40,319 bases of DNA from Candidatus Omnitrophota bacterium. Its GTDB lineage: Bacteria > Omnitrophota > Gorgyraeia > Gygaellales > Profunditerraquicolaceae. Under the pieces are notes generated by a model. It was not told where the DNA came from. It worked only from the letters and a program-made list of their open reading frames with translations, and searched no databases. The stretch is taken from assembly GCA_028713155.1 (NCBI GenBank), contig JAQTPA010000009.1, positions 1 to 40,319 of the forward strand. The letters are read 5' to 3'. The position numbers and the translations under genes are program-made. This document shows, one piece after another, positions 1 through 40,319 of the stretch; position 1 is the stretch's first letter, and each line of letters starts with the position of its first letter.

Positions 1-579
1 CTTCATGACCGCCGGAAATTCGTGCCGATAAAATACAGCCTGGTAGCAGTGCATATTGATTTGGGATACCCTAAGTCCATCGCTAAGAAGCTGGAGAAAT
101 ATTTTAAGCAGGAAGGCTTTGAATACCATATTGAAAAAGTAGATACCCTGCGTAAAACCAGGAATAAGGATATAAATTGTTTCTGGTGCTCCTGGAATAG
201 AAGAAAGGCATTGTTTGAAGCAGCTAGCCGGCTTAAATGCACTAAGGTTGCCCTGGGGCATCATATGGATGATATTATTGAGACGATTTTATTGAATTTA
301 TTCTTCCAGGGCGAGATTTCAGCCATGAGCCCGAAGCAGGATTTATTTAAAGGCAAGATCACCCTGATCCGGCCGCTGGCCTATGTGGAAGAATATATGG
401 TTAAGCGTTTTGCCAAAGATGAACATATTCCCCACGATACCTGCATTTGCCCGCATTCGGTTACTTCTAACCGCACCAAGATGAGCAAGATTATCCAGGA
501 GCTAAAAAGGACCTGCCCGGAGATAAAAAAGAATATCTTCAGGAGCGTAAAGCGGATAAAAAAAGATTATTTGCTTTAA
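1..579 (+). CDS. ttcA: TtcA/TilS-like PP-loop tRNA thiolation protein, 5' truncated by window edge
   Basis: Frame is open from base 1 (LHDRRKFVPIKYSLVAVHIDLGYP...); motifs CFWCSWNRRKALFEAA and GHHMDDIIETILLNLFFQGEISAM typical of the TtcA family; the PP-loop would lie upstream of the window. Confidence 0.85.
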   Translation, partial: LHDRRKFVPIKYSLVAVHIDLGYPKSIAKKLEKYFKQEGFEYHIEKVDTLRKTRNKDINCFWCSWNRRKALFEAASRLKCTKVALGHHMDDIIETILLNLFFQGEISAMSPKQDLFKGKITLIRPLAYVEEYMVKRFAKDEHIPHDTCICPHSVTSNRTKMSKIIQELKRTCPEIKKNIFRSVKRIKKDYLL

Positions 580-609
580 GACCAAGAAGAGAAGTGCTAT
601 AATAAAAAT

Positions 610-1542
610 ATGATCTGGATCATCGGTTTAGCCTTTCTAGCCTTATCCGTGGTTATCATTATGCTGGTTTTAAAGATTTCGTCGCAGGTGAACGAGCGGC
701 TTAATCAGATGAACCAGTCTCTTCAGGAAGCCAATAAAATCATCGGCGCAAACCTGGGCAACGCCACGAGCGTATTCGGCAATGTCAAAGAACAGCTGGG
801 CAGGCTGCAGGAGACTAATAAACAGATTGTGGACATCAGCAAGGATATCTCCAGCCTCCAGGAGCTTTTGCGCGCGCCCAAGTTCCGCGGGGCAATGGGC
901 GAAATGCTCCTGGCGAATTTATTGTCGCAAGTATTGCCTAAAGACCATTATGTAACGCAATACCGTTTTAAATCCGGAGAGGCGGTGGACGCGGTGATTA
1001 AACTCGGCGAGCGCCTGGTGCCGGTAGATGCCAAATTCAGCCTGGAGAATTTCCAGAAGATGCTCGAGGCCCAAGACGAGCAGCTGAAAAATTCCTTACG
1101 CAAAAAATTCATCCAGGATGTAAAGAACCGGATCGATGAAGTTTCCTCTAAATATATCCTGCCGCAGGAGAATACTTATGATTTCGCGCTGATGTATATC
1201 CCGGCGGAGAATGTCTATTATGAAGTGATTATCAAGGAGGATATCTTTTCTTACAGCATGTCCAAGAAAGTCATCCCGGTTTCTCCAAATACTTTTTACG
1301 CCTATCTGGAGGTAATTTGCCTGGGCTTAAAAGGCCTGAAAGTCGAAGAGAACGCCAAGAATATCCTCAAGTCCTTAAGCGCCCTGGGGATCGAAATAGA
1401 TAGGTTCAAGGAAGAATTTAATGTGCTCGGCAGCCACCTGAATAATGCCAGCACTAAATATACGGATTCGCAAAAGCGCCTGGAAAAGGTCAGCGATAAA
1501 CTGATCAATATCCAGGATACCAAGCAGATCGGCATAAAGTAA
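610..1542 (+). CDS. rmuC: RmuC-family DNA recombination protein
   Basis: N-terminal TM helix, coiled coil, then RAPKFRGAMGEMLLANLL / YRFKSGEAVDAVIKLGERLVPVDAKFSLENF, the RmuC signature. Confidence 0.93.
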   Translation: MIWIIGLAFLALSVVIIMLVLKISSQVNERLNQMNQSLQEANKIIGANLGNATSVFGNVKEQLGRLQETNKQIVDISKDISSLQELLRAPKFRGAMGEMLLANLLSQVLPKDHYVTQYRFKSGEAVDAVIKLGERLVPVDAKFSLENFQKMLEAQDEQLKNSLRKKFIQDVKNRIDEVSSKYILPQENTYDFALMYIPAENVYYEVIIKEDIFSYSMSKKVIPVSPNTFYAYLEVICLGLKGLKVEENAKNILKSLSALGIEIDRFKEEFNVLGSHLNNASTKYTDSQKRLEKVSDKLINIQDTKQIGIK

Positions 1543-1553
1543 TTCCTTAGCTA

Positions 1554-1772
1554 ATGATTTTTAATCTCCGGGTTATTCCTAAGGCCAGCAGGAATCTGGT
1601 TAAAGAAGAGGATAAAGGTTTTAAGGTCTACCTGACCAAGCCTGCGCAGGATGGCCTGGCCAATGAACAGCTTATTGAGTTATTATCCGAACACTTGAAA
1701 ACCAAAAAATATAAAATAAGAATAATCAAGGGACATAAATCCAGGAATAAACTTGTTGAAATTAGCCCCTAA
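1554..1772 (+). CDS. DUF167/YggU-family protein
   Basis: 72 aa, VIPKASRN...VYLTKPAQDGLANEQLIELLSEHLKTKKYKIRIIKGHKSRNKLVEI typical of DUF167. Confidence 0.88.
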   Translation: MIFNLRVIPKASRNLVKEEDKGFKVYLTKPAQDGLANEQLIELLSEHLKTKKYKIRIIKGHKSRNKLVEISP

Positions 1773-2499
1773 AATACTTAACCCGCTGGAAAGCTTAAGT
1801 GCACCCCGGCTCTCCAGCGCTTTTAGCTGTCGCACTTACGGGAATATGTCTTTATCCTACGGTAACACGAAAGGAGCATTAGATAACCGTAAAAATTTCT
1901 TAACCAGCCTGGATATAGATTATCGGGATTTAGTCTGCGCTCAACAGCAGCACGGGAATAATGTCCGGTATGTTAATATGGAAAACAAGGGCAGGGGCGC
2001 GCTGGACTATGCAGCAGCAATACCGGATACCGACGGTTTTATTACCGATTTTAAAGGGCTGCCTTTAGCTATATTTACAGCGGATTGTTTATCTATATTC
2101 CTTTATGATCCGCACAGGCCCGCTATCGGCTTGCTCCACGCGGGTTGGCGCAGCTCCAAGGAAAATATTGCTCTTTGCGCGGTGGAATTAATGCGCAGTA
2201 AATTTCAGACTAAAGCCAGTGAATTACGGGTAGGTTTTGGTCCGCGCATAGGGGGTTGCTGTTATGCGGTATCCGCGGAATTTAAGAATTATTTTTCTAC
2301 GGGATTAACTGAAAAGGCCGGCCGTTTATACCTGGACCTGGCTGCGGTAAATAAAAAGCAGTTAGCCGGTACAGGCGTGCGGGAAGAAAATATATTTGAT
2401 AGCAATTATTGCACTTGTTGTGCTAATGCCGATTTTTTCTCCTTCCGTAAGGAAGGCCGGGCGAGCGCCAGGATGCTTTCGGTAGCGATGTTAAGATGA
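1753..2499 (+). CDS. pgeF: PgeF/YfiH-type polyphenol oxidase family protein (purine nucleosidase-like)
   Basis: Motifs QQQHGNNV, DGFITDFKGLPLAIFTADCLSIFLYDP, IGLLHAGWRSS, GPRIGGCCYAV. Confidence 0.9.
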   Translation: MLKLAPKILNPLESLSAPRLSSAFSCRTYGNMSLSYGNTKGALDNRKNFLTSLDIDYRDLVCAQQQHGNNVRYVNMENKGRGALDYAAAIPDTDGFITDFKGLPLAIFTADCLSIFLYDPHRPAIGLLHAGWRSSKENIALCAVELMRSKFQTKASELRVGFGPRIGGCCYAVSAEFKNYFSTGLTEKAGRLYLDLAAVNKKQLAGTGVREENIFDSNYCTCCANADFFSFRKEGRASARMLSVAMLR

Positions 2500-2747
2500 T
2501 CTTCCAGCCAGTATATAAGCTCGGGTTTATTCTACATACCTATAACACTACCCTTGAGGCAGTTAAAAATTCCCTGGCTGAATTCGGGGAGAATTTGGAA
2601 ATTTCCGAGGTTTTAGACCCTGCGCAAAAGGGTAATAATTTTAAAATCCACCTTAATACGCAGGATCCCACGCTTGTTTTTGACGTTTGTTCACAATTCG
2701 GCAGGATCAGGTCGATCAAGGTTGAGGAGGAAGGGAGGCGGTCATGA
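2496..2747 (+). CDS. small hypothetical protein
   Basis: 83 aa ORF overlapping both neighbours by 4 nt (ATGA junctions), consistent with translational coupling; no family recognised. Confidence 0.6.
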   Translation: MIFQPVYKLGFILHTYNTTLEAVKNSLAEFGENLEISEVLDPAQKGNNFKIHLNTQDPTLVFDVCSQFGRIRSIKVEEEGRRS

Positions 2748-3220
2748 AAGGCGCGCTTATTATTTATTATTCCCGCGGCGGCAATACTAAAAAAATGGCG
2801 GAGCTTATTGCTGATGGGATAAGGAAAGAAGAAATAGAGGCAGTGGTCAAAGATATCAAGGATGTTGGCGTGGATGACTTATTAAAATACGACGGCCTGG
2901 TTATCGGTTCGCCTACTTATTACGGCTCGATGTCCGCGGAGATAAAGAAGCTTTTTGACGATTCAGTCAAGTTTCACGGGAAATTAGACGGTAAGGTTGG
3001 CGCGGCATTTTCTTCCAGCCGCAATATCGCCGGGGGTAATGAAACCGCCATCCTGGATATCTTGCATGCCATGCTCATACATGGTATGATTATCCAGGGC
3101 GATTGGCAGGGCGACCATTACGGCCCGGCAGCTATAGACGCTCCGGATGAGCGCTCAGCTAAAGAATGCTTAAGGATGGGCTCCCGGTTTGCTCAACTGT
3201 TTAAAAAATGCATATCATAG
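2744..3220 (+). CDS. flavodoxin / NAD(P)H:quinone oxidoreductase (WrbA-like)
   Basis: IIYYSRGGNTKKMAELIADGI and VIGSPTYYGSMSAEIKKLFDD FMN-binding motifs. Confidence 0.9.
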   Translation: MKGALIIYYSRGGNTKKMAELIADGIRKEEIEAVVKDIKDVGVDDLLKYDGLVIGSPTYYGSMSAEIKKLFDDSVKFHGKLDGKVGAAFSSSRNIAGGNETAILDILHAMLIHGMIIQGDWQGDHYGPAAIDAPDERSAKECLRMGSRFAQLFKKCIS

Positions 3221-3519
3221 TACTGATAACCGCGGCAAATAAAAAAGAAGCGGAGAAAATCGCAAAAAAACTTATTCAAGATAAACTGGCCGCTTGTGTC
3301 AATATCGTTAGCGGTATAAAGTCCCTTTTCTGGTGGCAAGGCAAGGTTGACCGGGCAAAAGAAACTTTGCTTATCGTAAAGTCCCGGAAAGAAAAATTTG
3401 CTAAAATAGTAAAGTCAGTTAAAACCAGGCATAGCTATACAGTTCCGGAGATAATCGCTGTTCCCGTAACGAGCGGTTTTAAGCCATACCTTAAATGGAT
3501 AGATGATTCTATCGGGTAG
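3208..3519 (+). CDS. cutA: CutA1-type protein
   Basis: LITAANKKEAEKIAKKLIQDKLAACVNIV...SLFWWQGKVDRAKETLLIVKS...VPEIIAVPV. Confidence 0.93.
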   Translation: MHIIVLITAANKKEAEKIAKKLIQDKLAACVNIVSGIKSLFWWQGKVDRAKETLLIVKSRKEKFAKIVKSVKTRHSYTVPEIIAVPVTSGFKPYLKWIDDSIG

Positions 3520-3523
3520 CCCT

Positions 3524-4171
3524 ATGGATTATATTTTTGCCTTCGGCGGCGGAGTGCTGGTCAGTCTGACGCCTTGCGTTTACCCGCTTATTCCCGTTAC
3601 AGTCTTTTATATAAGCGCAAAAAGCGGCAGATCGAAAATAAGAGGTTTTATTTTAAGCCTGATTTTTGTAACGGGTTTAGCCGTTACTTATTCCATATTA
3701 GGCCTGATTGCTTCGCTGGGCGGGATAATTTTTGGTAAAATAAGTAATCATCCGCTAACGCTTATCGCGGTAGGCCTGATTATTATCCTATTTGCGGTCT
3801 CCATGTGGCTGGATTTATTTAATATCGCCTGGCAGGGGCCGCCGCGGGTTAATACTAAGAAAAAAGGCTATTTTGCTACTTTCTTGCTGGGCCTAAGTTC
3901 CGGGTTAGTCGCCTCGCCCTGCCTTACGCCGGCGTTAGCTTCTATCCTGGCTTATTTAGCGGCTAAAAAAAATATTCTCTACGGAATGAGCCTTTTAATG
4001 GCTTTTGCTTACGGTATGGGCATAATTTTAATCCTTGCCGGAACTTCCAGCAGTATATTGATCAACCTGCCTAAGTCGGGGAAATGGATGGCCTATGTTA
4101 AGAAAACCGGCGCGCTGCTGCTCTTATTTATCGGGCTCTATTTTATTTACAACGGGATGAGGAGATTTTAA
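3524..4171 (+). CDS. ccdA: CcdA/DsbD transmembrane-domain cytochrome c biogenesis protein
   Basis: Polytopic protein with LTPCVYPLIPV and SPCLTPALASILAYL Cys motifs; start set to ATG at 3524 (MDYIFAFGGG). Confidence 0.92.
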   Translation: MDYIFAFGGGVLVSLTPCVYPLIPVTVFYISAKSGRSKIRGFILSLIFVTGLAVTYSILGLIASLGGIIFGKISNHPLTLIAVGLIIILFAVSMWLDLFNIAWQGPPRVNTKKKGYFATFLLGLSSGLVASPCLTPALASILAYLAAKKNILYGMSLLMAFAYGMGIILILAGTSSSILINLPKSGKWMAYVKKTGALLLLFIGLYFIYNGMRRF

Positions 4172-4172
4172 A

Positions 4173-4676
4173 ATGAGGAAATATTCCGGTTTTTTAGTCA
4201 CGTTGATTGCTTTTTTTTGCTTTACCTGCGGTACTTACGCTGCCCAGGGATATACCGCTGCTGATCTAAAAAAAGCGCCGGATTTTCAATTACCCGACTT
4301 AAATGATAAGGTAGTTTCCTTAAGTGATTATAAGGATAAACAAGCAGTAGTTTTGTTTTTTTGGACGACCTGGTGCCCCTATTGCCGGACAGAGTTAAAA
4401 AGATTGAACGCCGAATTCGCGGGCCTGGAAAAAGCATCTGTAGCGGTCTTAGCCATAAATATAGGAGAGCCTAAATATAAAGTAGAGAATTTTGTGCAGA
4501 GCCGTAATTTAGGCTTTACAGTACTCCTGGATAGAGACAGCCTGGTCGCGGAAATTTATGACCTTTTGGGGGTCCCGGCCTATTTTGTGATAAACAGCGC
4601 TGGCCAGATAGTTTCTATGGGGAGCCGCTTCCCCGGGGATATTCTGAAAGAATTAGCCGGTAAACATTCAAAGTAG
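4173..4676 (+). CDS. TlpA/ResA-like thioredoxin-fold protein, exported
   Basis: Signal peptide; FFWTTWCPYCRTELKRL redox CxxC; VPAYFVINSAGQIV. Confidence 0.92.
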   Translation: MRKYSGFLVTLIAFFCFTCGTYAAQGYTAADLKKAPDFQLPDLNDKVVSLSDYKDKQAVVLFFWTTWCPYCRTELKRLNAEFAGLEKASVAVLAINIGEPKYKVENFVQSRNLGFTVLLDRDSLVAEIYDLLGVPAYFVINSAGQIVSMGSRFPGDILKELAGKHSK

Positions 4677-4759
4677 ATGAATAAAAAAATAGTCGAACTG
4701 TTCGGGTCCCGCGCATTTGTCAGCGTGGCTACCTGTGGCACACTAAAAAGAGAGAAGAT

Positions 4760-5794
4760 ATGCGAATAACCCGGGGATTAGCAACGGGAACAGGCAGCCT
4801 TCCGCATTTAGATGCGGATGAGGCATTGGACCTTGTCTTTAAATATGTGCCGGATGCCCCTTTCTGGCCGCAGCTTCCCAAAAGGGATTTTCGCGAAGGG
4901 ATGGTCGTACAATTCAGCGAGAACCTGCCTTGCCTTAAAATAAAAGGAAACAGCCTGGTTTTTGAGCCTAAAGAAAAAGAAAAGGAACTGGAAGTTTTCT
5001 ACGAGAAAATTATCAGTGATGACCTGGAGTATTTTAAAATAAACGCTGATTTTTCCGCTGGGTTACCTGGATTTTATGCGAGGCTTAATGCGGCGGATTT
5101 AAGACAGATAGATTTTATCAAGGTTCAGGTTACCGGGCCGTTTACTTTTCTGGCCAGCGTAAAAGATGAAAACGGCCGCTTACTTTTGTATGACCCAGTG
5201 TTTAAACAGGCCGCGATCAAGGCCTTAGCGATGAAGCTGCGCTGGCAGATTAACTTATTCAGGAAATTCAACAAGCCGATCATTGCTTTTATCGACGAAC
5301 CGTACCTGGGTACTTTAGGTTCGGCCTATACTCCGGTGAGCCGGGAGGATGTCCTGGGGGTTTTGAGCGAATTCGCGGAGAATATCAAGGAAAGCGATGT
5401 CTTGCTGGGTGTGCATTGCTGCGGCAACACGGATTGGTCGGTATTTACGGATTTGCCCTGTATCGGCCTGATTAATTTCGATGCCTTTAACTTTCAGGAG
5501 AAATTTGTCCTCTACAGCCAGGGCCTGAAAGGCTTTTTGGAAAGAGGAGGGGTGATTTGCTGGGGGATTGTGCCCACGCAGGAGTTCAGCGCGAAAGAGA
5601 ACGCGCAGTTTTTAACCAGCAGGATACGCCAGGGTATTGATAACCTGTTGAAAAAAGGCATCGCCGAGAAGTTATTGTTAGAGCGCTTGATGATTTCGCC
5701 GGCCTGCGGATTGGGGACGTTTGATCCGCAGAAAGCCGAGCAGATCCTTAAGCTCCTTAGCGAAACCTCCGCTTTTGTCCGGCAAAATCTTTAA
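4760..5794 (+). CDS. Methionine synthase (cobalamin-independent, C-terminal)/UROD-like protein
   Basis: ATGTGSLPH, VTGPFTF, FIDEPYL, GVHCCGNTDW, MISPACGLG motifs. Confidence 0.8.
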   Translation: MRITRGLATGTGSLPHLDADEALDLVFKYVPDAPFWPQLPKRDFREGMVVQFSENLPCLKIKGNSLVFEPKEKEKELEVFYEKIISDDLEYFKINADFSAGLPGFYARLNAADLRQIDFIKVQVTGPFTFLASVKDENGRLLLYDPVFKQAAIKALAMKLRWQINLFRKFNKPIIAFIDEPYLGTLGSAYTPVSREDVLGVLSEFAENIKESDVLLGVHCCGNTDWSVFTDLPCIGLINFDAFNFQEKFVLYSQGLKGFLERGGVICWGIVPTQEFSAKENAQFLTSRIRQGIDNLLKKGIAEKLLLERLMISPACGLGTFDPQKAEQILKLLSETSAFVRQNL

Positions 5795-5806
5795 AAAATA
5801 AATTAT

Positions 5807-5835
5807 TTGACAAAATACCGGAAAGGTTATATCAT
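5807..5835 (+). promoter_or_regulatory. Predicted sigma70-type promoter for the por operon
   Basis: TTGACA (5807-5812), 17-nt spacer, TATCAT (5830-5835), about 30 nt before the ATG at 5867. Confidence 0.7.
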
Positions 5836-5866
5836 ACTTAGACATTTTTACCGGGAGCTTGAATAG

Positions 5867-6421
5867 ATGAAAGAAATAAGAATCCATGCCCGCGCAGGCC
5901 AGGGCGCAATCACTACCGCTGCATTATTAGGTTACGCCTACTTTTTGAAAGGCTTATGCCCTTACGCCTTCCCCAGTTTCGGGGCTGCCCGTATGGGCGC
6001 TCCGATGAACGCGTTTGTGCGCGTGGACTCTAAGCCGGTGCGCTTACGCAGCCAGATATACGAGCCGGATTACGTCATCATCGTAGACCATACCATTATG
6101 CGTGGCTATAACTGTTTCTCCGGGCTTAAAGAAGACGGGATTGCCATTATTAACGGCAAGGAGGGGCAGATTCAGGCCCCTAAGGTTAAGCCCAAGCAGA
6201 AGGTTTTTTTAGTTCCGGCAAATGATATCGCCTTGAAATATATAGGAAGGCCGTTAGGGAATACCGCTCTCTTAGGCGCTTTTTGCGCGGCTACCGCAGA
6301 GTTGGCCCTGGACGACTTGATCGCGGCTATCAAGCATAGATTTAGCGCCAAGCTTCAGGAAGGGAATATCCAGGCGGCCAGGGAAGGTTTTGATTTAGTA
6401 AAGAATAAAATTAAGGGGTAA
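5867..6421 (+). CDS. porG: 2-oxoacid (pyruvate) ferredoxin oxidoreductase gamma subunit
   Basis: IHARAGQGAITTAALLGYA, FPSFGAARMGAPMNAFVR. Confidence 0.92.
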   Translation: MKEIRIHARAGQGAITTAALLGYAYFLKGLCPYAFPSFGAARMGAPMNAFVRVDSKPVRLRSQIYEPDYVIIVDHTIMRGYNCFSGLKEDGIAIINGKEGQIQAPKVKPKQKVFLVPANDIALKYIGRPLGNTALLGAFCAATAELALDDLIAAIKHRFSAKLQEGNIQAAREGFDLVKNKIKG

Positions 6422-6424
6422 GTT

Positions 6425-6688
6425 ATGTTTGGTCCATTGATTTGTAAACCGGGTTCCAGTAAAAGCAATAAGACCGGGCCCTGGCGCACCGAGAGCCGGC
6501 CAAAGTTCTTAAAGAAGGACTGTATTGCCTGCAATATGTGCGTGCTAGTCTGCCCGGAATCCTGTATCAGCGGCCAAGGTAAGAATACTTATGATTTTGA
6601 CCCAAATTACTGCAAAGGCTGCGGCAATTGCGCGGCAATTTGCCCCAAGAAAGATATTATAATGGTTAAAGAAGAAGGAACCCAATGA
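6425..6688 (+). CDS. porD: 2-oxoacid (pyruvate) ferredoxin oxidoreductase delta subunit, 2x[4Fe-4S]
   Basis: CIACNMCVLVCPESC and CKGCGNCAAICP ferredoxin motifs; location in por operon. Confidence 0.93.
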   Translation: MFGPLICKPGSSKSNKTGPWRTESRPKFLKKDCIACNMCVLVCPESCISGQGKNTYDFDPNYCKGCGNCAAICPKKDIIMVKEEGTQ

Positions 6689-7866
6689 AGGAATTATTAG
6701 AAGGTTCAATGGCTGTAGCCGAGGTTGTCCGGCTTTGTAAGCCCGCAGTCATCTCTGCTTATCCGATTACTCCCCAGACGCATATAGTGGAAGAATTGGC
6801 CCGGATAGTTGCTGACGGCCGGCTGAATGCTCAATTCGTCAATGTTGAGAGTGAGCATTCCGCAGCTTCGGTAGTTTTAGGCGCGGTGGCCACAGGCGTG
6901 CGTGCCTACACAGCTACCAGTTCGCAGGGGCTTTTTTATATGTCTGAAGTCCTTTATAATATTGCCGGTATGCGCTTACCGGTAATTATGACTACCGCTG
7001 CCCGCTCAATTTCCGCCCCGATAAATATCTGGAATGACCATCAGGACGTAGTTTCATTACGCGATTCCGGCTGGATTCAGTTTCACGCCGAAGATATACA
7101 GGAAGCGGTGGACCTGCATCTAATCGCTTACAGGTTAGGCGAAGATAAATCTATAATGCTTCCGGTAATGGTTTGTATGGATGGTTTTATCCTCACTCAC
7201 GGTCTGGAAACAGTGGATATGCCTTCGCCGGAACAGGTAGATAAATTCCTCCCCCCCTATAAAGCTCCTTATAAATTAGACGTCGAGAATCCTCTGACTT
7301 TAGGCCCGCTGGTCGATCCGGAATATTATACGGAGGCCAGGTACGCTTTGAACAAAACACATGAAGAAGCCCTGGCTTTAATTCCCAAACTGGCCGCGGA
7401 GTTCGCCAAAGTATTCGGCAGGACTTACAATGGCCTGATGGAAGGCTACCAGCTGAAAGACGCTGAAAAGGTGATTGTAGCGATGGGTTCGGTTTGCGGG
7501 ACAATTAAGGAAGTCATCGATGAATTAAGGGCTAAAGGCAAGAAAGTCGGTTTACTTAAAATCACATCTTTAAGGCCATTTCCGGCTAATGCCATTTATG
7601 ACGCATTAAAGAATACGCCTAAGTTAGCGGTTATTGACCGCGCGTTATCCTTGGGGTCCTTTGCTCCGTTATCCGCGGAGGTAAAAGCGGTATTCTTCGG
7701 CAAGCCTAAGAAGCCCAAGAATATAAGCAGTTTTGTAGTAGGCATGGGCGGACGCGACATTACTAAAGATTCCATTAAGGAGATTTTTCGCCTGATGAAC
7801 GGCAAGGATAAGCAGGCGGAGTTCATAGATTTAAAGCCAGAGCTTTTAAAGGAGAGTTATGACTAA
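6685..7866 (+). CDS. porA: 2-oxoacid (pyruvate) ferredoxin oxidoreductase alpha subunit
   Basis: VISAYPITPQTHIVEELA, VESEHSAASVVLGAVATGVRAYTATSSQGL, SLRDSGWIQ. Confidence 0.94.
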   Translation: MKELLEGSMAVAEVVRLCKPAVISAYPITPQTHIVEELARIVADGRLNAQFVNVESEHSAASVVLGAVATGVRAYTATSSQGLFYMSEVLYNIAGMRLPVIMTTAARSISAPINIWNDHQDVVSLRDSGWIQFHAEDIQEAVDLHLIAYRLGEDKSIMLPVMVCMDGFILTHGLETVDMPSPEQVDKFLPPYKAPYKLDVENPLTLGPLVDPEYYTEARYALNKTHEEALALIPKLAAEFAKVFGRTYNGLMEGYQLKDAEKVIVAMGSVCGTIKEVIDELRAKGKKVGLLKITSLRPFPANAIYDALKNTPKLAVIDRALSLGSFAPLSAEVKAVFFGKPKKPKNISSFVVGMGGRDITKDSIKEIFRLMNGKDKQAEFIDLKPELLKESYD

Positions 7867-7885
7867 CCATTTTATGTCTCTAGAA

Positions 7886-7915
7886 ATCCCGAGCGACCGA
7901 AGGGAGCCGAGGGAT
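7886..7915. repeat. Short palindromic intergenic repeat (ATCCCGAGCGACCGAAGGGAGCCGAGGGAT) between porA and porB
   Basis: Terminal inverted ATCCC/GGGAT; form resembles dispersed genomic palindromes of the ATCCCGAGCG...GAGGGAT type; its last bases contribute to the porB ATG (7914). Confidence 0.5.
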
Positions 7916-8798
7916 GAGTAAGACATTATTCGCTCCGGGCCATACCGCCTGCGCTGGTTGCGGCCAGTCTATGGCAGCGCGGTTGGTGCTGGATGCGGCC
8001 GGTCCAAACACTATTATCGTAAATAATACCGGATGCCTGGAAGTTTTTTCAACCAAGTACCCTGAATCCTGCTGGGAGGTTCCTTTTATCCACTCGCTTT
8101 TTGAGAACGCGGCAGCAGTTGCTTCAGGGGTTGAGTCTGCGGTAAAATATTTAGGCAAGGCCGATACCATAAATGTGATTGCCCAGGGAGGAGACGGGGG
8201 TACCGCAGATATAGGTTTACAGGCTTTATCGGGGATGCTTGAACGCGGGCATAATATTTTGTATGTTTGCTATGATAACGAAGCGTATATGAATACCGGT
8301 GTGCAAAGAAGCGGGCTTACTCCTTTTGATACCAATACTACGACTAGCCCGGTGGGTGCCGTTTCTATCGGAAACCTGCGTCCAAAAAAACCTATGCCTG
8401 AAATTGCCAATGCTCACGGTATTCCTTATGTAGCTGTAGCTTCCAGCGGTTTTGGCCAGGACTTGCAAAGAAAGGTAAAAAAGGCCCTTTCCCTAAAGGG
8501 GCCGAAGTATATTCAGGTGCATGTGCCTTGCCCCTTAGGCTGGAGGCATGAAACTAATATGACCATACAAGTCGCCAAGGCAGCCGTTGAAACAGGGCTT
8601 TATCCTTTAATAGAGTATGAAAACGGCGTTTTAAGCAGCCGCCGGCAGATCGCGCCTAAGCCGGTTGAGGAATATCTAAAGCTGCAGGGCAGGTTTAAGC
8701 ATCTGTTGAATAAGCCGGAAGAGATTAAAAAAATCCAGGAGATAGCGGATAATAATATAAAGAAATACGGATTAAAGGCTGAAGCTCAACAGGCTTAA
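7914..8798 (+). CDS. porB: 2-oxoacid (pyruvate) ferredoxin oxidoreductase beta subunit (TPP-binding)
   Basis: HTACAGCGQSMAARLVLDAAG, GDGGTADIGLQALSGMLERGHNILYVCYDNEAYMNTGVQRS. Confidence 0.94.
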   Translation: MSKTLFAPGHTACAGCGQSMAARLVLDAAGPNTIIVNNTGCLEVFSTKYPESCWEVPFIHSLFENAAAVASGVESAVKYLGKADTINVIAQGGDGGTADIGLQALSGMLERGHNILYVCYDNEAYMNTGVQRSGLTPFDTNTTTSPVGAVSIGNLRPKKPMPEIANAHGIPYVAVASSGFGQDLQRKVKKALSLKGPKYIQVHVPCPLGWRHETNMTIQVAKAAVETGLYPLIEYENGVLSSRRQIAPKPVEEYLKLQGRFKHLLNKPEEIKKIQEIADNNIKKYGLKAEAQQA

Positions 8799-8819
8799 GG
8801 ATAAAAAAGGAGGTAGGAA

Positions 8820-9299
8820 ATGGGAAAACAGGCAAGGGCGATTGTGGAGTTAAGTTTAAAAGACCTGGTTAAGGATTTGAATAAGGCCTATTGCGACGAA
8901 TGGTTAGCTTTTTATCTTTATTGGTATATGGCCCAGATTGTTTCCGGTAAGGCTTATGAGGATATGAAGGAGATGTTAGAGAAGATAGCTAAAGATGAGT
9001 TAGAGCATGCTGGGGAAATAGCAGATTTGATTATGAAGTTAGGTGACCAGCCTATCGCTAACCCGATGGATATAGAAAAGAACGCGAATAACCCGTACCT
9101 TATGCCTCCGAAGAATACCGCGGATATTAATAGGATTATTCGTATCGTTACCGAAGCAGAGGCAGACGCGATTGAAGTTTATAACAAGATTGCCAAGAAG
9201 ACGCTCGGCAAGGATAATGTTACTTATCAGTTGGTTACGCATATCCTGGCGGAAGAAGTCGACCACGAAGAGATGTTTGAAAACCTGTTAGAAAGGTAA
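8820..9299 (+). CDS. Ferritin-like/bacterioferritin-DPS-like diiron protein
   Basis: Four-helix pattern with AYCDEWLAFYLYWYMAQ, KDELEHAGEIADLI, EAEADAIEVYNKI, AEEVDHEEMFE iron ligands. Confidence 0.85.
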   Translation: MGKQARAIVELSLKDLVKDLNKAYCDEWLAFYLYWYMAQIVSGKAYEDMKEMLEKIAKDELEHAGEIADLIMKLGDQPIANPMDIEKNANNPYLMPPKNTADINRIIRIVTEAEADAIEVYNKIAKKTLGKDNVTYQLVTHILAEEVDHEEMFENLLER

Positions 9300-9312
9300 A
9301 AGGAGAGAAGCT

Positions 9313-9495
9313 ATGGCCAAGGTTTCAATTGATGCTTCTACATGTGTAGGGTGCGGTTTATGCGAGCAGTCCTGCCCGGAGGTTTTTGAAGTGCAGGGCG
9401 ACGGGGTTGCCCATATAAAGAGTCAGAATTGCGGAAGTTGTAATTTACAGGAGATAGCTGATTCCTGCCCGGTTAATTGCATTAAAGTAAGCTAA
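9313..9495 (+). CDS. Small ferredoxin
   Basis: 60 aa; CVGCGLCEQSCPEVFEV ... CGSCNLQEIADSCPVNCI. Confidence 0.92.
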   Translation: MAKVSIDASTCVGCGLCEQSCPEVFEVQGDGVAHIKSQNCGSCNLQEIADSCPVNCIKVS

Positions 9496-9508
9496 TTTTT
9501 AAAAGTTA

Positions 9509-9545
9509 GGGGGCGGTTCTATTTTTAGAAACGTCCCCTTTTATT
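9509..9545 (+). terminator. Intrinsic terminator after ferredoxin gene
   Basis: GGGGGCGGTTCT-ATTTTT-AGAAACGTCCCC stem-loop followed by TTTTATTT; lies between convergent genes. Confidence 0.75.
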
Positions 9546-10120
9546 TATTGCGCTTTTTTATTTAAGTCTATAATAAAATTCCGGAATTTTTCTTCTTTCC
9601 CTTTATCATCAAGGTTCAAGGAACCAGTAACCTGCTGATAAAGCTTATTTAAGATAAGGTTTGCGCGCATCTGCTCTTCAAATTCACGCGCCTTAAGCCG
9701 GAAAACGTACTGAAGCGTTTGGTTATATATCCTATTATCAAACCTGCCTTTATACCGGAAATAGGGGAGGTTTTCGATCGTCTGAATAACTTCCTTATCG
9801 CTGGCTTTAATCCCGCGCTTTTTGGCTTCGTACAGCAATATAAGCCGCTCCCAGGCCTGGGCTTCAAGGTTTAGGTCTTTGGCTACTTCCGGGAGTTTGT
9901 CTCCGTATTGCATGATTGCGGCAGTGGTTACGGCGCTGAGGGAGTCCCTAAATTCCAAATTTGATACTGCCTGGCCGAATATCTTACCCAGCGGCCGGCT
10001 TTCTTCGTGGCTGCAGGATGCCCCGCCAAAACCCCAGAGGGCAAAGGCAGGTATAATAATTAAGGCTAATCCTATCCAGATCTTCTTAGCTGTCTTTTTA
10101 TGGCGTAAAATTTTAAGCAT
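9545..10120 (-). CDS. SurA/PpiD N-terminal-like periplasmic chaperone domain protein, no rotamase domain visible
   Basis: N-terminal TM/signal (KKIWIGLALIIIPAFALWGFGG), then GKIFGQAVSNLEFRDSL...LNLEAQAWERLILLYEAKKRGIKASDKEVIQTIENLPYFRYKGRFDNRIYNQTLQ, SurA_N_3/PpiD-like. Confidence 0.8.
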   Translation of the reverse strand: MLKILRHKKTAKKIWIGLALIIIPAFALWGFGGASCSHEESRPLGKIFGQAVSNLEFRDSLSAVTTAAIMQYGDKLPEVAKDLNLEAQAWERLILLYEAKKRGIKASDKEVIQTIENLPYFRYKGRFDNRIYNQTLQYVFRLKAREFEEQMRANLILNKLYQQVTGSLNLDDKGKEEKFRNFIIDLNKKAQ

Positions 10121-10145
10121 AGCTTCTCCTTTTAATTTTATGATT

Positions 10146-10173
10146 ATTATAATCTAAACTCGTGATATTGCAA
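10146..10173 (-). promoter_or_regulatory. Predicted promoter for the minus-strand SurA/PpiD-like gene
   Basis: On minus strand TTGCAA, 16-nt spacer, TATAAT, just upstream of the start at 10120. Confidence 0.55.
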
Positions 10174-10206
10174 CCACAAATTGTCCTGTTTTGTAAGGTA
10201 AAAAAC

Positions 10207-10235
10207 TTGACAAAATCCGCTAAATATGTTATATT
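10207..10235 (+). promoter_or_regulatory. Strong predicted sigma70-type promoter
   Basis: TTGACA (10207-10212), 17-nt spacer, TATATT (10230-10235). Confidence 0.75.
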
Positions 10236-10259
10236 TTTTTAGTTAAAGTAGAATAAATT

Positions 10260-10346
10260 CCCGGTTATTGGAGAATAGCCGGGGATATGCCACGTAATAA
10301 AAGGAATTAAGCCGAACTGATAAGGGTCAGTCCGGCTTTCTTTTTT
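10260..10346 (+). promoter_or_regulatory. Structured 5' leader: 10-bp hairpin, linker, then terminator-like hairpin
   Basis: CCCGGTTATT-GGAG-AATAGCCGGG (10260-10283), then GATATGCCACGTAATAAAAGGAATTAA, then GCCGAACTGA-TAAGGG-TCAGTCCGGC (10311-10336) followed by TTTCTTTTTT. Confidence 0.65.
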
Positions 10347-10416
10347 GTAGATATTGTAGATATTAAAGGAATTTAATAAAGTATTTAGTAATCACATTAA
10401 ACAGGAGGGTGTAAAA

Positions 10417-13400
10417 ATGTGGCGTAAGGTCTCTTCCGTTTTAATATCCCTGTGTTTAGTCTTCCAACAGCTTTCTTTTGCCAGCGTAGCAACAGAGCTT
10501 AATCTGGCCGGGCATTTAAGTAAGATACCCGGCGCCTTTACTGCCGAGAGGTTTCGGCCGGTGCACATCCGTTTTTTTTCTTATGACGCCCTGAATGATA
10601 ATATTAAGGTAATGCTGGATAAGGGCGATGCCAAAAACCTTAAAGAAAGTCAGATCAGCGCATCAACTCAGGAGTTATTAAATTATTTTTTAGTAGGGGT
10701 AAATCTTCCTAACGATAAGTTCTGGGTAAATCTACGCCCGGATTCCGAGGATAGTATTATAGATGATTATCTCGCCAGGACCGATGTGGGAAAAATCATG
10801 CTGGAAGCGGACCTGCAGCTAAAGAAAGATACCGCGCAATTTACCTCGCCGCAAACTCCCGAAGGAAAGGAATACTGGAGCAGGCTTTATCAAAAAGCCG
10901 AAGAGCTCTACGGTTATCAGGAAGTAAGCATTCCTACTTTGACTCGTCCCTGGATAGTCCCCAATGAAATAATTGTCCGCGAGTCCAAAGACAGCGCTTA
11001 TATTTATAAAGCAACCTTAAAGGTAATGCTGGAGCAGGATTTCCTTAAGGACTCGGCAACCTATAATTTTAAAGATAGCCGGGCCAAGGCGCTTAATGAA
11101 TATTCTTCTCAATTAATCCGCGAACTAATCATACCTAAATTAACTAAAGAAGTTAATCTCTCTCAGCGTTACGCTGCCTTAAGGCAGGTATATTATTCCC
11201 TGGTCCTTTCGCGCTGGTTTAAATCCAGGTTTGCCAATCAAGCCGGTAAATACGCCTCGCGCATTGACAGGAAAGACCTTAGCGGTTTGCTTTCAGCGAC
11301 AGCCTGGTCCAAGTCCTCGTATTTTGAAGCTTACAAGAAATCATTCGCCCAGGGCGAGTATAATATCAAGGAAACAGTCCGTACTCCTACAGGGCAGGTA
11401 ATCCGTTCCTATTTCTCCGGCGGTATGGATTTTGCGACTTTGACCATCAACGGGGCCAAGACCACCAGCAGCCCTATGACAACCGCCCTGATGAAAGCCG
11501 GATTGGTTGCGCCGCCTAAAATGGCACCGGTGCAGGAAAATTCAAAGTTAAGCAGTAGCCCCATCATCCCGATAATAGACCAGCTAAACTCCCGCCTTAA
11601 AGACAAAAAAGTTCTTCTGCGGGTAGATTTTAATGTTTCCAATGCAAAAGGCCAGATAAAAGACACAATCAGGATTGAGCAGGCCATACGCACAATTATG
11701 TATATTATTGAAAATGGCGGGACACCGATACTTATCTCTCATAATGGCAGGCCGGGAGGTAAAGTGGTTAAAGAATTTTCTTTAGAGCCTATTGCTCAGA
11801 AACTACAGGAGCTCTTAAGGTCTAAAGGCTATAATACAGAAGTTATTTTTCAAAAAGATAGTATCACTGAACAGGGTTTAGCCTCAGGTTTAAAGGAACG
11901 CATAGTTTTAAATAAAATAAATCTCCTGGAGAATACTCGTTTTTGCCCGGGAGATGAAAGTAATGATGATGCTTTTTCCAGGGCCCTGGCAGGATTGGCG
12001 GACGTATATGTTTTTGATGCCTTTGGAACCGCTGAAAGGGTGCATGCCTCTACCGGTGGAGCAGCCAAATACATGAAGACAATAGCTTTCGGATACTTAA
12101 TGGAAAAGGAAACCCGCTATTTGGAAGGCGCTTTGCCCGTATTAAAAGGCCTGATTATCGGCGGTGGCCCAAAAGTAAGCGAAAAAGTACCTATGGTCAT
12201 GAGGGTAATGAATAATATACGGGCAGGAGGGTTTATCCTTATGGGGACCGGGCCAGTGGCAGCTTTTTTAAAGTTAAAATATAATATTGATATCGGGCAA
12301 AAGCCATCAGAGCAGGATTTAAAGGATGCTCAGGAAATTATCAGGATTGCCCAAGAAAAGGGGATAGAAATAGTTTTACCGGAAGATTTTATTGCTGTGG
12401 ACAGGAATTTAGCGGAGAAAGTTTCGGAGAAAAGCTGGTTAGACTTAAAAATTCTTCCTGAAGGCACAAATACCTATGAGGTAACCTTGGCGCAATTACA
12501 AACAGGATATATCATTGCTCCGGACGGGGAAAAAATACCTTCTTCAGACCTTTTTGTATATGATGTCGGACCCCGAACCGTAGCGGCATTTTCAACAAAA
12601 ATAGCGAACGTAGAAGCCAGGCGTTCTATATTCTGGAACGGCTCTTTAGGGGTAGATGAGATGCCCAATTTCCAGTCCGGCGCAATAGGGCTTGCCCAGG
12701 CATTAACTAAGGCCACCGAAAAAGGAGTCATAACTGTTGTCGGCGGCGGCGATACCGCGAACAGCGCTAAAAAATACCAGGCAAAAGTATCGCATATTTC
12801 TACCGGCGGCGGCGCATCATTGGCTGTTTTACAGGGTAAAAAATTAAAAGCCATTGCAGCTTTAGAAGAAATACAAGCTGCTATTTCAGGCCAGGAATCG
12901 GCCAGCTCGGCGATAACAGCTCAAGAATTTGAAAACTATGTTAATGAGCTGACCGCTTCTTCTAAAATTCTTTTGGGTAATAGATCTGACCTCTATGGGG
13001 CTCTTAATGCTCTTGGGGTGATTATTGCTTACAGGAATGACGAGCAGGGAAAAGAAAGGACAGAATATCAGCGCGCCGTTGGATACTTAAAGTACTTGCT
13101 AGATGGTACCAACATAGAAGACTTAAGTAAAGATAGTCTAAGCCCCATGAGTTTATTGGCGCTCGGGACAGAACTGGTAATGGGGAATGCCCAGGAGCAA
13201 GTAAACTACATCGAAATTATTGAAAAAAATGCAGCAGAAAATGGCAGGACTAGCCTATTAAACCGCGTATTAGCCCGGTTTATTTTAGCGGCAATACGCT
13301 ATATAGGTTATTTAGATAGCCAGGCTCATATTGTAGAGGCTAAAGCTATGTCTGAGAGGTATAGTTTGAATAGCCTGGAAGGTGTATTGGCCCGGTCTGT

Positions 13401-13914
13401 TGTGGGGATGAGCGGAGATCAACAGGCGGTCGGTGCATTAAAAAGAGAAATAACCGCGTTACCTAGGGATGATTTAAGAAGGATCCCGGTTTTAGCTGGT
13501 TTAGTAGCAATCGCCGATACGCAATCAGCCAGTTCAGCGATTACCGATAACAGTAAGAAGGGCGGTATTGATTTCAGGTCTGCGGCAATGGTAATTAATT
13601 ATCAGCCGATGGGTAATTTTGCCAGCCTGAACCCGAAACTCCCGGTCTTAAGCAAGATAGAACTAGCTTCTTTTGATATTGATAAAGAGCTTTCCGGAAT
13701 GGAAAAACTGGTAAATAACCAGATCGTTCCTTCCGGCGAGAGAATCAAGGAAGTCTTAGCTGCCTGTTCGCAAAAGGGAGAGATGGAGGTCAATAAAGAG
13801 CGCCTAATGGCATTACTGGTAAAAATAGGCATAGTGGAAGAGACCCAGTGCTGCCTACAGGAAGCAAGCAACGAATATAAAGAAGCGCTGGTACTGGCAG
13901 ACTCCTTAGCATAA
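10417..13914 (+). CDS. Signal-peptide-bearing multidomain protein containing a complete phosphoglycerate kinase domain
   Basis: Signal peptide MWRKVSSVLISLCLVFQQLSFAS; PGK core from about residue 377 to 815 with VLLRVDFNV, SHNGRPGG, LLENTRF, DAFGTAERVHAST, GGGPKVSEK, YDVGPRTV, FWNGSLGV, GGGDTANSAKK, SHISTGGGASL; flanked by unrecognised N- and C-terminal regions. Confidence 0.9.
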   Translation: MWRKVSSVLISLCLVFQQLSFASVATELNLAGHLSKIPGAFTAERFRPVHIRFFSYDALNDNIKVMLDKGDAKNLKESQISASTQELLNYFLVGVNLPNDKFWVNLRPDSEDSIIDDYLARTDVGKIMLEADLQLKKDTAQFTSPQTPEGKEYWSRLYQKAEELYGYQEVSIPTLTRPWIVPNEIIVRESKDSAYIYKATLKVMLEQDFLKDSATYNFKDSRAKALNEYSSQLIRELIIPKLTKEVNLSQRYAALRQVYYSLVLSRWFKSRFANQAGKYASRIDRKDLSGLLSATAWSKSSYFEAYKKSFAQGEYNIKETVRTPTGQVIRSYFSGGMDFATLTINGAKTTSSPMTTALMKAGLVAPPKMAPVQENSKLSSSPIIPIIDQLNSRLKDKKVLLRVDFNVSNAKGQIKDTIRIEQAIRTIMYIIENGGTPILISHNGRPGGKVVKEFSLEPIAQKLQELLRSKGYNTEVIFQKDSITEQGLASGLKERIVLNKINLLENTRFCPGDESNDDAFSRALAGLADVYVFDAFGTAERVHASTGGAAKYMKTIAFGYLMEKETRYLEGALPVLKGLIIGGGPKVSEKVPMVMRVMNNIRAGGFILMGTGPVAAFLKLKYNIDIGQKPSEQDLKDAQEIIRIAQEKGIEIVLPEDFIAVDRNLAEKVSEKSWLDLKILPEGTNTYEVTLAQLQTGYIIAPDGEKIPSSDLFVYDVGPRTVAAFSTKIANVEARRSIFWNGSLGVDEMPNFQSGAIGLAQALTKATEKGVITVVGGGDTANSAKKYQAKVSHISTGGGASLAVLQGKKLKAIAALEEIQAAISGQESASSAITAQEFENYVNELTASSKILLGNRSDLYGALNALGVIIAYRNDEQGKERTEYQRAVGYLKYLLDGTNIEDLSKDSLSPMSLLALGTELVMGNAQEQVNYIEIIEKNAAENGRTSLLNRVLARFILAAIRYIGYLDSQAHIVEAKAMSERYSLNSLEGVLARSVVGMSGDQQAVGALKREITALPRDDLRRIPVLAGLVAIADTQSASSAITDNSKKGGIDFRSAAMVINYQPMGNFASLNPKLPVLSKIELASFDIDKELSGMEKLVNNQIVPSGERIKEVLAACSQKGEMEVNKERLMALLVKIGIVEETQCCLQEASNEYKEALVLADSLA

Positions 13915-13937
13915 TAGGTAGTTAAGCAGTTCTTAAA

Positions 13938-13969
13938 AGCCCCGAGATTAAAACCCGGGGCTTTTATTT
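13938..13969 (+). terminator. Intrinsic terminator after the PGK fusion gene
   Basis: AGCCCCG...CGGGGCT stem followed by TTTATTTGTATTTTTT. Confidence 0.8.
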
Positions 13970-13979
13970 GTATTTTTTC

Positions 13980-14008
13980 TTTACAAATCCGGATTAAGCC
14001 GTTATAAT
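13980..14008 (+). promoter_or_regulatory. Predicted sigma70-type promoter upstream of the small ORF/hisG
   Basis: TTTACA (13980-13985), 17-nt spacer, TATAAT (14003-14008). Confidence 0.7.
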
Positions 14009-14010
14009 AA

Positions 14011-14151
14011 ATGACCGTGTTAAAAAGAACGGTCAAATTGAGGAGAGGCTGGGTTATTAACCCCCGCACGCGGGTGAAATCAAGCAAAAAGGTTTATTCC
14101 CGCCAGAAAGCCAAGCTGGAAGCAAAGAGGATAATCGATGGAAAAGAATAA
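14011..14151 (+). CDS. Candidate small basic protein (46 aa or shorter, depending on start)
   Basis: Reads [46 protein letters not shown]; overlaps hisG start by 14 nt; the ATG at 14011 is very near the predicted TSS, so the true start may be internal. Confidence 0.4.
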
Positions 14152-15025
14152 GGCCTTAAAATTAGGTTTACCCAAAGGCAGCCTTCAGGAATCTACCTTT
14201 AAAATGTTCCGCAAGGCCGGGTTCAATGTCAGCCTGCCTAACGAGCGCTCATATTTTCCGTCGGTAAACGACGTTGAAATAAAGCCTATACTGCTGCGCG
14301 CCCAGGAGATGTCCCGCTATGTCCAGGATGGCGCGCTTGATTGCGGGATTACCGGCAATGACTGGATATTAGAAAACGGCTCAAGGGTAATCCGGGTTAC
14401 GGATTTGGCCTATGCCAAGCAGAGTTTAAACAAAGTCAGATGGGTTTTGGCTGTGCCCCTTGACTCAGGGATAAAGAAAATTAAAGATTTGGAAGGCAGG
14501 CGCGTGGCTACCGAACTGGTCAATGTTACCAAGGATTACTTTAATAAGAATAAGGTCAAGGTAGAAGTGGAATTCAGCTGGGGCGCGACTGAAGTCAAGG
14601 TAAGCGCGGGGTTGGTCGATGCCATAGTGGAGCTGACTGAAACCGGCTCAAGCCTTAAGGCCAATAAATTAGCTGAAATCGCTACACTCTGCGAATCCAC
14701 GACGCAGTTTATCGCTAATAAAAAATCTTACGCGGATAAATGGAAAAAGGCAAAAATGGAGCAAATCGCTCTCCTCTTAAAAGGCGCGATTGCCGCTGAA
14801 GAAAAAGTCGGGCTTAAAATGAATGTCCGGAAGGAAAATTTAAAGAAGGTTCTCTCCAGGCTTCCGGCTTTAAAGAAACCTACTATTTCCGGATTATCCG
14901 ACGATGGATGGTTTGCCATTGAGACAATTATAGATGAGAGGATAGTGCGGGTATTGATCCCGGCGTTAAAGAATGCCGGAGCTCAAGGAATAATTGAGTA
15001 TCCGTTGAATAAGGTAATCTATTAA
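14138..15025 (+). CDS. hisG: ATP phosphoribosyltransferase, long form
   Basis: [72 protein letters not shown]-terminal regulatory-type domain. Confidence 0.93.
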
Positions 15026-15030
15026 AAGTG

Positions 15031-15091
15031 CTTCGGCTGCGCTCAATACTTCGATTCGAAGCATCCTGAGCGAGCTAAGCGAGTCTAAGGA
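15031..15091. repeat. Palindromic dispersed-type repeat (CTTCGGCTGCGCTCA...TGAGCGAGCTAAGCGAGTC)
   Basis: Nested inverted repeats: CGCTCA (15040-15045)/TGAGCG (15067-15072) around CTTCGA-T-TCGAAG (15049-15061). Confidence 0.65.
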
Positions 15092-15099
15092 GTGAGTGT

Positions 15100-15201
15100 A
15101 TGCCTTGCGGTAAAAAAAGAAAAAGACAGAAAATCAAGACGCATAAACGCAAAAAAATGCGCCGGCGCCTGCGCCATCTGAAGAAGAGGGCCTGGGGTTA
15201 A
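15100..15201 (+). CDS. AURKAIP1/COX24-domain-like small ribosome-associated protein (33 aa)
   Basis: MPCGKKRKRQKIKTHKRKKMRRRLRHLKKRAWG*; AAGGAG Shine-Dalgarno 7 nt upstream; matches recalled MPCGxKRKRHKIxTHKRKK small proteins. Confidence 0.75.
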   Translation: MPCGKKRKRQKIKTHKRKKMRRRLRHLKKRAWG

Positions 15202-15207
15202 AAGGCA

Positions 15208-16191
15208 GTGCTTAAAAAATTTCTATCTATCCTGGCGGCCGGGATGGTTATCCTGGCCGCAAGTAGTGTTGTTTTTGCTTCGGATAAACAAGTTTCGTCT
15301 TCCTTAAGCCACTATATTATGGGGGTTGTCTGCACTGATTTAGGCGACCTAGACAATGCAATCAAGGAATATAGAAAAGCTCTTTTAGCCGATGATAAGG
15401 CGGCGTTAATCCATCTTAACCTGGCTATCAGCCTGATTAAGAAGAATGATCCCGAAGCGGCAGTTGAAGAGCTAAAAGAAATTGAAAAGTTGGCGCCTGA
15501 TTCAATAGAGCCGCACGCGATATTAGCCATTCTATATTCTTCCCAGGATAAAGTCGATTTGGCGGTAAGCGAATATGAAACTGCACTGCTTAAGGCCTCT
15601 AAAATCAGCCCCCGGGATATAGATATATATAAAAACCTGGGCGTTCTATACTTAAGGCAGAATAAATTAAAAGAGGCGCAGGGTATTTATCGGTTGATTT
15701 TGGCTCTTTCTCCCCAAGACCCCGAGGCGCATTTTTACCTGGGCAGTATTTACTGGGAATTAAAACAGGGGGGCCTTTTTGAACAAGAATTAAAAAAAGC
15801 GCTGGAGCTGAACCCGGATTATGCCGAGGCCCTTAATTTCTTAGGCTATGCGTTTGTCGAGCAGAATAGGAACTTGCCTCAGGCCGAAATAATGATTCGA
15901 AAAGCTCTACGCCTTGAGCCGGATAACGGGGCTTATATCGATAGCCTGGGTTGGTTATATTTTAAGAAAGGCAGGACAAGAGAGGCAAGGAAGCTCTTGG
16001 AAAAGGCAGCCTCTTTGATGGAAGACCCGGTCATCTATGACCATTTGGGAGACACGTATTTTAAATTAAAAGAAATTGCTAAAGCAAAATTAAATTGGCA
16101 GAGGTCATTAGGGCTTGGTCCAAAGCAGGAGAGCGTTAAAAAGAAAATAGAAGGTTTAGATAAAAATGCCGGCAGCGCAAAATCAGATTAA
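15208..16191 (+). CDS. Exported tetratricopeptide-repeat protein
   Basis: Signal peptide followed by multiple TPR units (e.g. DLDNAIKEYRKALLADDKAALIHLNLAISL, PEAHFYLGSIYWELKQ); GTG start. Confidence 0.9.
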   Translation: MLKKFLSILAAGMVILAASSVVFASDKQVSSSLSHYIMGVVCTDLGDLDNAIKEYRKALLADDKAALIHLNLAISLIKKNDPEAAVEELKEIEKLAPDSIEPHAILAILYSSQDKVDLAVSEYETALLKASKISPRDIDIYKNLGVLYLRQNKLKEAQGIYRLILALSPQDPEAHFYLGSIYWELKQGGLFEQELKKALELNPDYAEALNFLGYAFVEQNRNLPQAEIMIRKALRLEPDNGAYIDSLGWLYFKKGRTREARKLLEKAASLMEDPVIYDHLGDTYFKLKEIAKAKLNWQRSLGLGPKQESVKKKIEGLDKNAGSAKSD

Positions 16192-16987
16192 GGAATTAGA
16201 AGAAAAAGCCAGGTTTACCAGGCGCCTGATCATTCAGATGATTGCCAAGGCTGGTTCAGGCCATCCCGGAGGAAGCCTCTCGGCGACAGATTTAATCACC
16301 GCTTTATTCTTTTCGGTTTTAAAACACGACCCGAAAAATCCCAAATGGCCCGACCGGGACAGGTTCCATATGTCTAAAGGCCACTGTTGCCCGCTCTGGT
16401 ACGCGGTTCTGGCAGAGTCGGGTTATTTCCCCCAAGAAACTCTTATGACTTTACGCGAGCTTGGTTCTCTGCTCCAAGGGCATCCTGATCGGCGTACCCC
16501 GGGCGTTGAGGTTTCTTCGGGCTCGCTCGGCCAGGGCTTATCGGTTGCTTTAGGTATGAGCCTTGCGTCTAAAATAGATAAGAAAGATTACCGGGTCTAT
16601 GTTCTGCTTGGCGACGGAGAGACACAGGAAGGCAATATCTGGGAAGCGGCGATGGCCTGCAGCCATTATAAGTGCAGCAATATCTGCGCGATCCTGGATT
16701 ATAACGGATTTCAGATTGACGGATCAACCCGGGATGTAATGAACTTAGAGCCGGTAGCCGATAAGTGGAAGGCTTTTGGCTGGTATACGCTTGGGATAGA
16801 CGGCCATAATATGCGGCAGATTCTTGATGCTTACGACCAAGCAAAGTCAGTTAAGGATAAACCGGTGATCATTATCGCCCGGACAGTAAAAGGTAAAGGT
16901 GTATCTTTTATGGAGAATACGGTAGACTTTCATGGCCGCGCCCCCACAAAAGAGGAAACAGAGAGGGCCTTGGAGGAGCTAGCTTAA
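16166..16987 (+). CDS. Transketolase, N-terminal subunit
   Basis: IAKAGSGHPGGSLSATDLITALFF, HMSKGHCCPLWYAVLAESG, GDGETQEGNIWEAAMACSHYK. Confidence 0.93.
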   Translation: MPAAQNQIKELEEKARFTRRLIIQMIAKAGSGHPGGSLSATDLITALFFSVLKHDPKNPKWPDRDRFHMSKGHCCPLWYAVLAESGYFPQETLMTLRELGSLLQGHPDRRTPGVEVSSGSLGQGLSVALGMSLASKIDKKDYRVYVLLGDGETQEGNIWEAAMACSHYKCSNICAILDYNGFQIDGSTRDVMNLEPVADKWKAFGWYTLGIDGHNMRQILDAYDQAKSVKDKPVIIIARTVKGKGVSFMENTVDFHGRAPTKEETERALEELA

Positions 16988-16991
16988 AGAA

Positions 16992-17930
16992 ATGGTTGAA
17001 CAACTTTACCAGCGCGATTGTTACGGCAAGGCTTTGGTTGAGCTGGGTAAAACCAACAAGGATATTGTTGTTTTGGACGCGGACCTATCCAGTTCTACGC
17101 GCACCGGTTTATTCGCCAGAGAATTTCCCGACCGGTTTTTTAATTTCGGAGTGGCTGAACAAAATATGATGGCTGCGGCAGCGGGTCTGGCTTCTTGCGG
17201 TAAGACAGTTTTTGTCTCGACTTTTGCGATTTTTGCTTCCGGCCGAGCCTGGGACCAAGTACGCAATTCCATTTGTTACAGTAATCTTAATGTTAAAATC
17301 GTCGCTACGCATGCCGGTATTTCTGTCGGTCCGGATGGCGCCAGCCATCAGGCCCTGGAAGATATCGCCCTTATGCGGGTAATCCCGAACATGAATATCC
17401 TGGTGCCTTGTGACGGGCCGCAAACTACCGAGGCGATTAACGCCGCACTTAGCACAAATGGCCCGTTTTACATAAGGTTAGGCAGGCCGAAAGTGCCAAC
17501 CCTGGAGAATAAGGGAAAGTTCGAATTAGGTAAGGCCCAGGTATTGGTTGAAGGCAGCGATGTTACGATAGCCGCCTGCGGGATTATGGTCGCCGAAGCC
17601 CTGGTTGCCGTCGGCAATTTAGCTAAGCAGGGAATTAAGGCGCGCCTGATCAATATGCATAGCTTAAGGCCGTTGGATACACAGGTAATACTTAAAGCTG
17701 CCCGGGAAACCCGCGGGATAATCGTCTGCGAAGAGCATAATATCATCGGAGGCCTGGCTTCCAGTATCGATGAAATAGTAGCGGAGAATAATCCCACCAG
17801 GGTAATGCGTATAGGCATAAGGAACAGGTTCGGTCAATCCGGCGAACCAGCCCAACTTTTAAAAGAGTATAATCTTACGAGCGCCGATATTGAAAAAGCG
17901 GCCTTAACCTGTTTTACTAAATGTAAGTAA
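16992..17930 (+). CDS. Transketolase, C-terminal subunit
   Basis: VVLDADLSSSTRTGLFAREFPDRFFNFGVAEQNMMAAAAGLA, HAGISVGPDGASHQALEDIALMR. Confidence 0.93.
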   Translation: MVEQLYQRDCYGKALVELGKTNKDIVVLDADLSSSTRTGLFAREFPDRFFNFGVAEQNMMAAAAGLASCGKTVFVSTFAIFASGRAWDQVRNSICYSNLNVKIVATHAGISVGPDGASHQALEDIALMRVIPNMNILVPCDGPQTTEAINAALSTNGPFYIRLGRPKVPTLENKGKFELGKAQVLVEGSDVTIAACGIMVAEALVAVGNLAKQGIKARLINMHSLRPLDTQVILKAARETRGIIVCEEHNIIGGLASSIDEIVAENNPTRVMRIGIRNRFGQSGEPAQLLKEYNLTSADIEKAALTCFTKCK

Positions 17931-17931
17931 A

Positions 17932-18840
17932 TTGGTTATCCACTCCTTCGCCAAAGTAAACCTATTCCTCGAAATTATCAATAAACGCCCTGATAATTAC
18001 CACAACCTCAATACGTTCTTTGAAAGAATAAGCCTCCGCGATAAAATAATCTTAAAAACCCGCCGGGATAATTTAATCAAAATTTACTGTTCTGATCCGC
18101 ATGTTCCTCTGGGCAAGTCTAATCTTTGCTGGCAGGCGGCAAAACTGTTACAGGATAAATCCAAAATAAAAAAAGGCCTGGATATTAAAATCACCAAGCA
18201 TATCCCTGTCGGCGCAGGCTTAGGCGGCGGTTCAAGTAATGCCGCAAGCATATTATCAGCTTTAAATAAGCTCTGGAGGCTAGGCCTTAGCAAAAACAGG
18301 CTGGCTGCGCTGGGTGCTCAATTAGGCAGCGACGTGCCTTTTTTCATTTATGATACGCCTTTTGCTCAAGGGCAGGGCCGCGGAGAGAAAATTCACCTTT
18401 TGAAAAAGCTAAACAGAGTTAAACTCTGGCATATACTGGTTGTGCCCAAAATACATGTTTCTACCCCCAGGATATACAAGAGATGGGATGCCTGCCTGTC
18501 CGGCAGGCAGGCCTGCCTGCCGGCAGGCAGGGCCTTTTCTGGGTTGACAAAGCCCGCCTCAAATGTTAAAATAATAATCTCAAAATTGACCAAAAAGAAT
18601 CTCCTTTTTGAGCCGAGTCTCTTATTTAATAGCTTAGAACCGGTTACTTTAAAACTGTATCCTGAAGTCAGGCGAATTAAAGAAAAGCTCAAGCGCCTGG
18701 GGCTAAAGAATATTTTGATGTCCGGAAGCGGCGGAACGGTCTTTGCCATCATTCCTTCAGCAGAAGAAGCCGCAGCATTGGCCAAGAGGCTTAAAAAGGA
18801 GGGGGGCCCTTGGCGCGCATTTGCGGTAAGCACAGTTTGA
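17932..18840 (+). CDS. ispE: 4-diphosphocytidyl-2-C-methyl-D-erythritol kinase
   Basis: SFAKVNLFLEIINKRPDNYHNL, IPVGAGLGGGSSNAASIL, LGSDVPFFI, LMSGSGGTVFAI GHMP kinase motifs; TTG start. Confidence 0.94.
   Translation: MVIHSFAKVNLFLEIINKRPDNYHNLNTFFERISLRDKIILKTRRDNLIKIYCSDPHVPLGKSNLCWQAAKLLQDKSKIKKGLDIKITKHIPVGAGLGGGSSNAASILSALNKLWRLGLSKNRLAALGAQLGSDVPFFIYDTPFAQGQGRGEKIHLLKKLNRVKLWHILVVPKIHVSTPRIYKRWDACLSGRQACLPAGRAFSGLTKPASNVKIIISKLTKKNLLFEPSLLFNSLEPVTLKLYPEVRRIKEKLKRLGLKNILMSGSGGTVFAIIPSAEEAAALAKRLKKEGGPWRAFAVSTV
18491..18531. repeat. Two tandem palindromes of the CCTGCCTGCCGGCAGGCAGG type inside ispE
   Basis: 18491-18511 near-perfect, 18512-18531 perfect 20-bp palindrome; encodes ACLSGRQACLPAGRA in frame. 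Confidence 0.85.
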
Positions 18841-18867
18841 TAGAAAACCAGCCACGGGAGGGTCAAT

Positions 18868-19257
18868 ATGGAGATAACGGAGACCAAGGTAGCCCTAAGA
18901 GATTCACCGGATAAGAAGCTTAAGGCATATGCCACGGTAACTTTTGACAATGCCTTTGTGGTCAGGAATATAAAAGTAATTGAAGGGACAAACGGTTTAT
19001 TTATCGCCATGCCTTCAAGAAAAGTAAAACAGCCTTGTCCCAAGTGTGGTTTTAAGAATGAAATGCGCAGCAAATATTGTAATCAATGCGCTTCGGCATT
19101 TCCCCAAAGCTCTAAGCCGGCCGAAGGGGAGGATAGCTCTTCAGCTCAATTGGAACATAAGGATATTGCCCATCCTATAACTCAAAGTTTTCGGGAATAT
19201 CTGCAGAAAACAATCTTATATGCCTACGAACAGGAGAAAGCAAAAGGGGCTGCCTAG
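18868..19257 (+). CDS. spoVG: SpoVG-family protein with embedded zinc ribbon
   Basis: MEITETKVALRD...LKAYATVTFDNAFVVRNIKVIEGTNGLFIAMPSRK, then CPKCGFKNEMRSKYCNQC, then KDIAHPITQSFREYLQ. Confidence 0.9.
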   Translation: MEITETKVALRDSPDKKLKAYATVTFDNAFVVRNIKVIEGTNGLFIAMPSRKVKQPCPKCGFKNEMRSKYCNQCASAFPQSSKPAEGEDSSSAQLEHKDIAHPITQSFREYLQKTILYAYEQEKAKGAA

Positions 19258-19271
19258 ACTTAACGCTGATT

Positions 19272-19342
19272 TGGGATGTCGTCCAATGGTAGGACACGAG
19301 AATTTGGGTCTCGCTATCATGGTTCGAATCCATGCGTCCCAG
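19272..19342 (+). tRNA. tRNA-Gln (TTG)
   Basis: Acceptor TGGGATG/CGTCCCA, anticodon arm CGAGA-ATTTGGG-TCTCG, T-arm CATGG-TTCGAAT-CCATG. Confidence 0.95.
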
Positions 19343-19352
19343 CTTAATAGAT

Positions 19353-20606
19353 ATGCATAAAAATATTGCGGTAGTAATTTTGGCGGCGGGTAAGGGCGAG
19401 CGGATGAAATCCGAGACTCCTAAGGTCATGCATAAAATATGCAGCCGGCCCATGCTCGCTTATGTGCTTGATCTTACCCGTTCTCTAAAACCCGGTAAGA
19501 CAGTTATTGTTTTAGGCTATCAATATGAAGCTATCAGAAAAGAACTCCCCCCGGATATTACCGCGGTCAGGCAAAGAAGGCTCCAGGGTACAGCCGACGC
19601 GGTTAAAGATGCCTTGCTTAAGCTAAAGGGCTTTAAGGGTACGGTTTTAGTGCTTTATGGGGATACGCCGTTACTTAAAAAGGAGAGTGTAGATAAGCTC
19701 CTGAAGTACCACACTGAAAATAAACTGGACGCAACTTTGCTGACTGCCCGGATGAATAAACCAAAAGGGTATGGCCGCATCCTGCGCGATAAATACTCCA
19801 GCATATCCGCGATAGTTGAAGAAAAAGAGGCGGATGATTTTGAAAAGGAGATCAAAGAGGTTAACACCGGTATTATTTGTTTTAATAAAGCCAGCCTGGA
19901 AGCGGCCTTAAAAAAAGTCCGGCCGGATAACCGTAAAAAAGAATATTACCTTACCGATACCATAAAAATACTTTATCAGCAGGGTAAGTTGGTTGATGGA
20001 ATTAAGATCGCCGATATCCATGAAGCCATCGGCATAAACTCGCGGTTGGAATTAGCCCGGGCCAATCTGATCATGCAGCAGCGTATTAATGAAAAATTCA
20101 TGCGCAGCGGAGTCACTATAGTGGATATCTGTTCTACTTTCATAAGTTACGGCGCAGAAATAGGCCGGGATTCGGTGATTTATCCCTTTACAGTTATAGA
20201 AAGGGATGTTAGAATTGGAAAACGTTGTTCTGTCGGTCCGTTCGCCCACCTGAGGGAAGGTACAAGAGTTTCAGATGATGTAACCTTAGGCAATTTTATT
20301 GAAATTAACCGCGCTGATATTGGCGCAAAGACCTTTATCAAGCATTTCTCTTATATCGGAGACGCAGTGGTAGGCGCCAGGGTCAATATAGGCGCAGGCA
20401 CGGTCACCGCGAATTTTGACGGCCGCTCTAAACACACCACAGTCATAAAAGATAACGCACTTATTGGTTCGGATACTATCCTGGTTGCTCCGGTTAAAGT
20501 CGGCAGAGGCGCGTTGACCGGGGCCGGTTCCGTAATTATAAAAAATATTCCGGATAACAAGAAAGCCGTAGGCGTTCCGGCGAGAATCTTAAAGGAGAAG
20601 AGGTAG
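19353..20606 (+). CDS. glmU: Bifunctional UDP-N-acetylglucosamine pyrophosphorylase/glucosamine-1-phosphate N-acetyltransferase
   Basis: VVILAAGKGERMKSETPKVMHKI; left-handed beta-helix hexapeptides; GAGTVTANFDG; ATG at 19353 chosen because the ORF-track start lies inside the tRNA. Confidence 0.95.
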   Translation: MHKNIAVVILAAGKGERMKSETPKVMHKICSRPMLAYVLDLTRSLKPGKTVIVLGYQYEAIRKELPPDITAVRQRRLQGTADAVKDALLKLKGFKGTVLVLYGDTPLLKKESVDKLLKYHTENKLDATLLTARMNKPKGYGRILRDKYSSISAIVEEKEADDFEKEIKEVNTGIICFNKASLEAALKKVRPDNRKKEYYLTDTIKILYQQGKLVDGIKIADIHEAIGINSRLELARANLIMQQRINEKFMRSGVTIVDICSTFISYGAEIGRDSVIYPFTVIERDVRIGKRCSVGPFAHLREGTRVSDDVTLGNFIEINRADIGAKTFIKHFSYIGDAVVGARVNIGAGTVTANFDGRSKHTTVIKDNALIGSDTILVAPVKVGRGALTGAGSVIIKNIPDNKKAVGVPARILKEKR

Positions 20607-20608
20607 AT

Positions 20609-21544
20609 ATGGATAAGCTAGCGATATTTAGCGGCAACGCGCATCCTGAATTAGCGCGGGATATCTGTAAATATCTTAAGGTCAAGTTATCGGAGGCGCT
20701 GGTGACCAGATTCAGCGAAGGGGAGATCCGCGTAAAGATAAATGAAAATATCCGCGGTAAAGATGTTTTTGTGGTTCAACCAACCTGTCCCCCGTCCAAT
20801 GAGAACCTTATGGAACTTTTGATTATGATGGACGCCATGAGAAGGTCATCCGCCCAGCGCATAACCGCAGTTGTTCCTTATTTTGGTTATGCCCGGCAGG
20901 ATAGGAAAGATCAGCCGCGCGTGCCGATCACGGCAAAACTGGTAGCCAACCTTTTGACTACCGCCGGAGCAAACAGAGTCCTGACTATGGATTTACACGC
21001 GGGGCAGATCCAGGGATTTTTTGATATACCGGTGGACCATCTTTTTTCCATAGGTGTCTTCATAGATTATTTCGATCAGAAAATTAAAGACCTGGTAGTG
21101 GTTTCTCCGGATGTTGGAGGGATTAAAATGGCCCGGGCTTATGCCAAGAGAATGGGTGTGCCACTGGCGATTATTGATAAGCGCCGGGAGTCTCCGGAGA
21201 AGACCGAGGCAATGCATATCTTAGGCGAGGTTGAAGACAAGAACGCGATTATCGTTGATGACTTGATCGCTACCGGCAGTTCCCTCTTTGAAGGAGTGGA
21301 GGCGCTTAAAAAAGCAGGCGCGAAAAATATCTACGCGGCGATTGCCCACGGTGTTTTATCGGGCCCGGCGATAGAGCGTCTGGATAAATGCGTGAATTTA
21401 AAAGAACTGGTTATAACAGACAGTATCCCTCTGGATAAGGATAAAACTCACCCGAGAGTCAGGGTTTTAAGCGTGGCGAATCTTCTGGGCGAGGCAATCA
21501 AAAGGATTCACAACGAAGAGTCAGTCAGTTCATTGTTTGACTAA
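20609..21544 (+). CDS. prs: Ribose-phosphate pyrophosphokinase
   Basis: FSGNAHPELARDICKYL, RFSEGEIRVKINENIRGKDVFVVQPT, DLHAGQIQGFFDIPVDHL, AIIVDDLIATGSSL. Confidence 0.96.
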   Translation: MDKLAIFSGNAHPELARDICKYLKVKLSEALVTRFSEGEIRVKINENIRGKDVFVVQPTCPPSNENLMELLIMMDAMRRSSAQRITAVVPYFGYARQDRKDQPRVPITAKLVANLLTTAGANRVLTMDLHAGQIQGFFDIPVDHLFSIGVFIDYFDQKIKDLVVVSPDVGGIKMARAYAKRMGVPLAIIDKRRESPEKTEAMHILGEVEDKNAIIVDDLIATGSSLFEGVEALKKAGAKNIYAAIAHGVLSGPAIERLDKCVNLKELVITDSIPLDKDKTHPRVRVLSVANLLGEAIKRIHNEESVSSLFD

Positions 21545-21560
21545 AGGAGAAAAGTTTAAA

Positions 21561-22307
21561 ATGGAAGAACTATTTTTGGATGCAGAAATAAGGAAAGAAA
21601 TCGGCCGGGGTAAGGTCAAGGCCTTGAAGGATAAGGGTTTTATTCCGGCTGTAGTTTATGCCGAAGGTAAAGAGGCCTTAGCACTTAAACTCTCGCACCG
21701 CCAGCTCGTGCAGTTGGTGCATCACCACAGGATCGAGGGCGTGGTAATTAATTTAAACATAAAAGACGATAAGTCAGAAGACAATGGTTCGGCTTCCGAT
21801 AGCCGAAGCCACAAAAAGCAGAAATCGCGGTCATGTTTAATCAAGGAGATCCAGCATGACCCGGTCCACGGAGAGATTCTCCACGTGGATTTTAACCAGA
21901 TATCCCTGACTAAGGCCATTAAGGTAAATATTCCCGTGGAGGCTAAGGGTGAGCCTATCGGAGTAAAGCAGGAAGGCGGCTCATTGGAGCATATACTTTG
22001 GGAACTGGAAGTAGAGTGTCTTCCTACCAGTATCCCCAAGAATATCGAAATAGATGTTACCCAGCTTAAAATGGGTGAATCCATACATGTTAAAGATATT
22101 ATTGTGCCGCAGGGAGTAAAGGTCCTGAATGACCCGGGCGCAATAATCTTAAGCGTGGCTGCTCCGATGAAGGAAGAAGCGCCGGCCGAAGCCGTAGAAG
22201 GTGAAGCAGCCCAAGAGCCGGAAGTAATCAAAGAGAAGAAAGAAGTACCGGCTGAAGGCGCGGAAGAATCCCCGGAAGAGAAAAAAGAGATTAAAGAGAA
22301 GAAGTGA
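21561..22307 (+). CDS. rplY: 50S ribosomal protein bL25 (CTC form)
   Basis: KALKDKGFIPAVVYAEGKE, LIKEIQHDPVHGEILHVDF, EVECLPTSIPKNIEIDV; acidic/lysine-rich C-terminal tail. Confidence 0.93.
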   Translation: MEELFLDAEIRKEIGRGKVKALKDKGFIPAVVYAEGKEALALKLSHRQLVQLVHHHRIEGVVINLNIKDDKSEDNGSASDSRSHKKQKSRSCLIKEIQHDPVHGEILHVDFNQISLTKAIKVNIPVEAKGEPIGVKQEGGSLEHILWELEVECLPTSIPKNIEIDVTQLKMGESIHVKDIIVPQGVKVLNDPGAIILSVAAPMKEEAPAEAVEGEAAQEPEVIKEKKEVPAEGAEESPEEKKEIKEKK

Positions 22308-22894
22308 AGCTGATTATAGGGCTGGGTAATCCCGGCATACTTTACAGGAATTCCAGGCACAATATCGGCTTTCAGGTTGTCAGGTCTTTAGCCAAAGTCA
22401 AAAAAACAGCTCTTAAAAAAGAAAGAGGCGCTTCGGCATTAAGCGCCAAGGCCAGGATAGAGGGGGTTGACGCGGTCTTGGCCGTGCCGCTTACCTTTAT
22501 GAATTTATCAGGAGGCGCAGTTAAACTCCTGCTGAAAAAATATAAAATAAGCCCGGAAGATCTTTTGGTGATTTGTGATGATTTAGACCTGGAATTCGGC
22601 AGGATTAAACTTCAGCCGCATGGCTCATCCGCCGGGCACCGGGGGATTCAATCTGTAATAGATTTTCTGGACAGCAGTGAATTCTGCCGGATGCGTATTG
22701 GCATAGGCAGGCCCAAGGGAGACCTGGGGGCAAGCGAATATGTGCTGGCGCATTTTAATAAAAGGGAAAATACCCAACTACCCGCAATAATAAACAACGC
22801 GTTGGATTGTTGCCGGTCCTGGATGCTCGCGGGAGCGGAGAAAAGCATGAGTATCTTTAATCGCAGGGATAATCTAAAAGGAGTTAAAGCATGA
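22304..22894 (+). CDS. pth: Peptidyl-tRNA hydrolase
   Basis: LIIGLGNPGILYRNSRHNIGFQVV, PLTFMNLSGGAV, VICDDLDLEFGRIKLQPHGSSAGHRGIQSV. Confidence 0.96.
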   Translation: MKLIIGLGNPGILYRNSRHNIGFQVVRSLAKVKKTALKKERGASALSAKARIEGVDAVLAVPLTFMNLSGGAVKLLLKKYKISPEDLLVICDDLDLEFGRIKLQPHGSSAGHRGIQSVIDFLDSSEFCRMRIGIGRPKGDLGASEYVLAHFNKRENTQLPAIINNALDCCRSWMLAGAEKSMSIFNRRDNLKGVKA

Positions 22895-23178
22895 ATAAGT
22901 ATGAGGCAATGTTTATCGTTAAACCGGAATTATCGGAAGAAGAAAGAAAAAACCTTTTTCAACAGATCGATGATGTCGTAACCAAGAATCACGGTGTAAT
23001 AGCGCAAAGCGCTCTTTGGGCGGAGAAAAGAAAATTGTTTTTCCCGATCAAAAAACAACTGGAGGGCGTGTATTATCTTTCCAGTTTTTCGCTTGATCCC
23101 CTGGCCATAAAAGACATACGCCACGCCTATAATTTAAACGAGAATATTTTAAGGGTGCTTATTACCAAGCTGGAATAA
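22891..23178 (+). CDS. rpsF: 30S ribosomal protein bS6
   Basis: YEAMFIVKPELSEEE...WAEKRKLFFPIKKQLEGVYYLSSF; gene order rpsF-ssb-rpsR-rplI. Confidence 0.95.
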   Translation: MNKYEAMFIVKPELSEEERKNLFQQIDDVVTKNHGVIAQSALWAEKRKLFFPIKKQLEGVYYLSSFSLDPLAIKDIRHAYNLNENILRVLITKLE

Positions 23179-23187
23179 GGAGAACCT

Positions 23188-23634
23188 ATGGCTAGTTACA
23201 ATAAAGTATTACTGATGGGAAATTTAACTAAGGATCCGGAATTACGTTATACACCGCAAGGGACAGCAGTAGCCAACTTGCGTATGGCGGTTAACCGTCG
23301 GTACCGCGACAAGAACCAGGAATTAAAAGAAGAGGTTTGTTTTATTACGGCGGTAGTCTGGAATAAACAGGCCGAGACCTGCAACCAGTACCTGCATAAA
23401 GGCAGCAGCCTTTTTGTTGAGGGAAGGCTGCAGTCGCGTTCCTGGGAGGATAATACCGGGGCCAAGCGCAGCGTTATTGAAGTCCGGGCAGAACGGGTGC
23501 AATTTATGGGCACAGGCCCGGCTAAGACTCAAAGCGTTCAGGCAGCTGAACCGGCAATGGAAGAATTATCAACTGAACCATCTACAGAATCAACCTGGTT
23601 AGGCGAAAGCGAGGGCGAAGCAAATGAAAGTTAA
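23188..23634 (+). CDS. ssb: Single-stranded DNA-binding protein
   Basis: YNKVLLMGNLTKDPELRYTPQGTAVANLRMAVNR, OB-fold; acidic C-terminus. Confidence 0.95.
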   Translation: MASYNKVLLMGNLTKDPELRYTPQGTAVANLRMAVNRRYRDKNQELKEEVCFITAVVWNKQAETCNQYLHKGSSLFVEGRLQSRSWEDNTGAKRSVIEVRAERVQFMGTGPAKTQSVQAAEPAMEELSTEPSTESTWLGESEGEANES

Positions 23635-23926
23635 GACTAAGGCTAAGACAGGCAGTGGCTCAAGGAGCAAAACATTTTCCAGAGGTAAGCCCGGAGATAA
23701 AAAACGAGGATTGCATTCCATCGGCAGAAAAAGATTCTGCCGTCTCTGCGTGGATAAGGCAAAATCGGTGGATTACAAAGATACCAAGAGGCTGGAGGCA
23801 TTTATTACCGAGAGAGGCAAAATGCTTTCAAGCCGCTTATCCGGGAACTGCGCCAAACACCAGCGGATTATTGCCGAGGCAATTACCAAGGCCAGGTTTA
23901 TTTCGCTCCTGCCTTATGTGCGTTAA
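23624..23926 (+). CDS. rpsR: 30S ribosomal protein bS18 (Cys-containing form)
   Basis: KRFCRLCVDKAKSVDYKDTKRLEAFITERGKMLSSRLSGNCAKHQRIIAEAITKARFISLLPYV. Confidence 0.96.
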   Translation: MKVKTKAKTGSGSRSKTFSRGKPGDKKRGLHSIGRKRFCRLCVDKAKSVDYKDTKRLEAFITERGKMLSSRLSGNCAKHQRIIAEAITKARFISLLPYVR

Positions 23927-23952
23927 AGCAACACTTTAAAAAAGGCGGTCCC

Positions 23953-24396
23953 ATGGAAATCATATTAACCAAAGATGTAGTTAAGATAGGCAAGGCCGGT
24001 GCACTGGTGAAGGTCAAAGACGGATTTGCCCGGAATCTCCTTTTACCTAAGGGTTTAGCCGTACCGGTTACACCGTCTAACCTCAAAAAACTGGAGCAGG
24101 AAAGGCAAAAGATCGCTCAGGGGCTGGAAAAAGACAAACAAGAAGCTGTGGCCATCAAAGAGCGCCTGGATGTTTTATCTTTGACTATGCCGGCAATCGC
24201 CCAGGATGAAAAAAATTTATACGGAAGTATAACGGCGCTGGATATCTCCAATGCCCTTAAAGAAGAAGGCCTGGATTTAGATAAGAGCCGCATTATGCTC
24301 AGTGAGCCGATAAAATCATTAGGGATTTATGAAGTCCCCGTAAAATTACATCCGGACCTATCCGCGAAATTAAAAGTCTGGATTGTAAAGAAATAA
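23953..24396 (+). CDS. rplI: 50S ribosomal protein bL9
   Basis: MEIILTKDVVKIGKAGALVKVKDGFARNLLLPKGLAVPVT. Confidence 0.96.
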   Translation: MEIILTKDVVKIGKAGALVKVKDGFARNLLLPKGLAVPVTPSNLKKLEQERQKIAQGLEKDKQEAVAIKERLDVLSLTMPAIAQDEKNLYGSITALDISNALKEEGLDLDKSRIMLSEPIKSLGIYEVPVKLHPDLSAKLKVWIVKK

Positions 24397-24397
24397 T

Positions 24398-25735
24398 ATG
24401 CCTAACGACGTCACTCTAGATAAAATCCCGCCGCAGAATTTAGACGCTGAAATGGCGGTCTTAGGCTCAATGCTCTTGGACGAAGAAGCTATCGCCACCG
24501 CCGTTGAGACTCTGGATAAGAATTTTTTCTATAAAGATTCCCACCAGAAAATATTCCAGGCTATATCCGACCTCTACGCCGTAAATAAGGCGGTTGACCT
24601 GATTACCTTGACCGATGCCTTAAAGAAAGAAGGCCTACTGGAAGCCATCGGGGGGGTAAGCTTTCTGACCGCCCTGGCTAATTCTGTTCCCACCGCAGCC
24701 AATATCAGCCACTATGTTTCAATAGTTAAAGAAAAGAGTATTTTAAGGACCCTGATCAACAACGCTACCAAGATAGTCTCGCTTTGTTATGAAAGCGAAG
24801 GGAATATTACCGAGGTAGTGGATAGCGCCGAAAGATTTATTTTTGAGGTAAGTGAGAGAAAAAATCAGGGGTCCTACATACACCTTAAAGAGATTGTTAA
24901 GGATAGCATTGAAACTATAGATATACTTTACCGTAAGAAGGCGCACGTTACCGGTATACCTACCGGCTATATAGATTTTGATATTAAGACTGCGGGCTTG
25001 CAGGATTCAGATTTAATCATCGTTGCCGGCAGGCCTTCTATGGGTAAGAGCTCTTTTGCTTTGGGGATGATTGAGCACGCCGGGATAATCGAAAAAGTCC
25101 CCACGGCGATTTTCAGCCTGGAGATGTCTAAAGAACAGCTTGTCCAGAGGATGCTCTGTTCGCACGCGCGGGTAGACGCGCAAAAAGTGCGCACCGGGTA
25201 CCTGGCTACTTCGGATTGGCCGCGCCTGACTGCGGCGGCAGGAAAACTTTCCGAAGCGCCGATATTTATAGACGATACGCCGGGGATTTCCGTAATGGAA
25301 TTACGGGCTAAGGCGCGCAGGCTTAAATCCCAGCAGGATATAAAGTTAATCGTTCTTGACTACATGCAGTTGATGCGCGGTTCAAGCGGCATAGAAAGCC
25401 GTCAGCAGGAAATTTCCGAGATTTCGCGTTCTTTAAAAGCGCTGGCCAGGGAATTGCATGTCCCGATAGTAGCGATCAGCCAATTGTCGCGCGCGGTAGA
25501 GTCGCGCACCGACCACCGGCCGCAGCTTTCCGACTTGCGAGAGTCCGGAGCTATCGAGCAGGATGCCGATGTAGTCGTGCTTTTATTGAGGGAAGAGTAT
25601 TATACCCAGAGTTCTGAAAATCAGGGTGTCGCCGAGGTGATTATAGCTAAACAGCGTAACGGCCCGGTAGGTTCTCTGAGGCTTGCCTTCATAAAAGAAT
25701 ATACCCGTTTTGAAAATATTGCCAGAGTAGAATAA
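24398..25735 (+). CDS. dnaB: Replicative DNA helicase
   Basis: PPQNLDAEMAVLGSMLLD, IVAGRPSMGKSSFALGM, IVLDYMQLMRG, SQLSRAVESRTDHRPQLSDLRESGAIEQDADVV. Confidence 0.96.
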   Translation: MPNDVTLDKIPPQNLDAEMAVLGSMLLDEEAIATAVETLDKNFFYKDSHQKIFQAISDLYAVNKAVDLITLTDALKKEGLLEAIGGVSFLTALANSVPTAANISHYVSIVKEKSILRTLINNATKIVSLCYESEGNITEVVDSAERFIFEVSERKNQGSYIHLKEIVKDSIETIDILYRKKAHVTGIPTGYIDFDIKTAGLQDSDLIIVAGRPSMGKSSFALGMIEHAGIIEKVPTAIFSLEMSKEQLVQRMLCSHARVDAQKVRTGYLATSDWPRLTAAAGKLSEAPIFIDDTPGISVMELRAKARRLKSQQDIKLIVLDYMQLMRGSSGIESRQQEISEISRSLKALARELHVPIVAISQLSRAVESRTDHRPQLSDLRESGAIEQDADVVVLLLREEYYTQSSENQGVAEVIIAKQRNGPVGSLRLAFIKEYTRFENIARVE

Positions 25736-25775
25736 TTGTTTGCTTTCAAGGAATACTTCTTATATAATAATAACA

Positions 25776-28169
25776 ATGCGTAAAATATTATTCACACTTG
25801 GGCTTTCTTTTTTCGTAGTAATTTCCCCTTTTATTTTGTTTGCGGAGGATACCCGGAAGCCGCAGGCAGAAACCGCCTCTTCCTCGACAGTCAAAGAACA
25901 ACCGCTAAAATTAGTTACTGCCGTTGAAATAAAGGGCAATAAAGCCATAAGCACCAACACCATTATCTCCAAGATGAAAACCCGTATCGGCAGCCCCTAC
26001 CAGGAAAATGTCATTAGCGATGACTTAAAGAGGCTTTATCTTTTGAATTTTTTCAGCGATATAAAGATTGATTCCGAGAGCTATAAAAACGGCCTGAAGG
26101 TCATTATTACCGTAACCGAGCGGCCGATTATTGAAAAAATTACATTTTCCGGAATATTGCGCATTACGATGAAGGATGAGAAACTCAAAGAGCAGTTGAA
26201 ATCCCGGGAAGGCCAGTACCTCGATTATCCGAGTCTGGCCGCAGATGTGCGGATACTCGAGAAGATGTATGAAAAGATGGGTTATAATGCCGCCAGTATT
26301 GATTACAAGCTGGATATAAATCCGGAAACAAATAAAGTTAAAATCAATTTTAATGTAATAGAAGGCAAGAGGGTGCGCATAAAGGACATTATCGTTACCG
26401 GCAATAAGGAGTTCACCCAGGCGCGGATACTCAAGCTTCTTAAAACTAAGCGGGCCTGGTTTTTTAACGCCGGAGTGCTTAAGGAAGATGTGCTTAAGGA
26501 GGACGCCGGCCGGATCAAGGCCTTTTACACCAGAAACGGCTTTATTGATGTTACAGTCGATTACGAAGTGAAGCCCGACGTTAAAATGCCCTATCTACTA
26601 TATATCTATATCAAGATAACAGAAGGGAATAAGTATTTAGTCGGTAACGTGGTTGTGCAGGGGAATAAGGATGTTTCAGAGAAAGAGATCCTCAAACGCC
26701 TTCAGTATTGCGTCCCGGGGAAGGTTTTTAGCGATGATGCTATGAAAGCCGACGCGGCCAATATCCAGGGTCTTTATTTTGATAAAGGTTATATCTCGGC
26801 GCAGGTTCAAGATACTACATCTTTAAATACCGCCACCAGCCGCGTGGATATACTCTATAGCATTATTGAAAACCAGATAACTTACGTGGATAAGGTCAAA
26901 ATCCGCGGCAACATTAAAACCCGGGACATAGTTGTGCGCAGGGAGATGCGTATTCGTCCCGGAGACAAGTTTGACGGGGAAAAATTAAGGCGCAGCAAAG
27001 AGCGCCTGCAGAATCTGGGATTTTTTGAGGATATAAGTTATGATACCGAAGAGACGCCCATCCCGGATAAGAAGGATTTGATTGTTGACGTGAAAGAGAC
27101 CAAAACCGGTTCATTCAGTTTTGGCGGCGGTTATAGCACGGTTGATGATTTCGTGGGATTTGTAGAGGTTGAGCAGAAGAATTTTGACTGGAGGAATTGG
27201 CCTTACTTTACCGGCGCCGGGCAGGACTTAAGGATTCGCGCTTCAGCCGGCACAACCAGCACGGGTTTTGATTTGAGTTTCACCGAGCCCTGGCTCTTTG
27301 ATTATCCCATATCTTTTGGCTTTGACGCTTACCGCAAGACCCACAAGAGAGATACTGATGTGGGTTATGGCTATGACGAGAAAGTCACCGGAGGCGACTT
27401 ACGCCTTGGTAAGGAGCTATCTGAATATCTCAGGACAGACTTTACCTATAGGTTGGATTCAATTAATATTTCTAATATAGACGACGGCGCCAAGTATCTG
27501 CAGCAGGAATCAGGGACTAATCTCATTAGCAGCATAACTCCCAGCCTTACTTTTGACAACCGGGACAATATATTTGACACGCACAGAGGCAACCTGCTTA
27601 CCGGCTCTATGCAGCTGGCTGGAGGTCCATTAGGGGGAGATAAAGACTATTGGAAGTTTTACGGCCGGGTAAGCCATTATTTTCCTATGCCTAAGAATGC
27701 TTCCCTGGAAATAAGAGGCAGAATAGGCCTGGCCCAGGCTTACGGAGACGGAGATGCCGACCATATACCTATCTATGAGAGGTTTTTTGCCGGCGGCGCG
27801 TATACGATAAGAGGTTATAAGGAGAGGGCAGTTGGCCCTGTTGACCCTGACACTAATGATCCCCTGGGCGGTAATTCTATGCTAGTCGGAAATATAGAAT
27901 ACCTTTATCCGGTGTTTAGTTTTCTGAAAGTAGCCCTATTTTACGACGTGGGTAATGTTTGGGAAAAACTAGGTGATATAGGTACAAATAAGAATGCCAA
28001 TGACGTAGCTAACAGCGGCGGTTTTAAATCCAGCTTTGGCTTAGGGTTTCGTATCCGCACGCCGGTCGGGCCGATGATGCTGGATTACGGCATACCTATG
28101 AATAAAGCTTCCGGCGAAAGTTCCAAGTCCAGCGGAAGGTTCCACTTCAGCGTGAGCAATAGTTTTTAA
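25776..28169 (+). CDS. bamA: Outer membrane protein assembly factor BamA
   Basis: Signal peptide, repeated POTRA units, C-terminal Omp85 barrel with FFAGGAYTIRGYKERAVGP; C-terminal Phe. Start set to ATG 25776 (MRKILFTLGL). Confidence 0.94.
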   Translation: MRKILFTLGLSFFVVISPFILFAEDTRKPQAETASSSTVKEQPLKLVTAVEIKGNKAISTNTIISKMKTRIGSPYQENVISDDLKRLYLLNFFSDIKIDSESYKNGLKVIITVTERPIIEKITFSGILRITMKDEKLKEQLKSREGQYLDYPSLAADVRILEKMYEKMGYNAASIDYKLDINPETNKVKINFNVIEGKRVRIKDIIVTGNKEFTQARILKLLKTKRAWFFNAGVLKEDVLKEDAGRIKAFYTRNGFIDVTVDYEVKPDVKMPYLLYIYIKITEGNKYLVGNVVVQGNKDVSEKEILKRLQYCVPGKVFSDDAMKADAANIQGLYFDKGYISAQVQDTTSLNTATSRVDILYSIIENQITYVDKVKIRGNIKTRDIVVRREMRIRPGDKFDGEKLRRSKERLQNLGFFEDISYDTEETPIPDKKDLIVDVKETKTGSFSFGGGYSTVDDFVGFVEVEQKNFDWRNWPYFTGAGQDLRIRASAGTTSTGFDLSFTEPWLFDYPISFGFDAYRKTHKRDTDVGYGYDEKVTGGDLRLGKELSEYLRTDFTYRLDSINISNIDDGAKYLQQESGTNLISSITPSLTFDNRDNIFDTHRGNLLTGSMQLAGGPLGGDKDYWKFYGRVSHYFPMPKNASLEIRGRIGLAQAYGDGDADHIPIYERFFAGGAYTIRGYKERAVGPVDPDTNDPLGGNSMLVGNIEYLYPVFSFLKVALFYDVGNVWEKLGDIGTNKNANDVANSGGFKSSFGLGFRIRTPVGPMMLDYGIPMNKASGESSKSSGRFHFSVSNSF

Positions 28170-28197
28170 AAATTAATAAATAAAAGGAGGAAACAAG

Positions 28198-28698
28198 ATG
28201 AAAAAATTGTTAGTGGTTTTATGCGGTGCGCTATTAAGTTCTTTTGTCTTGACGGGCCTGGCCCAGGCAGCGGATAAGTTTGCTTATATCAATTTAGGCC
28301 GCGCCTTTAATGAGTATTCCAAAACCAAGGACTATGATAAATCCTTAACTGAAAAAGAGAATAGCTATACCTCTGAGAGAGACAAGAAGCTCAAAGACCT
28401 GAATTCTTTCAGGGATAAATTTAAGCTTTTAAGCGATAGAGAAAAAGAGGCCAAGAAGGGCGATTTAGAAAATAAGGCCAAGGCGGTCCAGGATTTTATT
28501 ACCCGCAAAGAAACAGACCTGCGTAAAGAACAGGAAGAGAGAATGAAGGAAATCCTTCAGGATATAGATTCGGTAGTGAAGACCTATGCCGAAAAAGAAG
28601 GCTATACCATGGTATTCAATGACCGGGTTTTGGTCTATCAGGATAAGTCCATGGATATCACGGACAAAGTTATAGCTTTATTGAATAAGAAAAGATAG
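28198..28698 (+). CDS. OmpH/Skp family periplasmic chaperone
   Basis: Signal peptide, FAYINLGRAFNEYSKTKDYDKSL, coiled coil, SMDITDKVIALLNK; downstream of bamA. Confidence 0.93.
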   Translation: MKKLLVVLCGALLSSFVLTGLAQAADKFAYINLGRAFNEYSKTKDYDKSLTEKENSYTSERDKKLKDLNSFRDKFKLLSDREKEAKKGDLENKAKAVQDFITRKETDLRKEQEERMKEILQDIDSVVKTYAEKEGYTMVFNDRVLVYQDKSMDITDKVIALLNKKR

Positions 28699-28710
28699 TA
28701 GAAATAGATA

Positions 28711-29751
28711 ATGCGTAAAACCCTAAAAGAGATTGCTCAACTAATCCAGGGTGAAGTTATAGGTGACGGCAGTATCGTAATCACCGGGGTATCCGGAATA
28801 AAAGAGGCGCTCGCTGGCGATATTACTTTTTTGGCTAATGCCAAATATGCCCCTCTTTTGGCCACCACTGCCGCTTCCGCAATAATAATTTCCAAAGATA
28901 CAGAACTTCCTAAGGCTTGCGCCGTAATCCGTACTGAAAATCCTTCGTTAGCCTTTGCCAGGGTTATCTCTCTTATAGCTCCCGCTGAAATAAAGCATTA
29001 TAAGGGCATACACCCCAGCGTCGTATTAGGCAAAGATGTTAAATTAGGCAAAGATGTAGCTATCGGGCCTTATGTGGTTATCGGAGATAACGCCCAAGTA
29101 GGCGATAAAACAGTAATCTATCCTGGGTGCTTCATCGGCCAGGATACCAAGATTGGTGCTTCTGCGCTTATCTATTCTAATGTTTCTGTGCGTGAACGCG
29201 TATCAATCGGCAATAACGTAATCATCCACAGCGGCACGGTTATCGGGTCCGACGGATTTGGTTTTATCGAAGTCAGCGGGAAGCACCACAAAATACCGCA
29301 GGTCGGTACAGTTGAAATCGGCGATGACGTTGAGATTGGCGCCAATGTTACTATCGACCGGGCACGCTTTGATAAAACAGTTATTGGCCGGGGGACAAAA
29401 ATCGATAATCTCGTCCAGATTGCCCATAACGTGGTAATCGGCCAGGACTGCCTGATTGTAGCCCAGGTGGGCATATCCGGTTCTACCGTAATCGGCAACA
29501 ATGTCATCCTGGCCGGACAGGCCGGGTTAGTCGGGCACATTACCGTTGGCGATAACGCGATAGTTACCGCCCAGTCAGGCGTAAGCAAATCTATTCCGGC
29601 AGGCGCTATTATGTCAGGGTATCCTGCGCGGCCATTTCAGGAAAACCAGAAAGCGCACGCCTACGTGCACAACCTGCCCAAATTATTCGATACAGTAAAA
29701 GAGCTTAAGAAGAAGATAGAAGAGTTGGAAGCTAAGTTAGAAGGTAAGTAA
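28711..29751 (+). CDS. lpxD: UDP-3-O-acylglucosamine N-acyltransferase
   Basis: [23 protein letters not shown], hexapeptide repeats, [42 protein letters not shown]. Confidence 0.95.
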
Positions 29752-29788
29752 CAAGTATATAGTATTTAGTATGTAGGATAAACGCAAG

Positions 29789-31084
29789 ATGAGCAAACAA
29801 AAGACGATTCTTAAAGAAATAAGTTTTAGCGGAGTTGGTTTACATACCGGCAATAAGTCCAACGTTACCTTGAAGCCCGCTAAGAGCGGGACCGGAATTA
29901 TTTTTGTCCGTAAGGATTTATCCGGTTCTCCCCAGATTAAGGCCTGCGTTGAAAATATGGTCCCGGCGGAGAAGATGCCGCGGCGCACCTCCATTGAAAA
30001 TGGCGCTGCGTGTGTGCAGACCGTCGAACACCTTATGGCGGCGTTATCCGGCTTAGGAGTGGATAATTTATATGTGGAGGTGGATAGTAATGAATTGCCT
30101 GGCCTGGACGGAAGCAGCTTAAACTTCGTGGAGTTTATTGCTCAAGCAGGTATCAAAGAGCTGGATAAAGAGCGGGAAGCGTTTTTTATTAAAGAGCCAA
30201 TTAAAATAGAAGAAGGGGGCGCTTCCATTGTCATTGAGCCCGCCAGCGAATTTAAGATTTCTTATACTCTTGATTACGCTAAATCGCTGCCTGCAAAGGA
30301 ATTTATAGAGTTAGCGGTCAATCCGGAAAACTTCCAAAAAGAAATAGCCCCTGCCCGTACCTTTTGCCTGGAAAGCGAAAGCGCTGAATTAAAACGCCAG
30401 GGATTGGGTTTGGGAGCAAATTATGAGAATACCCTGGTTTTGGATAAGGCCGGCCAGGTGATCAAGAATAAAGTGCGTTTTCCCGATGAAGCTGTCAGGC
30501 ATAAGGTCCTGGATTTAATGGGGGATTTATTCTTTTTGGGAGCCCCTTTGAAGGCGCAGATCAAGGCCTTAAAGAGCGGACATTCATTAAACCTGAAATT
30601 GGTAAGGAAACTAGCCGAACAAAGGAAGAATAATTCTATGAAAACTGAAAGCAGTGTTTTAGAAGTGACGGATATTATGAAAATTATACCGCATCGGGAA
30701 CCGTTCTTGTTTGTGGATAGGATTACTAAGATCGAGTACGGCAAGCGGGCTACTGGTATAAAAAATGTGACGATCAACGATTATTTTTTTAAGGGGCATT
30801 TTCCGGGCCGGCCGGTTATGCCCGGGGTGATTATCGTCGAGGCAATGGCCCAGGTCGGCGCGGTGATGCTGCTTGCTTCCGAAGAATATAAAGGAAAGCT
30901 GGCGTTTTTTATGTCGATCGATAATGTGAAATTCCGTAAACCCGTTGTGCCAGGAGATCAGCTGGTTTTTGAGGTTGAAACAGTAAAGGTAAAATCCAAA
31001 ATAGGCCAGGTGCGCGGTAAGGCCTTAGTCGACGGAAAAGTTGTGGCGGAGGCGGATTTCGTCTGCGCTTTAGTAGAGAATTAA
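29789..31084 (+). CDS. lpxC-fabZ: Fused UDP-3-O-acyl-N-acetylglucosamine deacetylase (LpxC) / 3-hydroxyacyl-ACP dehydratase (FabZ)
   Basis: LpxC: FSGVGLHTGNKSNVTLKPA, VQTVEHLMAALSGLGVDNLYVEVD, RHKVLDLMGDLFFLG; FabZ: IMKIIPHREPFLFVDRI, FFKGHFPGRPVMPGVIIVEAMAQV. Confidence 0.96.
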   Translation: MSKQKTILKEISFSGVGLHTGNKSNVTLKPAKSGTGIIFVRKDLSGSPQIKACVENMVPAEKMPRRTSIENGAACVQTVEHLMAALSGLGVDNLYVEVDSNELPGLDGSSLNFVEFIAQAGIKELDKEREAFFIKEPIKIEEGGASIVIEPASEFKISYTLDYAKSLPAKEFIELAVNPENFQKEIAPARTFCLESESAELKRQGLGLGANYENTLVLDKAGQVIKNKVRFPDEAVRHKVLDLMGDLFFLGAPLKAQIKALKSGHSLNLKLVRKLAEQRKNNSMKTESSVLEVTDIMKIIPHREPFLFVDRITKIEYGKRATGIKNVTINDYFFKGHFPGRPVMPGVIIVEAMAQVGAVMLLASEEYKGKLAFFMSIDNVKFRKPVVPGDQLVFEVETVKVKSKIGQVRGKALVDGKVVAEADFVCALVEN

Positions 31085-31093
31085 AGGATAATC

Positions 31094-31876
31094 ATGCCGG
31101 TAGATAAAACAGCCATAGTTTCTGAAAATGCCAAAATCGGCGAGAATGTTTTAATCGGGCCTTACGCGGTTATTTCCGGAGAAGCGGTTATCGGCGCAGG
31201 GACTAAAATCGCCAGCCACTGCGTTATTGAAGGCAATACTACCATCGGCAAGAACTGTGAGATATTCACCGGCGCGGTTATCGGCAGCCGGCCGCAGGAT
31301 TTAAAATATAAAGGAGAAAAGGTCTACCTGGAGGTCGGCGATAATAATATTATCCGCGAGTATTGCACTCTTAATCCCGGGACAGAAGAAGGTTCCAAGA
31401 CTGTTGTCGGGGACGGAAATTTAATAATGGCCTATTCTCATGTGGCGCATGATTGCCGGGTGGGGAATAATTGCGTCTTAGCTAACGGTTCTACCCTTGC
31501 CGGCCACGTTACCATTGAAGACCGGGCAGTCATCGGCGGGTTAGTGGCGATCCATCAATTTGTCCGGGTCGGCATGCTCTCCATTATCGGCGGCTGTTCC
31601 AAAGTCGTCCAGGATATTCCTCCGTATTCGACCTGCGACGGGCACCCTGCGGCGGTATTCGGATTAAATCTTGTAGGCCTGCGCCGCCATAATGTTTCCA
31701 AAGAATCTATCGGGCTGCTTGATGATGCCTTCAGGATACTTTTTAGTTCCGGGCTCTCGGTAAAACACGCGCTGGAAAAATTAGTCAAGGAAATCAAATT
31801 AACCTCCGAAGTTACGTACCTCGTAGAATTCATCAAAAAGACAGAGCGCGGGCTAGCGCGTTCCTGCCGGAAATAA
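31094..31876 (+). CDS. lpxA: Acyl-ACP--UDP-N-acetylglucosamine O-acyltransferase
   Basis: IGPYAVISGEAVIGAGTKI, IGSRPQDLKYKGE, NIIREYCTLNPGT, AYSHVAHDCRVGNNCVLAN. Confidence 0.95.
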   Translation: MPVDKTAIVSENAKIGENVLIGPYAVISGEAVIGAGTKIASHCVIEGNTTIGKNCEIFTGAVIGSRPQDLKYKGEKVYLEVGDNNIIREYCTLNPGTEEGSKTVVGDGNLIMAYSHVAHDCRVGNNCVLANGSTLAGHVTIEDRAVIGGLVAIHQFVRVGMLSIIGGCSKVVQDIPPYSTCDGHPAAVFGLNLVGLRRHNVSKESIGLLDDAFRILFSSGLSVKHALEKLVKEIKLTSEVTYLVEFIKKTERGLARSCRK

Positions 31877-31878
31877 CC

Positions 31879-32682
31879 ATGGAAAAAATAGGATTAATCG
31901 CCGGAAACCGGAAATTCCCACTTTTGTTTTGCGAAGCTGCCCGGAGCAAAGGCTATTCCGTGGTCGCTGTCGCGATAAAGGGAGAGAGCTCGTCCAGGAT
32001 CAATAAGCTGGCGGATAAAGTCTACTGGTTGAGTTTGTCTGAATTCAAGCGCCTGGTTGAGATATTTCAGGCCGAAGGAGTAAAAAAAATAGTTATGGCC
32101 GGTCAGGTCAGTCCGGCACGGCTATTTAGTAAAGAGGTAAAAAGAAGCCAGGACCTGCAGCAGATACTTTCCAGCATAAAGAATAAGAAAGCGGATACGA
32201 TATTCGGAGTAATCGCGCAAAAGTTAGAGAATGCCGGTTTAGAATTGCTCAACTCCGCTACTTTTATGGAAGGCCTGCTGCCTGAAAAAGGCACGCTTAC
32301 GCAGGTTCAGCCTGATTCAGCGGTTTGGGAGGATGTTTATTTCGGTTTTGAGCTAGCTAAGGCAGTCGGGGCTCTGGATATCGGCCAGACAGTAGCAGTC
32401 AAAGATCAGGCGATTGTTGCGGTTGAGGCCCTGGAAGGCACGGATAACCTTATCCGGCGCGCCGGAAAGATTGCCCGCGCAGGCATAACCGTAATTAAAG
32501 TAGCCAAGCCCAGCCAGGATATGCGTTTTGATATTCCGGTAATCGGCTTAAAGACGATTCAAATCCTGATTAAGGCAGGCGCAAAATGCCTTGCCATAGA
32601 AGCAGACAAGACACTTTTTATAGACCGCCAAGCAGCGGTAAAGTTAGCCGATAAAAAGGGCCTGGCGATAGTCAGCGTTTAA
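31879..32682 (+). CDS. lpxI: LpxI-type UDP-2,3-diacylglucosamine pyrophosphatase (DUF1009)
   Basis: IGLIAGNRKFPLLFCEAARSKGYSVVAVAIKGE, KIVMAGQVSPARLF, VEALEGTDNLIRRAG; adjacent to lpxA. Confidence 0.92.
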   Translation: MEKIGLIAGNRKFPLLFCEAARSKGYSVVAVAIKGESSSRINKLADKVYWLSLSEFKRLVEIFQAEGVKKIVMAGQVSPARLFSKEVKRSQDLQQILSSIKNKKADTIFGVIAQKLENAGLELLNSATFMEGLLPEKGTLTQVQPDSAVWEDVYFGFELAKAVGALDIGQTVAVKDQAIVAVEALEGTDNLIRRAGKIARAGITVIKVAKPSQDMRFDIPVIGLKTIQILIKAGAKCLAIEADKTLFIDRQAAVKLADKKGLAIVSV

Positions 32683-32717
32683 TCGATTCTGCTTAAGATC
32701 CCGCACTATATTAGTAC

Positions 32718-32745
32718 TTGACAGTTTTTGGGTAGGGTGTATAAA
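32718..32745 (+). promoter_or_regulatory. Predicted sigma70-type promoter
   Basis: TTGACA (32718-32723), 16-nt spacer, TATAAA (32740-32745). Confidence 0.65.
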
Positions 32746-32756
32746 TAAAGACAACA

Positions 32757-32774
32757 GCCTGCCGGTAGGCAGGC
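32757..32774. repeat. Copy of the GCCTGCC...GGCAGGC palindrome in the 5' leader of the CBM48 gene
   Basis: GCCTGCC-GGTA-GGCAGGC, 7-bp perfect stem; same sequence family as 18491-18531. Confidence 0.8.
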
Positions 32775-32789
32775 AAGGAGGAGGGTAAT

Positions 32790-33065
32790 ATGGCTAGATT
32801 GACCGGGTCAAAACTTACTGAATTCAAGCTTTATGCTCCGCAGGCTAAGAAGGTGAGCTTGGCAGGTACTTTTAACAAATGGGATATAAAGAAGCTTCCC
32901 GCGAAAAACGACTCTAAAGGCAACTGGATGGTTAAGGTGAATCTCAAGCCCGGCAGGTACGAATATAAATTTGTCGTTGATGGCGCTTGGATGAATGACC
33001 CGCGTTGTACATCCTGCATAGCCAATTCCTTTGGGTCGCATAATTGCGTTGTCGAAGTTAAATAG
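32790..33065 (+). CDS. Stand-alone glycogen-binding (CBM48/AMPK-beta-like) domain protein
   Basis: FKLYAPQAKKVSLAGTFNKWDIKKLPAKNDSKGNWMVKVNLKPGRYEYKFVVDGAWMNDP. Confidence 0.92.
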   Translation: MARLTGSKLTEFKLYAPQAKKVSLAGTFNKWDIKKLPAKNDSKGNWMVKVNLKPGRYEYKFVVDGAWMNDPRCTSCIANSFGSHNCVVEVK

Positions 33066-33098
33066 GAGATTGTGTTTTTGAAAAACTTGAAATTCTAA

Positions 33099-33129
33099 GG
33101 GCGCTACTTTAAGTAGCGCCCTAACTTTT
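33099..33129 (+). terminator. Intrinsic terminator
   Basis: GGGCGCTACT-TTA-AGTAGCGCCC perfect stem followed by T-rich CTAACTTTTTC. Confidence 0.8.
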
Positions 33130-33137
33130 TCTAAAAT

Positions 33138-33857
33138 ATGAAATATCTCTACGGTCCGGTGAAATCGCGCAGGCTCGGGTTTTCTTTAGGGATAAGCCTC
33201 ACCCCCTATAAGACCTGCGACTTTGATTGTATTTATTGCCAGTTAGGTAAAACCACTAACCTGACGCTGGAGAGAAAAGAGTATATCCGGGTAAGCGCAA
33301 TAATTGACGAATTAAAAACCTGGTTGAGCAGCAATAAGGAAACAGCGCAAGGGTTGGAATATATTACGCTCTCCGGTTCTGGTGAACCTACTTTAAATAC
33401 AGGATGCGGTGAGTTGATTACGGAAGTAAAAAAACTCACTAGCCTCAAAATTGCGGTCCTGACCAATGCTTCCTTACTGACAGATGGAGGAGTTCGGCGG
33501 CAGCTTTGGGGTGCGGATTTAGTTGTCCCTTCGCTGGATGCGGTGACGCAGGATTTATTTGCCAGGATTGACCGCCCGCATCCCGGTATAAAGATTGAAG
33601 AGATAATCGCGGGGCTTACGGCTTTCAGAAAAGAGTTCCGCGGTAAGATCTGGCTTGAGGTGATGCTGCTAAAAGGCATTAATGACGATATAAGGCATAT
33701 CCGTAAATTAAAAGATGTTATTGATGAGATAAGCCCGGATAGAATACAGTTGAATTCTCCGGTGCGCACTACCGCTGAGGCGGGTATTCAGGCCGTTGCC
33801 AAAGGTAAGCTCAAGAAGATTAAGGAAATTTTAGGAGAGAAGGCCGAGCTTTTTTAA
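33138..33857 (+). CDS. Radical SAM protein, COG0731-like
   Basis: MKYLYGPVKSRRLGFSLGISLTPYKTCDFDCIYCQLGKT; CxxxCxxC motif; TLSGSGEPTLN. Confidence 0.9.
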   Translation: MKYLYGPVKSRRLGFSLGISLTPYKTCDFDCIYCQLGKTTNLTLERKEYIRVSAIIDELKTWLSSNKETAQGLEYITLSGSGEPTLNTGCGELITEVKKLTSLKIAVLTNASLLTDGGVRRQLWGADLVVPSLDAVTQDLFARIDRPHPGIKIEEIIAGLTAFRKEFRGKIWLEVMLLKGINDDIRHIRKLKDVIDEISPDRIQLNSPVRTTAEAGIQAVAKGKLKKIKEILGEKAELF

Positions 33858-33858
33858 C

Positions 33859-33932
33859 GCGCCTGTAGCTCAACTGGATAGAGCGCTAGCCTTCGGAGCT
33901 AGGCGTTGCAGGTTCAACTCCTGCCAGGCGCA
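33859..33932 (+). tRNA. tRNA-Arg (TCG)
   Basis: Acceptor GCGCCTG/CAGGCGC, anticodon arm CTAGC-CTTCGGA-GCTAG, T-arm GCAGG-TTCAACT-CCTGC. Confidence 0.95.
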
Positions 33933-33966
33933 TAAAATTATATCGGATTTAGACCGTTTCTATTTC

Positions 33967-33995
33967 TTGCAAATCTATTGATTTTAAGTTAAAAT
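33967..33995 (+). promoter_or_regulatory. Possible promoter for the lipoprotein genes
   Basis: TTGCAA, 17-nt spacer, TAAAAT. Confidence 0.45.
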
Positions 33996-34043
33996 ATAAA
34001 TCAATTTATAAAGCTGGGTTTCATTAATTCAGGGGAAGAACCC

Positions 34044-34481
34044 ATGAGAAAATATTTTTCGGTATTAGCGGCTTTAATTTTCGCCTTAGCTATTCTAGGA
34101 TGTGAGACCAATAAAACGAGAGTAGCTGAAGGCGCTGGTATCGGAGGAGCTGTGGGCGCTTTGGCGGGAGGCATTATAGGCCATCAGAGCGGGCATGGTC
34201 TAGGAGGAGCTTTAATCGGAGGAGCAGCCGGTGCAGGCGCAGGAGCCCTAGTCGGTTCCCAGATTGATAAACCTGCTGCCAAAACTGCTCAAACTCCGGC
34301 GACGCAGCTTACTATTCAACAAATAGTTGATTTAACCAAGCAGGGCGCTTCCGGCGATGATATTATCGCTAAAATCAAATTTACGCATTCCAAATATTCT
34401 CTAACGCCTGACGATACCGATTACCTAAAAAAACAGGGCGTAAGCCAGCGGGTCATCGAAGAAATGCAGGCTGTTAAATAA
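34044..34481 (+). CDS. Glycine-zipper lipoprotein
   Basis: Lipobox LAILGC; AGIGGAVGALAGGIIGHQSG...GGALIGGAAGAGAGALVGSQ glycine zipper. Confidence 0.88.
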   Translation: MRKYFSVLAALIFALAILGCETNKTRVAEGAGIGGAVGALAGGIIGHQSGHGLGGALIGGAAGAGAGALVGSQIDKPAAKTAQTPATQLTIQQIVDLTKQGASGDDIIAKIKFTHSKYSLTPDDTDYLKKQGVSQRVIEEMQAVK

Positions 34482-34538
34482 GATTTGGGGTAGTCCCATG
34501 ATGAGGCGGCCTAATAGCCGCAAAGGAGGATGTAGGCT

Positions 34539-35060
34539 ATGGTAAAGAGATTATTTTTCTTGGTTTTCTTAGCGCTTCTGCTTATAGGTTGTGCCAGGAT
34601 GCAAGTTACGAAAGTTGACGATACGAATGCCGATAAAGCGGCGCTGCGCTTCTACCACTCCTATCCTTATTTATTGGTAAATAAAAGCCAGGAGGGAGTA
34701 TTGGAAGGTACAACTATTTATCTTCCGAAAATGAATGAAGGATATTTTTTCAACGTTAAGTCCGGGCTGGGGACGGTTAACGCATCATTTGAACTTGCGA
34801 ATGGTTGGACGCTTACCAGGTTTGGAGATGCGCGAGACTCGAAAATTCCAGAGACAATAAATGCTGTGTCGGGAGCGGCTTCTAACATAGCTGGCTTTAT
34901 TCCGAAAATGCAGGCGGCAGAAGGAGTAGCAGTAGCAGAGGAAGAGAAAATCTTACGCTCGATTTCTTATCCGGGTTTATATCGTTATGTTTTTGACAAA
35001 GATGGTTTTGCCAGGGGATTAGTCGAAGTTTACATATTGAAAGAAGAAAAAAATAATTAG
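34539..35060 (+). CDS. Putative lipoprotein of unknown function
   Basis: Signal peptide with lipobox LLLIGC; Shine-Dalgarno AGGAGG upstream; no family recognised. Confidence 0.75.
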   Translation: MVKRLFFLVFLALLLIGCARMQVTKVDDTNADKAALRFYHSYPYLLVNKSQEGVLEGTTIYLPKMNEGYFFNVKSGLGTVNASFELANGWTLTRFGDARDSKIPETINAVSGAASNIAGFIPKMQAAEGVAVAEEEKILRSISYPGLYRYVFDKDGFARGLVEVYILKEEKNN

Positions 35061-35071
35061 CCTGTTTCCTG

Positions 35072-36217
35072 ATGAAGGCTTATAAAATTTTGTTTATTTC
35101 TTGTATCCTGTGGTTCGTCTTCCTGTGCCTCTTGCACTATTTTTCGCTTAGGCCGCTGTGGTTAGATGAAGAATTAGTCTTTAAGAATTTACAGGAGCTT
35201 AGCTCTCTGAAGCTTTTGGGCCCCCTCGGGTACACCCAGATGTTTCCCCGGCTTTATCTTATTATAATTAATTTTTTTGCCCGGGGATTTGACTATAATC
35301 TTCTGGCTTTAAGGCTCCCGTCTTTATTATGTATGTTTTTGGCATTTTTTGTCTGGTTAAAAGTATTCCAGCAGATCCTCCCGGGTAAGTGGCAGGTTTT
35401 ACTCGCCATTTTTTCTTTCGCCAGCAGCTATCGGATCATCTATTATGCGGCAGAGCTAAAGCCCTATTCAATGGATGTGTTAGTCGCGGGGGTCTTCTGT
35501 TGGTACCTGCTCTGCCAGAAACAACTTGAAACTAAAGCGCCGTCAAAGTTATTTATCACTGTTACTTTTCTCTTGCCGTTTACGCTCGCGTTATCCTACA
35601 GCAGTTTTTTCTTTTTCTGGATGGTAATCTATAATTATATATTTATTGTGAAGAAAAATCATAAGGCCGCTCTTTTGTTTGCGTCATATTCTTTTTTATG
35701 CCTTTTAATAATCATTTCAACCTATTATTTCTATTTAAGGTATGAGCTTTCCGGGAGCACGGTACCCTGGAACAATTATTTTCTAGGCACGCAGTCGTTC
35801 TATTCTTTCATCAAGCCCTTCGGCGAGGGTCTAAGGAAGCTGACAACCTTTTGGTTTGGAAATAGCAAATTTTTCATAAAAGCAGCCTCTTTCTTGATTC
35901 CGATTTTCGTGATTTCACTTTTTGGTTATGGCATCAGATCTTTAAAAAAGAACAAATGCAGGTTTCTGGATGCGGATTCAATAGGCCTGGTTATTTTCTT
36001 GGAGCTGGTTGTTCTGGGGATATTGAGGAAATATCCCTTTACGGGAGCAAGAATAACCTTATTTTTCGCTCCGCTGATATTTTTCCTGATCATCAAAGGT
36101 ATCGGTTCTCTAAAAAGGATTAAACCCCTGTATATCGGTTTAAATACCTGTTATATCGCTTTTCTTGTCATGTGCAGCCTCAATTCGTTTTTTGCTTATT
36201 TAAAGCTTTATAATTGA
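35072..36217 (+). CDS. Polytopic membrane protein, GT39/ArnT-like glycosyltransferase candidate
   Basis: Many TM segments; early lumenal-loop motif RPLWLDEELVFKNLQEL resembles the acidic motif of GT-C enzymes. Confidence 0.65.
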   Translation: MKAYKILFISCILWFVFLCLLHYFSLRPLWLDEELVFKNLQELSSLKLLGPLGYTQMFPRLYLIIINFFARGFDYNLLALRLPSLLCMFLAFFVWLKVFQQILPGKWQVLLAIFSFASSYRIIYYAAELKPYSMDVLVAGVFCWYLLCQKQLETKAPSKLFITVTFLLPFTLALSYSSFFFFWMVIYNYIFIVKKNHKAALLFASYSFLCLLIIISTYYFYLRYELSGSTVPWNNYFLGTQSFYSFIKPFGEGLRKLTTFWFGNSKFFIKAASFLIPIFVISLFGYGIRSLKKNKCRFLDADSIGLVIFLELVVLGILRKYPFTGARITLFFAPLIFFLIIKGIGSLKRIKPLYIGLNTCYIAFLVMCSLNSFFAYLKLYN

Positions 36218-36242
36218 CTTGTTTTCATCTTTCAGTTAGAAT
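36214..36242 (+). promoter_or_regulatory. Predicted promoter for tRNA-Lys
   Basis: TTGACT (36214-36219), 17-nt spacer, TAGAAT (36237-36242); the -35 box overlaps the preceding stop codon. Confidence 0.6.
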
Positions 36243-36266
36243 ATTTCTCACGATTACAAGGATTCT

Positions 36267-36342
36267 GGGCCATTAGCTCAATTGGCAGAGCAGGACACTC
36301 TTAATGTCAAGGTCGTAGGTCCGACTCCTACATGGCCCACCA
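36267..36342 (+). tRNA. tRNA-Lys (CTT), CCA encoded
   Basis: Acceptor GGGCCAT/ATGGCCC, anticodon loop CTCTTAA, T-arm GTAGG-TCCGACT-CCTAC, 3' ACCA. Confidence 0.94.
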
Positions 36343-36344
36343 TC

Positions 36345-36382
36345 TAAAATCCCTTAACTTAAATAAGTTAGGGGATTTTTTA
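36345..36382 (+). terminator. Intrinsic terminator after tRNA-Lys
   Basis: AAAATCCCTTAACTT-AAAT-AAGTTAGGGGATTTTTTA. Confidence 0.75.
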
Positions 36383-36418
36383 TTGCTATCGCCTAAGGAG
36401 TTAAGGTATAATTGTTTC

Positions 36419-36835
36419 ATGGGAAATTACGAAGTTTTTGAGCATACCGCAGATATCGGTATCCGGGTAAAAGGTAAAGATTTAAAAGAACTGTTTAAAA
36501 ATGCCGGACTCGCCCTATTCCAGGTTTCCAGCCGCAAACAATTCACCAAAAATAAAACCCACGCTAACCTAAACATAAAAATAAGCGCGGATAATTTAGA
36601 AAGCCTTTTTGTCGATTGGCTGAATGAATTACTCTCCTTATCCGCAGCCAGGGGGTTAATATTCTATAATATTAAGATAAACAAGCTGGAAGATAATTCC
36701 ATTGAGGCGGTTGGCGTGGGAAGCGCTATAAATAATTATAAAGTAAATACTGAAATTAAGGCTGCCACATATCATCAGCTTAGAGTCGTGCGAAAGCCCA
36801 CCGGTTGGCTGGCTGAGGTGATTCTGGATGTCTGA
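36419..36835 (+). CDS. Archease
   Basis: YEVFEHTADIGIRVKGKDLKELFKNAGLALFQV, LESLFVDWLNELLSL, KAATYHQLRV; start set to ATG 36419 because the ORF-track start lies in the tRNA. Confidence 0.92.
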   Translation: MGNYEVFEHTADIGIRVKGKDLKELFKNAGLALFQVSSRKQFTKNKTHANLNIKISADNLESLFVDWLNELLSLSAARGLIFYNIKINKLEDNSIEAVGVGSAINNYKVNTEIKAATYHQLRVVRKPTGWLAEVILDV

Positions 36836-38276
36836 GATTAATTTAAGGAAGATCGATGATTTTCGTTGGGAGATCCCCAGGTCTTATAAGCCCGGGATGC
36901 GCGTACCCGGGGTTATTTATGCCGACGAGAAATTATTAAAAGACATCCGCCAGGATAAAGCAATGGAGCAGGTGGCTAATGTCGCTTTTCTCCCGGGAAT
37001 TGTAAAGGCGTCTTTGGCTATGCCGGATATTCACTGGGGCTATGGTTTTCCCATCGGGGGAGTCGCGGCTACCGATATTGAAAATGGCGGAGTTGTTTCT
37101 CCGGGCGGAGTCGGGTTTGATATCAACTGCGGCGTGCGCATGCTCAAAACAAATTTACACTTTGAAGACGTAAAGGGTAAATTAAAGGATTTGACTTACG
37201 CTTTATTCTCGGATGTCCCTTCGGGTGTCGGCGCTAAAGGCGATATCCGGGTGAGCGCTAAAGAAGAAGAGGAGATTTTGATCAAAGGCGCCAAATGGGC
37301 AGTGGAAAAAGGTTTTGGAATTCAGGATGATTTGGACTGCACCGAAGAGCAAGGAGCTATTGCCGGCGCGGATCCCGCCGCGGTATCTGAACGCGCCTAT
37401 GAAAGAGGAAAGGCGCAATCAGGGACATTAGGCAGCGGTAACCATTTCCTGGAAGTCCAGATGATTGACCAGCTCTATGACAGGGACGCCTGCGATGAGC
37501 TTAATCTTGATTTAGGGCAAATTACCGTAATGATCCACTCCGGCTCGCGCGGGTTTGGCTATCAGGTATGCGAGGATTATACCCGCAGCCTGGTGCATTG
37601 CCTGGCTAAGTATAATATTAATGTTCCGGATCGCCAGCTAGCCAGTGCTCCGGTTAATTCAGCAGAAGGAAAGGCTTATTTAGGAGCAATGAAATGCGCG
37701 GCCAACTACGCCTGGGCTAACCGGCAGTGCCTGATGCATTTGGTCCGGCTTACCTTTGAAAGAATCTTCAATCTCTCATGGCAAAAGCTGGGGTTATTCT
37801 TAATCTATGATGTGGCGCACAATATCGCGAAAATTGAAAAACATATTGTAGATGGAAAAGAGAAAACTTTATGCGTGCATAGGAAAGGAGCTACGCGGGC
37901 AATCCCTCCAGGGCATCCGGCCTTGCCGCAAAAGTATAAGAAATTAGGCCAACCGGTAATCATTCCCGGAGATATGGGCAGGAATTCCTATTTACTGGTT
38001 GGAACCGAAGGCGCGGCTGAAACCTTCTATTCTGCCTGTCATGGCGCCGGACGCGTAAAATCGCGCACTGCCGCAGCCCGCACGGTCAACTTAGATACTT
38101 TATTGAAAGAATTGGAATCTCAAGGTATAATAGTTAAAGCTTCGGGCAGGGCGACGATTGTGGAAGAAGCGCCCGAGGCCTATAAAAATGTCAATGATGT
38201 GGTGAGCGTCGTGCATAACGCCGGCCTGGCCAAGCGTGTCTGCAGGATGCGGCCGTTAGGCGTTATAAAGGGGTAA
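36828..38276 (+). CDS. rtcB: RtcB-family RNA-splicing ligase
   Basis: [90 protein letters not shown]. Confidence 0.96.
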
Positions 38277-38278
38277 AA

Positions 38279-39547
38279 ATGCTGGATATTAAATTTATCA
38301 GAGAAAACACGAAATTAGTAAAGCAGGCGTTAAAAAACCGCAACCTTAAACTGGATTTAGATGCCTTTATTCAGCTGGATAGCCAACGCCGGAAAATTCT
38401 AACCAAGTTGGAGGATTTAAGGGCTAAGCGTAATAAAGCCAATGATGAAATCAGCGCTCTGCTTAAAACCAAAAAAGAAGCCAAAGAGAAAATTAACTCT
38501 ATAAAGACTGTTTCCGGACAGATTTCCCAGTTGGAGAATGAAATAAAGGAGATTGATCGCCAGCTCGATAAAATCATATTGACTATTCCTAATATTCCGC
38601 ATCCATCTATTCCGGTGGGTGAGCCGGCTAAGAACGCGGTTGTGCGCAGCTGGGGGGAGAAGCGGCAGTTCGGTTTTAAGCCGCAATCACACATTGATTT
38701 AGCCCAAAATCTGGATATCATTGATTTTAACCGGGCTACCAAGATTACCGGCTCGAATTTTATACTATATAAAGGCTGGGGAGCCAAATTAGAGCGCGCG
38801 CTGATTAATTTTATGCTGGATTTACATACCACTAAGCACGGTTACACCGAAGTTTTTCCGCCATTTTTGGTCAACCGGGCCTCCATGCTTGGGACGGGCC
38901 AGTTGCCAAAACTGGAAGAAGATATGTATAAACTAAAGGATGATGATTTATTTTTGATTCCTACTGCTGAAGTCCCGGTAACTAATATTTTCCGCGACGA
39001 AATCCTTGAAGAAGCCAAATTACCGGTTTATTATACCGCCTATACCGCCTGTTTCCGGAGAGAAGCGGGGACTTACGGAAAAGATACCCGGGGCCTAATT
39101 CGTGTGCACCAATTTGACAAAATAGAAATGGTTAAATTTGTCCAGCCGGAAAACTCTTACGATGAATTGGAAAAATTGGTTAAAGATGCCGAGGAGGTTT
39201 TGCAGGCCTTAGAGATTCCCTATCGCGTGCTGATACTGGCGACGCAGGATTTAAGTTTTTCCGCCAGTAAATGCTATGACCTGGAGGCTTATGCCTCGGG
39301 GTTAGATAAATGGCTGGAAGTTTCCAGTTGCAGCAATTTTGAAAGTTTCCAGGCCCGCCGGGCAAATATAAGGTTCAGGAAGCAAGCAGATAAGAAGGTG
39401 GATTTTGTGCATACTTTGAATGGCTCGGGGGTTGCGCTTGCGCGCACGGTGGTGGCGATTTTAGAAAATTACCAGCAGGAAGATGGATCGATTTTAATAC
39501 CTAAAGCCTTAAGGGGGTATTTGGATGGAAAAGAAAGAATTTCCTAA
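38279..39547 (+). CDS. serS: Seryl-tRNA synthetase
   Basis: [21 protein letters not shown], coiled-coil arm, [60 protein letters not shown]. Confidence 0.96.
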
Positions 39548-40235
39548 TAAATGGCCTGAACCGAAGATTAAGCCTGCCTGGAAAGAGAGAGGGCCCAAGG
39601 ACGGCGGACGGTCCAAACCTTCCTGGATCTCCAATAAAATGTTCGATATCATTAAGCTCGTTCTGGGTATATGCTTATTACCTTTTGTTTATTCCTCTTC
39701 AGTAGCTTTCCTGAACCAGATATCTTATATTGATGTTGCGCTGCAGAATTATTTCTGGGCCGGAGTAGTTACTCTGGTTCTGGTCTATTTATTCATTTGG
39801 GAACCGACAGTTATTTATGAGCGGGGGCATAGGTTAGTGGAAATAATTTTTAGCTTTTTCCAGCCCTTGGTCAGATTCGCGCCGTATCTTTTGCCTGTCT
39901 ACACGATAGTTTTATTTATTCTCTACCTTTTCCTGTGTATCTTTATCAGGGATAAATGGCTGATGGAATGGGCGATGTTCTTCTTTGGTTTAAGTATCGC
40001 CATGCATCTGGTATTCGCGGCTCAGTCTATCCGCTCCAAAAAAGGAGACCTGCTTAAAAGCAATTATATTTTCGGGTTTTCTTTTATGTATATCATCAGT
40101 CTCGGATTGATGGCGTTATTCCTTAATTTCCTATTCAAGGAATTTTCCATTGTTAATTTTTCCAACGAGGCATATTCTGCAGCCAGTTCAATTTTTAAGG
40201 CTATTTTTTCCCAGCTTTTTATGGTTAGGTCTTAG
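39525..40235 (+). CDS. Polytopic membrane protein of unknown function
   Basis: About six hydrophobic segments after a charged N-terminus; overlaps the serS 3' end; no family recognised. Confidence 0.75.
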
Positions 40236-40319
40236 GTGGGGTGCCAGAGTGGTCGAATGGGCCTGTCTTGAAAACAGGTGTCCTTCACGGGACCGTGAGT
40301 TCGAATCCCACCCCCACCG
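40235..40319 (+). tRNA. tRNA-Ser (TGA)
   Basis: Acceptor GGTGGGG/CCCCACC, anticodon arm CCTGT-CTTGAAA-ACAGG, long variable arm, T-arm GTGAG-TTCGAAT-CCCAC region; ends at window edge. Confidence 0.93.

Follow-up and report, generated by a model that had tools for sequence, protein, structure and literature searches.

Because of its requirement for ATP and NAD, glycolysis is regarded as a pathway that defines the cytosol. The known moonlighting forms of PGK, enolase and GAPDH are ordinary cytosolic proteins without a signal peptide. The glycolytic isoenzymes of glycosomes and plastids constitute a second, targeted set beside the cytosolic one. Proteolytically processed polyproteins are known as viral and peptide precursors, and fusion of glycolytic enzymes is exemplified by the bifunctional PGK/TIM of NCBIfam entry PRK13962. 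For the phylum Omnitrophota, giant ORFs longer than 20 kb were reported, which are poorly understood and have adhesin-like domains or many TM helices (PMC10066038).

The window analysed in this work is a stretch of 40,319 nucleotides from a Candidatus Omnitrophota genome (G000). Positions 10417-13914 of its + strand encode 1165 amino acids in a single frame, which starts with ATG and has no internal stop, in agreement with what had been read from the sequence alone. The sequence-only reading had also described about 350 unrecognised residues both before and after a phosphoglycerate kinase (PGK); these flanks turned out to be a conserved N-module (residues 1-345), a variable unit (residues 834-1037) and a conserved C-module (residues 1049-1165). 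Both modules are common to many other proteins of the phylum. We read the window protein as a putative Sec-exported and probably processed enzyme polyprotein; its export, its cutting and its destination, which may be the periplasm, an internal compartment or a partner cell, are inferred. It is built as follows:

10417..10485, + strand: predicted Sec-type signal peptide, residues 1-23 (translation; helix 2-27 in the model; K/R and hydrophobic core in 63/63 N-modules)
10486..11451, + strand: N-module, residues 24-345, a conserved alpha/beta domain (alignment A1; AlphaFold2 mean pLDDT 87; no PDB match)
11464..11478, + strand: junction motif TSSPM, residues 350-354 (motif scan)
11551..11565, + strand: junction motif SSSPI, residues 379-383, 14 residues upstream of PGK (motif scan)
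11593..12867, + strand: cargo 1, phosphoglycerate kinase, residues 393-817 (PF00162, PDB 1vpe, active-site check, dN/dS)
12901..12915, + strand: junction motif ASSAI, residues 829-833, DNA GCCAGCTCGGCGATA, 12 residues downstream of PGK (motif scan)
12916..13527, + strand: cargo 2, a unit without recognised fold, residues 834-1037, missing in the closest ortholog (alignment with L035)
13528..13542, + strand: junction motif ASSAI, residues 1038-1042 (motif scan)
13561..13911, + strand: C-module, residues 1049-1165, an invariant GGI(D) start followed by a helical domain (alignment A2; AlphaFold2 pLDDT 83)

The PGK had been described as complete and with intact motifs, and this description holds. 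Pfam PF00162 matches residues 393-808 (4.8e-92, profile positions 5-379), PDB alignments stretch the core to residue 817 (top match 1vpe, 1.1e-68), and the residues at all 22 active-site positions examined are the same as in reference PGKs, thus the loss of catalytic residues that had been considered did not occur. The window protein has the same full-length core as canonical PGKs, but carries it inside a signal-peptide-led 1165-aa chain and sits on a very long branch of the PGK tree. Because of such very long branches the tree did not settle the origin of the cargo PGKs. In a Nei-Gojobori comparison with the ortholog L035, which is 93% identical and comes from an independent MAG, dN/dS was 0.070 for the PGK, 0.088 for the N-module and 0.110 for the C-module. 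The PGK value is the lowest of the three regions, which argues that purifying selection on it is at least as strong as elsewhere in the protein. Judged by its sequence, the window PGK looks functional and is a predicted enzyme.

The same ortholog bears on the question of whether the ORF is an assembly artefact, a fusion error or a decaying pseudogene. Such an explanation could be considered because the source is a MAG assembly and there are degenerate copies among the paralogues. L035 (G006:C14), however, stems from another collection and has the same architecture, which contradicts the idea that a sequencing frameshift or an assembly error fused separate genes. The frames of the family stay open up to more than 5700 aa and the dN/dS of the entire window ORF against L035 is 0.10, so we give this explanation practically no chance.

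A search of the source genome (1.23 Mb in 48 contigs, with a completeness of about 90%) for a second pgk, proposed in the sequence-only reading, found a canonical copy at C30:24045-25217, with a score of 510 bits vs. 310 for the window copy; the latter is therefore not the only pgk of the genome. The canonical gene is adjoined by genes for GAPDH (C30:21145) and TIM (C30:25364) in a gap-pgk-tpi cluster, and enolase is encoded on C25. With canonical PGK, GAPDH, TIM and enolase present, the window protein is dispensable for cytosolic glycolysis. Single-gene PGK, TIM, GAPDH and enolase were found in most of 40 relatives as well.

Dozens of loci in related genomes contain a match to residues 1-345. 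A genome can have more than 20 of them, and their ORFs range in length from about 350 to 5771 aa. The family is restricted to the phylum Omnitrophota: all 41 N-module loci in the searched genome contigs belong to it, apart from what lies in one MAG labelled only 'bacterium'. The earlier suggestion to look for the N-terminal region fused to other enzymes proved fruitful, as the N-module was found with varied cargo across the related genomes. Alignment A1 of the N-module contains 63 rows, which are 27-94% identical to the window protein and have 27 invariant columns. There are multiple N-module paralogues per genome, which diverge fast between species. The source genome itself contains two N-modules and two C-modules, in the window ORF and in a 1770-aa frame on C32. 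The AlphaFold2 model of the N-module is an alpha/beta structure (mean pLDDT 87), for which neither sequence and profile searches of the PDB nor Foldseek (E<=0.001) gave a significant match. The C-module comprises the last ~120 residues and opens with GGIDFR (alignment A2). In its 137-residue model (pLDDT 83) the first ~50 residues have no secondary structure and are followed by five helices, with confidence lowest in the first 20 residues; no PDB entry matched it significantly in sequence or, by Foldseek, in fold. A weak match to PPR (5.6e-4) was dismissed when the fold search did not confirm it. Like the giant ORFs of the same phylum, the N-module family consists of very long, poorly annotated chains. 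The window ORF (3.5 kb) and the longest N-module ORF (5771 aa, ~17 kb) nevertheless stay below the 20 kb of the giant ORFs, and the passages found in that report mention neither glycolytic cargo nor a module with a signal peptide nor a junction motif (PMC10066038).

The N-terminus of the window protein, MWRKVSSVLISLCLVFQQLSFAS|VATE, resembles a Sec signal peptide in its charge, its hydrophobic core and its small-residue end. In a simple hydropathy and charge test the hydrophobic core and the N-terminal K/R were retained in all 63 aligned homologous N-modules, so the signal peptide noticed earlier in one protein is a property of the family. FAQ/FAS-type, cleavage-like endings recur across the N-module family starts. 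In genomes G008 and G020 there are glycolytic chains without the N-module that open with signal peptides too; these are unrelated in sequence and precede an LRP/LRKP stretch. Export signals are thus seen on glycolytic enzymes with two kinds of N-terminus, which lends independent support to the export reading. It is conceivable that the hydrophobic N-terminus is the uncleaved anchor of a membrane-tethered glycolytic metabolon, with the enzymes directed towards the cytosol or an infolded internal membrane. This would put the cofactors within reach, a compartment would need exactly such a duplicate whole pathway, and in the AlphaFold2 model residues 2-27 form one unbroken helix (mean pLDDT 84 for residues 1-10). 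The positive N-terminal charges and the FAQ/FAS-type endings, however, point to a standard Sec signal and a chain that otherwise lies outside, and the signal-like starts of the non-homologous G008/G020 chains also speak against an anchor, which makes this arrangement improbable in our opinion.

Per 1000 aa, the family contains 0.75 copies of the motif [AST]SS[AP][VILM] and the remaining ORFs on the same DNA 0.024, which amounts to a 31-fold enrichment. None of 61 motifs was located inside a recognised domain, whereas 20.3 were expected (P 2e-11), a result that is partly trivial since such a motif is improbable within folded cores. Many of the motifs are separated from a domain end by 2-14 residues, the window PGK being flanked at -14 and +12, and in the model of the C-module the motif belongs to the disordered beginning. 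The codons of the junctions are conserved as well (GCC-AGC-TCG-SCG): the second Ser is encoded by TCG in 50% of the junctions vs. 11%, and GCC, AGC and GCG/CCG are biased likewise. In the DNA retrieved, the 12-mer GCCAGCTCG(G/C)CG has 24 distinct exact copies, each of which is an in-frame junction, thus there is no sign that it is a free-standing genomic element, and past the 12-mer there is little DNA conservation. The codon bias and the exact in-frame 12-mers suggest that the junctions are copied or recombined as DNA, or that they are under selection at the mRNA level. The DNA copies of the two ASSAI junctions of the window are similar to each other, and the alignment with L035 skips residues 828-1036, i.e. 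exactly one unit between these two junctions.

Independent domains separated by a short recurrent motif, which was found between but never within the recognised domains, are the trait that the family shares with processed polyproteins. Unlike in viral and peptide precursors, the cargo is a metabolic pathway, no encoded processing protease was recognised, and the cutting is a prediction. The Ser/Ala-rich linkers could also be mere spacers.

Across the related genomes the glycolytic cargo is extensive. By Pfam, the 3600-aa chain L097 of a congener carries GAPDH, PGK, a KbaZ/aldolase-like domain, TIM and enolase. The C32 protein of the source genome (L096) carries PGM, and its residues ~400-1080 resemble PGI by reading (SKSGSTDET, GGRWT, GTADQH). 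Other Pfam assignments were PGK and FBP aldolase in L079, iPGM in L099 and L108, PGM in L054, GAPDH, TIM, PGK and iPGM in L038, aldolase and TIM in L044 (with enolase and the start of PPDK in a second ORF of this locus), PGK and GAPDH in L086, PGK and enolase in L036, enolase and PPDK in L059, PGM and PGI in L116, and FBPase and TIM in L123. L117 contains PGI within a frame of more than 6666 aa, in which the N-module was not detected. The G008/G020 chains lacking the N-module carry PFK, aldolase and GAPDH; PPDK; TIM; and PGK, GAPDH, TIM and enolase. Pooled over the related genomes the list comprises PGM, PGI, PFK, FBPase, FBP aldolase, TIM, GAPDH, PGK, phosphoglycerate mutase, enolase and PPDK, so that every step between G1P and pyruvate/PEP is covered, as a union of chains from several genomes.

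It must be noted that a large share of the cargo is non-glycolytic or unrecognisable. Among 30 N-/C-module proteins scanned regardless of cargo (the window protein excluded, and later chains that were picked by similarity or enzyme content omitted), six carry glycolytic enzymes and none an enzyme of another central pathway, on which ground we dismissed random gene capture as the source of the cargo. The remaining matches in this set were to domains for signalling or modification (HATPase, response regulator, metallophosphatase, GNAT, methyltransferase, NUDIX, HD and HEAT), and many proteins had none. GGDEF, PP2C and HEAT/TPR-type domains were also seen as cargo in the family.

It is useful to compare this cargo with the fused and relocated glycolytic enzymes known previously. 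PGK and TIM co-occur in L097, L038 and L122, as they do in PRK13962, but the window protein differs from the latter in having a signal peptide, junction motifs and the two conserved modules; it has no TIM and scores 280.9 bits, below the cut-off of 883. With moonlighting enzymes it shares, as a prediction, the extracytoplasmic glycolytic theme, but the lineage has separate copies bearing signal peptides: in the source genome there is a separate canonical pgk and the window copy has a signal of its own. As with glycosomal and plastid isoenzymes there would be a further, relocated set of the pathway's enzymes next to the cytosolic set, but here the enzymes are bacterial, polyprotein-borne and, as predicted, targeted by the Sec route. 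Of the explanations offered earlier, a processed polyprotein and an enzyme carrier fit well with the shared modules, the exchangeable cargo and the junctions. A moonlighting surface protein is less likely, because the cargo set spans a whole glycolytic pathway and not one sticky enzyme.

We tentatively favour, as somewhat short of an even bet, the view that the window ORF belongs to a phylum-restricted family of Sec-exported enzyme polyproteins serving an extracytoplasmic EMP/gluconeogenic pathway. The signal peptide would carry the chain over the inner membrane, and the N- and C-modules would be common handling ends for retention, chaperoning or recognition. The Ser-Ser-Ala/Pro junctions would be exposed linkers, which are cut or at least separate the domains. 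The released or tethered cargo would then act as enzymes in an additional Embden-Meyerhof/gluconeogenic pathway outside the cytoplasm, next to the complete canonical one in the cytosol, the window protein contributing a PGK that is predicted to be active from its intact residues. Recombination at the junctions could add or remove cassettes, for which the one exact difference between orthologs provides an example. As its relatives place nearly every other enzyme of glycolysis in chains marked for export, the lineage may have a sugar pathway that works, or is delivered, beyond its own cytoplasm. The more far-reaching proposal, that it exports a complete duplicate of EMP/gluconeogenesis as cleavable polyproteins, with exchangeable cassettes set between two dedicated modules without a recognised fold, and conducts central carbon metabolism outside its own cytoplasm, is possible and should be taken with slightly more reserve. 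The outside location would be the envelope or an internal compartment, or the inside of a partner cell.

Export of the pathway requires ATP, ADP and NAD(H) outside the cytoplasm. ATP/ADP translocases occur in some classes of Omnitrophota (PMC10066038, Seymour et al. 2023). A search of 40 relatives for such a translocase (PF03219, TLC) gave no match, although none of the control genomes gave one either, and we dropped the translocase as the energy link. Because of the ATP/NAD supply problem an internal compartment or a partner cell are serious alternatives. In the second case, the polyproteins would be delivered into a partner, host or prey, where the freed enzymes would redirect sugar metabolism, with the modules serving as translocation or recognition parts. 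ATP and NAD would then come from the cytosol of the recipient, and fast divergence, many paralogues and signalling cargo (GGDEF, HATPase, PP2C, GNAT, methyltransferase) give the family an effector-like look. The phylum-wide study describes host-dependence traits and one observed predator among Omnitrophota, but also indicates that the class Gorgyraia mostly lacks Tad and the ATP/ADP translocase and is perhaps often free-living (PMC10066038). Moreover, no injection or pore domain was recognised, the N- and C-modules have no fold match, and a partner usually owns glycolysis already. For these reasons we think that delivery into another cell is rather unlikely.

If the export reading is true, these bacteria would either possess a compartment for glycolysis or supply another cell with an entire pathway. 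In the literature searched, with preprints and most subscription papers outside its scope, the topics of Omnitrophota polyproteins, extracellular glycolysis and signal-peptide-bearing glycolytic enzymes in polyproteins yielded no description of such a system; given this limited scope, the absence is no proof of novelty. The N-module, the C-module, the junction motif and the cargo list offer a handle on the long-unexplained large proteins of Omnitrophota.

Not all cargo copies look catalytically competent. Fewer of the 22 active-site positions are retained in the PGKs of L079 (15), L036 (17) and L086 (17). In L097, by reading, the first GAPDH copy lacks the catalytic SCTT and the enolase seems to lack the catalytic lysines; on the same reading the chain has a GlpX-like FBPase and an active-looking TIM (NWKM, GHSEVRR, AYEPVWAIGTG). 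Such decayed copies in some lineages keep alive the explanation that enzyme folds were reused as non-catalytic parts of a protein of the cell surface or matrix, any catalysis being irrelevant or residual. The very long branches of the cargo, the presence of HEAT/TPR-type cargo and the circular permutation of the L097 PGK are consistent with this. The window PGK, on the other hand, has all 22 positions and a dN/dS of 0.07, below that of the N-module, and the PGI of L116 matches E. coli PGI with 590 bits over nearly its whole length. Structural reuse would also leave the glycolytic identity of the recognised metabolic cargo unexplained, and we regard it as unlikely, marginally more so than delivery. 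Permuted, fused and decayed cargo copies can be looked upon as natural experiments for enzyme architecture. In the permuted PGK of L097, which retains 21 of the 22 active-site positions, the C-terminal part precedes, by reading, the N-terminal part, in two separate stretches.

The 3600-aa polyprotein of a congener (L097), which bears a signal peptide, contains rearranged and duplicated glycolytic enzymes:
L097:2810-13609, - strand, protein residues 1197-1610: circularly permuted PGK
L097:2810-13609, - strand, protein residues 391-700 and 760-1186: two GAPDH copies in tandem
The part of the PGK that is normally C-terminal is encoded ahead of the N-terminal part, a natural circular permutation, and 21 of the 22 active-site positions compared with reference PGKs are retained. 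The first GAPDH copy lacks the catalytic Cys motif, the second has SCTTN.

Two further loci carry glycolytic chains of a second type, without the N-module:
L120:3-12720, - strand
L122:4519-10611, - strand
These start with a signal peptide of unrelated sequence followed by LRP/LRKP, and their enzymes are PFK+aldolase+GAPDH, PPDK, TIM, and PGK+GAPDH+TIM+enolase.

In a relative (G011) PGI is among the cargo at two loci, L116 and L117, the latter with a very long frame:
L117 (G011:C48:1-20000): frame that stays open for >6666 aa; its recognised domains are GGDEF, PGI, histidine-kinase-type ATPase, M20/M28 peptidase, TPR and GNAT
The frame has 13 junction motifs; neither N-module nor C-module was detected in this stretch. 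Because the PGI in these chains belongs to the long E. coli/eukaryote type and is matched only weakly (about 50-95 bits) by the stand-alone PGI genes of relatives, its sequence may have a different origin from theirs.

The junction is conserved, over and above the amino acid motif, as DNA (GCC AGC TCG SCG, containing an otherwise less used Ser codon), at window 12901-12912 and at 23 further distinct places in the loci analysed. A recombination site, a copied linker or a translational pause are candidate origins of this conservation.

N-module genes were also found in IMG/VR:
L152-L155: four contigs labelled viral
These may be mislabelled bacterial contigs, since L155 encodes a 1590-aa family member, with a GGIDL stretch close to its C-terminal end, next to a radical-SAM-like gene.

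Near the PGK gene, judged from sequence, lies an apparently split enzyme:
window 16166-17930: putative transketolase, N and C halves in adjacent ORFs
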